From Rhynchonema sp. JSB1_4 (lineage: Eukaryota; Nematoda; Chromadorea; Monhysterida; Xyalidae): a stretch of DNA of 64,000 bases. Made by a program: the position numbers and the translations under genes. The notes below the pieces were generated by a model. That model worked only from the letters and a program-made list of their open reading frames with translations. It had not been told where the DNA came from and made no database searches. This document shows positions 1-64,000 of this stretch, in pieces. Position 1 is the first letter of the stretch. Each line of letters opens with the position of its first letter. The stretch is taken from assembly GCA_030248065.1 (NCBI GenBank), contig JASAMV010002936.1, forward strand, positions 62,001 through 126,000, read 5' to 3'.

Positions 1-3000
1 CAAAAGAAAACCAATTTTTCACTAAGGATACCATCTTGTGTCGATTCGGCTGTGAAACATTGTCCAGTAGCCTGTGATTGCAACGGCATACTTGGTTACT
101 GTCCGATGTTTCAAACGGACCATGCTGTCTGTCAAGCATACGACGAAGCATCCGTCGTGCGCAACCTGCCAAGTTCCAACGCGATTGCAATGAACGCACC
201 AATTTCTGAACGGCTTGGACGCCCAACGAATGCAGATGATGCAGCACGGCATCTAACAATAACGCACGTCGCATATTGACAATCTCACGATCGGCCAGCC
301 AGCCGTCACACGCCAACAACACCGATCGACTGTCTTGACGGCGCGCACGGCCTGTAGCATGGGGAGGGGGAATACTAGCGCCATGCGTATAAGAGGCTGG
401 CACGTGACGGACTCTAACCCGGTGCAGTGACCACCTGGATAGCGGCATTGCAGAGGACCGGTGGCACGAAAGAATCTCTGACTTCACATGCTCATATGTA
501 TTTTAAGTGCCGTGCGACCGACGAAACAGCGGAGTCATAAAAGCGGCCCGTCTGTTCTTGTACCCGACCCGCTACTGTATACACATACAACCACATAATG
601 TCCCTTTGTAGCGAGTGCGAGACACATTCCTAAAACTTCTCCATAGACAGCACGCAACATTGCCCCACAAGCAGGTACAAATCTGCGTTCCACTTGTACG
701 CTGTGATATTCTCAATATCCGCCGGCCCACCTTTCTTCTGTTGTCTGGCAATGTCGTTGGACACGAGATTGTAAGTGACGATGAGCGTGCATTGCGGAAT
801 GTCGAGTCCCTCCTCGGCCACCGACGTCGCCACCAGCACTTGGACGGCGCCACCACGGAATTGGCGCAATGTGGTCTCCTGCTCGGCCTTGCCGCTGCCG
901 AAGCGCTCATCGCTCACGTTCGCGCCTGACACACACAGTCAAACAGTGGTGATTGCTGTTTGGACCGGCCCAAGCAAAGTACTAACTTGGCATTCATCTG
1001 AATAATACAGCAGAATTAGCTCAAAATATTCATTTTCAATGTGCAGACAGGCACACCCCACGACTACATACTGTAGGCCAGAAGATTAAGAGATTAAGAT
1101 CACAACCGGAACGAAGAGAAAGCAAAATATCAGCGCAGTTCATGCAGGGATGCTAAGAGACCCTCAATGAACCACAATCAGTTTACAATTCAGTTAAAAA
1201 CCGCCATGGAGTCACGCACTGGTCAATGAAGCCACTTTGACACCAACGGGCAGCACATCGGTTTGATTGAGATAGTCACGCAGGAATCGAGTCATCGCAC
1301 GCGTGCGCACGAACACAATCGCACGACGCGCGCTCTCATCGGACCGACGGAATTCGGTCTGTAATATTTATTGATTGGCGTTGTTTTCGAACTCATAGTT
1401 GTGACCGAAAATAAGCGCAGCAGTCATCTGATCCCGTCCCAACTCAGCAGACCGACCTGCAATTCCAACACCAACTTATCGACCATATCATTCTTGTATC
1501 TGCCGGTCTGATCGTCCCATTCAATTTCATTCACTCTAGTTCGGTACAATTCGTGCAGTTTGTGATCGACCGCATTCACTTTGGTTCGTTCAGCACGTTC
1601 CAACGCACTCAACTGCTCGCCGACGTATCGGTGCGCGTACCTGGCTGGCAGATGCGCCAACAGCTCCAACGCGTGACCGTAAATCTGTCAATCACAGCGT
1701 TCATCATTCACGCAACAAACTGTTCAACATTCAACATCATCCAAGCACATACCTGCAAATAGTGCAAACATCGCATCAGATTCAACTTGACGTTTTTGTC
1801 CTTCAATTTTGGCACGTGATCAAGCTGCAGTGCCAACCTCCATTGTTCGTAACGTTGCGAATAGTGTTGCTCGGGGATAACATTAAGACGCAGCTGCTTC
1901 TTGGTGCTTTTCGGTTGATGCAGAACATCTGTGTGTATTGTGGTCGGTATCAAACAAACGTCGTGATCGGACCGGCCCGACACTGTCTAGCAAGACCGAT
2001 CAGATCAATGTGATGTCTTCAAATACAGGGGAAGTACCAGTCACCCTGTTTGAGACAGACCAATGTATTGGCTAGCTTGCTGGTTTGACGCACAATTTAC
2101 ATCGAAGCCAATCAAGAGCGAAAACATCAACCAACTGTTTTTGACCAGCGCGTCCAAGGTCGGCTTGATCTGTCGTTCAATACATCGCATTATATCGCGC
2201 ACCATCGAGTAGTACGGGTGTTCTTTGTAGCTCGATTTACATTGCACAAAATCTGTTAGTTATTGAGTGAATTTGTCGTCACAACGACAATGAGCACATC
2301 AAGCATTACATTGTGGATGATGCTGCTGCTCGCCGGAAAGGTAAAGCACGCACTACAGCGTAGATGAACAGAAAACATAACAAAGCCATCAGTCCGTCAA
2401 ATCCAACCATCGAACGGGTCATTAGCCCATTGATTCAAACTGTCCCTCTCCTTGTGCACCATCGCCAGCCGTGTGGCACACAATCGTGCTGCTGTGAGCA
2501 ACACGTGCTCTTTGGCTGACTGCAACTCGCGCGAATCACCCGTGCCCAATGATGCCGTCATGCCAAGCACCTGCTGATGATGATATACGTACAGTGTGCA
2601 CATTGGATTATGGCCGTTGTCAGTGACGACAATCGTACGTGCATTGAGATGCCCGTTTTGGTCTGTTGCCACAGTCCGGCCTCAACGGTGTGGCCAATTG
2701 TCTCACATGAAAGCTATTGCGCAGCTATCAAACGCGCTCGATTATGCGGCTGGATCGGCCTTGGTTATTTGACTTTATGTCAGGAGTTTTCGCGATTTAG
2801 TGATTCCAATAATTTCGACCAGCGTAACAGTTGTTAGCAGGCTCGGAACAAGCAACATTCGCTCGAAATATGCAAATACAAAGCGTCACCTGACCAAAGC
2901 AGACCCAAGCAGCAAATTCGATGCCGGCTTTGACGCCAGTTCAACGGCCAACCTGTGGCAGGTGCACGTCGGCATCGTGTTTGCGTTTGGCATAATCGTC

Positions 3001-5221
3001 CATGATCACATTATAGGGATGGCCCCTCTTTGTGTGATGACATTCGTCCAACACCAACATACTCATGTCATTCCAACGCAATCGACCGCTGTCCATGCTG
3101 TTGATTAGCAGATTGCTGCAAACAAACACACATCCATCTCTAATTGGTTTTGGGTGATCATACATGTGTTTGAACATAAAAACTTGGTCAATTGCCAAGC
3201 GTGACGCACGCACACGAGTATCTGCGGTGTCATCACAATGACGTGACTGGCCAAGACGACCGGCAGTTTGGGCGTGGTCGTCTCGCCACCAGCGATGCCC
3301 TCCACTTGGCATATGTCACGCAGATAGGTGTTCAATTGGAAGGTCTGTTGGTCGACCAATGGCACTGTCGGCACCAGGAACACTACCTGAATATACAGAT
3401 AGCGTCTATTATTATGTCCAGCTCCTGGTAATCGGCGGGTGGATTTTCGCCTGGTCGGAAGAGAAACAATTGTTTCCTTGACTCAAAATGCATTTTTAGC
3501 CGCAAAAAATTTAATGAGTTGAAACAAACAGTCCTGGTTGTACCATCAATACTGTTCGGCGATTTACCAATATTTTTCGTAACTCAGGTACTACAGCAGG
3601 TATGCCATGAGAACAATTGATTTCCAACGCGTTGCCTGATCCCATCACCAAGTTAACTGGACGTTTGATGCCACTGGCTGTTTGCGGTTGAAACTACTAC
3701 ACCAGTCGCATGCAGTAAATATGATGAAGAGACTAGTGGCATGGGCTGAGTGCCGGTACAAACCCGTTTGACCGATGGTCCATGATTATTGCCAGTCAAG
3801 TGTTGTCGTATACAGTAGGCAGCTACCACGGTCTTGCCCGTGCCGGTGGGCGCCGTCATGACCACATTATGACCGGCACACACTGATTCGGCCAACTCCA
3901 ACTGGTATGGTCGCAATTGCAATCGTTCGGCAACGGCATTTGATCGGAATTCACGCAATTGCTTGGCGAATACAAGCCGATCGGACGATTCTGATAGGCA
4001 AAGAGCAATACCTATGGACATGGTTTCGCGTGAGCTCACTATCTCGCACCAGGTTACGTTTGTACTGACGACTGCCTAGTGCACCGATTGTCTGTGATAG
4101 TAAGCTGCGTAATCGTACCATATAGTGATTGATTGGGTCCGCGTTCATAAAGTCAAAACTCGTACTGATGGACGGTCGATCGTCAGTGCTTTTGATCGAG
4201 TGAAAGTTTGGTGAACACGACACGGGCAATGATAGATGTTGGGTATATGGGGTGCCAATATTGGTTGTGCCAAAAACGGGCTATAACGGTCAGTAGTATA
4301 CCATTATTTGCGGACGTGGTTGACGGCAGTGATACGAGACTGGAGGCAGCCACAACATCACTGTTGGCATTCGTTTGGTTTGGCATCGGTCGTTTACCCA
4401 TCAAACGATTGCGGTGGTCACCTGGTAATCGTAAATTGTCAATATTAGTGCCGTGCGCATGAGCGTCATCATCAAATTGAACATCACCGATTTTAGCCAT
4501 CAAGTCTGTCTCAATGTCGTATATCACAGCTAGACCACTTGGCATGTCAGCTATTATCTCTAACAGATCCCAGTACCACAACACCGGCTCGATCGAACAG
4601 CCCGGCAAACCGTCAATCAAATGTGACCACGCGGACGCAGCATCTGAAACATTACACATAATCAATTCTTTTCCCGAACTTGCCTTTACAGCCCCGATAA
4701 GCGGGGATCGCTAAGCGAAAACAACCTTATCACTGGGGCTGGGTTGTATAACCATCTCTTTTGATATCAAGCCCAGTTAGAATTAGCTAGCAAGGGATCA
4801 GTTGAAACCAACAATTTGATCAACATACCCTGTATTGGCAAGGTGGACTCGACCAAGTGCCGATAGTGCTCACGTTCCACCCTGACGCCTCGAGGCAGTC
4901 GGCGTTCCAGCAACAAATCGCACACCGACCGTATGTCCAGCTCACAGATAAAGTCCAATTCGTCTCCTGTCAACCAACAACGACCACGTTTGGCGTTGCT
5001 CGAAACTTTCAATTGCTACCACCAGTGGACAGCAGCAATTTTAAAACCCGGTTTTTGTGGCATAAGACCATGAAGTATTTTGCACTAACTTTTCTGACCA
5101 ACCTAAATCAAGTGTTCTTCACAGTACATTTGTGAAAAAACCGGACCGTTAAAGTTTCACATTCCACGAAAATAAACTCACTCAATTTGTCAAGCTTCTG
5201 TCTGTCCTCTTCAGTTGACAT
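1..5221 (-). CDS. RIG-I-like receptor / Dicer-related helicase (DRH), 3' end outside window
   Basis: Multi-exon DExD/H RNA helicase of the RIG-I/MDA5/DRH family, which senses double-stranded RNA in the cytoplasm. In gene order: ATG exon 5182-5221 (MSTEEDRQKLDKL, GTGAGT donor); exon 4829-4966 and an exon around 4470-4680, both helical and compatible with a death-fold/CARD-like N-terminus (inference); Walker A APTGTGKT near 3830-3860; FLVPTVPLVDQQ near 3330-3380; VMTPQILV near 3220-3240; motif II DECHH near 3033-3050; motif III GMTASLGTGDS near 2530-2585; helicase-insert exons near 1708-1985 and 1424-1669; motif V ATSVAEEGLDIP near 795-835; motif VI GRARRQ split by an intron, second part near 330-360. 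Motif order and the DECHH box exclude Dicer, which has DECH and would continue into PAZ/RNase III. The C-terminal RNA-binding regulatory domain should lie left of base 1. Exon borders other than the first two are approximate. Confidence 0.88.
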
Positions 5222-6200
5222 GGCGATCACCCAACCTGCATTTCGATAATAATTTATATTGACCAGTCAAATCGAACCGGACGGAATTGAATTGAATGTA
5301 TCACGGTATGTGAACCGCGACCGAAAATACATGGCTGCAGCGTGTGGCACATTTGACAACAACAAATATCATTTTTTGCAATTTTATTTCATCAACTACG
5401 TAGCAACAATTGAATCACAGAGCAACATCAACACATGATCAGATCAATGAAAGCAATGAAACAAAATACATCAGACAGTAAACTGAGAAGACGAGTACAT
5501 AACCACAACTTTCATGCACACTGATTCTCAGAGCGTTACACACTTGGCACCAACATTCACTTGAGCAAACAACCTCAAGTCCCCTGGCAGTGGTCAAACA
5601 CGTCTGGGTCCCCTGGCAGTCTGCAACCGTTTGGTGTGCAACGGCTGGTGATTGCTGACAGCAGTGTGTCGTCGTGCGAGTTGTCGTTGTTGTCTGTATT
5701 GTGTGCGTATCACCTTGTTGCGCTCCTTACGTCGATTGTCGTGCACGGCCGGCGCGTTCATCAGATCGTGCATCGTTATCGAACGTCCGCTCGACTGCTG
5801 TGTTACACATGTGTTTCGGCCGTGTGTGTAAGCATAGCGCGCATATTCACACAAACACGTGGCTAATTCGAGAATTTGATGTATTATAGTAAATTTCCAA
5901 ATTCGCTGCCGCACAGTAAAGTACGCCCCATAGTTAATGTCAGGTTCTAAACCCGAAAATCAGCTTGTGAAACATTAGGACAGCCAACACACACGCAGCT
6001 TGCCAGCCAGCCAGGCAGCTGCGCGCAATGTTTCAGAACCGCGCATGGTTAGCGTTCGGGTTTATAACTTGACATTAACTATGGGGCGTATTTTACTGTG
6101 CGGCAACGAATTTGGAAATTTACTATACTGCACCAAACTCGTGTAAAACCGCTAATTCGCTTCAATTTACCGGTTGATTTGCCACAAAGTTTGTGAAACA
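5222..6200. other. Intergenic region with one foldback element
   Basis: No supportable coding exon. It separates the 5' end of the RIG-I-like gene from the 3' end of NOL9 (both minus strand), so a promoter for the helicase gene should lie in roughly 5222-5880. I see no clear core promoter motif. The only structure is the foldback repeat listed separately. Confidence 0.5.
5885..6127. mobile_element. Foldback MITE, about 85-bp arms
   Basis: The left arm starts TATAGTAAATTTCCAAATTC and the right arm ends with its reverse complement. The arms continue through CCGCACAGTAAA and CGCCCCATAGTTAATGTCA. The centre holds a GCCAGCCAGCCAGGCAGC tract. Arms differ at only a few sites, so the copy is fairly young. 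The target duplication is not clear (possibly TA). Confidence 0.75.
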
Positions 6201-9200
6201 TCAAACCTGTTGGTGTTGTTGATTGTTGACCACATCATTGCGATTCGTGTAGTAGCCAATAAATGCCGGGTGTTCCTGGGGTGCGTGTGTCTCGATTTCA
6301 GTGTCACAGTTCTTCATCAGAACGTACGGCGCATCGAACGCATTCATCTGAAACAGCATAATTTTCTATTATTGATTTGATTTCATTCATTATATTATAT
6401 TATTATTTTTGTTTTTTTCCACTAATTCAGCAAGTGTATTGCAACCAAATTATTGAACAAAATGGGTAGCAATGTACCTGTTCAGTGAGCAACGGCCTTG
6501 GCATGTCCACGTCACCCTTTGCCAAACAGTTGACAGTGGCGAGTTTGTGGCTGGGCACAGGTGTACACAAGTAGATGGCACGTCGATGCACGTCAGTCGC
6601 ACGTACAATACCGTAACCGATGCAGCGCAACAGACCGCAATCGGGCACACAGCGACGTGGCAGGGTGTCGTCGTCAAGGTAGTGACCGCCCAGCTGCAAT
6701 TCACGTTGTTGTGCATCACCACGGTCTGGGCTGGGCAGGTCAACATTGCAGTGCAACACTCTGGCAGAGCGCAAAGCTATTTTTACCAAGAGACGAAAAC
6801 AAACAATGCGTGATTTTCAGACGAAAACAAACAATTCGTGACCCCATAAAAGTCGATTGATAATGGTGAGGCGCACGGCACTAATATTGCCAATACCTAC
6901 CAATTCGTCAGGTGCCTGACACAGTGCGACGACGGCACAGTTGATCACCGACAATACGGTGGCATCGGTTTGTTCATGATCATTGAAGAACCACAAGGCG
7001 ACGCGATGCATTGGGATGCGATAGGGTGGCGTGTCCTGTGCGGTGATCAGATGACCGCCTTTGACCATCGCTGACAAATACGACAACATCGACAGGTCAC
7101 GCAGCTGCGGCGCCGACAACGGACTGGAAATTGGGTAATGCTTGCTTGTGGAAGTGGAATGCACCATCTTGCTGCGATTGTGTTTTGTCATTTTCTTGTG
7201 AAGCCCAACAGCAAACCGAGGGGACGTAAACACGATTTGTCACTAATTGCGATGCTGCGCTTGCACATTGGCATACCGGACCTGCTGTCTTCTGCAGGCG
7301 CGTAGTCACAAATCGCCTTCACTGACAACACGAGACGACCGTCGGTCATGGGTAACTTGACAGTTGAAAACTGAAAATCATCATTGGAGTCGCTATAGTC
7401 GTTTCGGAAGAGGAAGATTTGTCATCATAGTTACTGTGTTGTGCTTGTCATTAGAAGAGACCGAACTTTAACTGTGGCTCGACTGTGAATCGAACATCTA
7501 ACCGTTGTCAGTTGCAGGATGGTCGAGGCGTTCACAGCTGATATCACGTCTTTCAGCAACTTCAGGCCGGTATCTGCAAATGTAAAGCGGCAGGTTTACA
7601 TATAAAACCCATTTTAAAGCAACCACAAGCAGACGCACCAACCACCCAGCCGCAGGTGTTGACGATCAGACAACGATTTGGGTGGGATTTGATGGACAGG
7701 AACTTGTTGTACAGCAGCTTGACTGCATACAATAGCTGAGCGCGTCGAGCCACCGGAGATACGGCACCGAAGAAATACGCGCTGAAACATCATGTGCCAT
7801 TAGTGAACGCGCAATTTTTGAGCAAAGGCAATCGTTCACTCACTTGTCGAAATCACTTTTCATATGCGCCAATGGTGGGGCTGAAAGTTTGGAAACTTTG
7901 CAGAAAACCACGTTGCGTTTGTTTTCAGTGTGCTTTTACAAACCCTTAGGGTGGAATTTTCAAAACGGTGTAAAGGTCAGTTGGGCGTAAAGGTCGGTGT
8001 AAAGTTCGGTCGAAAGCTCGGTCGGTGTAGCTCGGTCTAAGTAAACGTGAAACATTGCCTGTTATTAACGTGGAATGTTTCAAGTTTACACCGAGGTCTA
8101 TCACACTGAGCTGTCCACCGAGCTTTCCACCGACCTTTACACCCAACTGACCTTTACACTGTATCCAGATATCACCCTTAGACGTCAAAAACGCAACAAA
8201 CAAACGTACACAACAATGGCTGCGTGACTTTGGTTAACGATACACATCCGGGTGGTGTGAACTCGGTTTGACCAACGTCCGTGTCCAAATAGTACGTGTC
8301 GATACTGCAAACAAAAAAGTGGGATATACTTAGCCAGTTAGAATACTATAAAGGTATAGTAAAGTATAATTTAGGCACTTTCATGCAACCTACCAACCCG
8401 CTCAATTTTCAAACGCTGTATTCAAGCAAATTTTAATTTAAAGGACGGAACTGCGGCGACGGTGAGGTACGACAAATCAATAATAGCATCAAATGAATGT
8501 GACACACCTTTTCTGCAGCAATTGATTGCACATCAGACGACAGAGCAGTGATTTGCCTGTGTTCTTCGCGCCCGTCACCAACAACACACGCGAATTGTTG
8601 CGTTGTGCCCCTGGGCAATATGTGTATGCAGACAACGATTGTGCCGTGCGATAAACAATGAGTAAACGAATACAACAATTAGCAGTGACCACCAACGGCG
8701 CGAGTGCCACCCAATCCACCAAAACAACAACAATTGCCACGGCGCTCACCTGTCTGAGCGTGGATTTGCCTGCACAAATCATTCAAGGCCAGTTCAATCA
8801 CACTCTCGTTGTCAGCCATCCATCGTCGATATCCGTGTGCGGCCATTGTTGTGCGACTGCAGGTACGTGTGATCATGTCGCTGCTGTTTGGCGACAACAA
8901 CGGACGGAAGAAACGCATACTGTAGATGTCGCGGATGGTTACTGTAAGGGCGCGTATAGATTGAACTGGAAATATTTCTGGAGCACCAACTTTTTATTCT
9001 ATGTCCGAAAGCCAGAAATATCTCCAGCTCAATCTATACGCAAAACTGGAAATATTTCTGGAGCCATGTTTTTTATTCTATGTCACAGGTCCAGAAATAT
9101 TTCCAGCTCAATCTATACGCAAAACTGGAAATATTTCTGGAGCAGTTCGTAACATTTATGTGTCCAAGTTATTCAAGAAAAAACGTGGTGTGAGTGCATG

Positions 9201-11108
9201 CAACATTTTCTTTGATTACAGGGTGTGCCAAATTATGACATGAATTATTGGTTGTGCAGCAACAGATTGATGGTGATAAAACGCAAAGTATACACCCAAC
9301 ATCAGCTTTGAATTTTTTTAAAGTTTGCCAAGCTAAACTTTACTATTTTGCAAACATGTTTTCACATGCCCGAGAACGCGTTTTTTAAAGAAAAATTTGC
9401 ACCTGAAAATTTCAGTTGAGCACCCTGTACTGAACCAATGGTTTTTAAATGTGCACAACGTGACGCAATGAAAATTCTAACAAGGAGATCGCTTGCATAC
9501 CACAAAAACAAAATAAAGTGTATACCGAGGTCGGAAGCTCAATTCTGATACCGCACCAAATTAGGGGCATCATTTAGAATTCTCGGGCATGCGAAAGCAT
9601 GTTTACAAAATAGCGAATATAGCTTGGCAAGTAGAACTTTAAACAATCTAAAGCTGATGTTGGGTGTACTTTGCGTTTTATCACCAGCTGCACAAACAAT
9701 AATCCATGATATAATTTGGCACACCCTGTAATCAAGGAAAATGTTGCATGCACTCACCCCACATTTTTTCTTGAATAAGCTGGAGGCATAAATGTTTCAA
9801 ACTGCTCCAGAAATATCTCCAGTTTTGCGTATAGATTGAGCTGGAGATATTTCTGGATCTGTGACATAGAAGAAAAAATTGTTGCTCCAGAAATATTTCC
9901 AGGTTGTGTATAGATTGAGCTGGAGATATTTCTGGCTTTCGGACATAGAATAAAAAATTGTTGCTCCAGAAATATTTCCAGTTCAATCTATACGCGCCCT
10001 AACTGTGAATGGCTGGTTACCGTAGTCACGCATGCATGGTTACTTAGTTGCTGGGGGTTGTAACTTTGTGACTATTGTCTCATACGGCACCCTTCAATGC
10101 AAATTAGTTCAGCTGACTGTACTGATTGTGTGTAAGCACAATTTATGATGGCAGTGGTTGAAGCACTGACCAAGGTAAGTGGGGAACGATGCTCGCAGCA
10201 GCACGATTGTGAATGGATTGCGAGCGTACATTTGCACCAAATCGTTGACTTCAGCTGGTGTGAGGAACTGAAAAGAACGGGCGTCAATAAACGCCCAAAT
10301 GTCACTAACCAATCACAACAGAATGCTTTCTTTTTTCCATATTTCAAAAATACCGCGCACTTTTACGCGATAAGACAACCAGATACCGTGAGCCCGAAAC
10401 TGAGATGGTAAACTATTGTCCTTATTTTAGTCAAGAAAGGCACTACACACATGATGTGCATGTAAGAACTGAACGCCCAAACACCAACATCGCACCATTT
10501 GCAGTCGTGCGCGCATCAGTATCTCGGTGCATCTGCCCTCACGGCCTCGCGCTTCGAATGTCACCGGCCAGCCGAATCGTCGTGGAGCGCACACACTCAT
10601 CCAATGTTGGTCGCAGAACTCGGATGTCGGCTGTATTGGAACAAGAATGGTGGCGTCACAAAAACCTGTAAACGCCAAAACTGAAATGGCAAACGCCACC
10701 AACCAGATTGACGCCATCCACGATCAATTGGCCAACGAGCGCCTGCACGTCGAAAACACCGAAGAACGACAACGGACAATTACTGACGAGGCATGCCACC
10801 ACCAGCGAACCGTCATCGACTGCCATCGACGTGTAGATGCTGAAAGAATGATAAACAAACCTGGTGATTTGTGAATTATTGGTACCAGTAAACACGAGAC
10901 GTGGTCCGCGCAGGAACAAGCACAAAGTATGATGAGTATGATGGCGGCATGCCTCGACAAGAACTGGACTACGAATTGAAGTGTACGAAAGATAGACATT
11001 GGAAAAATAATCATAATTTGAAATGGGACTAACCGATGCGTTTGCGCGACTGTCACCTTGGTTGGTTTCTCCTTCAAGCCGCTCTTTCGCGTTGGTCGCA
11101 CCATTTTG
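6201..11108 (-). CDS. nol9: Polynucleotide 5'-hydroxyl-kinase NOL9/Grc3-like
   Basis: Nucleolar kinase that phosphorylates 5'-OH ends during ITS2/pre-rRNA processing. ATG exon ends near 11037 (MVRPTRKSGLKEKPTK, basic). Then FFGVFDVQALVGQL (10690-10860, the N-terminal beta domain of the family), LTPAEVNDLVQMY (10165-10265), a helical exon (8757-8900), P-loop VTGAKNTGKS (8540-8579), Walker B exon YLDTDVGQTEFTPPG (8225-8300), YFFGAVSP and INTCGW-like VNTCGWVVG (7630-7780), LRDLSMLSYLSAM (7090-7130), and the C-terminal IGYGIVRATD...LYLCTPVPS-like exon (6487-6790). The last exon ends at TGA 6201. Motif order matches the family throughout. Two PIF-like foldbacks sit in its introns. Exact borders of several exons are approximate, but no frameshift or stop was seen within the conserved exons. 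Confidence 0.88.
7949..8177. mobile_element. PIF/Harbinger-like MITE in a NOL9 intron (TSD TTA)
   Basis: Ends read GGGTGG...ATCACCC and are flanked by TTA at 7946-7948 and 8178-8180. Arms share GTGTAAAGGTCAGTTGGG and TAAAGGTCGG. A 3-bp TWA duplication with GGG-starting ends is the hallmark of PIF/Harbinger elements. It lies in the intron between the Walker B exon and the exon reading PPLAHMKSDFD. Confidence 0.8.
8948..9999. mobile_element. 1.05 kb PIF/Harbinger-like foldback in a NOL9 intron (TSD TAA)
   Basis: Begins GGGCGCGTATAGATTGAACT and ends with the reverse complement. TAA flanks it at 8945-8947 and 10000-10002. Each end has two to three tandem copies of a ~75-bp unit containing CTGGAAATATTTCTGGAGC. 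The inverted arms then continue with diverging sequence to about 9385 and 9565, leaving only about 180 bp unique centre. No transposase remains. It separates two NOL9 exons, so the intron is over 1.2 kb. Confidence 0.88.
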
Positions 11109-12154
11109 CTGACAATCGGCACAATCTCAACCACAAGAAGAACGTGTTTCACGCACACAAGATCTATCTCAAAGGAGGACCAGTTCAGGCGATCGCGACC
11201 AAACGCGTACGTCGAACAAAATAATAATGACGGCAATGTCATAAATCTGGATTTTTATGCCATTTCAACAGCGTGCAACGTTTCAAATTGAAGTCCAAAA
11301 AACAAAACCCATAACGTGAACGTGTTTATGTACAGGAGGAAATTGGACGAACTGTGTTGGTTTCACAGAAAGACGTTGCAACTAAACTGATCTGAAACAA
11401 AAGCCGGAGCAAAATTTGACTGAAATGCATAGCGTAATGACTTCCAAGAACACAGTGACATGTAACAACAAGGCGGCTGAAACCCGTAGTATAGTGCAAC
11501 GTAATATACAGTTACACGCAGCAATGAAATGTGAAAAATATACAGTGGTTGATAATTGATAACCCAGAATAAACCGAAGAAAAGTGGGGAAAATGACAAA
11601 CCATGACAAGACAAAAAACCAATACCGTAAAAACCTAAATACAGCCCCCCCGGAATAGAGCCCCCCCCGTAATACAGCCCCCCCAAAAAGGGGTCAGTGA
11701 ATTAATAGAGCCCCCCCCGGAATAGAGCCCCCCTAAGTAACATCCCCTATACAGCAGTGTATTAACGCTTGATAGTGGTGCACAAGTACATTTACGCACG
11801 TTTATTGTTAGTTCAGAGCACATAATACGCCTCTTATTGACGAATAGAGACGAATAAATGCGGTTACAAGCGAAAAAACATCCTTTCAAACCCCCTTTTC
11901 GGGGTTTTTAGGGGTATTTCTGGGAACAATTTTTTCAGGTTTGGGTCAGTGAATTAATAGAGGCCCCCCCGGAATAGAGCCCCCCAAAATGGGGTCAGTG
12001 AGTTAATAGAGCCCCCCCCCTTCTATTTAGGTTTTTACGGTAATCAACAAAATGCGGCAACAAAAAATGAAAAAATGACAAGCCACGTGTAGAGTTCAAG
12101 TGCAGCGAAAACGTGTACATAAACATAACATAAACATCTCGTTGTTGACAATCG
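11109..12154. other. Intergenic region between NOL9 start and the next minus-strand gene's end
   Basis: No coding exon supported. It contains the presumed NOL9 promoter region (just right of 11108) and a TA-flanked MITE at 11625-12040. Confidence 0.5.
11625..12040. mobile_element. TA-flanked MITE with poly-C/G interior (CCGTAAAAACCTAAATA family)
   Basis: TIR CCGTAAAAACCTAAATA...TATTTAGGTTTTTACGG, flanked by TA at 11623-11624 and 12041-12042, consistent with a Tc1/mariner-type target. The inside alternates GCCCCCCC runs with the phrases GAATAGAGCC and GGGGTCAGTGAATTAATAGA. Related copies or fragments are at 15304-15727, 15788-15850, 32080-32640, 33940-34060 and 53700-53850. Confidence 0.82.
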
Positions 12155-14888
12155 CTACGAAGACGATTGAGCGCCGAGTTGGTTCGAATCATCGATCGTC
12201 CGAGTCGACCAGGTGCGAGATCGAAGCTTGATCATTGATTCCAGTGACTTATAGGTTTCGACATTCAGCCAGCTGAAAACAAAAACAATACATATGCGAT
12301 TTGATGGTCCTTGATTCAAGAAGGAGCTGCGAGCCCGAAACCAACTTGAAATACGCCAGTTTCTTCTGTTGACTGTCGGTGCCGAATGAAACATCAGGCG
12401 TGTACGGGCCCGAATAGTCGGTGTCGATCTCACTGGCCGGCACACCCGACTCGCCACATTGTGCGTGCAGCGTGCTGCGATAGATCGATGGACGGATGAG
12501 ACGCGGCGTGTTCGAATGGTAGATCTGAATGCAATACATCGAACTAGAATGTTAGTTAGTATCAATCACTCGCATTTATTCGCATCAGCAGGAACGTAGA
12601 AACACCAAAGAATTATCGGAAGCTAGTAACATAGTAATTGTACGTACAGTATATGCTCACATGCATAACGGGCGCATTTATACTCTCTTCCTGCTAAAGA
12701 CCCTAACAAACTCGTCGCAAAACTGGCAGTAGTCAATTTCGAATACGGTGCACACACACACGATTTATTCGCGATCTCACATTAACAGGTAATTTTTTGG
12801 CTGAATAAAGTGCACACTAATCCGAGCGTTTCGCGAGTCGCTATTTGAGCAAAGCCGAAAAGCCACAGATGCGATGAGCGTGTGATTACCTGACAACTGC
12901 TGTAGACGTCTGGTTCGTATTTGATGCATTGCGTGATGCCACTCATTCGCAACTGTTTCTCCACAATGAATGCCTCGGTGTCGGCTTGCGGATGCGGACT
13001 GTCGGTGAATAACGGACGAAGTATCGCCAGACACGTCGCATTGCCTGACAGATGGATAACATTGAGCGCTACTGAGTGGTTGCTGTACAGTCCCTGCTGG
13101 TGGTTGTGCATTCAAAGGGTGACATAACTCATGAAACGGTAACGCCTTGCTCCTGTTGCAGGTACGCGATTATCACCACAACCACATAGCCAAGTTCCGA
13201 AAGTTCCTCTTGCCAACAGATGACGCACCCAAATCCAAAACTTATGAACTTGACCGGTCCAATCATTGAACAGATGTGAAACATGAGCAGTAACCTAACT
13301 AACCAACTCCGATGGTTTTTCCGTCGACAGTGTGTTTGAAGAGTATGTAGGTCACGGGCCCGGCACTCAACGGTCCAAAGAGCACACTGTGCAATAACAG
13401 ACGCCAATTCGTTTCGCAGTCAGGCCCCTGAGTGTTTGACGGTGACGTGTTGTTGCCCGAATGTAGCGTCCAATGGCCACCCATGATGTTGTAGCGATGT
13501 GCCAAATCACACAGGATGCTGTGACGCATCGCGAATTGCTCATCTGGACGGATAATGACGATGAACGGACAGCCACTGATCTGCTCCAGCTAAGGTGTTG
13601 TACAGTTCACAATCACAATCATTCCAAAATACACAATCAACATATATAACTTGAACAGCGTTGAACTCTACGTATACGTATTGCCTGCATTGTAGAGTTG
13701 TGAAATGAGAAACATCATCAAAAATGAAACCCACCTTTCTCCAATTTTATGTTATTGAAGTGATTGCGACATTGGTTATCGGCTCGATTCAACTCCTGTA
13801 TTGCAGCCGAGATGTCTTTCAGTTGATTCAGCAGCACGCGGTCATCCGTGAATCCTTTGGTGTAAAATCGCAACATCGTTGGTGGCTCTTGTGATGCCTA
13901 CGTTTGAGGTGGTCATATTTAGTTTGATGCAAAGCTCAAGTATCAGCGCCCCGCTCAGCCCACGCATTGTCGCATTGCCTCACTGCGTAGCGCATTATTT
14001 GCACACAACATAACTTGGCACGAAACTCGCGCGTAACGCGCGATTTTTTGCCTTGTTGGGGTAAAAATACAGATTTTGAGCTATTTTGAGTCAAAAATCT
14101 CTATTTTGCGGGTCGATTGTTGTTGACGGACCCCAGAAGTTGTTGACGATAATAGATAAGTCGTCAAGTTGACGATAGAGGAAACCGAAAAGTGTTGACG
14201 ACAGATAAGATGAAGATCCCCACCCCTTCCTCCAAAGTACTACCCTGAGCATGATATCGCTTTAACATATCGACATTCAGCGAGATTTTGATGCAAACAG
14301 GACTTATGAGCACTAAGCTGAGCCATCAGAGCAGCATGAACCAGAATCAGTCAAGCTAGCACACCCCCAACTGTAGAATCAAAAAGTTCCGACTCGACCA
14401 CTAACCGGTTGTTTTTCCTTCAGCCTGACCATGTGCATGCGCAACGCGGCTGGCACGTACAGATACAACAGATCGTACTGGTATTCCTCCAGGGCGCACG
14501 GATACTTACGCTCGTAGACTTGCAATCGATGCCAATCAATGGCACCGCGCACAATCACCACCAACCAATCGGTCAATTCGCACACCGGATACTTGGGGCT
14601 GCGACTGTGACTATCGACCGGATAGAAATCCTCGACCGTCCACGACCTGGCACGATGACTATTGCTGGCTGACGTGCCGGTGGGCATCAGAGGTCGATTC
14701 AGTGCTGGCATTGTGCCAACCGACATGCGACGAATCTCGACGTGCAGCACCACCGCCGGCGACATCCGATAACTGTCCAGGAACTTGTAGAGTTCGAAAA
14801 TGTTGATGTGTTTCACGCACAACGTCACCTGCCATTGTGTGCTACCGTCGAGCGCCTGTACGGACGTGTCAATCTCAACGAACGCCAT
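12155..14888 (-). CDS. Unrecognised multi-exon protein
   Basis: I do not recognise the family. Exons inferred from open reading and splice sites: 14405-14888 (ATG, MAFVEIDTSVQALDGS, then MHMVRLKEKQP), about 13735-13885 (FYTKGFTDDRVLLNQLKD, helical), 13320-13592 (ISGCPFIVIIRPDEQFAMRH and LLLHSVLFGPLSAGPVTY), 12892-13110 (GLYSNHSVALNVIHLSGN), 12343-12540 (YHSNTPRLIRPSIYRSTLHA), and a last exon 12155-12275 (LNVETYKSLESMIKLRSRTW) ending at 12155. The protein would be about 450 residues, soluble, with no signal peptide or membrane segment seen. Whether all these exons form one transcript is an inference from their shared strand and spacing. Confidence 0.6.
13990..14255. repeat. GTTGACGATAGATAG repeat tract / degraded hAT-like MITE
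   Basis: Contains several GTTGACGATA-type units separated by 20-30 bp. It starts near the GCGCGTAACGCGCG hairpin and ends CAAAGTACTACCCTG, the same end as the intact copy at 19521-19974. The left end is not clear. It lies within the 5' intron of the 12-14.9 kb gene. Confidence 0.6.
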
Positions 14889-15303
14889 TTTATTTCGATA
14901 TATTCCCTAAAACAGAGAGACTGGATTCCATTTACTTAGTCGGCCATTTTCACAAAAAGACTGTTTTCACCATTCGTCGAGCGCTGTAGTTCTAGAATGG
15001 GTTTCTTGGCTCAGGCCGGCCGGAGCGGGCCGGGCCGGAGATTTGGAGTTTCGGGCCGCGCCGGGCTTGCCGGCCCGAATTGCTCAAATTTCAAGCTAAA
15101 ACACGAGCGACTAGTTATACGGAAAATCCACCCAAATTCAAATTGCCGCCAAAACCAATGCCAGAGAATAAAGGGAGGTTACGTGTCAATCTTCCCAGCT
15201 CGTGCGGCGTAATGGATTCGGGACACGATCGTGTTCGGGACTTGCCAATGCGCACATGTGGGCCAGAGCCAGAGGTTAGGATCGATTGCCAATTGCTAAA
15301 ATA

Positions 15304-15727
15304 CCGTATTCCCTAAAATAGAGCCCCCCAAAAATAGAGCCCCCCCAAAAATACAGCCCCCCCTAAACGGGGTCAGTGAAAAAATAGAGCCCCCCCAAAA
15401 ATACAGCCCCCCCCCAACTTGGAATTCCCCGCTTGGGGGTCGTAAAGTCAAGTTCTTGTGTACGACATATTATGTACAACGTTTGTGGTTGAGTATATGA
15501 TGACGTAAAGCCTTTTATGGAAGATCTGCACCTAAAAACATTCAATAATGACCAGTAACACCCTGACAGAACTCCATTTGAGGGGCATTTTTGGGAACAT
15601 TTGTTGAGATTTTGGGCAGCGAAAAAATACAGCCCCCCCAAAAATAGAGCCCCCCAAAAATACAGCCCCCCCTAAAAGGGGTCAGTGAAAAAATACAGCC
15701 CCCCCCCTTGTATTTTAGGTTTTACGG
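15304..15727. mobile_element. TA-flanked poly-C MITE nested in the 4.1 kb element
   Basis: Ends CCGTATTCCCTAAAATA and TATTTTAGGTTTTACGG, flanked by TA at 15302-15303 and 15728-15729. The interior consists of AAAATAGAGCCCCCC-type repeats and GGGGTCAGTGAAAAAATA phrases. It is a diverged member of the family at 11625-12040. Confidence 0.75.
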
Positions 15728-16574
15728 TATCAAGTCAAAACCACGTTTTTGCGGCAAAAATCTCCAAAAATTTGCGCTTCACGTTGCGTACCGTAAAAAC
15801 CTTAATGCAAGGAGGGCTCTATTAATTCAATGACCCCATTTTGGCTTTGGGGGGCTGTATTATGGGGTTTTCCCAAAATGCTGGGTAAGTTACCCCGGCA
15901 TTTCCCCCTCTTTTTGGCCGCAAGAACCGTCCAGTATCTTCCCCTCTTGCCTCAGAAGTAGCCACAGTACTGGGGAGGGGGAGATACTGTACCTTTGGGG
16001 GACACCCCCGGCCCCAGCCACAGCACTGATTGATTCCATCCACCAGTATTGGCGTTGACATAAGCCCGATCAATACGGAGAAGTGAAGACTGCACGAACG
16101 GGCATCGGACAAAAATCTCAACAATACATAAAAGGCCAACTGTATCATTATTTTCATCAAAGATGTTTGGTGGTTGTGTAGATTCTCGACCCCCCGGGGT
16201 CCTACTCTAACACGTGCAATTTAGGAAATGAGTAATGAGAACTGAGGAACATAGTTTTTTTTAGACACTTTTTAGGTGCAATTTGCACCTAAAAAATCAG
16301 AATTGCACCTAAAAATTCAGGGTTAGGTGCAAGGTTGCACCTAAAATTTTGGGCCCTTATTTGCTTAATTTAGCGTTTTATACAGCATCTTTTAAGGTTG
16401 GAAAGCTTAGAAACAAAAAAAATGCGCTGCGCGGCTTTTCATTCCTTCCAATAAATTCCATCGAAGCATTTGGTCGACATTGACAAAAAATATTGATCTG
16501 ATTGATTGATTTCGTACACAGTTATAGTACCTGGTGTGCTGGTGATAAGATTCAAAACAAATACATGCTGTACT

Positions 16575-16965
16575 AGGATCAGTGTAGTTCCTGGTCCGGC
16601 CAGGCGGTTAGTGAACCTACCCACTTTGTCGGTGCGGCGGTTAGTGTGCCTCCCTGTGGGGGGAAGGAGGGGGGAAGACCAAAATTCAGGAAAAAGTCCT
16701 TCTTTGAGGTAAAAAATTTGACCTATTTTTGCTTTTTTGGAAAAAATTCTCCATAAATAGGGTTTTTTGGCGACTTTTGACAACATTAACCTGAAAATTA
16801 CCCATTTTAGGCCTAAAATGCCCATCTTGGGCTTAAAAATGCCTATTTTAGGCAAAAATTGCGGCGGTTAGTGTATCTGGTGCGGCGGTTAGTGTACTAG
16901 TGTACCTTGGTCGCGGCGGTTAGTGTACCTTAGGAGGGGGCCCCCTCCCCCCAGGAACTACACTG
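16575..16965. mobile_element. hAT-like MITE (CAGTGTAGTTCCTGG ends)
   Basis: Starts CAGTGTAGTTCCTGGTCCGG and ends CCCCAGGAACTACACTG. The interior is built of GCGGTTAGTGTACC phrases and AATGCCCATTTTAGGCCTAAA phrases. Flanking ACTAGGAT and ACTAGAAC could be a decayed 8-bp duplication. Relatives lie at 35846-37046 and 52636-53912. Confidence 0.7.
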
Positions 16966-17403
16966 ACTAGAACTAGAGCAGAGCATGACAACAGTATTAG
17001 ATACCCACACAGTAAATGAACAGCGAAAGTAATTGATTCGTACGTGACCCCCAAATGTGGATATGGTGACATGAAAATTTTACTGTTTCGTTTTCTTCTC
17101 AATCGGTCTCAATAATGAAACTGGTGCAAAATGTGCCACAAAATGTTGAACTTTCCCTGAAAAGTTTGCTTTTGCTAAAGGAAAAGGCATTCATTGCATT
17201 ACAACTTTATTGAACTTCTAAAAGCACGCAAATAGCATTGAACATACAACCTGGCAAAAAAGCCTAAAATTGGCGTTTTTTGTCCAAAATAGGGGTTGCA
17301 CCTACTTTGGCCAGCTTGCACCTAAAAATTGGGGGGTTGCACCTAAGTTGCACCTAGTGAATTTTGAAAAAAAAAACCCTGCTGAGGAAGCAGTGCTCGG
17401 GCC

Positions 17404-17631
17404 AAGATTGACTAATTATACGGAAATCCACCCGTTTTGTGTGTGCTTATAGTCCCATAGTTAAGCTTTAGGCTTCTATTTCAGGCTTAGGCTTAGGCTT
17501 GCTGTTAGGCTTTGGCTTAGGCTTAGGCACCAGCCTGAATCAAATAAAACACACAGCCACGACGAAAAACGGCTGTATCTCTCGTGGACGCGTGCTCGAT
17601 CGGGTGGATTTCCGTATAATTAGTCGCTCGT
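17404..17631. mobile_element. 228-bp TTAGGC-bearing MITE, copy 1 (TSD CTCGGGCC)
   Basis: Left end AAGATTGACTAATTATACGG, right end CCGTATAATTAGTCGCTCGT. CTCGGGCC flanks it at 17396-17403 and 17632-17639, an exact 8-bp duplication. The middle is a degenerate TTAGGC array, then CACCAGCCTGAATCAAATAA and a hairpin with GCCACGACGAAAAACGGC. It is nested in the 4.1 kb element and shares part of its terminal sequence. Confidence 0.88.
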
Positions 17632-18073
17632 CTCGGGCCGTCGTTTAAATACTCGATCGCGTTTCTTTTTCTCTTGTCGATCCATTACGGATTAATTACT
17701 ATAAGATAATTGGACGGCTCTTACTGGTGATTGGTTAGAGACAGATATTTGAATTTAGGGCAAAGAAATGAAATAGAAATGAATTGAAAGAGATTAGGTT
17801 ACGGTGGGTGAGCGCGGGAAATGTGAAGATTCAAATTGGGGCCTACCCGAATCCTCACAGTTGCTTTGTTTGGACGACAATCAGAGCGACAATCGAAGTA
17901 GAGCGCCCCATCGCCCGTCAATCAATACAGGTGCGACTTCGGAAGTGAAAGAAAGCAAAAAACAGCAACGATATCGGCTGAACCCCAAAGCCGTCCAATA
18001 AACTGGGGGCGTTGCTGATCGACTTTATTTTTGACAGCATTCCATGGATGATGCGATGATCAGTCAAAGTTAG

Positions 18074-18396
18074 TTATTTTCCAACTTTTTCACCATACTG
18101 TGCTTGCATTTCGTTATCACGCAACCAACTCGCAGGTCGACGGCCGAGGAATGCGCAATCCCAAACGTTGGATTTCTCATTTTCGTCCGCCAGGGAACTC
18201 GCTCCACTCGCGTCCATGGACGCGTCAACATCACCTGGTACGTTTTTTGTCATCAAGTTGACGTTGCATTTTCTGATGGCAGAATTGGCCAGCATGAACT
18301 TTTCTAAGGTCCACTTGGATCCCGCGTTCATCATCCATTGGCCCTGGAACCGGGCGGCCTGCGATTTCCGATACCAAAACGATCGTCACTACTCGA
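18074..18396 (-). other. Small ORF of unknown origin inside the 4.1 kb element
   Basis: Open for about 107 codons from the stop before RSFWYRKSQAARFQGQW down to YGEKVGK and a stop at 18074. It contains KWTLEKFMLANSAIRK and a C-terminal NVWDCAFLGRRPASWLRD. There is no initiating ATG before MMNAG. It is not a family I recognise. It may be a decayed transposase exon or a captured gene piece. Confidence 0.35.
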
Positions 18397-18824
18397 CCGA
18401 AACAGGCTGTCGAAAAGCAGTTTGATAAGAATAAAGAGAATGTTAAAACTGTATTCATTAAACAAAAGGGATTTTAATTGGTTCATTGTGCTCGTGCCTT
18501 AATATTTTACCAAGGCGGTATTGTGCTTGTGCCTTCTGCTTGCAGCAATAAAAATACTGGAGGAGTAAATTTAACATTATCTCTGTGATGTTGATATTTT
18601 CGTATCTTGCTTTGCATACAGTCTCACAAACTGTTCGGGCTATGATGATTGACCACTAAGTATCGCTACGAAGCAAAAGGAGAATATACTGCACTGCCCA
18701 TTCGTGCATTGATCAGGGCTAACATGCCGAATCCCATTCTGAGTCGTCCACCATAATCTTGAACAAACACCATGGTGGATCAAATTTGGACCAACTGAAC
18801 TATAGAACTACAGTGTCGTTGTTT

Positions 18825-19032
18825 AAGATTGACTAATTATGCGGAAATCCACCCGTTTTGTGTGTGCTTAAGCATAGTCCCATACTCAAGCTTTAGGCTT
18901 CTACCTCAGGCTTAGGCTTGAGCTTAGGCACCAGCCTGAATCAAGTAAAACACACAGCCACGACGATAAACGGCTGTATCTCTCGTGGACGCCTGCTCGG
19001 TCGGGTGGATTTCCGTATAATTAGTCGCTCGT
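18825..19032. mobile_element. TTAGGC-bearing MITE, copy 2
   Basis: Same ends as the copy at 17404-17631 (AAGATTGACTAATTATGCGG and CCGTATAATTAGTCGCTCGT) and the same interior order, with a shorter TTAGGC-like tract. The flanking octamers (CGTTGTTT and CAATGATT) do not match, so the duplication is lost or the copy arose by recombination. Confidence 0.85.
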
Positions 19033-19520
19033 CAATGATTACACACTACACAGGATTTGCAGTTTTCACTCAAAGCAGCTGTCGCGGCGACCACCGGGTC
19101 AAACTCGTGCAAGTTGAGCAACATATGGTGCCCTGAGCTGTGACATTCCAGGTGAAACTCCCTTTATTCTCTAGCATTGGTTTTGGCGGCAATTTGAATT
19201 CGGGTGGATTTTCCGTATAACTAGTCGCTCGTGCTAAAACCATCGTTTATTGGACCAAAAATCTCCAAAAAAATCGCGCTTCGCACAGAGTATACGCACA
19301 TTTTCTTGTGGGACCCAAACGGACCCGGTCTAGAAGCCGAATCACAAAAACATAAACATGGCTCCCCCCCACGAAAATTTTGCTAATTTTGGCTTTTTTG
19401 GACGACTTTTTCCTTTGACTCCAAAATCGAGCCGGGCCGCGATTTTGGACTTTTAAATAGAGCCGGGCCCGGCCGGGCCGAGGTTACCCGGCCCAATCCT
19501 AATCTCTGGTTGGTTGCAAT

Positions 19521-19974
19521 CAGTGTAGTACTTGGTCAGGGTGTTGACGATAGATAGATTGGGACCCGAAATGTGTTGACGATAGATAGATGACCCAAGT
19601 CCGAAATCTGGGGGGGTCGACCCAAACTTGTTGACGATAGATAGATGGTGGGGGGGGTCGCCAAAAATCAAGGTATAGTATAGTGTACTAAGTAGGTAAT
19701 AATGTGTGAATATTAATGAAAATGTACTCAGATGTACTAAATCCGCGCGTAGCGCGCGATTTTTTGCCTATTTGGGACAAAAAATACCGATTTTGAGCCA
19801 TTTTGAGGCAAAAATACCCATTTTGGGGTCGAAATGTGTTGACGATAGATAGATTGTTCCCAAAATTTGTTGACGATAGATAGATTTGCCCATAAGTGTT
19901 GACGATAGATAGATGAAATCAAAAAGTGTTGACGATAGATAGATGAATTTGGGGGCCCCCCAAGTACTACCCTG
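19521..19974. mobile_element. hAT-like MITE with GTTGACGATAGATAG array (TSD GTTGCAAT)
   Basis: Ends CAGTGTAGTACTTGG and CCAAGTACTACCCTG, with exact 8-bp GTTGCAAT at 19513-19520 and 19975-19982. It carries seven dispersed copies of TGTTGACGATAGATAGAT and a GCGCGTAGCGCGCG hairpin. Confidence 0.88.
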
Positions 19975-20794
19975 GTTGCAATGCAAGTGCATGTGCTTGG
20001 CTTGCGCATGTGCAGTGCAACGCTGCTCTCGTTTCTCTTTCTTTCTGTGGTCCATTGTCTAAGTCGCGTCGCGCCAGAAGGCCTTCCCCAGGGCCGTTTC
20101 CCGGGAAGAGTGATTACGAGTGCTATGCATGCCACGTTGCATGCATATGTATTCAGCCTAAACCCAATTATAAAAATGGAAAGTTGTGACAGATTAATAT
20201 TATCTATTAGTAGAAGACACCATAAAAAGTGAGAGCTTGATGAAGGCAGCAATGAAAAGGAAAAAACAGAGAAATAAATGAAGGCAAAAAAGCGAGCAAG
20301 AGCAAATTTAAAAAATTTGCGCAAAAATTAAAACTTTTTTTGCAAAATACTAAATAAACTAACAACCTAGCCCCATAAAAAGCAGAGAAAAAAAACGAGT
20401 TCCTGGAGAATCGGCTTTTACAACCATTTTCTAGACCAGGAAAATTAGAAATTAAATTAACGAAAGAAGAAATTAATAATAGCCAGATAAATGGCTGTCT
20501 TGTTTCGGCCATGAATGTAGACAAGCACCGATTCAGAACAGCAGTTAGGCCTGTACTTAAAAAAAAGTACACCCAGGCGGGTCTTCAGTACATCCTGCTG
20601 TTCTACCTGCAACTAACTGGGGCAAAAAAGGTAAATTTAAAAAACAGTAGGCAAAAACTGAGGCTGAAGATAAAAACAAGCGCGATAAGAGCAGGACAAT
20701 ACATAAAAAAACATGCGTAAATACGTGAATGGCGGAGCAAAAAACATAGAATGCGATCCAAAACAGAAATAAAAACGAAAAATAAAAAACTCAC

Positions 20795-20890
20795 GGTATC
20801 GGAATCCGAGCCAGATCCTGAAGACGAACCAGAGTGACCATCGTCATCGCGTCTTCGTTTATTGCCGCGTTGCCTAACGTGTCCAGGCAT
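20795..20890 (-). other. Possible orphan 5' exon
   Basis: Starts ATG and reads MPGHVRQRGNKRRRDDDG followed by a Ser/Gly/Asp run, ending at a GTGAGT donor. A short basic-then-acidic first exon resembles the style of the retroelement ORF1 exon at 60545-60679, but I found no second exon downstream. It could be the start of a decayed element or a chance ORF. Confidence 0.3.
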
Positions 20891-21279
20891 TATCGATTTC
20901 AAAGGAAATTAATTACTGGTGAATATTGCTGGCAGGCTGGATTGATATCTAAAAAATTTTCAAAAAATGAACTAAAACAGGGACAAAGAGAGGGCCCAAA
21001 GCAGGGGGAAATAAACATAATGAACCGAAATTCAAAGCAACAGACTGTGGGACATCTATAAAAAATCAGAGCTAATGCAGTGAGCAAAATCTTTTCGATC
21101 ATAGAGTCCATATCTGGTGAACAGGATAGCATTGTGTTCGAACAGCTTAATAAGCACCATTAATATGTCCTTATCACAGACATTTTTAAGACGTAGTGCG
21201 GTGATAGTTAATTTAACGTTATGTTTGAAATCGTGGAATTTAGTGCAAACACGCAAAAATAAGTTTATTAAGTGCACCC

Positions 21280-21390
21280 AAGCCTAAGTTTAAGCCTGAG
21301 TCAAGGCCCAACACATAAATATGTGCGCAAACGTGAGCCTAAGCCTAAGCCTGAACTCAAGCCGAAGCCCAAGCCTTGGTTCAGGACTAA
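21280..21390. repeat. Degenerate GCCTAA (TTAGGC) array
   Basis: About ten units of the form AAGCCTAAGCCTAAGCCTGA, imperfect, on the + strand as GCCTAA. It matches the arrays inside the 228-bp MITEs and lies directly beside a PIF-like element. Confidence 0.7.
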
Positions 21391-21412
21391 GTTACAGCTG
21401 GATTCCGTTTAA

Positions 21413-21765
21413 GGGTGCCCTTAGTCATAGTGGAAAATGGAAATGGAAATGCAAAAAATATTCTATGTCCAAGTTTTCCATTTCCATTTCCGATATGACT
21501 AAGGGCATACTGGAAATGGAAAATGGAAATGAAACAAAACATTTTCTGTGTGAAATTTGACCAATCAGCGGCCGAGAATTGTGTGGAACAGAAAATGTTT
21601 TTGTCACATGTCAAAACATGGCTGCTGCAGTAAATGTTTTATTTCATTTCCATTTTCCATTTTCCAGTATGCCCTTAGTCATATTGGAAATGGAAATGGA
21701 AAACTTGGACCATAGATTATTTTTTGCATTTCCATTTCCATTTTCCACTATGACTAAGGGCGCCC
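21413..21765. mobile_element. PIF/Harbinger-like foldback MITE (TSD TAA)
   Basis: Ends GGGTGCCCTTAGTCATAGTG and the inverse (GGGCGCCC at the right edge), flanked by TAA at 21410-21412 and 21766-21768. Each arm holds a smaller internal inverted pair of TGGAAATGGAAATG units, so the element is a palindrome of palindromes. Confidence 0.85.
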
Positions 21766-22167
21766 TAAACCGTTTAATCCATAATCAGTCTTCCCCCCAG
21801 CACGCAAAAATCCGTTTATCCGGAAAATCCGTTTAATCCGTTTTTATTTATAATCAGTCTTCCCGGCACGCATCGATCATCGTGCGTGCCTGGTGCATGC
21901 AACAACGCAGGTGCTCGTGCCTTTGCAGTTAATAAGAACCACTCAAGTGCTTAGGAACAAAATTGTTGTTACGCAACACATCTGTGCGTGTGGTGCAACA
22001 TCATCGAGCTGGCCAGTGTGTGTGTGTGCACTGGTTGCACAGATGTGCATTGCACGTGTGTGTGGGTGTGTGCGACAAAATACGTCCGTGTGACACAAAT
22101 CCTATGTGCCGCTAGCAATACCCGGCTTTTCGTACCAAAAAGTTGTTATGCTCAGATCACATCGTGT

Positions 22168-24152
22168 TCAATCAGCTATCCCTCTGCTGTACCAAAGGAG
22201 ATGTTCAACAAAATGATGCAAAAACGTGTGTTGTTGCCGTCGTCTGCCTCGACGCCTCAAAACGACGACTATTTTTTCAGTCACAAATCCGAGCAGTCCG
22301 ACGGTGATGCCAACTGTGAATATGATGAACGTGCCAGCCACATGTGCCATCGACAATTGTCGATGTCCATGCGAGTCGTTGTGCGCGTGTTCGGGGCACA
22401 CGATATTCTTTCGTGCGATAAAGTGTCGTTCGTAACGTTCCTCGATGCCGCGCAGTAGTGACTGACCGGCGATGATCGCCTGGTTGAATCGTGTCAGCAA
22501 CATACCATTCGCGTGTCGACCGAACATGATGCCCAATCGGGCGCGTTTGCCCAAATGTGTGTCATCGGTGAGTCGCACTGCCCGCAGATCGCAATCGCTT
22601 GACGCGTAGTAACGTATCTGTCTGCCGAACTCGATCACCACATATCGTTGCCCGCGCATGGTCGCCGAAATGTTGCGATGTGCGCCCATGGTGGCCAGAT
22701 CAGTGACTGCGTTCAATTGCAGTGCGCGTCGCAGCCAACGGTCACGTGACATCAGATACGTGACGTGACTGTCGGTTACGGTGGCGATCTTCACTTGACC
22801 CGACTCAACCAGCGCCGCCAGCTCACGCGCGTTGCTAAAAGACTTTGTACGCTATGGTCGGGTCCCGTTCTGTTCACCACGTGGAAGTTTGCTTGTATTC
22901 TCATACACTGAGCACATTGCATGAACAATTTCGTGCTTATTATTATGTCTGTGGTTACACACGTGAATGCTAGATGATATATGTACATGCACATTCTTGT
23001 CTCACGTCACCTGAATCGGTAGTTGTCGGCAGGCAGTAAGAGATTAGCGAGCAACGAACTGCGAAACAACGTCAGCAGGACGGCCAACAACAGAGTGACT
23101 GCGGTGCCACCGAATCGGGCGTAACGCCAGCTGAGATGCAGATGATGGCTGAGCGCGAGCAGCAGTTTGAGCAGGACGAAACTGACAACTATGGCACATA
23201 ACGATGACGCATCGAAGACGGACATGAACTTGATGGTGGACTCGATTGGGTCCACATCGACATTGGATATGTCGAGGGCATATAGTGCGTCCGATGACAG
23301 ATGGACGGTGGGTAGCTCGTCGCTGAAGTTGAATCGCGACAAACGATAGTCGTTCTCAAACAGACCCACCACGAACGCGTCCGACTGCAAACAAACGCCT
23401 GTGTGCCGTTTGCAGACATCCGGGTCGGGTTTGACTTGGGCTTGGCTTTGACTTGGCGTAAAATGGTTTTGCTCACATTACGGACTGTTGTGAAGCACTT
23501 GCACACTGGCTTGCATGGCACACGCGAGTGTTATGCAAATGCACACTGCTTAGCTGAAGCTGACTGAGTTTCACGGATGGTTGCATTAAATAAAAACATT
23601 TTTGTGCCAAGTCAAAGTCAAACTGACACAAGTCAAACCCGACCCCGACCACACCCAATCTTGGACGCCAGCAAAGTTCAGTATTACCATACTGCCAAGC
23701 AATGGATGAGATCGCACTGACAAGCAAGCGCTGTATTGACTTTTATGTGAGTTTTCTCGCACATGATTTTCGTTTTACGAGATGGCCTGGTTCTCCAAAG
23801 CCAGGTCTGCCACGTCTGAGCCACTCAATGCACGTCGGGAGCAAAAAACTTTAACCTGATTATTTTCAAGCAGATCATAGGCGGCCGGCATCAGTCCTCC
23901 GTGCAAATTGTTGATGAATGTGAACGGCATGTTGACCAGTTGTAGGTTTACGTGCATGAATCGACCCAACATGCCCACCATCTCGGCGTCGATGCCCGGA
24001 TATGCACATCTGCTGGTGCGCGTCAACGTGGAATTGAATGCGCAAGGCATCACATGTGGTGGGAATGGGGCGAACGCGACACGAAACGGCAACGTGGCTC
24101 GCTGCTCATGCTCTGGCCGCGCGTCGGAGGAATGGTCCATGATGGTCGTCAC
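22168..24152 (-). CDS. Divergent ionotropic receptor (iGluR superfamily)
   Basis: Predicted ligand-gated cation channel of the sensory IR type. Exon 1 (about 23860-24152, ATG at 24152) contains the S1-like PGIDAEMVGMLGRFMHVNLQ. Exon 2 (23011-23385) has S1 continuation, a first membrane segment (SSLCAIVVSFVLLKLLLAL) and a pore/second membrane stretch (VTLLLAVLLTLFRSSLLAN). Exon 3 (22168-22860) opens SFSNARELAALVESGQVKIA, the start of S2, and ends with a third membrane segment (GTFIIFTVGITVGLLGF) and a basic cytosolic tail. The order S1-TM-pore-TM-S2-TM is that of iGluRs. There is no large amino-terminal domain and no typical SYTANLAAF pore motif, which is usual for divergent IRs. No clear signal peptide was seen, so an upstream exon may be missing. 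Confidence 0.75.
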
Positions 24153-24299
24153 CCGTCAATTACTGCGATCATGTCTTGTGTAATAGTGACTCCAACATGC
24201 GCGCTCCTAATCTCCACCGTAGCACAATTTCCAGTTTGCTTGCACAAAAGTTTTAGAGCCGGTCCAAATTGAAGAATGGGACCGTGCTTCTAACCTGTA

Positions 24300-25950
24300 G
24301 CATTTTACGCCACATTTGCCGATCGTCGATGTGAATACTTTAATGGAACGGGAGTCGGCTGCCCAATTTCAAAAATCACAATCAAGCCGGGGGAGCGTCT
24401 CTCAATCACAAACATACAGTACGAAGTTTGCTTTTGTGCGTGCGTGTGCATGTGACATGGACCGATAACGCACAATAATTATCATCAAATGTCAACACGG
24501 GCGACGGGACTGCCACAGTTTTCTTTCAAAAATTGAAAACACGTGCACGTAGCCGTACCTAACGTGCCCAATCTGCAAAATTTGATACCTTTCCATTTGA
24601 GGAGAGCGGGTACGTTATAAACAAGCACCATTATGAGGGGAACTCGCAAGTGGTACTCACAGTTCACATTACGGAAAGACAGCAGGACCAAAATGAGACC
24701 CACATCTTCAGAAACAGTACTTTATCGTCAGAAGCTCTTTTGTTTCGCGATGCAATCAGAAACCCCAAAGGCAAAACTGTGTAGTGTGATGGCGGGACGG
24801 GACCCAACCTATACCCGTAAACCGTACATACAGTATGTGTCATCAACAGCTTTTTACAATACATGGCAAGAATTTCCACAGAATAAACGGGTTTAATGAC
24901 CCATCATCTTACAGATAAGACCAGGGCATTCAGCCCTTCTTCATGGCTATGTATCTACTTACCAACAGAAAACAAACAAATCGAACATAAAACGGTGGCG
25001 CTACTACACAAACACATAAAGATAACGAAGACAGGTACAGAAGAAGATCCTTCAAAGCACAGAAAATGAATGGTTGAACTTCCCCCGCACTTGTTGTTTT
25101 ATTTGACCCACGTGACGGCTTGACGGTTAGCAACATGTTTGTGTTTACGAAGGTGTGCTAACACTACCTATGTACTACCCTATTTTGCACTCGAATCTGC
25201 TGCTGATAGACACCATTATCAAACGTGTTATTTTTTGGCATACGTATTTTTGCATACGCTTGGAACACCTACAGTACTTACTTAACAGCAATCTTTGAAA
25301 TACTCAGCTATACTTATATGTATAAATTCGGAATGGACCCCACCAACACTTCTTGAAGTGTTATAAGTACTCCGACGGGTATTGTGCGATTTGGGAGTAT
25401 TTTGATAACCCCGTGGAGTTTTGAAATCACTCCGATGGAACGAGAGAGCTATACCTACTGTATGTATGTAAATAATGTAGCCCATTTTCAGCGCAACTTT
25501 TGTTTTAAGAATGTATTAAGGTCGGTTTATACTCCGACTGCCCGGCAGTGGCAGTCAGAAATTTGTGACTGCCCGTTCGGTCAGCTCATTAACAGAGCAA
25601 GAACAGTAGACGGCAGGTGGCGGTCAAAGGACAGAGTGGAACGGGCAATCACTACAAGCAATCACTGCCTTGCCGTGCACTTCTGCTCAGGATTTTGACT
25701 TCTACTTCCCGGAAGTCAGAAGTATAAATCGACCTTTACAGGTGCAGTTCATCCGAAACACATGCCGTCCGCCTTCAGCTCAGGAACATAGTGTAGGCAT
25801 AGTGGGTTCAAAGGAACGTGAGACACAACAACGCAGCAACTTTGCAGATCGTTGTGCAGCTGATGTTTCACCGAGGTCCCATTCACTTTTCAATCCCAGA
25901 ATCAAAATTGCACCCGCAGCAGACAGCAGTCCAGCGACAGGCCGAATCAA
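24300..25950. other. Intergenic region upstream of the ABCG gene
   Basis: No exon I can support. It should include the promoter of the plus-strand ABCG gene in the few hundred bases before 25954. I see no obvious element beyond simple AT-rich sequence. Confidence 0.45.
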
Positions 25951-25953
25951 CAA

Positions 25954-28900
25954 TGTCCAACTCTGACGTTGTGCTCACCGAAAGGTGCGTGTGTGCGTGT
26001 TCCGTAATGTTTCACCCATGATACGCATTTAAAAGCAACTTTTATCACTCCAGAGTTACTGCAGGTCAGCTCTGCTCAAGGCCGTGCCTTTGAGTGACAG
26101 TGAAACGACGAAAAGTGCCCCAAATGATCAACGAAAAGAGACGAGTGGAGGCAAAAAGTTATCGTTTTCGCCGCTGCCACCGAAAGTGCACGATTACGGC
26201 ACAAACCAGGGTCTGATGTCAAAGACAGTGTTCGATAATGAAGATGACAGAACGCCGATACCGACCGAGCTGCATCGTTGGTTGAGATGATTTCACACCT
26301 CAAGACCAAAACCACAAAAATACAATAAACCATCAATCATTTTCGTGTAAAAATGAAAAAAACATCAACATACTGTACCTATAATGTACATATGTTGGGG
26401 CCCATGCCAGACCACAGACAGCAAAGTGCATAACTGGTAAATGCCGCATAAATTCAATAGTGCCGTTCTGGTGTTTTCTTGGCAGTCATTTGCAGACAAA
26501 CAAAAAAGTTCCGTTCTAGCTCCTTGTGAGCAGTTAATGAATGGCTGGCACGAAAATGGTGAAAAAGATTAGTAATCAACTTTGACCATTGAAACACTCA
26601 AACCAAAGTTGACTTCAGGTGTGCGCAGTATGATCGGCGAACGTCTGACATTGAGCTGGCACGACGTCAATTGTCGAGTTGAGCTGTCGAAGAAACGATT
26701 CGAATCGATCAGATCGTGTTTGTGCTGGTCGACAGAGGACACGAGAGCAAAACACGCTCATCAGCCACGAACAAAGCACATTTTGAGCGATGGTTAGTAT
26801 TGAAGTCACGTATAGCTGTATGACCGTAACCCAACCACCCGTTATTGTTCAGTGTTCGGTGCTGCCGAGCCGGGCAAATTGATGGCAATTATGGGCAGCA
26901 GTGGTGCAGGAAAGACCACACTCATGAACATATTGACACGAAGAAATCTGGCAAATCTGCAAATCACGGGTAAGACATGTTGTTTTGACTGGTGAACGGA
27001 TTTGGGATTAGAGATCAGTGGGATTTGCTTATATACTGTGACAATGGATTTCTTTCGGGAAAGGCAACCGTGTGGCCTGTACCTCAATCAAGCTGACAGA
27101 CACGTGATTGCCACCGCAACACTCGCATGACTCGGGCAACGCTTACCACACAAATCACTAGATTTTGCAAATGCGCAGGGTTACCTGCTTCGCAGCTGGA
27201 TTACAGTCCTTCTATGGTTACAGGTTTCGTGCGCGTCAACGGTGAGCCAGTGAGTAACCGAACGATGCGTCTGATATCGGCTTATGTGCAGCAAGATGAC
27301 CTGTTCATTGGCACTTTGACCGTCAAGGAACATCTCAGATTTAATGTGCGTTACTGTGGTTCTCTTCTTCTTGAATATCAGCGGCGTGCCTACCTTGTAT
27401 AGTTGTGGTTTGTTTAGGGCTCCACCAGATAGACCCGAAACCCGAAACACGAAATATAAATTTTTTCTATGTCCATGTTTCGGGTTTCGGGTTTTGAAAA
27501 AAAAACCCGAAACCCGAAACACGAAGCATGATAATCGAAAATGTTTCGACTGACCGTATAAATTGGGCACGTCAGCTACAAGTGGCAAGACCGAAACATT
27601 TTCGATTATCATGCTTTGTGTTTCGGGTTTCGGGTTTTTTTTTCAAAACCCGAAACCCGAAACATGGACATAGAAAAAAATATGTTTCGGGTTTCGGGTT
27701 TCGGGTCTATCTGGTGGAGCCCTTAGCCAATTTTAGCAGCAATCACCAAAGCTTATTTCTTTTACCTGTAGTTGGCAGATGCTGTGCTTTCAGGCGCTAC
27801 TTCGAATGGGCAAGGAGTGCACTGCCGAACAACGGGCACAGCGGGTCAATGAGATCATCAGAGAGGTGAATCACTTGACACTAACTTTCGTCAATAATTT
27901 TTCAGTTCAGGTTTAGATGTTTGTAAAACAGAATAAAAACAGCCCGATCTGACTTCAGCTGAATCTCACCAAATGCGAGAACACACTGATCGGTGATCCA
28001 AATGGGAAGCGCGGCATTTCGGGTGGCGAAAAGAAACGACTGGCGTTCGCTTCTGAGGTTGTAATTCTCAGAATATTAGTCACATGTGCGTAAGCATACA
28101 TATCTACGAATATTAGTATCCCTTTCCAGTTGTTGACCAATCCGTCGCTGCTGTTCTGCGATGAGCCAACATCGGGACTCGATTCATTCATGGCGCACAA
28201 CGTGATCAGCGTGCTCAAGGTTGGGTCCCAACGTTGGGTGTTTGCCTGGTCACACCTTGGCGGGAGTTGGTCGCAGCGGGCAAAAATGTCCTATGTATGT
28301 ATTTGAGGCTGAAGCAGCGAGTGGGAAAACAATTGTCTGCACGATACATCAACCGTCGTCACAAGTGTACGCGCTGTTCGACACGTTCGTCTGATCATAT
28401 TTTGCGTTCTTTCTGTCAACTGCTTTCTGTTAATTCGCAGTTATGAAAACAACTTAATCGACATAAGCGTATTTATAACTCACGTACACTCTTTCAGTGT
28501 CTACTTCATGGCTGAAGGACGTGTTGCCTACGCTGGACCAGCTAACCAAGCCATGGACTTCTTCCAAAAGTGTGATTTTATCCGCGATCTGATCAATTCA
28601 AACACTATTCTATCTTCTGTCGATTTCCCTGCAGAATGGGCTATCCATCGCCGGGCAATTTCAATCCTGCCGATCACTACATTCGAACGTTGGCGATTGT
28701 GCCTCGACGAGAACGGGAGTGTCGGAGACGAATCAAGGTAACGAAATCTGATCGACGTTCCGCAGCTGATATGAAAATAAGAAGATTGTGGAACATCAGT
28801 GCGAAGCATCAACTGCCCCTAAACAACAGGATATTTGCGACTCATATGTCAAAACGGATCTGGGCCAAGAATTGCACAAGCGAACGGCGGACGCCTCGAA

Positions 28901-30843
28901 GGTTACGGTAATGGAGCATTCGGACGATTCGACGTCGGAGGGGCTCAGCCACGTCAGGTGAAGACAGCGCACAATCTTGTTTCTAAGGCTATGGGGATGC
29001 TACACGGAACCTATTCGAATAAAGGATTATGATGAAACTCCTGCTTTGAAACCGATTTTACACTGTGTAGCTACAAAGCCACCTGGTTGCAACAAATGAT
29101 GGCATTGATTTGGCGCTCGGCACTTACCGTAATCCGCGACCCGTTGTTGTTGCGTGTGCGACTGTACCAAGCCGTGGTACGCACTTTATCAAATTGTTCT
29201 ATAGTTTCACCCTGTATATTGAGAAAGCTAATGTTTTACAGATGGTGAGTTTTCTGACCGGCCTGATCTATGTGGGCCAGCCAATCTACGGCCAAACGTA
29301 CGTGATGAACGTCAACGGAGTGCTCTTTCAAATTGTGGTCAACATGACCTACAGTTTTGTGTTTGGAGTTGTCAATGTGAGTTGTTTCAGCAAACAGTGG
29401 TCTTATATCCTTCTGCTATAATAGCATCGTTGTTTTATTCATGAATATTCCTTTTGCTTGCAGACGTTCACGTCAGAAATCCCGATTTTCATGCGCGAAC
29501 ATTTCAGTGGAATTTATCGCGTCGACGCGTACTTCTTGGCTAAAATTTTATCAGAGGTGGGTACACGCAGAGCTTGCTTTTGGGTAGGATTGCGTGCCAG
29601 ATTTTTGCAGCTGCGTTTCGTTGAAATCTTTCTTAATCTTCGTCAGGCTCCAATCTACACGCTCCTGCCAGGATTGTTTGCAACAATTCTGTATTGGATG
29701 ACAGGTTAGAACCCGACAAGCTGAGGGAAGGAATGGGTGAAGTTGGCACTACCTTAGTTGGTATAAACTTGAAACACGCCAAATTTACACATTTACAATT
29801 TGTTCCTGGTTTAGATTTGTACCCATCGTTCCCCACATTTCTGATCAACGTGCTGCTCTCTATTTTGACTGCAAACGTGGGAATATCAATCGGTTAGACT
29901 TGGTTCTTTTTCGAGCTCGCAGCCTTTGCAACAGATATTGTCGAATACAAACGAATCTGTATTTCATACCTGCAGGGTACGCGGTGAGTTGTGCGACAGC
30001 CGACATCAATCTGGCGTTGGCGGTCCTGCCCATCATTATTGTGCCCTGCATGGTGTTCGGCGGATTCTATTTGAATGATGCGTTAGTTTATTTTATGTCG
30101 AATAAAGAAAAGCATCGTTTGTGAAACATCAGAGCTTTGCAGGAGCATTCCTGTGTACTTTGCCTGGTTCAAGTATCTGTCGTATTTCAAGTACGCATAT
30201 GAAGCGTTGTCGATCAATCAGTGGCAAAATATTGATGTTGTGCCTGGTTAGTTGAGTTTCATCTGATGTGCTGAAAACGGGCGGACTGTCATCATGATAG
30301 TTTTCAATTCAGGCTGCGACGCGAACAGCACCTGTCCATCTTCTGGTGTGAAAGTGCTACAGACGCTCAGCTTCCAACCGGTGAACAACATTGAGCCGCA
30401 AACTTTGAATTTTAAACTTTTTTCGTATATCAGCATTCCGCAACACTTATATTGTAGACTAACATCATTTCTGGTTTATTTTGGAAAAAACGTGGAATAT
30501 GATGGTTGACACGCCAAACGTGGTGAACTGCTGTTGCGGTTGGGCTACCCACATGCATGAGATTAAACCCAATACTCAGCCCAAGTTTAATTGCAAGGAC
30601 TGGTACTTTTATAGGACCAGACTGTTCGCAAAGCCCGAAAAACGCCTGACTACTGTGGATAGCCCAAGCACAGTGGTGTGGTAGCCGTGGTCCCGTGGGA
30701 AATCCTGCCACGAGATGATAATCTAAAAAAACTCAAAATTCAGGGCAATCTTGCGACGGACGTGCTTGTGCTGATCGCATTGTTAGTCGGCATCAGATTC
30801 CTGGGCTTCTGCTTCCTGCTGCTTCGCACGAAGGTCAAAAAGT
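25954..30843 (+). CDS. ABCG half-transporter, White-like
   Basis: Complete gene of about 20 exons. ATG near 25954 ([10 protein letters not shown]); exon 2 joins through acceptor CTGCAG at 26066 in phase. Nucleotide-binding domain: [10 protein letters not shown] (26650), Walker [10 protein letters not shown] (26895-26925), Q-loop VQQDDLFIG (27287-27315), signature [10 protein letters not shown] (28014-28045), Walker [14 protein letters not shown] (28152-28190), H-loop TIHQPSSQ (28340-28365), then [15 protein letters not shown] (28635). Membrane half: [14 protein letters not shown] (29105), FLTGLIYVG (29250), [13 protein letters not shown] (29462), [11 protein letters not shown] (29665), [18 protein letters not shown] (30020-30080), [18 protein letters not shown] (30155-30210), and the last TM exon 30719-30843 ([23 protein letters not shown]). 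NBD-TMD order and motifs are those of ABCG White-type half-transporters, which act as dimers. A PIF-like MITE sits in one intron. Confidence 0.92.
27417..27722. mobile_element. PIF/Harbinger-like foldback in an ABCG intron (TSD TTA)
   Basis: Ends GGGCTCCACCAGATAGACCC and the inverse, flanked by TTA at 27414-27416 and 27723-27725. Arms are almost perfectly complementary over about 135 bp and made of CCCGAAAC repeats facing GTTTCGGG repeats, so the intronic RNA would fold into a long hairpin. Confidence 0.88.
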
Positions 30844-31455
30844 GAATGAATGCGAACCTATAGAGAGTACGGCCACCAATTGAGAACAGTATAAAAATTT
30901 GCACCTGCTCTGCTGTCAGTATTGTAGCTAGCGTTGTGTGTACTTGATCTCTAATGGCATACGCACAAACTTGTAGTTTTTGCTATTTGTTACTCTGACC
31001 TTACTGTATGTTTCATTTCCTGCTGTAATACCCATGCCGCTTTTTGTTGCATCGACGTAAGTAATGCATAAATACCGCATTGCCGGAAATAGAATTCGGG
31101 GTTCTATGATGGCCCTTGTGTGATATACTCTGTAATTGTATTCATTGGTGTTGAATTTTTACTTATTTGCCCTATTGTCAACAATGACGGGAAAACAAAC
31201 AACCCGGCCCCGCACCAGGGGGTCCCCGGTCCCCCCCCCCCCCACCGCGAACTCCAGCGGAAGGGCACAACGGGAGACCTGACAATTTGCAAGTTCAAAT
31301 CAGTTTCACAGCTTCACAGATTCCTGGGCACATCATGGTCCATGTGAAGACAAATTCGCTCCTCCACAGAGCGGCAAATTTGAAATTTTTAGTTAAAAGA
31401 GAAAACGGGGCCCCGACGCGAAAACGGAATAAAAAGCACGCGGAGATAGAATTTA

Positions 31456-31877
31456 TACTTGCGTGCGGGCCGGAAAAAAAAACCGTTTTTTTCCGAAAAA
31501 AAACCGAAAAAAACCGTTTTTTTCCGAGGCCCGGAAAAATACGTTTTTATTTTTCCGGAAATTTTTCCAAGTGGCAACTTTTGGAAAAAAAACGGTTTTT
31601 TTCCAAAAATTTCCGAAATATTTCCAAAGGTTGCGAAAGGATGTTGTCAAAACCAATGTAAATCGGTGCTAAACAGTTCAAAATTAGCACTTTTTAATCT
31701 CCAAGTGCATTTTTAGCCTAGTTCAGGCCATTTCCCGACCAAATTTTCTCCAAAACAGGCTTTTTGGACCATGGGTATTCTTAAGTACTGGAAAAATATT
31801 TGAAAAAAAAACGGTTTTTTTCCGAAAAAAAACGGTTTTTTTTCCAAAAATATATTTTGCGGAAAAATACGCAAGTA
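31456..31877. mobile_element. TA-flanked foldback MITE (TACTTGCG ends)
   Basis: Ends TACTTGCGTG and ACGCAAGTA, flanked by TA. Internally it alternates AAAACCGTTTTTTTCCG with its complement, giving several nested hairpins. A relative is at 48187-48642. Confidence 0.75.
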
Positions 31878-32079
31878 TAATAGAGTTCACACAAACGGAA
31901 TCAAACGAGAGGTGGGAATCGGGCCGGGCTGGGGTTTCCGGCCCGAACGGTTGGGCCGGGCCTGGCCGGGCCAGCTTTTCGGAATGTCGGGCCTGGATGG
32001 TCGGCCCGAAAAGGCCCGATATCAGGCATGGCACGGGCACAATACCCAATATTATTATGTGCTCTGAACGAGTACCCCC

Positions 32080-32650
32080 CCCCCCCCCCCCGTAATAGAG
32101 CCCCCAAAATGGGGCCAGTGAATTAATAGAGCCCCCTTCTATTTAGGTTTTTACGGTATTGGGTATTACCGTAAAAACCTAAGTAGAAGGGGGGCTCTAT
32201 TAACTCACTGATCCTGACCCCATTTTGGGGCAGTGTACCGTAAAAACCTAAATAGAAGGGGGGCTCTATTAACTCACTGACCCCATTTTGGGGGGCTCTA
32301 TTCCGGGGGGCCTCTATTAATTCACTGACCCGAACCTGAAAAAATTGTTCCCAAAAATACCCCCAAAAACGGGTTTGAAAGGATGTTTTTTCGCTTGTAA
32401 TCGCATTTATTCGTGTCTATTGGTCAATAAAAGGCGTATTATGTGCTCTGAACGAACAACGAACGTGCCTAAATGTACCTGTGCACCACTATCAAGCCTT
32501 AATACACTACTGTATAGGGGATGTTACTTAGGGGGGTGGGCTCTATTCCGGGGGGGGCTCTATTAATTCACTGACCCCTTTTTGGGGGGCTTTATTCCGG
32601 GGGGCCTCTATTCCGGGGGGGGGCTGTATTTAGGTTTTTACGGTAGTTCC
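32080..32650. repeat. Cluster of CCGTAAAAACCTAAATA poly-C/G MITE fragments
   Basis: At least three partial or complete copies in opposite orientations, joined at GGTTTTTACGGTATTGGGTATTACCGTAAAAACC-type junctions near 32150-32170 and 32230. It includes a C-run of about 18 at 32075-32092 and the conserved interior CTGTATAGGGGATGTTACTTA shared with 11730-11760 and 33120-33140. Confidence 0.7.
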
Positions 32651-33460
32651 TTTCCTGGTCCGGAGGGGGAACAGGCGGTACCCTCCTTTTTTTCGGAGGG
32701 GGAACAGACGTACCCACCTGGGGGGGAATGGGGGGAGGGACTCGGAAGGGGGGGGGGGAGGACCCAAATTTGGAGAAAAGTCATTTTTTGAGGTCGAAAA
32801 TTTGGCTCATTTTTGCCCCTCTTAGGAAAAAAATCTCAATAAAAAAGGTATTTTGGCGATTTTTGACGACGTTGACCTAAAAATCACTCATTTTATGCCT
32901 AAAAATGCCCATTTTAGCCTATTAATTCACTGACCCGAACCTGAAAAATTGTTCCCAGAAATACCCCCAAAAACCCCCTAAAATGGGTTTGAAAGGATGT
33001 TTTTTCGCTTGTAATCGCATTTATTCGTGTCTATTCGTCAATTAGAGGCATATTATGTGCTCTGAACGAACAACAAACGTGCATGAATGCACATGTGCAC
33101 CACCATCAAGCCTTAATACACTACTGTATAGGGGATGTTACCGTATTGTCGGAAATAGAACCCGAACCCGGGGGGTCTATTTTTTCACTGGGGTCATTTT
33201 GGGGGGTTCAATTTATGGGGTCAATTATTGGGGGTTATATTTTTCATTTGGCCCCCTGACGAACAAAATCGTTGTTACTGATGCCCATAAAAATGGCTTG
33301 TTTTCGGTATTTTCTAACTTTAACAGCGACAATTATGCTTAAAAAGCTGTATTCTGTTGTGCACGCGAGCTTAAACAACGTTTGACACAACAACACAGCC
33401 TTACCGTACCACTAATCTGTGGTATGGTGAAGGTTGGGGGTGGGTTCTATTAATGGGAGG

Positions 33461-33871
33461 CAGTGTGGTGGCAGGCCAATCGACCCAAGATACCCCAGGG
33501 GGGAAGGTTTCGGACTTACTCGAGATACCCCCCAGAGGCTACCCAAGATACCCCTATGGTCCGTCAAAAGGCGAAAAAAGGCCGTTTTTTGCATGCAATT
33601 TTACTGCAAAATTGGCCCAAAAATGGGTTCTTTTTGACATTTTTGCCGAAAATTGGCCTAAAATGACCATTTTTGGGTGGCGATTTTTAGGGGTTCCGAG
33701 GTCGAACAACACCTATTTTTGCCTTTGAAAAGCATAAATGTGCTTACTCGAGATACCCTTTGGGGTCGGCTCGAGATAGATACCCTTCCCCCCATGCCCC
33801 CCCTAAGGGTTGACTCGAGATAGATACCCCTTAGGGGGGGAATCCCCCCATCCCCCCCAGCCACTACAGTG
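33461..33871. mobile_element. hAT-like MITE (CAGTGTGGTGGCAGGCC ends)
   Basis: Begins CAGTGTGGTGGCAGGCC and ends CCCCAGCCACTACAGTG, flanked by ATGGGAGG (33453-33460) and ATGGGGGG (33872-33879), a one-mismatch 8-bp duplication. The interior has phrases on the theme CTCGAGATAGATACCCCTTA and AAAATTGGCCTAAAATGACC. A near-identical interior recurs at 52860-53210. Confidence 0.78.
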
Positions 33872-34063
33872 ATGGGGGGTTCTATTTTTGATTTCGAGCC
33901 ATTTAGGGGGTTCAATTAATGGGGGGGGTTTATTTCCGACAATACGGTACCTTAGGGGGGCTTTATTCCGGGGGGCTCTATTAATTCACTGACCCCTTTT
34001 TGGGGGGCTGTATTCCGGGGGGGGCTCTATTCCGGGGGGGGGGGTGTATTTAGGTTTTTACGG

Positions 34064-34500
34064 TACCTGGTATTGGGTATGGGTACCCAATACTGACCCA
34101 ATACCTGGTATGGTATTGGGTATTGGGTAACGCGCTTGGTATTGGGTATTGGATGGGTGGGCTTCCATTTAGGTTAGGTAATACCAAAATGACCCATAAT
34201 TGGTCTATTTTTTCTAGTTTTTCTTCAAATTGATGGGTTATAATCAGAAATTCTTTCGAGTGTCTGTACCTGACAACTGAACTTGTTTCTCAAATGATAG
34301 AAAAGCACTTTCATCATCATTTTAAACGACCAAAAAGTCAAAATTTTCCCAGATAATCTTCAACTTTGGTATTGGGTCAGGTATTGGGTATTGGGTGGGT
34401 CAGCTCAGCTGGTATTGGGCATTGAGTATTGGGTATTGTATTGGATCAGAGGCCAGGTACTAGGTATTGGGTGGGCCTGAAAATCGGTATTGTGCCCATG
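34064..34500. repeat. GGTATTGGGTATTGGG minisatellite tract
   Basis: Irregular arrays of TATTGGG heptads at both ends of a ~170-bp unique stretch, ending GGTATTGTGCCCATGCCTA. The right edge resembles the end of the intact element at 54219-54803. Confidence 0.7.
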
Positions 34501-35200
34501 CCTACCAGCCTACCCGACATCATCGAATTTCAATAAAAAATCGTGGGCCGGGCCGACCCCAGGACCTCGTCGGGCCCGTCGGACCGGGCCGGGCCGAGGT
34601 AACCCGGTCCGATTCCCACCTCTGTCTGAATCCAACTGACGCGAAAGCGAAACTGTTGTGTCCTATTGCGTTGCAGTCTCGTTTCAGGCTTTAAATTAGG
34701 CGTGGACCTGAGAAATGTGGACAGGTCTTCCTGGCTGAGGCCAGTGTTGGAGGTGGGGGGTTTGGGGGGGGGGTAGCCCCCCAGTACAGTAGGTATCCAT
34801 AAACAACGTTTGACACAACAACACAGCCTTACCATACCACTAATCTGTGGTACGGTAAAGGTTGGGGGTGAGGTCGGTCAATGTCAATTAATGGGGGTTC
34901 TATTTTTTCAATTAATGGTAGGTTGCCGCCCTACATTTTTGGTGGTACAGGTACAGTAGATTGCCGCCCCGTCTGGGTAGCTATATCACTGATTACTAGT
35001 GCCCTGCCCAGTGGAGTGGGTCAGTCAGTGCTCAGTAGTACAGTAATTTATGTTTTAGGAAAAAACGGTTTACATTGGATTACGGTCTTTCTGTATTCTA
35101 TCTGTGCGTTTAAAAAGCTACGAACTGACTGTTGCATCATTGGAAAATTTCTTTGCATTAATGACACCAGACAGATAACTGGAATAAAAGGAAGCAGAAA

Positions 35201-38200
35201 ATGACTGATCCTGTGCGAACACAACGCGATTTATCACCGACCTCCATGACAAAAATGAAAGACAACGGCATACAATCGATCAGAACATTGTTTGACCGAT
35301 TGAATGAAAAATTGGATTCGATAACCGACAATTGCGCCAAATACTCGTCGACGCACGGTACAGTTACCGTTACCTGCCGTTATCAATCATTTTAGGCTCT
35401 GCAAAAGCGCTGAAGAATTTTGCCCGCTTTATTGTTTATAATTGCATTATTTATATTATTTTGTGGTTCGTTGTCTATTTTCGCACAGTTTTCCAAAGCC
35501 AATCCCCACTCGTAATCCTCAGTTGCCTGTGTGGTGTGCGAGTTGGTATGGTGCTTCTATTTACCACTTTGGTTTGGGCAAATAGTGGCACTTTGGGTCC
35601 GTACTTAAATCCCATCTCATTGAACGGTGCGAACGAAGGCGAAACGATAAGAAGTTGATGACAGTATTGTCTTTTGCCGAATGCTGAATTTATTTTCCAG
35701 ACGAGCTGCAAAATGCCTTCATCGAAATGGAACAAACCAAACCCCGATCAATGGCGCTCAAAAATGGTCGGTCCTCTTCACCGTCCCAGTCAGTTCTTAC
35801 GTTTGTAAAAACTGTTGTTATTGGAGGAACAGCGTTGCTTGGAGGCAATGTAGTTCCTGGGGGAGGGAGGCCCCCCCGGGTACACCAGTGTAGTTCCTGG
35901 TCTGGTCCGGCGGGGAAATTAGTGTACCTTCCTACTTTTTCGGAAGGGAAATTAGTGTACCTCCCTGGGGGGAAGACCCAAAATCAGAGAAAAGTCTTTT
36001 TTTGAGGAGAAAATTTGATCTATTTTTGCCCTTTTTTGGAAAAAATTCTTCACAAAAAGGGTATTTTGGCGACTTTTGAGAACATTGACCTACAAATCAC
36101 ACATTTTAGGCCTAAAAATGCCCATTATAAGCCTAAAATGGCCATTAGGCAAAAATTGGGGAAATTAGTGTAGCCGGAGGGGAAATTAGTGTACTAGTGT
36201 ACCTTGGCCGGGGGAATTTGTGTACCCTAAGGGGGTCCCCCTTCCCCCAGGAACTACACTGGGACTGGGGTTACACTAATTTCTAGGGTTGAGATGTCGG
36301 GGTGCCAAAAAAAGTGTCGGCTGTCGGGTGCCTCCAGATATCGGGTGTCGGGTTTTTGGGACCCGGCAGCCGACACGCGACACTTACGGTTCAAAACATG
36401 AGTTTGCTGAGAGAGGATTTTTATAAAAGTTTGAGAAAATTTCCTTCGAAACAAACGTTTCCGAAGACGCAGAATGTGACATTTTGGTGTTTATTTTGTG
36501 TGAAAAAGCTTGAATTTAGTAACTTGAGCCGAAAAATTACACTAATGATGCAAATGACAAAAATTTGGTTGTTTTTGCTCCAAAAACGATGTCGGGTGTC
36601 GGGGTTTTCTTTAGAACTGTCGATTATTGGTGTCGGGTTTTTTGCAACTATCGGGTGTCGGCTTTTTTCCTCAGTCGTCGGGTGGCGGGTGCTTCCAGAT
36701 GTCGGTTGTCGGGTACCGCGACCCCTAACCCTGCTAATTTCCCCGACCAAAACACACTGATTTCCCCTCCGGGTACGCTAATTTCCCCAATTTTTTCCTG
36801 AAATAGGCATTCGTAGGCCTAAATGTGTGGTTTTCAGGTCAATGTTGTCAAAAGTCGTCAAAATACAGCACCCTCATTATGAAAATTTTTGTCGAAAAAG
36901 AAGCAAAAACAGGTCAAATTTTCTACCCGGAAAAGTGGCTTTTTCCTGAATTTGGGTTTCCCGTCTCCCCCAGGAAGGTACACTATTTTCCCCTGCAAAA
37001 AATAGAGATGTACACTAATTTCAACGCCGGACCAGGAAATGCACTGCCTGGAGGTGCTCTGGAGTGGGGATAATACCTACAATACCAGGCACAGAGAGGG
37101 GTATTCCTTCTGTAATGTACCAGAGCCGGTGGCTGGGGGGAGTTAGGGGGGTTGATATGGCGTTATATTTTGGGTAACCGTTTACTATTGCTTTATCAAT
37201 AATCGTGTGTGAAATGTGGGAAAACGTGGATATTTGCGCGGACTTCACATATTTTGTGGTAAAAAATACACCAATTTTACTCAAGCTTATTCGATTTTGG
37301 ACGAAAATTGGCACTTTCGGGGTAAAATCAGGGTTAAAACGGGAGATACTTAGCGTACCAAGCCAAAAATTGGGGATACTTACCCCTCCAGCAGAAGAAA
37401 ATTATTGTTTATGTTTTCACAGAACAAGCGGCCGTTGGTCAAAACGTGCAATCGCAAACAGAAACGTTGACACAAGCCAAACAGATCCTAAATGAGATCA
37501 ACATTTCAAGAGAGACAAAGGCGAACAATGTTGCACAATTGAAAACATGTGTTGAACGACAACAGCACGGTTGGTTTTTTGCACGGTTTTTTAGCGCGTT
37601 TGTTAGAGTTTTACAGTCAGTTGGCGCAAGGATCAGAGTTGCGGTGCAGGTTTTTGGCAGACAGAAATCTGGGTTGGTTCTTGCTGGTTGATTTTTGATT
37701 AACCGCCTTGTGGAATATGGAATTGACATTCCTCCATTTTCAGCATCGATAGCTCTCCTATATGGCCAGGTTCAAGCACATAGCATAGGGGAAGTTCCAC
37801 TCAGATACAAGTTAGTCTCAGACAGTAGCCTGTCTGGCCTTGATCTCTAATGGGCACCTGTGTCTTGCACACAGTTGTGGCTGGGGGAGATGGGCATGTC
37901 CCCTGATCATGTCAAGCACCAAATTTGCCAAATTCAAGCACTCCTTTTTTGTTAAAAAGATTCCTACTTTTTTCTTTTTGTCAGATTTTGGGCAAAATTA
38001 GCATAATTTGAGGGACTTTTGGAAACCAAACGTTGCAATTTCTCGTTCCCTGAGGTTTTGGTGCAGGAATCGCGTACCAATCTAAAAGTGAGCCACACGA
38101 GCAACTTTTTGAGACCAACTTGTAGTGGTGTGGTTGATAAATCGAAATTTTCCCATACCCAGCCCAATTTTCGAAAGTTTTCCCATACGTACCCCAAAAA

Positions 38201-39130
38201 TCAAAAACTTCCGATACCGAAGTCAAACGCAGTCGAAGGGTCCTTGGCCAGCAGATTTAACAAAGGGATCCTGCATACAATACAGTGCTGAACAAATACG
38301 ATGGCTATGTGGCTAATCGCGAAATGCTGGCCACCAAGGCAGCGTGTGCGGCCGTCGAGGACGCCCTTGGGTTCACCATCACTCTAGTGCCAGGTCAGCA
38401 AGCACCTTTTCCTGTTTTGTGTCGTCGTCACATACAAACGTGTTTCATACTAGAGGAGAAAGATCTTCGGAAATTGCCTGTCTTTGTCCGTTAAGTAGCC
38501 TGCTGTTCGCAGTCCGGTTTCTAGCAGCTGCGAATTTCGAACATCTTTGATGCCCAGACTAAAATCCGAGGATTTCCCTCCCATGTGCGGAGCAGTGAAG
38601 AACGTCATCTTCTGCAGTGCGCACAGTACGTCTGCGTGGCGTGCGTCAGATAATTCATTGAAAATTCTTTGCAGCTGATCCGAATTGTTTTGAGCTGCAG
38701 TTCACGCACACGGCGGAATCTGATGAACCGATGAACGTGACGGTGCGACGCAATGTACAAAATCAATATGACTGTGAGTTGGTCTTACGTAATTTGGAGT
38801 GTTTTTGGATTGGAGTAGAATGGTTGGTAGTTATTTTGATTGTTGCTTGTGTTTGGCTCTCTGAAATCCATCTGAAATTCATATTGTGTGCTAGTGAACT
38901 TTTCTAAGAGGCGAAAGTTTTAGCATTTTAAGTAAATTCCCTTGAGGCCTATGAGATCGTTTGATACATGCAACGTAAACTGTAATTAATTTTGCTTCGG
39001 TTTTGCAGTGGTCAGCATGAATCCTCCGAGCGACCAAATTAACCAACTATCCCACCACTTACGGCAATCGCGCGACATCAGCGAATTTGTGTACAAGTTC
39101 AGGCAGGGACACTACGCCCGGGGAATGTGA
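35201..39130 (+). CDS. spc25: Kinetochore protein Spc25-like
   Basis: Subunit of the NDC80 complex, which links kinetochores to spindle microtubules. Six exons join with consistent phase: 35201-35357 (ATG, helical), 35701-35766, 37423-37569 (long coiled coil, TLTQAKQILNEINISRE), 38286-38393 (ALGFTITLVP), 38675-38773 (ADPNCFELQFTHTAE), 39009-39130 (LSHHLRQSRDISEFVYKFRQ, TGA). The last three form the C-terminal Spc25 globular domain: helix into beta strands, then the family's final LxxFLxxxRxxF-like helix. Total about 200 residues, the usual length. The 1.66-kb second intron is filled with nested MITEs. An alternative last exon is possible: a GTGAGC donor overlaps the stop codon (39127) and an acceptor follows at 39189. 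Confidence 0.85.
35846..37046. mobile_element. hAT-like element with nested insertion, in Spc25 intron
   Basis: Ends CAATGTAGTTCCTGG and CCAGGAAATGCACTG, flanked by CTTGGAGG (35838-35845) and CCTGGAGG (37047-37054), an 8-bp duplication with one mismatch. A second pair of CAGTGTAGTTCCTGG ends lies inside (35886, 36261), and a different element is inserted at 36284-36733. Confidence 0.72.
36284..36733. mobile_element. hAT-like GTCGGGTGTCGG MITE (TSD CTAATTTC)
   Basis: Ends TAGGGTTGAGATGTCGG and CGACCCCTAACCCTG, with exact CTAATTTC at 36276-36283 and 36734-36741. Subterminal arrays of TGTCGGGTG units and a unique centre. It is inserted within the interior of the outer 35846-37046 element. Confidence 0.87.
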
Positions 39131-40312
39131 GCAACACCAATGCTGCAAATTGTAGTTGTCCATATGTTTATTTCTTGTATAAATTGTAGATCCATCTACA
39201 CGAGCATGAGCCCCAAAATATTTGTTCAGGACGCGTTAAAACTGTTGCTGTTTGCATCTACACGCAAACAATTGAGCTCAGCGCGCTGGAACTTGGTCAT
39301 CATGCCCTAGCCAAGCAGAGCTCATGCCCGCGTGGATTGACTTTACCGCCATCTTTTTGTACCCATTGATTACTGTGCTGTGTTCAGCGAGCACCCATTT
39401 ATATTATGGTACAATTATTAATCTATTAAGGCACCGTTCCAACTCACTGCTGCAGAGATTTCTCAAAGAACATCTATTGCGGTTTTGCGTGTAATTCGTT
39501 CGTGGTTGACTGATGCTTCAGCAAGTGCTGGCTGCTTTACGTAACTTTCACGCCACTGTCATACGTACATGATGGTAACGATGTTGCGAGCCGTGTTATT
39601 TTTCATTGATGGTTATTTTATATTTTTGTGGCGCTTGCTTTTTTGTTTCGTTCTCACTTTGATGCTGCTCTTCAGTGATGTTTGACTGGCATTTTTGTCC
39701 TGTTCTAATGTATGAACTGCAGAAGCATAATGAACTCAAAAACGATTATGATCCGCGTTCTTGAAAAAACGTGATAAACCACCGTGTAATGAAAATGCCT
39801 TGTTCATGTGGGACATTCCGCGTAACGAAACCATTAACCAAAACCACAGTTTATTGACAGCTGAAGTAAAGCCCATGTAACATTTCGCCAGTGGCAAGTC
39901 ACACCACGCAAACGGAAACAATAAGAAAAGCAGGACACTAGTTTCGAAACGGCATGAAGCACAGGTTGCACACCCAGTACAGTTGCATAGAGATAGACAC
40001 ACAGTAACGAACAACACGAGTGAAAGTCTAAAAGTCAAATAGTTACTCCGGACGAGTTTGACGGGTACCAACAGGGCCCACGAATCACCAACAACACCGT
40101 TATTCAGCCTTATTCACCAGGTTATATCAAAATAACAAGAGACGACAGGGGGTATGATACGTTTGCGCATCTCGTCTATCAAACTTGGTGAACACAGCTG
40201 TGTTACTGTCAACAGTAAATGCACAACACCAAATACGCTAACGAAAATAACAAACATTGAATACCGACAAAATAAATCAACTACCAATTCGGTGCCAAAT
40301 CAAACCAATCAA

Positions 40313-43300
40313 TCACCAGTAATTATCATGTCGTTGTCGCTGTTGGTTGTGTTCGGATGCGAGAGGCGAATTGAACGCAGCAGCGGCATTGCTCGCAGCA
40401 GCAGCAAATGCTGACACTGAGCTCGAATACGGCTGGGGCGTGGCCGAACTGAAAGATATGCAATGCGGATGCAGATTTTGCATAATACAACACAATAATA
40501 TGATGCAGACTTTTGTTCCAATAAATTTTACCTGGTAGTGGTAACAATGATGGGCCCTGGACGAGGGACCACACTCCCGCTTGTGGTCGGCTGACTAAAA
40601 GGTAAACACGTTACAGCGACAGAATACATCGCGAACACACAGAAACAAACCTTTGTCGTTGTGGCAATGCGGCTGCGGCCTGCTCCGGCGGTGCGCCTAT
40701 GAATGATTGCGTCCTAAAACAAACAAAACAATTTTCACAAATAATAGACATCATAACAGATTCACATTCATACACCTGTACTGTTTTATAGCAAATAAAA
40801 GCATTCCAGGTGCCTAGGGTTAGAGGTCGAGGGGGGGGGTACCCGACACCCGACATCTGAAAATACCCGACACCCGACATTTGAGAAAAAAAGCCGACAC
40901 CCGACAGTTCCAAAAAAACCCGACACCCGACATCTAGTTTTTGGAAAAAACCCGACACCTGACACCTGTTTTTGGACCAAAAACAGGCAACTTTATGCTC
41001 CTTCGCACTATTAGTGCAATTTTTTGGATAAAGTGACTGAATTCAAGTATTTTCACAGAAAATAAACACCAAAATGACACATTCTGCGTCTTCGGAAACA
41101 TTTGGTTCGAAGAAAACTTTCTCTCAAAATTCTTTTCTCGGCAAAACTGATGTTTTGAACCGTAAGTGTCGGTGTCGGCTGTCGGGTCCCAAAAAACCCG
41201 ACACCTGGAGGCACCCGACACCTACACTTTTTTGGCACCCGACACCCGGCACCCGACATCTCTCTAACCCTACAGGTGCCCCTTGGAAAGGAGCGTAAAA
41301 TAGGTGCAATACAATTTCAAGTTGATCAACAACGACTAACGCGGACTCGAGCTGTTGAGTGACGTATTGATGCTTTCGAAGCAGTGCAGTAGCGATCTCC
41401 AATTGTTGTTGTTGTTTCAGGACCACCTGCAGTAGAAACGGCATGTTTTTACCGGCTGGTCTTATTTATTTTAATACCCGCTAACTGCTGGTGAAATCAA
41501 ACGAGTCCAAAAGTAACAATTGCTAATAGCCAGTGACAGAATCAGGTAACCTGCAGTGAGTAACCCACTCTTCTGTTTTTTCCTATAAACGAGCGGCGCG
41601 GCTATTCAGTGACAGAACACCTCTGGCCCACTCCACCCCGACCTCGTGATTCTGTGTTCCTACTGATGCGAGCGAATAAACCAGACTGACCTGCTGCAAT
41701 AATTCCGACGACAGTCTCTCAGCTTCACTGGCTGTATCCTTGACACGCGACGGACCATAACCCTGCGCGTTCGCAATGGGTGCTGCATTCGACCCATATT
41801 GTGGCACCGCAGCATCGGGCGGGTACATGCCTGGCGTCGACTTGCTTTGCTGCTCGTCGCTCGCAAAGTCGTAATATTGATTGCTGCAACAACCAGTAAT
41901 ACAGTTCAGTGACATGATCAGCAGCCGCCATTTTCGGCTGCTTATGAGACCATTGACCATGTGACTACGTTCACAGTAGGGGACAGATTTCGGATTTAAA
42001 AGTGTACACTGTATGGCGCTGGCAAAGAGCTGAAGTTTTCAAACAAGACAACAAGAATTCTTGACCAACCGCTGCGGTTCTGGAGCTGGCCGTGCGGACC
42101 GCATATCAATGGTGGACGGCGGTTGATTGTAGGTGAGAGGCGGCGGCGGTTGCATGCCGCCACGCCACGGACTCGGCCGGACGTCCATGTCCAACAGACT
42201 GCGACCGCGACCGTACGATTGTTGTTTGGACGGGAAACTGTGCAAATAATCAATGGTATTGAATTAGAATGCTGAATTGCAGAGCTTGGAATGTAGGCAC
42301 AGCGCTCACGCACATGCACGCTGCACTGTCTGTCTTTCATGGTCTCCCTCTTTACACAATTATGGACAAAATCACTTGAGCAGTTTGTGAGCACAAGCGA
42401 TAATGTCGGTAATTCACAATTTTGCCACGTGTGTTAACTTATCTTGTTGTAGCCACCATAATAGTCGGCGTCAGCACCAGCAGCATCGGTGTTGCCATAC
42501 GAGCGTTGTGCAGCGCCGGAGCCGAAGCGTTGCTGTGGCTGCGGTCTGGCACCACTGCCATAACGATTACCGACACTGCCAAAGTCACCACGACTGCCTC
42601 TGGCAGCGGGACGTTGGGCAGGCGCGCTGTACTGCGATGACTTGATCGGTGACCGCTTGACATCAGCAGCACCGTGTTTCACCATTTTCGCGGGTGGTGT
42701 GCTGCCCACTTCCATCTTTGCCTTGACCTCAGCAGCTGCACGTTTGCGAGCGCGTTTGGAGACGACAGGTGCGCCATCAGCCGTAGCTGTGCCACCGGCA
42801 TCGGCTGGTACCGCGACCTGTCCGGCCACAGCACCACCAATGTCAGTGGTCGCATCGCCACCCTGCGCTGTGCTTTGTTGAGCCCTTTCTTGCTGCCGCT
42901 GTTCATTGCGTTGCGCCATTTCGGATTGCGTCCACAACTTGGACCACAGCTCTGAAACAACGGCACAACGACACGATATGATTTTGTCTCATTGTCGTTC
43001 ACACATCATCGAAATCCTGCTCCGGCAACGTGAGCCGACGCTATTATCGAATATTCTGCCGCGTCTACAGCAGATGATAATGGCAGAGGGCCAGGATATC
43101 CTGCCACAACAATCTTCGGCCATTAAAATGTTCAGTTAGAACAGTGTGCTCAATAAAAAGCAACGGCAGAAGATTGTGTCCTCTACCATGAGGCAGAATG
43201 ATCTTTGAAAATTCTGCAAGAAATACGACCACCACAGAATATCCTGCCACAAAGAACAGAATACTGACGCATCATACTAATACATCAAACGCCATGGCAG

Positions 43301-46300
43301 AACATTCGATAAGAGCGTACCGTATAAGCCCAACTCAAACGTCAGACCCGTACCACGATGCCAGAACCAGGGCCCAACTGCACGAACAGAGTGGCCTCGA
43401 GGTCAGGCTCTGGGTTGCCGCCATAGCAGACCATCAGGGAGAATTTGAGACGGAAGGAGGAGGATAAGCCCTGTTTCACCGACCAAGCCGGTACAAACCT
43501 TCACGATGGGCAAAGCATTTTTTATTTCAAATAAAATTTGGTGCCAACGGCACCAAAATGGGTAATTTTTAGGTGTCAGAACAGCAGCCTGGAACCCCAC
43601 CAAAATGGGTAATTTTTTAGGTGTCAGAAAAGCAGCCGGGCACCCAAATTGGGGTCAAAGCCGCAAAAACGCCTAAATTTTACGTGCCATTGGCACCAAA
43701 CCTAAAAGATTCTCGCTGCCAGATTCAAGATTTCAATTTTTAGGCAGCATGGCTCTTAAAATTAGTAAAAAACACTGGGGCAAAGAACATAATTCCTCCC
43801 TCTGCTCACCACCTGTTTATTAGGGAGAGCTGCTCTGTTGGCTCTGTCAGCCCGAAAAATCAAGAACACAAGTTAATCACAGCATTATTTATTTGCGTGT
43901 GCAACACTCATAAAAGTTGCAAAAAGCTGTCCGGAAATATTCGGCGGATTGCGATCTCGAAAAGCACCATGACTAGTGTTCAAAACGGGACCCCGATATG
44001 CATGCAACCTTCTGATGAGACTGCATAAAATGTGAAGGCCATTAGACTTTTAACTGGTGTGGATCTAGTTCACTGAGCCGCTTCACAGCAGAACTGAAGC
44101 AGTGGAGCAACGACGAGAAAACTCTCCTTAAGTTCTGTAGCTTAGCTTTGACCTTGATTGATGAGGATCAGTCAGTGATGTGGTTGGGGGGGGTATGGGG
44201 GGGGTATTTCCCCCCCAACTGCTAGGTAGCTTTCTTGCTCCGAAACCCATACCCCCCCCAAACTGGCTAGCTAGCTTTCTTGCTCCGGTCATCAAGTAAG
44301 AAAAGTGTTGATTTTAGTGCCAAAATGACCATTTTATGGGCCAAAATGCTCAAATTCGTTCAAATTTTCTCGCACGTGCACAAAAATACGCATTTTAAGG
44401 CTTATTTTAGCATAATTTAGACCAAATTTTAAACCCCTGTTTTTGACTTCTGGACCAATACCCCCCCCAAATCGGGGTACCCGGCTAGCTAGCTAGCTTT
44501 CTTGTGCCGGACCCCTCCAGCTAGCTAGCTTTCTTGCTCGGACCAACTACATCACTGGGATCAGTTAAGCAAAAAAACGGTCCTACCCGCGACGCACAGA
44601 ATTGAGAAAAAAACTTACGAGTTCGCATGTAGACTTTAGCTTGTTGACGTTGTTTTCTGCTAATGTTGACCATTGGATGCAGAATGTGCGCACAAACAGC
44701 TGCCTCTGGTGATGTGAATGTGACGACCACGTCGATTTGGTTCCTGAAACGAGCAACGTTGAGAGGTAACGAAACATCCAGCAATAAATCAGGCTTCGTA
44801 AGTTTGATTTAAATATATTTATAAATTTGACAAGGAACGAAACAGTGAACTTTCACTAAATTAAAATTTCAAAAAAACATGACAAGCTAACTCAGCGCGC
44901 TCCATGGACATATCGATCGCTTTGATGTGGCCACCAAATATGCCGAACTGTTCACACACCTGCCGTTCGGTGATCGTATGTCGCACGTCGCGCACCTGTG
45001 GGCGGAGGATTGGCTGCTTTAACTTCAAGCATTGTTTTCATTTCTATTGCGTTGGCAGACACTAACCACCAGCTGCCGATGCTTAACCACTTTTAGTTCC
45101 GGGTTGGCCGGCTTGTCGGACTTCTTTTGTTCTTCCAGTTCTTCGGCCAGTTTCTTTTGTTCTGTTCGAATCATGTTGTCAAAGTTGCGCTTCATTTTCG
45201 TGATGAAAGCCGTTGATTTGCCTGCGACAAAACCAACATTACTGTAAGCCCCACACAGTATGTTGTCTATTGCCTTGTTATTCCAACATTCGTATGAATA
45301 CGAAATCACCGTAGAAATATGAAAGTGCAATTACTGTGACCAACCGACTGGTTCAGGCAGTGTAATCACAACATTTTTGTTCGGGTTGCAGCGCATCCGC
45401 GCCAAGTATTGCCGAGCTGCCATCATCAGCTGCAGGTGAGAACGAAACGTCAGTCGCAGTTCGCTGAAGCAATGGTACATCTTAGCTGGTGTTGTTAGTT
45501 AGGCCGCTCTCTGACAAAAGCAAAAAGCAAAAAGTTTACAGCACACTTTTTGCTTTTGTCAGAGAGAGCAAAAGCAAAAAATTGACTTTTTGCTTTTTGC
45601 GTTTGTCAGAGAGCGAGCAAAAAGCAAAAAGTTGTGAAGCGCGCACAAGCAGCAAACATTAGCGTGTTCCGGGCCTGTGTAACTTTTGATTTTCGGGTTT
45701 GTGCAGCCTGGTTTTGGGCAAAAAAAGTCATGATGACTTTTTGCTTTTTTCAAGTTTTTGCTTTTGCTCTCTGACAAAAGCAAAAAGCAAAGTGTGCAGC
45801 AAACTTTCTGCTTCTGTCAGAGAGCGGCTTTAATGTGATCCGGCGGGATTTATTGACCAGGCACGCAAGTTCTAACCCGTGTTTCCACAAAGTACAATTG
45901 CTGTCCATCTTCACCGTCGGGTTTGACAAGCATTTCTCAAATGAAGCATTTTTCATTTGCGATTGCACTTGCGCCAGCGGGCCACCTTGATATTCAACCT
46001 GGAAGTTGGATCCATACTGGACAGTTAATGCTGAACAGTTTTATAATGCATGACGGACCAGTTTTGCATCAAGAATGTTTTTACACATACCATAATAGCT
46101 GTCTGAATGGCACCATAGATTGGCGCTCGGTGCAAATCAGCGAATGTGACTGGCGATATCAAAAGTTGGTGGGCTCTCACTTCGTCAGGCCGACCTCCGT
46201 AAACAGCTAAATTTAGAAAACAGTTAGATTTTGTCAAATTGATGACTCCACTTGCAGTGACAGATCAGTGGCAGCAGCAGCTAGAATGCTGTCTTTCCTG

Positions 46301-47038
46301 CTCGGACCAAATGCATCATCAAGAAAGTATCACATAACTAACTGAACGCGACACCAATAAAAAATTGTCACGAAACGAACGTTTCCATGCAAACACCGGC
46401 AAGCAATTTGCATATCGATCGGCGCTGCTCACGTATTTGGGCTTGGCACTGACTGCTGAAATTCGACATTTTGTGAGCAGAGCACTTCGTTGTTTTCGAG
46501 AAGAACGCTTTTATTTGGGCAGGGGCGTAACCTAGGTCCAAATTTAGGAGGCGCTGTGGAGTGGATGAAAAAACCCACAGCGAAAATGCCGCGATATAAA
46601 GGATCTTTGTTGCTCCTTCGGAGTGGCTCAAGAGTGGCTGTTAAACGGCTTAACTGCGTACAAAGCGCCTCGGTGTACGCCCCACATTTGGGTCTAAGAC
46701 CTGCAGCAGAACGTTTGAGGCTGCAATTGGATAAATGAAGTTCAACGAAAAGTGCAAAAACGGACTACTGGGCAGACAAACGTACGTTGCGGTGCGTCAA
46801 CAGCAGGAGCGATTTGATCCACAATCATCGGGTCATCATCATCATCATCGTTAGTGCCGTTGTTATTTGGCAGACTGCCAATTTGATTGCCTCGTGTGCC
46901 CATGATCTGAAATTCATCACCCTCTGCACGCACGTCGCTAACGCCGTCGACCGTTGATGATTGATCACTGGCGGCAATTGGTGGAGGGCGTGCACGTCCC
47001 GGCACCAGTGGCAGATTAGCTGTAAGGTTGATCAACAT
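40313..47038 (-). CDS. Unrecognised multi-exon protein with Q/A/P/Y-rich C-terminus, possibly RNA-binding
   Basis: I do not recognise the family. In gene order: an acidic low-complexity exon (46770-47038, with an Asp run), 46100-46205, 45845-46015, 45347-45485, 45065-45245 (charged helix RTEQKKLAEELEEQKKSDK), 44885-45010 and 44640-44755 (together like an RRM: GIFGGHIKAIDMS, then IDVVVTFTSPEAA; inference), 42450-42955 (charged helix then GSGAAQRSYG low complexity), 42055-42240 (PWRGGMQPPPPLTYNQPP), 41690-41885, 41330-41440 (helix LEIATALLRKHQYVTQQLE), 40650-40712, and a last exon 40313-40435 (Ala-rich, ending RHDNYW). The tail resembles those of hnRNP-type proteins. Many borders are approximate, and exons at 48.8-52.5 kb may belong to the same gene. 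Confidence 0.5.
40815..41272. mobile_element. hAT-like GTCGGGTGTCGG MITE (TSD CAGGTGCC)
   Basis: Ends TAGGGTTAGAG and CTCTAACCCTA, with exact CAGGTGCC at 40807-40814 and 41273-41280. Same family as 36284-36733, but subterminal arrays face the other way. It lies in an intron of the 40-47 kb gene. A truncated relative is at 47595-47660. Confidence 0.9.
43000..44170. other. Intron or spacer with no exon seen
   Basis: Probably one long intron between the exons at 42955 and 44640. It holds two GGTAATTTTTTAGGTGTCAG repeats (43560-43625) and no convincing coding segment. Confidence 0.4.
44173..44557. mobile_element. hAT-like MITE with CTAGCTAGCTTTCTTGCTC repeats (TSD GGATCAGT)
   Basis: Ends CAGTGATGTGGTTGG and CCAACTACATCACTG, with exact GGATCAGT at 44165-44172 and 44558-44565. 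Four dispersed copies of TAGCTTTCTTGCTCCG-like units and several C-runs. Confidence 0.88.
45502..45829. mobile_element. PIF/Harbinger-like foldback MITE (TSD TTA)
   Basis: Ends GGCCGCTCTCTGACAAAAGC and the inverse (one mismatch at the tip), flanked by TTA at 45499-45501 and 45830-45832 (the T at 45829 is the element's last base). Each arm has CAAAAAGCAAAAAG units in inverted pairs, repeated twice per side. Located in an intron of the 40-47 kb gene. Confidence 0.83.
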
Positions 47039-47219
47039 CAGGGATGGTCGTTTGTCTTCACTGTTTTTAGAGATCCGCTACGGGAATGATGTGCGTGATG
47101 AAGCGCTTGTGACGAATTTTGGTGGACCAGTTGTCAATGTTCAATTTTCATCCTGCCGTCAGAACATCAGTGGCATGCGCAGAGCTAAACTAATTTGCAC
47201 ATAAAAATTAGTACAAACA

Positions 47220-47880
47220 AGTGTAGTGTCTGGGGGATGGGGATAAGATACCCCTAAGGGGTCGGTACCTTGCAACCACCCCTTGGGGGAGGGGAAGGAT
47301 AGGTACCGTGCAACCATCCCCCAAGGTACGTAGCAACCATCAATTTATGGGCTAGGATTTTCATGGGCTAAAATCGGTGTTTTCGACCCAAAATTCAAAA
47401 AATCGCGCCAAATCCCCATATAATAGCAATTTTAGGCAAACTTTCGGCAAGACGGAAAAAGTACGAACTTTTTCCCAACTTTTCAGAATAATGCATGAAA
47501 AAAACAACCTTTTTTCGGACCTTAGGCTGCTTCTCTTGCAGCTTTCCGGGGGCTGGATAGGGGGTACCGAGCAACGATCTGGATTAGGTTAGAGAGATGT
47601 CGGGTGCCAAAAAGTGTAGGTGTTGGGTGTCTCCAGATGTCGGGTGTCGTTTTTTTTGGACCCCACCAGTGCACCTTGGGAAATTGGTGTACCTTCGTGG
47701 GGCTGCGGGGGGGGGAGGGTGGGGTCGAAAATTGCAAAAAAAAATTCAGAGAAAAATCCCGACAAATAAAAATCCCGAAACGCAAAAATACCGAAAAAAT
47801 AGAGGAAAAATACAAAGTTTAATGTGCACAAAGGGGTTTTCATGTAGTTGGCGTTCATAATTTGGACACTGGATTAGTTG
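47220..47880. repeat. Composite of MITE fragments
   Basis: Contains GATACCCCTAAGGGG and TACCGTGCAACCATCCCC phrases, a truncated GTCGGGTGTCGG element (47595-47660) and a GGGGGGGGAGGGTGGGG run. I could not define ends or duplications. Confidence 0.5.
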
Positions 47881-48186
47881 GGGGTCAAGATATTGAAATT
47901 CTTGTTCCGTCATGTCTTCCTGGCTGGCAGCCTCAACCTGACCCTGAATGAAAGCCCGGGCGTTATATTCTTTGGGATAGTTCGTTTACGTGGACAGGTC
48001 TTCCTGGCGGCAGCCTAGCCGAACCCTAACCGAAAAAATAGGTTGAATTTTCACTTCAAAAGGTGACTTTTCTGAAAATGGGTCTCCCCCTTCCCCCAGG
48101 AGTGCAGCAGTAACCGTTCCAAAAAAGGAGCGGCATACATACTAAGTAAGGAACTACACTGGACCAAACTGGACGCATTCGGCTTA

Positions 48187-48642
48187 TACTGTCATAAAGA
48201 ACCGTTTTTTATTTTTCGTGGAAAAAAAACGGTTTTTTTTCCGAAAAAAAACCGTTTTTTTTCCAAATACTTTTCCAGTACTTAAGAACGTAATTTCGGA
48301 AAATATAACAATTTCAGTGCAAAATTTGTTCGAAGTGACGAGAGTGCTCTTGAAGAGTGTTGAAGTCAGTCGAAAACACTTGGTTTACACGCTTTTTGGC
48401 CCATTTTGGGCCGGTTAATTTTTGTGCTCGAGCCAATTTTTCACTGAAATCGAAAAACTCATCAGTTTTGCATTACAATTTTTTGGAAAAATTGGGATAA
48501 AGTACCGATATTTTTCCGATCAAAAACCGAAAAGATACCCACGGAAAAATAAATGGAAAAGTATTCGGGTCTCGGAAAAAAAACGGTTTTTTTTCGGTTT
48601 TTTTTCCGGAAAAAAAACCGGTTTTTTTTCCGCCTGCCAGTA
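48187..48642. mobile_element. TA-flanked foldback MITE (TACTG ends)
   Basis: Ends TACTGTCAT and TGCCAGTA, flanked by TA. The interior alternates AAAACCGTTTTTTTTCC and GGAAAAAAAACGG. Relative of 31456-31877. Confidence 0.7.
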
Positions 48643-48784
48643 TAATTCGGCTCATATTGAGTCATTTGTCACAACTGAGCATGAGATTCCCACAGAGACA
48701 TTGAATTTAGTCACATCGCAACGTGGCACAAAAACGAACATGGATTTGAAAAAACAAACACTCACGTACCCGAGCTGCCAAGCG

Positions 48785-51700
48785 TGTGAATGACGAGTGG
48801 TTTTTCGAGTTTACTCCTTTGCGCGAACACTCGGTTTCGATGCAGCCGTGAGCTGAACACCAAAATCACGTCGTCGGGCGCATCTGGCACCGAGCGGTTC
48901 TGAACGAATAGTTTCATTGTCATTTTTTGAGCTGCATGATTATAAATAAGTAATTTTATACAACCAAACATGTACGCATAATATGGTCGACACCCGCTGT
49001 AATGGAATTCCTTAGAAATTCTAAAACGTGTATATGCAAAAACGACTCCACAGCAGTGGAGTACCAGTATATTTCACATTACCCAATTCACTGGAATCCG
49101 CTGACCGCTTTGAAGGAAATTCGCTGTAATGGACAAAATCGCCTTGTCCGGTCAATTCCGTTACACACGGCTATACGTACCCGGCCGTCAGAAGCTGGTG
49201 CCCTGATCACATGTTCGACGGCAGTTTCAGCCACATTGAACAGCTGATGAATGGTGGCGCGCACGGTTGACTGCCAATCATCGACCAGATCAACGCCCAC
49301 CAATCGAATGGCGCGTGTCAAATCAACAGGCACGCGATTGTGCTCGTCTGTTCCCTTTGTTGGATCACACTGGAACATATTTAACTGATTTTGGGATGGT
49401 TCGATGGGAGGAAAAAGGAAAAAAATCTCGTTTCTTTCCTAGGAAAAAATGATAATGCAAAAAGGAGACGAAAAGGAAAAAAATGAGGAAGAAACGCAAA
49501 AAAGAGAGGACAATTGAACAACAGAAAAAAGAAAAGCACTAAAATTTGAAGAAAACCAGCACTTGGACCTCAAAGTGACCAATTTTTCGGAATTGGCAAA
49601 CCTATCTTTCATCTGACCGATAAAAAAGGCTGCCAATGTTTGCTGGAAAGGGGAATAATAAAGACATAATTTTTAACTTTGAAAAGCCTTCTACAGCATA
49701 TTTTAGTGTGACTGTGGCTGTTTTTACGTGAAAGTGGTCAGGAAAAAAATGGAAGCAGAAATGGGAAAGAAGTTTTTTCCTTCTGCGTTTTCGGAAAAAT
49801 ATGAGTAAAATATTTTTGCATAAGTGGTCAGGAAAAAAATGGAAGCAGAAAAAGGAAAAGTTTTTTCTTTTGCGTTTACGGAAAAAATGACGAAAACATG
49901 TTTTTTCCTATCTCGGTGGTTGGGTGGCGTTTCGAAACCAAATCATCACATTTACCACCGCAATTCTTATTTTTTCACCGACTACTTTCCAGAGTAGTGC
50001 TGTGGCTGGGGGGATGGGTCGGGTCCCCCTCCAAAGGTACAGTATCTCCCCCTCGCCGGTACGGTATGTGCCCCCCGCGCTTAGATACAGTATCTCCCCT
50101 TCTCTGGTAGACTCCAATCTCGTACGGTACAATCTGGTACGGTATCTCCTCCAATTTTCCCAAAATTTCATCCCAAAAGTATCTGTTTTGATCCAAAATG
50201 ACTAAAAATCTTCCAAAATAGACGAAAAGTGCAAAAATTTGCGCGCTTCGCGCGATTTATGCACATTTAACCCAAAAAATTGAATTCTCGCGAAACTAAT
50301 GTGGCACAGTATTGATCCCTAAAATTTCTTCCCCCACCTCCCAAATCGGATTTCACATCCCCAAATCCCGGGTACAGTACCCCGGTACCTCCCCCTTCTT
50401 TTGGCACCGTATCTCCCCCTCAGAAGTAGCCGCAGCACTGCTCCAGAGGGCATTGTTTTCACCAGAATATATTTTCCTGACCTCTATATCCTTGGGGCTT
50501 CGAACTTCATCCGACACAGTCGTTTCACCAGATGCCATGTTGCTATTTTCCTTTTCGACGGATTTGTCAAGTTCGACTTGTTTTGTTTGTTCATCCTCAT
50601 CTTTGTTGACTGCTTGAGTCGTTGTACCTGAAATATGTGATATTTAAATTATCTTTATCCAGCAATTTCAGGCCGAGTTGTTGGTGTGCTCGTGCGGCAG
50701 TGTAGTTCTCCCCCAGGAACTAAACCACAAGGGCCCACGTGTACAAAATTCCCCAATTTCTGTCTATAATACGTATTTTAGGCAAAGTATAGGCATTTTT
50801 AGGCCTAAGATATACCCTTTATATAGCGACTTTCTTCTAAAAAATGGCAAAAATAGGTCAAATGTTTCCCCTCTGAAACAGTGTTGAGGGGGGGGGTAGC
50901 TCCCCCAGTACAGTAGGCATCCCCTCGCCTGGTACATTAGGTATCCTCCTCGATTTTGCCCCACAAAGTGACAATTTTTGACCAAAATGGCTAAAATTAG
51001 TGTAAAATCAGTGCTTTTACCTCAAATTGCCCAAAGTTAGCGCGCTACGCTCGCAAATACTACGTTCTCACACGATTCCACACATAATAAAAACATTAAA
51101 AATTTTCACCCAAAAACCTAACCCCAACCCCCCAGGCACATAACCCCCCAGGCCATCGGCCCTTGAGCTATTCGCAAGAGCCTGTTTGTAGGCTGGGAAA
51201 TTTACAATATGATGCGTAAATGTGAGCAGAAAACGGAACGAACAAGAACAACGTGGAAGAACTACGAGAACCTACTGGGACCAGGTAGGTAGGTTAGGTA
51301 TCCTCCCCCTCCAGAGTACCTCCAACCAGGGTTGGAAAAAATATTTTTTTAAATGAAAATTTAAAAAAAAGAATATTTCTTCAAAATAGAATTTTTTTTT
51401 AAATTTTCGAAGATAGCAAAAAATGATTCAATTTTTTTACAAAAATAAAAGATAAATGCAGAAAATGGCTAGTAAAATACACAATGAGCAATTATACTTG
51501 CTGAATGTGACTTATTGGCGAGTTTTACTGTGATATATTTGCGCCCTTCCAGCAACCGATGGGGCCCGAAGCCCACGTGGGCCACTGACCGCTGTTCTGT
51601 CTCATAGTGTTGCTGCATGTGTACATCAGAGATGACCAAATGAGGTATATTTACGTGATAACGCAGGTTGCCTATACAGAAACCAGATATTTTGCTGTTT

Positions 51701-52510
51701 GTCCTGAATATGGGTTGTCTAAACAACTCTGATTGCTCTGATGAAGCTCGTCATCCCGTGATCTACTGACGAAAGAAACACAATGTACCTTATGTTTTAC
51801 ATCAAGGCACATGATAAAAGCGTTCAGAGGCGCCAAGATGTGAATAACAAGCGCCGCATGCACTTTTGTGAAGAAACCATCACGCATCCTGAGAAAAAAT
51901 ACAAATTTTAAGCTCGAAAAAAGGCCATTTTTGAACGTTTTAGACAATATTGTTCCGCGGCCAAATTTTAAAAAAAATATTTAAAAAAAATATTTTTTAA
52001 AACCGTGTTTTTTTGCCCAACCCTGCCTCCAACACTGTTTTGAAATGACTTTTTCCCGAAACTGTGTGTTCCCCCTTGGGCTGGGGTACCCCCACATAAT
52101 TCCCCCCACCCCTCCAAAAATACCGAGGGTAAACTTAATTCCCCGCCGGACCTGGAACCACACTGGTGTGCTGTGCTCTTGGTGCGCGCACAGTGATTTC
52201 CACTTTGACGCCTCCAGCATTTAAAGAACTAAGCCAGATGCAATTGATAAATTTCCTCAGTGGAAAATATAAAAGATTTGGCTCCAAATTTTCTCAGTGG
52301 AAAATAAAATGTTAAACATTTGACTCCAGCCATTGCAGTTCCAAGGGGAGAGGGGTCGCCCGTTCGGGTACGCAGAAGAACTGTGTCGGTGTATGTTTGT
52401 TCTCGATGATCTATTCACCTGTACCCCTTGACGTACACGTACCATCACTGGAATGAATTCCAATTCCACTTGCGGCAGTTTGTTCATCCATTGTTTTGAT
52501 TCCACTTGAT
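48785..52510 (-). CDS. Further exons of an unrecognised gene, perhaps the 5' part of the 40-47 kb gene
   Basis: Open segments with splice sites: 52398-52510 (LPQVELEFIPVMVRVRQGV), about 52150-52215 (GGVKVEITVRAPRAQ), 51795-51905 (KVHAALVIHILAPLNAFIM), 51530-51680 (NIPHLVISDVHMQQHYETEQ), 50485-50625 (acidic helix KDEDEQTKQVELDKSVEKEN), 49193-49385 (TRAIRLVGVDLVDDWQ and LFNVAETAVEHVIRA) with donor GTACGT, and 48779-48935 (KLFVQNRSVPDAPDDVILV). Alternating strands and helices suggest a folded soluble protein, but I cannot name it. A CAGTGTGGTTCC repeat end touches the 3' edge of the 52.2-kb exon. No start codon was identified. Confidence 0.45.
49425..49920. repeat. GGAAAAAAATGG-rich tandem-like repeats
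   Basis: Two 70-80 bp units begin AAGTGGTCAGGAAAAAAATG (near 49730 and 49820) and several shorter GGAAAAAA units surround them. No ends or duplications were recognised. Confidence 0.55.
49995..50440. mobile_element. hAT-like MITE (TAGTGCTGTGGCTGG ends)
   Basis: Ends TAGTGCTGTGGCTGG and TAGCCGCAGCACTG, flanked by TTCCAGAG (49987-49994) and CTCCAGAG (50441-50448), seven of eight matching. It carries GGTACGGTATCTCC phrases and a GCGCGCTTCGCGCG hairpin. A short relative is at 15955-16030. Confidence 0.78.
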
Positions 52511-52635
52511 CGCAATCTTTGCTTTGACTTTCAACTTCCTCTTGTCTACGTCTTTTTCTTTATCAAACCACGATCTTTGGTTTTGGTTGCGTTTCGTCAA
52601 CGGGCGTTGGATGCTGGAACTTGAACTTGGATCAA

Positions 52636-53912
52636 CTTGAACCAGTGTAGTTCCTGGGGGGAGGGGGGACCATAGTTGTGGCTGGGGGGGGTGGGGTTGG
52701 GGGGTTACCCCTCTCAGTACTTACCTACCACAAAACTCGAGGGGGGTTGGGGGGTTGAGTACCTCTCACAACTCCAAATCATATCTTGGGTAGCCTCTGG
52801 GGGGTATCTCGAGTAACTCCGAAACCTTCCCCCCCTAGGGTATCTTGGGTCGATTGGCCTGCCACCACACTGCCCCTATGGTCCGTCAAAAGGCAAAAAA
52901 GGCCGTTTTTTGCATGCAATTTTACTGCAAAATTGGCCTAAAAATGGGTATTTTTTTGACATTTTTGCCGAAAATTGGCCTAAAATGACCATTTTTGGGT
53001 GTTTGCGAGCGGAGCGCGCGATTTTTGGGGGTCCCGAGGTCGAAAAACACCTATTTTTGCCTTTGAAAACCATAAATCTACTTACTCGAGATTCCCTTTT
53101 GGGTCGGCTCGAGATAGATACCCTTCCCCCCCATCCCCCCTAAGGGTTGACTCGAGATAGATACCCCTTAGGGGGGGAATCCCTCCCCATCCCCCCCCAG
53201 CCACTACAGTGGCTCCGGGTACACTAACTTCCCCCATTTTGCCTAAAATGGCCATTTTTGGTATAAAATAGGCATTTTTAGGCCTAAAATGTGTGATTTT
53301 AAGGTCAATGTGCTCAAAAGTCGCCATGAAGAATTTTTTTCCAAAAAGGGGTTAAAATAGGTCAAATTTTCCACCTCAAAAAGTGACTTTCTCCTGATTT
53401 TGGATCTTCCCCCCAGTGTAAGGTACACTAACCGCCGCGACGAAGGTACACTAACCGCCGCGCCAGGTACACTAACCGCCTCAATTTTTGCCTAGAACCG
53501 GAATTTTTAGGCCTAAAATGGGCATTTTTAGGCCTAAAATGGGTGATTTTTAGGTCAATGATGTCAAAAGTCGTCAAAATACCCTTTTTTATGGAGATTT
53601 TTTTCCAAAAAGAGGCAAAAATCGGTCAAATTTTCTACCTCAAAAAGTGACTTTTTCCTGAATTTGGGTCTTCCCCCCCCCTTCCCCCCACAGGGAAATA
53701 CTGTAAAAACCTTAATAGAGCCCCCCTCGGAATATTGATCGGAAATAACACCGGATTTGGAACGCTCTCGCTGAGAAACGAAAATAATTTTTTGAAAATG
53801 GGGTCAGTGAATTAATAGAGCCCCCCCTTGTATTTAGGTTTTTACGGTACACTAACCGCCGCACGGAAAAAAGGGGTGTAGGTACACTAACCGCCGCGCC
53901 GGACCAGGAACT
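52636..53912. repeat. Composite block of hAT-like MITEs
   Basis: Bounded by CAGTGTAGTTCCTGG (52636) and CCAGGAACTACACTG, but flanking octamers do not match. Inside are a near copy of the 33461-33871 interior (52860-53210), a CACTAACCGCCGCG segment and a poly-C MITE piece (53700-53850). It probably arose by nested insertion and recombination between copies. Confidence 0.65.
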
Positions 53913-54218
53913 ACACTGCTCCCACTTCCCACACATGGGCCTGCCACTACACTGCCCAATACCCAATACCAGGTATTGGGTGCCGGTATTGGGTGTTGGG
54001 TGTGGCGGTGTGGGCCTGGTATTGGAATTTTTGAGTATTGGGTCGGTATTGGGTATTGGGTCTCAACCTGAGTATTGGGTATTGGGTTGGGTCCCATTTG
54101 AGGTGTTGGGTATTGGGTATTGGGTATTGGGGGTGGGTCCTGGTAATTGGTATTGGGTACTGGGTATTGGCTTGGGTCAAAAAATCGGTATTGCCCTGCC
54201 CCCATGCCTAATTCCCAC

Positions 54219-54803
54219 TAGGCCTGGGCACAATACCACTTTTGACACCCAATACCAATACCAATACCGGCCCTGTACCAATACCCAATACCCAATACCA
54301 ATACCAAATTGGTGACCCAATACCAATACCCAATACCAATACCGGGTGAGACCCAATACCCAATACCAATACCAATACCAGATCAATACTACTGAAGTGC
54401 CTGGTATTGGGTTTGGTATTGGGTTGGTATTGGTATTGAGTATTGGGTATTGGGTTGGTATTGGTATTGGGTATTGGGTATTGGTCTTAGTATTGGTTTG
54501 GTATTGGGTTTTTGGTCTGGTATTGGGTTGGTATTGGGTTTGGTATTGGTTTGGTATTGGGTTTTGAGTCAGGTATTGGGTTTGGTATTGGTTTGGTATT
54601 GGGTTTTTCTGGATTAGTATTGGGTATTGGTTTTGACCCAATACCTGGGCAAACCCAATACCAATACCCATACCAGGCCAGCTTCAATACCAATACCCAA
54701 TACCCATAACCAGAATTAGATCCAATACCAATACCAAACACTGGTATTGGTATTGGTATTGGGTGGTATTGGTATTGGGTATTGGGTATTGTGCCCACCC
54801 ATA
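54219..54803. mobile_element. hAT-like MITE made of CCCAATACC minisatellite (TSD ATTCCCAC)
   Basis: Ends TAGGCCTGGGCACAATACC and GGTATTGTGCCCACCCATA, with exact ATTCCCAC at 54211-54218 and 54804-54811. Almost the whole 585 bp is CCAATA/TATTGG heptad and nonad repeats that switch strand several times. A further tract of the same repeat (53955-54190) abuts it on the left. Confidence 0.85.
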
Positions 54804-55145
54804 ATTCCCACCTCTGTTTACAAATGTACGTAATATATGTAATTTGTTACATATATTATTTTGGGAGTTACATATATTATTTTAATATATGTAACACAAC
54901 ACTAACCGGCCCTGAAATTTTGGCCTTTTTGACCATTGTTTCCTTTGACCCCAAAATCGGTCCGGGCCGCGATTTCGGACTTTCAAAGCGGGTCGAGCCA
55001 GTGTTGGAGGTGGGGGGTTGGGGGGTAGCCCCCCAGTACAGTAGGAACCCCCCGATTTTGGGCATGGTACAGTAGGTATCCCCCCGATTTTCACCTGGTA
55101 CAGTAGGTATCCCCCCCACCCACATTGGTACAGTATCCCCCCCAC

Positions 55146-55570
55146 CAGTGTAGTGGCAGGCCCATGTGTGGGAGGTAAGTATGATGCGGGGTTGGGACCG
55201 GAAGCGTGAGAGGTATGATTTTGGTCACCCAAAAAGGCGAAAAAACACCGTTTTTGTGATACAATTTTGGCCAAAAATTGAGGTAAAAATAGTACTTTTT
55301 CAAAATTTTCGCCGAAAATCGCCTAAAAACAGGTATTATGTGTGGGTTTGCGCGCGGAGCGCGCGATTTTTGGGAAAATAAGGTCGAAAAACACCGATTT
55401 TTGCCTTAAAAAGGTATAAAATTGCTTGTGAGAGGTATGATTTGGAGTTGTGAGAGGTAAGTACTCAACCCCCCCCAACCCCCCCCCTCGGGTTTTGTGG
55501 TAGGTAAGTACTGAGAGGGGGGGGGTAAACCCCCCCCCCCCCCCCCCCCCCCCCCCCAGCCACTACTATG
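55146..55570. mobile_element. hAT-like MITE with long C-run (TSD CCCCCCAC)
   Basis: Ends CAGTGTAGTGGCAGGCC and CAGCCACTACTATG, with exact CCCCCCAC at 55138-55145 and 55571-55578. It contains a GCGCGCGGAGCGCGCG hairpin near 55350 and a C-homopolymer of about 30 near 55528-55557. Confidence 0.8.
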
Positions 55571-55609
55571 CCCCCCACCCCAATCCAAGGGCAAAAAATC
55601 GAAAAAACG

Positions 55610-55671
55610 AAGATTGACTAATTTTACGGAAATCCACCCGTTTTGTGTGTGCTTAAGCATAGTCCCATACT
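55610..55671. mobile_element. TTAGGC-bearing MITE copy 3, left part (TSD AAAAAACG)
   Basis: Starts AAGATTGACTAATTTTACGG directly after AAAAAACG (55602-55609) and continues as the 17404 and 18825 copies do, up to AGTCCCATAC. There it is broken by the Penelope-like element. Its other part is at 60737-60921. Confidence 0.92.
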
Positions 55672-55890
55672 TAATGTTAAACTTTAACTCGGTCCCACCT
55701 TTTGTTGTTGATTAGCAGCCTTGGAGTCACTGTCCGGTGTCGCACGTTTCAGCGCTTGTTTATTCGACCCTGTCTTGTTGTTCTGGTTGGTTGCAATCAC
55801 ACGTCTTTGCGGCAACGGTGGAAAGTCGGACATGCTGAAACACTAAAAATATTAGAGACGGTAACACTGTTGTAATTGCACGTTTCGGGC
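55672..55890 (-). repeat. Downstream 219-bp pseudo-LTR
   Basis: Identical by eye to 60518-60736. On the minus strand it starts GCCCGAAACGTGCAATTAC and keeps the ORF1 start codon, all 45 codons of exon 1 and the GTGGGA donor, and stops 27 bp into the intron. Confidence 0.93.
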
Positions 55891-56022
55891 CTTAGGTCAG
55901 ACGTGCAATTACGGTATGAGTCAATAGGCCGGCCCTCGTCAGTAACGAAGCCTAAAGACTTTTATTCGCAAAATTCATTACCCAGATTGCAGTAATTTGA
56001 AATATCGTCCTTGTTTTGATGA

Positions 56023-58885
56023 TCAGCGATTAATATCGATTGCTAATTTTACGATTTTCGTTTTTGATTGTATGCCGTATTTTCCTGGAATCTGAGGTTT
56101 ATTTTCGAAGATTCGGAACAACAGACAAAACAACTTTTTCCTCTGAAAGCCTTTCTCTTCCATGCGTTTAATCAGCGCCCGAATGGCACTTATAAAATCA
56201 TGCCTGATGTTCACCAAGCTGTGTATTCTGTGTACCTGGGCTGAAAACACACCATAACCTACGGAACTATGCATATTACTATCGACGTGTGTGAATTTTT
56301 CAACTTTAAAGTTGAAATCTCTAGTTTTATCATATAATTTGAAAGCCACACTGTTGCTATTTGAAAACTCAAGGCTGACATCCATGAAATTTGCTTCAGT
56401 GAACGAGGTGTTAGTGCGATTTAGCGGTATATCTGCTGGATAAATTTCTTTGGCAACTTCCATAAAATTCTGATCGCCTATCGCAATAACATCATCTACG
56501 TATCTACCAACAAACTGCAGTAACTTGACCTTATTTCTATTAATATTTTTTGTCAAAAAGTCAAATTCACACATTGACAAGGTCAAATCGGTAATCAAGG
56601 GAGCACAACTAAGGCCCATTCCAACTCCTTTTGTTTGTTTGAAGATTTTATCGGCGAACTTCACGTGAGATGAACTGGTAACCATAGACAAAAGATCCAT
56701 TATGTCAAAAGCGGTTAATGTTCTATCCCTGCTAGTGAAGGTATCTGTGTACATGTAGCTTTGGCCAGCGAGTTTAAGGTATCTTTTACCAGCATTTTTG
56801 TACATTAAAGTAACCAATCGGTTCATTTGCTCAAAAATGAAGCAATGTGTTAAATTGGTAAATAAGGTGCTAAAGTCAGCAGTGACTACGATGGGTCTAA
56901 CTTTTTTCGTGCTCAAGTGGCTAATCATTTCCTGTACATTTTTTATGGACCAATAACAGTTAATCCCGGACTGCAGCTTTGTTATTCGACAGTAATTCCG
57001 AAAGTGTTGCCTAATGGCTAATAGTGCTCTGTGCAGCAGAACACTAACTGGCTTCAGACTGCTGTTTGTGGCGCCTGCAATAAACCGAAAAGCGTAAGGG
57101 TCCTTGTGTAGTTTTGGAATAGCAAACAATCTGGGTAGATTTTTATCAAGTTCGGTTAGTTCCTTGTGATATTCATCATTATATCCTGTGTGCTCCAAAA
57201 CAACCTCATTTTCTGATCTATTTTTATGGGCATAAACCTCGTTACCTGCAATTTGTAATCTATTTGAAGTCATATCTATTCGAATGCCCATTTCATTACA
57301 CATGACTTGCGCGTAGTACTTTTTGCAAATGAATACATAGTTATTGGACGCCTTATCCGCAGGTGCTATAACATATTCCCGGTGGAGATTTTTTGGTTCT
57401 CTTTTCACTTCCCTGGTGAAATTGTTAGCAGGGTTTGCACCATGGCTGATGTATTTATAGAATGTGGTTCTACGAAACAATATTGAATTGACCCAAACTC
57501 TAAGGTCATGAAATTCGGTTCGTTGGATCTCGCATTTTTTGGCGATTTGTTTGAAGAAACTAACAAAACTAAGAACTACACCTTCATGTGCCTTGAACCA
57601 ATCAAGGTTTTTTGGTACTCTGTAGTTGCGTCCTTTGGTGAATAACGTCCGAAGCTTCTGATTTTGTACTATGCTAAGATCACCTGTGATCACGTGTCCA
57701 GCTTTTGAATACAGATAGGTACTGTGTAAACAGTTGCAAGAACTTTTGAGGATTTCAACTAATTCCACCGTGTTCAAATGTTTCAAAAAGGAACCATAAT
57801 TATTTAGTGAGACGCTAATTGGGCTGTCATTAACGTACGAAATTCTAACATTTTTTAGCAGTGTTCGAGCAGCCGCCGGAGCAAGCTGGACGAACCTTTT
57901 ATCCTTGACGAGAGTTTCCACTTTTAGAAGTTCCGTGCCTTTATTCAAATATGGTATTTTCAAGACCGAAGAGGGTGTCTCTTTTGAAAGCTGTTGAAAA
58001 AAGATTCCCTTAAGGTATGCTAGAACTAGATTATTGAGCCAGGGGTGAAGCTGCAGGTGGTTGGCGAATTGTTGCAACTTAAATAGTGATTCTAATTCTT
58101 TTTTACTCGCTGACCTAAGCAGTATGTACATCTTGATCTTGCCTTTGGGGTCATCCATATCTATATTTCTCAGTTGGGTGTGCAAGGTGCTCCCTTGATT
58201 GCCTTTCTTCCCTCGCTTACCGTGACCACGTTTCCTTCTTGGAACAGGCGCACAAAAATACGGTTTGCGTTTGTTATCTTCGTTGATATCATCGCCATCG
58301 CTTATTGTACCATATCCTTGTACGCGGTCGTTTAGGCCGTAGGGAAATGCTGTAATCAAAGTTTTTGTCCAAAATGCTTCAAGTTCAAGCAGTTTCTTGT
58401 CAAAAACTTCCGCACTACTGGCTGTGACTTTTTTGAACGATTCTTATTTTAATGTCGTCAATGTTATGCACATCGGTAAAATGGTTCACCAGAAAAGTTC
58501 CATTTTTACGGTTACGTATGTTATAAATATGCTCATAAAATCGTTTTCTCAACGGTCTAATTGTTTTTCCAATGTACTGAACGTTGCATTTTCGGCAGGT
58601 TAATAAATATATGACACCATGACTGTCGCAATTGCACAAATTTTCATTTTTGGTGCGAAAATGTTTGCCTGTGACACCACTTTGTATCGTGCTGCGATTG
58701 TCATGATGTCTACAAACTAAACATTCAGTTTTTGAACATTTTGTAAACTGGCTGGCTTGGTGACTACGGTTATTGCCCCACAAGAGGCAATATTTATTAT
58801 CCTCGGTTAAATTAGCATGTATTACGTGTTTTGGGTTGTTTTCAGAATTGACAAGCGGTAGTTTATTGTCCTCATGGAGGGCTGC
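56023..58885 (-). pseudogene. Penelope-like ORF2: GIY-YIG endonuclease + reverse transcriptase, one-base frameshift
   Basis: Open from 58885 (after TGA) to TAG at 58415 encodes the endonuclease: a Cys pair region CSKTECLVCRHHD, then GVIYLLTCRKCNVQYIGKT with Cys-x2-Cys between the GIY and YIG halves, and NHFTDVH completing the CCHH motif. The RT frame (stop 56023) has linker FPYGLNDRV, the fingers-palm stretch RLFAIPKLHKDP, motif A VVTADFSTLFTNL, motif B GVGMGLSCAPLITDL and catalytic YVDD at residues 620-623 of the 778 counted from the methionine at 58359. The two frames meet at a run of six A (58429-58434). Five A would fuse them through EVFDKKLLELEAFW. No ATG opens the endonuclease frame; upstream TAA and TGA codons interrupt a protein-like stretch (GWKCFTLHGRLSTLRFEKTK near 58925-58985). 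So this copy is probably inactive, unless frameshifting and splicing rescue it. Confidence 0.85.
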
Positions 58886-59337
58886 TCACACTTACTCCAG
58901 AGGAAGGGGACGACTGATTTTGGTTTTCTCAAACCTTAGGGTGGATAATCTGCCGTGTAGAGTGAAACACTTCCACCCGTCACCTTACTTCCAGGGGAGC
59001 CCAGTTGTACCCCGTGTCACTGATCTCCCTGTTGAAGTCAGGCCGCTAGCGTACCAGCTTAACGAGTGCTTTATGTGGAATTATAAATAAGTAACTGATT
59101 GATTAGTCGTGTAAATCTCATTTTCGTTGTCATTTTAGTGAACTAAGGCGTCAATAAATAAGCAAACAAAAATGAACACAACTTTTTTTATAACTCCAAC
59201 AGAAAAAACTGAACAACAATTGTTAGCGTTTCAAAACTTTCAACAAAAATCAACTCAACATTTTCAAGGCGCTGCGGTTCTCACAATTTAAGAAATATGG
59301 AATAGTATAACTATTCAATGATGCCTAAAATACACAA

Positions 59338-60679
59338 TCAAATTTTATCGATGTCAATCGGTTCCTTGTCTTTCGATCCGTGGTCATTTCCACCAGAAAC
59401 ACCACTTGTACCGGCCATATCACCTTCGGCCATTGCGCCACCGATCGATTTGGGCACTTTCTGCCGTAATTTGCTGATGTGCGTCGGTTGACCGTTGTTT
59501 GGGTCGAGATGTAGCATATTTGAGCCAACCGCTTTGCAATTTGGGAACCCATTCTCTCGGAAGTATTTGCGATAGGCAATCTGCACTTTCTGGTCGCGTC
59601 GTGCCCCGTCTGTCAGCTGTCGACCGATCGAAATTTTGGTACCTGCCGGCTGTCCTGGCCACACGTAGTGACCAGCCGGATGTTTGGCCAAGTTCTTGGT
59701 GTGCTCCAAGACCAGTCTCTGTGAACCTTCGTCATTCAAATGCACCACCATGGCCCGTCCTTTTTCCTCTTTGGAAAAGCCAGTGATTTTCAACGAATTA
59801 TAATCATCAGCGGACATTTTCAGACCATTCAGACACAGAAATTTGAAGGCAACTATGGGCGTTTCTGGGGTGCGAGTGGGCATACCGTAGATTCGTAGCC
59901 AGTTCTTCATCAACAGGCCACGGGTACTTTGTCCGGTACGGGCCGTTTGAACCAGGCCATTGTTCAATCTGCCAATATTACCCGCGAGCACTTTGATTTG
60001 TTCCGAGATCTCTTTTTTCTCATCAACTTTAGCGAGTTGGAAAGGGTTGGCTGAGTTTAGATTGATTTGTGTTGCAGCACGTTGTGGGATGCGTGGTTTC
60101 TAAAGCCGAAAATATGGAGGTGAGAAAATGTAGCAAAATATGTCAAAACTGATTTCAAAACATTTCCGAAAATGTATGAAAAGTAGCAATATACAACTAT
60201 GTAGCAGTACATAATTTTTGCTGCGCGATGCAGCTCATGTAAATTGCTGCGCGATGCAGCTCATGTAAGGTGCTGCGCAATGCAGCTCATGTGGGTTGCT
60301 GCGCGATGCAGCTCATGTAAATAAGTGTTATTATTTAACTGCAGGTGTAGTGGTTGTCATCATAAATTTGTTACAACAACCTTAGTCACCAAGCCAGTAC
60401 GTTCCTGATCCTAAGCAAAATTATGCACTTTCAAAATTGAGTAATAGTAAAGCCACGTCCTAAACCCCAGGGGCGGGAGCGCCCGCCACCACGAAAATTT
60501 AGGATTGGTGGTATTCCTAATGTTAAACTTTAACTCGGTCCCACCTTTTGTTGTTGATTAGCAGCCTTGGAGTCACTGTCCGGTGTCGCACGTTTCAGCG
60601 CTTGTTTATTCGACCCTGTCTTGTTGTTCTGGTTGGTTGCAATCACACGTCTTTGCGGCAACGGTGGAAAGTCGGACAT
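59338..60679 (-). CDS. ORF1 of the Penelope-like element, spliced, LINE-ORF1-like
   Basis: Exon 1 60545-60679 (ATG, 45 codons, MSDFPPLPQRRVIA, basic and Gln-rich, ends QQQK at donor GTGGGA). Exon 2 59338-60099 (acceptor CTTTAG, 253 codons, TGA). Both splice at phase 0, giving 298 residues. There is no ATG in the first part of exon 2, so splicing is needed. Exon 2 has a short helix (VDEKKEISEQIKVLAGNIGRL), NWLRIYGMP, a beta-alpha-beta-like stretch (GRAMVVHLNDEGSQRLVLEH), and ISIGRQLTDGARRDQKVQ...YFRENG, then an acidic tail EPIDIDKI. This layout (helix, RRM-like fold, basic C-terminal domain) recalls L1-type ORF1 RNA chaperones. That is a resemblance, not a proven homology. Expected role: binding the element RNA. 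Confidence 0.68.
60219..60322 (-). repeat. Four 26-bp tandem hairpin units in the ORF1 intron
   Basis: Units TGCTGCGCGATGCAGCTCAT plus 6 bp, starting at 60219, 60245, 60271 and 60297, with a few substitutions. Each contains GCTGC-GCGAT-GCAGC, able to form a 5-bp stem in RNA. Located in the middle of the 445-bp intron. Confidence 0.88.
60458..60504 (-). other. Nested stem-loop in ORF1 intron
   Basis: Outer stem TCCTAAA (60458-60464) with TTTAGGA (60498-60504). Inner GC-rich stem GGCGGG-AGCG-CCCGCC (60472-60487). It sits just before the inner edge of the upstream pseudo-LTR. No hammerhead core was seen in it. Confidence 0.6.
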
Positions 60680-60736
60680 GCTGAAACACTAAAAATATTA
60701 GAGACGGTAACACTGTTGTAATTGCACGTTTCGGGC
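60518..60736 (-). repeat. Upstream 219-bp pseudo-LTR with probable promoter
   Basis: Identical by eye to 55672-55890. Its right edge (60736) is the probable 5' end of the unit, since the two copies diverge exactly there. The 57 bp between this end and the ORF1 ATG would be the leader. Confidence 0.93.
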
Positions 60737-60921
60737 TTTAGGCTTTAAGCTTTAGGCTTCTAGTTCAGGCTTAGGCTTAGGCTTAGGCTTGCGGTTAGAC
60801 TTAGGCTTAGGCTTAGGCACCAGCCTGAATCAGATAAAACCCACAGCCACGGCGAAAAACGGCTGTATCTTTCGTGGACGCGTGGTCGGTCGGGTGGATT
60901 TCCGTATAATTAGTCGCTCGT
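60737..60921. mobile_element. TTAGGC-bearing MITE copy 3, right part (TSD AAAAAACG)
   Basis: Continues the copy started at 55610. It holds a GCTTAGGCTTAGGCTTAGGC array, CACCAGCCTGAATCAGATAA, and the end CCGTATAATTAGTCGCTCGT, followed by AAAAAACG at 60922-60929. The matching octamer on both outer sides proves one original element of about 247 bp. Confidence 0.92.
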
Positions 60922-60929
60922 AAAAAACG

Positions 60930-61256
60930 CAAAAAATTTCTCTTTCTCATAATTTTTTCAGCAGCGTGGGTCGGCTCCGGCCGGCCGACTTCAAACCAAA
61001 GTGGTGGCTGGTGATCAATAACGGGATAGGGGAATAAATGTTTATTCAGATTGTTGATACAATGTAAGCAGGTGTAAGTAAGACAGTCCATACATATCAT
61101 AAATACACGCAAGTGGCGACACTTGTATCTGTAGATTGAATTGAATGCGTGGTCTTTGTGACAAATAAGATGTTTGACAAATAGGAAGGATGGGTTGTGA
61201 CAAATATCATGATGTTGATGACTATAAGACAGACGCCGGAGTATACCGCCACACAT
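60930..61256 (-). other. Cys/His-rich ORF of unknown function
   Basis: Open frame starting MCGGILRRLSYSHQHHDICH and containing KCRHLRVFMICMDCLTYTC then CINNLNKH: a C-x8-C-x2-C-x5-C-x2-C series with flanking His that could bind zinc. It runs on into the MITE part at 60921 and below, so its natural 3' end is disrupted or it is not a gene. I do not recognise it. Confidence 0.3.
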
Positions 61257-61386
61257 GCGGCGTTTGCAAAAACCAAATATGTGTAATTGTCAATTTGCCT
61301 ACGCCACTAATATCAGGTAGAGAGTGAGTGACTGGCAGCGTTGGGAAGAATACACGTCAATGCAAAATATTTTAGATGATTACTTC

Positions 61387-61807
61387 TTAGAAGATGATCG
61401 AGTACATGAAGTTCTTCTTGTGCTCCTCCGACACTTCTTCCGTTTCTTCCAGATCACGGAACACTTCGTCCATTGCATTCTTTCGTTGCGCTTGTCTTTC
61501 GGACATCTGCATGCGACGCTTCCTGCAAAATAACACGCACATACAACGTCCCTGTGCCTTTAGATATGCATTTGCAGTGTGGTTTATATGTTGTAATTTT
61601 TGGTCACGTCATGTGAGAAAACGAACCAAGCAGTTTGACTTACGGGTGCAGGTATTGCGGATTGTCGGTTGCACTGTGGGACATCAACCAACGACGCGCG
61701 TACCAACGATGATTGCATCTCTCGACCGGCGGCCCATTGGTCTTGATCCGCAGCTGGTCGTCAAGATGCCATGGCGTCAGTCGATTCCTGTAGTCATAAT
61801 AATGAAG
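61387..61807 (-). CDS. Last two exons of an unrecognised small protein
   Basis: Exon 61644-61807 (acceptor CCGCAG, reading NRLTPWHLDDQLRIKTNGPP and WYARRWLMSHSATDNPQYLH) ends at GTAAGT. Exon 61387-61522 (acceptor TTTGCAG) continues in phase as PKRRMQMSERQAQRKNAMDE and ends FMYSIIF with TAA at 61387-61389. The exon join is supported by phase. Upstream exons were not found before the opposite-strand gene at 61862, so either they lie farther right, interleaved with that gene, or are very short. Confidence 0.55.
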
Positions 61808-61861
61808 CTGCGGTGTTCATAGAATTCAGCTCGGACGACTGATACAGAGCTTAACCTACAG

Positions 61862-64000
61862 AAATTCCCATCACACATGTGACCGATACGTTCAACGCGA
61901 AGATGTACAAACTGAAGCGGATCATCGACGTTCGCTGGATGGCATCTGACATGTCAGCACTGAAAACCGTTCGGGCAATGACCTTTCCGTTGATGGTTGA
62001 AGCGTTTCGGGCAGCACTGTAAGATTGGAACCAACGCGATGGTGGCATCCGCATCGACGACATCGGAAAGGCAACGGCCCAGGGTCTACTGGTTGGTTAG
62101 GTTGAATGTGGACATTCTCACACATCGTTGGCGTCTAATGCTCATCCTTCTCACCGTGCTTAAAGTGACTCTACAATTGAATGTTGACCGCGTTTGTTTG
62201 CAGCCATACTTTTAGAAAATGAAGGCAAGGTATCAGAAACCCAGATTTAGGGAATGGATTTTCAACTCGTTGCTTCGTGATGTTTCACGGAGCCTACATA
62301 TTTTCACAGGAGGGGAAAAATGAAAAAAGTTTGAGGCGGGCCTGTGCAAGACACAAGGTAATCCAATCTAAGATATTTTCAGCGTTTTATACACCGACGT
62401 TTCTCTGTTAAACGAGGTATAAAGCATTGTACGATACACCATGTGTGATAAATGATAAACGAAACACTCCAAACAATCAAGCCTTTTTGAAGCACCCTTT
62501 CACTCTGGCATAATTTTAGGCATCTGTGGTGAATGAAATAAGTTGTCAACAGCAAATAAAAATCGTCTAATTATCAAGTCCGGTGTTTGTGCTTCCCAGT
62601 TTTCAAAACCCTACACAGCTCACACAATGTTTACCACAACATGCGCAAGGCAGCCATTCCACAGCGCGCACACACAACAAAGCTTGCCAGCTGAAACATT
62701 GCTGTGTTGTCGCTGTGCCGACTGTGTGTTGTCGTTGTGTGTGCGCTGTGGAATGGCTGCCTTGCGCATGTTGTGGTAAACATTGTGCGAGCTGTGTAGG
62801 GTTTTGAAAACTGGGAAGCACAAACAAGGGACTTGATAATTAGAGGATTTTTACCTGTAATTGACAACTTAATATTTCATTCACCACAGCCTAAAATTAT
62901 GCCAGAGTAAAGGCGTGCTTCAAAAAGGCTTGAATTTTTGGAGTGTTTCGTTTATCATTTATCACACATGGCGTCTCGTACAATGCTTTATATCTCATTC
63001 AACAGAGAAACGTCTGAAAACGCTGAAAATATCTTAGATTGTTTTACCTTGTGTCTTGCACAGGCCCGCCTCAAACTTTTTTCATTTTTTCTCCTCCTGT
63101 GAAAATAAGTGGGCTCAGTGAAACATCACAAAGCAACGAGTTGAAAATCCATTTCCTAAATCTGGGTTTCTGATACCTTGTCTTCATTTTCTGAAAAAAA
63201 TTGCTGCAAACAAACGCGGTCAACATTCAATTGTAGAGGCACTTTAAAGCTATATGTACCCACCTCAACTGCGGGATTTGGCCAATTATCGCCACTTCCA
63301 GTCCGGACTCGCCTTTCTGCGCGACATACTGACTGAACTGAATCTGATGTCAATGACGGCCCAGAATAAGCAGGCTATGTTGACTGGAGTCGGCCCAATG
63401 GTCCGGCGCTTCAAGCAAACAATGCAGTAAGCATTATGTCACGGTTATGTAGCAAGTGGGGCAAGTTGTGACGCATACGTACATATATACCAACTCATGT
63501 CCTGTTTTATTACAGGACGTGGACGACCAACGTTGATGCCAACCCACCTAAGTACCCGCCCATTCTGAACTCGTTCTTGCGTTCATTTGCCATGTGCTCA
63601 GAGCAATACGACGAGCAACAATTAACCCCATGCCAAACGTTGCAGAGATATGAGACAGCGACACAGCGCATGGTCAGTTTCGTTCTGCTCCACTTTTTTG
63701 TTCATGATTTGGCCATCGACAGCAGACTGGCCATGGATTTGCGGTGTACGTACATGCATACTGTACATACATATAGTCCAACCACGAACTCATGAGACGA
63801 CAGTTTTTTTTAAATTGGTTTGTGCGGATCCAACAATGTTCCGGTTCCACGTATTTCGGAAATGAAAGAAAGAGAAAAGCATGTATTTTTTAAAAATACG
63901 CTCTCCCCTCGGTGCGTAAATTCCCTTTAGACTCCCAAAACATTTGTGTGTTGAACGACGTTGCTGTTTGCGTAAGCACGCAACAAATTGAGGTCAGCCA
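61862..64000 (+). CDS. Unrecognised helical protein, 3' end outside window
   Basis: Four exons join with consistent phase: 61862-62018 (VTDTFNAKMYKLKRIIDVRW), 63250-63426 (YPPQLRDLANYRHFQSGLAF), 63516-63745 (NPPKYPPILNSFLRSFAMCS and FFVHDLAIDSRLAMDLR), and 63931 to the edge (QNICVLNDVAVCVSTQQIEV). Almost entirely helical, no membrane segments, no signal peptide. It looks like an internal piece of a large helical scaffold protein, but I could not match it. The first intron contains a 1.08-kb palindrome placed directly at the acceptor. No start codon is assigned. Confidence 0.55.
62164..63243. mobile_element. 1.08 kb near-perfect palindromic MITE (TSD TTAA)
   Basis: Starts AGTGACTCTACAATTGAATG, ends with the inverse, flanked by TTAA at 62160-62163 and 63244-63247. 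Arms of about 520 bp are complementary with scattered mismatches, and the centre is near 62700-62730 (GTGTTGTCGCTGTGCCGAC). TTAA duplications fit piggyBac-type insertion, but the ends do not start with the usual CCC, so the class is open. Confidence 0.87.

Follow-up and report, generated by a model that had tools for sequence, protein, structure and literature searches.

A nematode Penelope-like retroelement that very probably carries a LINE-1-type ORF1 as a stable component

Does the LINE-1-like ORF1 found beside a Penelope-type reverse transcriptase (RT) in the nematode Rhynchonema sp. JSB1_4 belong to the same retroelement? LINE ORF1p and the Penelope RT are treated as parts of different retroelement classes, the Penelope class being the one related to telomerase. 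We analysed a 64,000-nucleotide stretch of contig JASAMV010002936.1 (here called the window), together with relatives of the element in the host genome (families A–J). The data very probably describe a Penelope-like retroelement with an N-terminal endonuclease (EN) and a LINE-1-type ORF1 as a stable component, in which, as read from sequence or by prediction, a pseudo-LTR with exon 1 is followed by an intron, exon 2, a structured RNA, the EN-RT and a second pseudo-LTR.

Table 1 Features of the element and its flanks, in window positions.
Feature	Position	Strand	Basis
Whole element, one insertion, ~5.07 kb	55671..60744	-	Interrupted-MITE halves and pseudo-LTR copies
5' pseudo-LTR, containing ORF1 exon 1 with ATG	60518..60742	-	Repeat comparison
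ORF1 exon 1, predicted, 45 residues, in pseudo-LTR	60545..60679	-	Families B, C, D and H have a similar exon 1
ORF1 intron, predicted, GT-AG, phase 0	60100..60544	-	Sequence and layout of relatives
ORF1 exon 2, 253 residues, with a coiled coil followed by RRM-like and CTD-like parts	59338..60099	-	Profile search and predicted LINE-1 ORF1p-like fold
Conserved RNA block, ORF1 to EN-RT interval	58886..59058	-	A/B nucleotide identity 86% vs 71% in EN-RT
RNA block core: stem around hairpin, linker, second hairpin	58908..58984	-	Covariation in relatives
Frame of the N-terminal GIY-YIG endonuclease, without in-frame Met	58415..58885	-	Pfam E 2.2e-5
Penelope-type reverse transcriptase frame, 806 codons	56023..58443	-	RVT_1 match under the curated threshold (E 1.5e-5)
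3' pseudo-LTR	55672..55896	-	225 bp, 1 mismatch vs 5' copy
Interrupted MITE, left part	55616..55670	.	Arm match
Interrupted MITE, right part	60745..60921	.	Genome matches

A sequence-only reading of the locus had described identical 219-bp direct repeats, which we find to extend to 225 bp with the single mismatch near one end; a host genome search gave 13 full or partial matches to this pseudo-LTR, two of them in the window element itself. The same reading had placed the insertion between two halves of one MITE, and this is borne out by the right flank, which is repeated in the genome with 39 long matches outside the window, 36 of them beginning at one base (query 6, window 60745). The 12 short rows of this search correspond to the opposite MITE arm, for example 30 bp apart in C3928 and C652, and that arm is found in the window at 55616–55640, 30 bp ahead of the insertion. 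Together, the MITE halves and the direct repeats therefore define an insertion at about 55671–60744 (5,074 bp).

Both EN and RT are present in the claimed order, but they do not form the single EN-then-RT reading frame of that description, as they lie in different frames in the window copy. In family B, the EN-RT is a single 954-residue frame, and Pfam places GIY-YIG at residues 92–177 and RVT_1 at residues 637–805 of the 954-aa frame of C2049, the order being identical to that of the window. A CxC between EN and RT (C384, C386) is invariant in 16/16 aligned sequences, and the RT motifs PKLHK, DFSTLFT and RY[VI]DD, which we take to be of Penelope character, are present in five families. The ten nearest database proteins among the matches listed are all unnamed. 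Pseudo-LTRs plus tandem or partial tandem copies are present among the elements examined. Rfam searches revealed no hammerhead ribozyme up to E 5 in window positions 54500–62000 or in 10 related loci, and neither known ribozymes nor other Rfam families over gathering score in the element, with nearly all weak matches falling in a minisatellite or C-rich stretch adjoining it.

Upstream of the EN-RT, a spliced ORF1 of 298 residues is predicted, as had been proposed, with a like layout in relatives. The further claim that its first exon and start codon lie inside the pseudo-LTR agrees with our exon 1 prediction (Table 1). The ORF1 intron holds 26-bp tandem repeats at 60218–60322, and in family H one genomic copy exactly lacks one ORF1 intron while keeping another. 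By predicted structure, ORF1 contains a coiled coil, then a LINE-1-like RRM and then a CTD, consistent with the suggested L1-ORF1-like layout, and the top PDB matches of the model are human LINE-1 ORF1p. Structural alignments with LINE-1 ORF1p (PDB 2yko, 2w7a) gave 11–23% identity. The fold model of family H includes just the start of the CTD and has A–F rows in its alignment, and the profile link between the ORF1s of families A–F and H is moderate (hhalign probability 65%).

The comparison with Transposase_22 and L1 ORF1p that had been recommended gave a divided answer, in which the LINE-1 ORF1p fold is predicted but a sequence match is lacking: a profile search of the host genome with PF02994 (Transposase_22) returned zero matches, and a Pfam search of ORF1 no relevant match. 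We therefore say that ORF1 is predicted to fold, and perhaps works, like LINE-1 ORF1p, and claim no membership of its sequence family. None of 2,761 candidates from a search of 5.8 billion proteins was an ORF1 homologue at E 0.01, and the viral contigs searched held relatives of neither EN-RT nor ORF1. Zinc-finger PDB matches of the ORF1 profile (E 4e-8 and 4e-6; 26–29 residues) were set aside as probable short composition matches.

The modelled LINE-1-like fold would also suit a LINE fragment that lies nested in the Penelope element or next to it by chance, as would the upstream region of C82, where RRM/CTD-looking frames are seen; these look broken and are absent in the near-identical C2613, so they were not counted as ORF1, and when compared by profile the C82 pieces matched neither A–F nor H. 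This explanation is, however, largely contradicted by recurrence, and we consider it highly improbable. ORF1 and EN-RT recur in the host genome with their order kept and similar spacing, and order, strand and similar spacing are shared in 9/9 ORF1 matches, upholding the view that ORF1 belongs to the element; among these profile matches, ORF1 was found apart from such an EN, as in an ordinary LINE, in 0/9. Also, ORF1 sits between terminal repeats in C1498, C194 and C689, the main split is common to both trees, and the two-gene layout is found again in family H, a distant relative in the host genome. Purifying selection was detected in the element.

Copies of the EN-RT without an ORF1 match, which the sequence-only reading had named as evidence against a two-gene element, do occur, but three of them break as truncated copies would, C4872 and C2149 within the inter-ORF region (C4872 ~350 nt before EN-RT) and C1180 starting inside the EN. 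Family G (C1745, C3551) falls within the A–F clade of the RT tree, yet its two copies yielded no ORF1 in the 3.4–3.5 kb upstream of EN-RT, and the sequence they have in common begins only ~400 nt ahead of EN-RT. In families I and J (C82, C2613, C4198, C3033), the compared copies within each family share sequence only from about the EN-RT start, and the ORF1 profile found no match; because this profile also missed the H ORF1, absence of ORF1 from I and J is not shown. The RT search of the genome gave 57 rows, part of which were examined.

Between ORF1 and EN-RT lies the conserved RNA block. With filters off, the window copy of its core is the top match of the RNA model in the element (E 0.007), but default filters miss it; the model detected none in loci L054, L055, L059 and L061 of families I and J, nor in L060. 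A Dicistrovirus-type IRES by homology was ruled out at the Rfam level, as RF00458 (Cripavirus-type intergenic IRES) had no match in element loci and nothing over cut-off genome-wide, the best of 32 scored candidates reaching 24.4 bits on another contig. Among the records listed by a literature search, the IRES idea for such an element was not found in print.

In families B–H, an in-frame Met lies 17–53 residues past the opening of the EN-RT frame, ahead of the cysteine finger and GIY-YIG core (9/9 copies). This Met, like the evidence that a family H ORF1 had been spliced, would fit an EN-RT expressed through a splice that joins it to exon 1 or to ORF1, or begun at a downstream AUG, with no non-AUG internal initiation, which we regard as possible but rather less than probable. 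The window EN frame, however, contains no Met whatever, the phase of the candidate acceptor, read by eye, is unlike in A/B and in F, and protein-level constraint seems, from the sequence comparisons, to extend upstream of the Met (pN < pS in A/B, E/F and G/G2; 28–36 codons, few changes). Alternatively, the RNA block may be mainly a recognition or priming structure for EN-RT, or a site of RNA 5'-end processing, rather than a ribosome entry site, a serious contender that we place somewhat short of even. In its favour, the template needed by the Penelope-like element PAc includes the first 172 ORF nt, with RT start inside the RNA (PMC11167929), and the 5' junction of C2149 falls at most 1 base from the block start as drawn here. 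This coincidence proves little because other copies without an ORF1 match (C4872, C1745 and C3551) break elsewhere, at the distances given above; a further point against this alternative is that no match to known ribozymes was found.

In our main reading, ORF1p would be translated from spliced RNA, with its coiled coil mediating trimers, and would coat the element RNA as RNP partner, while the EN-RT would be translated separately from the same transcript, initiating without an AUG at the structured block; this block may double as an RNA handle recognised by EN-RT. The EN would nick the target and the RT would copy mainly unspliced RNA, giving partial tandems that are read as pseudo-LTRs; the exon 1 used by a given copy would then be that of the upstream pseudo-LTR, or of an upstream tandem copy. 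More tentatively, and in our estimation unlikely in full, a whole lineage of Penelope elements would be bicistronic in LINE style, with a LINE-1-type ORF1p acquired before the A–H split and a structured intergenic RNA of a new type starting EN-RT internally without AUG. If so, the retroelement class closest to telomerase either evolved or borrowed a LINE-like mode of expression and RNP assembly.

As distant relatives keep the two-gene layout with a LINE-1-like ORF1, another retroelement class appears to share a component that had been regarded as characteristic of LINEs. A LINE-1-type ORF1p as lasting partner of a Penelope-type RT would make the RNP-forming half a portable module, and would provide a second natural setting for asking what ORF1p does in retrotransposition. 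Additionally, the copy lacking one intron but retaining another is a genomic record of the RNAs reverse-transcribed by such an element, and the intergenic RNA makes translation of a retroelement's second frame directly testable.

N-terminal EN+ Penelope-like elements carry a CxC between EN and RT and are not known to have the canonical hammerhead ribozyme. Craig et al. 2021 reportedly described two of them, Naiad and Chlamys, as N-terminal-endonuclease (permuted) Penelope-like elements. Like the element and its relatives described here, these have a GIY-YIG endonuclease before the RT in one frame, an invariant CxC, pseudo-LTRs and tandems, and no hammerhead ribozyme found; the window element would differ in its upstream LINE-1-type ORF1 with introns and its conserved RNA block, which Naiad and Chlamys are not known to have. 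LINE-1 ORF1p shares with the window ORF1 the predicted fold, domain order and place upstream of the RT gene, whereas the window ORF1 has a GIY-YIG/Penelope-type RT partner, introns and an exon 1 in the terminal repeat.

The claim of a new architecture may stand for the LINE-1-type ORF1 but not for a two-ORF Penelope-like element as such, since esterase-type ORF1 proteins are reported in Penelope-like elements in an earlier study (PMC3905857). In the records and passages covered, a literature search found no Penelope-like element with a LINE-1-type ORF1 in print. The esterase-type elements likewise have a separate ORF1, but there it is an SGNH esterase and, according to that study, no RepBase esterase ORF1 protein includes an RRM (PMC3905857), whereas the window ORF1 has a predicted coiled coil, RRM and CTD, and Pfam found no esterase. 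The Terminons, or Athena elements, of bdelloid rotifers similarly combine a Penelope-type RT with additional ORFs, some of which encode coiled coils, but they differ from the window element in being endonuclease-deficient and telomeric, up to 40 kb long and equipped with other ORF types (PMC6431247, PMC5408684).

A protein-level search of the 204-Mb host genome, which was also searched by family and by DNA, returned nine places with exon 2 of ORF1, the predicted spliced gene with a predicted LINE-1 ORF1p-like fold (coiled coil, RRM and CTD). All nine have a same-strand endonuclease (EN) match 449–633 bp downstream, the recurrence of ORF1 and the EN-RT (endonuclease-reverse transcriptase) frames in the same order at similar spacing that the sequence-only reading had proposed as a check. 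An iterated ORF1 profile added C1665, C1493, C22, C2766 and then C967, and C3240 begins within ORF1 at its contig end, placing ORF1 of this type at 15 loci in six families, A–F. ORF1 and EN-RT have dN/dS values of 0.079 and 0.088, respectively, in the comparison of family A with family B, where dS is close to saturation. A six-row ORF1 tree puts A, B and C on one side and D, E and F on the other, and so does the RT tree, where the families of the host genome group as a single clade against seven environmental proteins (support 100/100; midpoint rooting, with one long branch among the seven). C967 (L033) has a ~540-bp insert relative to C1665 between ORF1 and EN, with long self-complementary arms.

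Element families carrying ORF1 (RT identity is to the window copy for B–F)
Family	Contigs	RT identity
A	window copy	
B	C2049, C5713, C2393	69%
C	C1498, C689	45%
D	C194, C1591, C3240	40–43% (range for D–F)
E	C4157	40–43% (range for D–F)
F	C1665, C1493, C967, C22, C2766	40–43% (range for D–F)
H	C4630, C5161, C4756	31%

The 5' side was read at 27 loci: the 15 above, three of family H, five lacking an ORF1 match and four of families I and J. Since the RT search gave 57 rows, this coverage is partial, and it is weighted towards near relatives; C145, C3625, C4490 and C3442, which open within EN-RT or at the edge of a contig, are uninformative on this side. Copies of EN-RT lacking ORF1 and having clean junctions had been named as evidence against a two-gene element. 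Copies with EN-RT and no ORF1 match do exist, but in C4872 and C2149 the break falls in the interval from ORF1 to EN, and C1180 starts inside EN at residue 48, adjoining an RT tail. The remaining two, C1745 and C3551 (family G), fall within the A–F clade of the RT tree, and the sequence common to them starts only some 400 nt ahead of EN-RT; the profile found no ORF1 in 3.4–3.5 kb upstream of EN-RT in either. Nor did it match the 5' side of families I and J (C82, C2613, C4198, C3033). Broken ORF1p-like frames lie upstream of the family I EN-RT in C82 (L054, 3661–4541, minus strand) and are absent from its near-identical relative C2613.

The profile of A–F likewise gave no match in family H. Read directly, C5161 contains a frame resembling a coiled coil and RRM and then a CTD-looking frame, both upstream of EN-RT. 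A genome search with the first of these gave seven rows, one of them in C3316; the surroundings of the other six show EN-RT downstream in C5161 and C4756, an EN-RT piece alongside in opposite orientation in C2335, and a position after the RT tail of an upstream copy in C1993 and C145 (two rows). C4630 contains the CTD part. A 112-nt GT-AG insert separates the two frames in C5161, and C1993 joins them exactly at that point; on this sequence comparison the insert is a real intron, and an RNA from which it had been spliced was copied. C1993 still retains the predicted first intron, and a candidate exon 1 for family H (ATG and GTGAGT donor) lies about 175 bp past the RT tail.

In the window, the insertion contains ORF1, an EN frame (GIY-YIG) and an RT frame (RVT_1), the last two in different frames; family B has both in one 954-residue frame. 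The right flank is repetitive from 60745, with 39 long matches elsewhere in a genome DNA search, 36 of which begin at exactly that base. The opposite MITE arm accounts for 12 short rows among the right-flank matches, is found at a distance of 30 bp in C3928 and C652, and recurs 30 bp ahead of the insertion. The shared start and the opposite arm thus indicate that one MITE was split by a single insertion about 5,074 bp long, as the sequence-only reading had it; the identical 219-bp direct repeats that it described are part of 225-bp repeats with one mismatch near one end.

Features of the window element and its surroundings
Feature	Position	Particulars
Element	about 55671–60744	minus strand
Direct repeats (pseudo-LTRs)	55672–55896, 60518–60742	225 bp each, 1 mismatch
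Predicted ORF1 exon 1	60545–60679	45 residues
Predicted first intron	60100–60544	
Predicted ORF1 exon 2	59338–60099	253 residues
Tandem units	60218–60322	four of 26 bp (TTGCTGCGCGATGCAGCTCATGTAAA), inside the predicted intron
RNA block (core)	58886–59058 (58908–58984)	
MITE pieces	55616–55670, 60745–60921	opposite arm 55616–55640
TTAGGC-like repeats	60738–60818	
Minisatellite	54247–54630	TGGTATTGGGTT-like units, inverted arms; gives rise to weak microRNA matches

ORF1 also lies between long direct repeats in C1498 (873 bp, 100% identical), C194 (at least 803 bp, 99.75%) and the tandem copy C689 (at least 1,251 bp, 99.4%), and the end of the RT frame falls within these repeats, a pattern that partial tandems should show. 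EN-RT is a single open frame of 1,007 residues in C1498; the RT frame is broken in C194, and EN is in a different frame in C689. Consistent with the proposal that ORF1 starts inside the pseudo-LTR, predicted exon 1 with its ATG lies within the repeat in families A, C and D and, in B, at the corresponding place; it is RGG-rich in C. These first introns are predictions: a GT was assigned as donor in families A–D and H, and AG directly precedes the open frame of exon 2 in A–F. Translations of the family B intron suggest tandem units similar to those of the window. Solo pseudo-LTRs (L011, L013 and L015, 227–230 bp; L017–L019, partial) contain exon 1, and neither ORF1 nor RT is matched within 1.5 kb of them.

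Between ORF1 and EN-RT, a block of about 170–210 nt that precedes the EN core exceeds the coding sequence in conservation in four pairs, with identities for block, coding and ORF1-to-block sequence of 0.864, 0.711 and 0.521 (A/B), 0.898, 0.765 and 0.561 (E/F), 0.986, 0.803 and 0.846 (F/C2766), and 0.968, 0.811 and 0.559 (G/G2). For families A, B and E–G its end is the opening of the EN-RT frame; the frame opens inside or ahead of the core in C and D, and about 350 nt after it in H. The core folds as a stem around one hairpin, with a short linker leading on to another hairpin. Across five sequences, 9 of 18 pairs are changed on both sides and 95.4% of cells pair, versus at most 63.0% when slid; in a ten-sequence alignment, fitted to the model, the values are 12 of 17, 93.3% and at most 60.0%, with further pair types not distinct from shuffles (128/500). 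Run against 17 sources, the five-sequence model recovered three families that had been held out, C at E 4e-9, H at 6e-4 and B at 0.003, and found no copy in family I and J loci. The window copy was its top match (E 0.007, second 0.51) when the element alone was searched with filters off, and was missed otherwise. No Rfam family reached its gathering score in the element or related loci. At the L062/L052 junction in C2149, a copy resembling family B has its 5' end at most one base from the block start.

The window EN frame lacks any Met, and the first in-frame Met is 17–53 residues in across nine copies of families B–H. Upstream of it, pN/pS is 0.17/0.37, 0.05/0.29 and 0.13/0.22 (28–36 codons), a weak but consistent sign that selection on the protein seems to reach beyond this Met on its upstream side. 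The block may serve internal initiation or be recognized as RNA by EN-RT, and we give the two similar weight. In human LINE-1, translation of ORF2 can do without the ORF2 AUG. Recognition has a precedent in the Penelope-like element PAc, whose minimum template takes in the ORF's first 172 nt (PMC11167929). In a genome search with the Rfam model of the dicistrovirus intergenic IRES, no match exceeded the cut-off.

In searches of open literature on Penelope-like elements, which did not extend to the paper defining N-terminal-EN elements, where one might be mentioned, we recognized no description of an RRM-type ORF1. The sequence-only reading took N-terminal-endonuclease Penelope elements to be described as single-ORF elements; PMC11167929 gives a single ORF for canonical elements, but an esterase ORF1 is reported in Penelope-like elements in PMC3905857, where no RepBase esterase ORF1 protein is given an RRM. 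Terminons, which are Penelope-related, differ in carrying other accessory ORFs (PMC6431247, PMC5408684).
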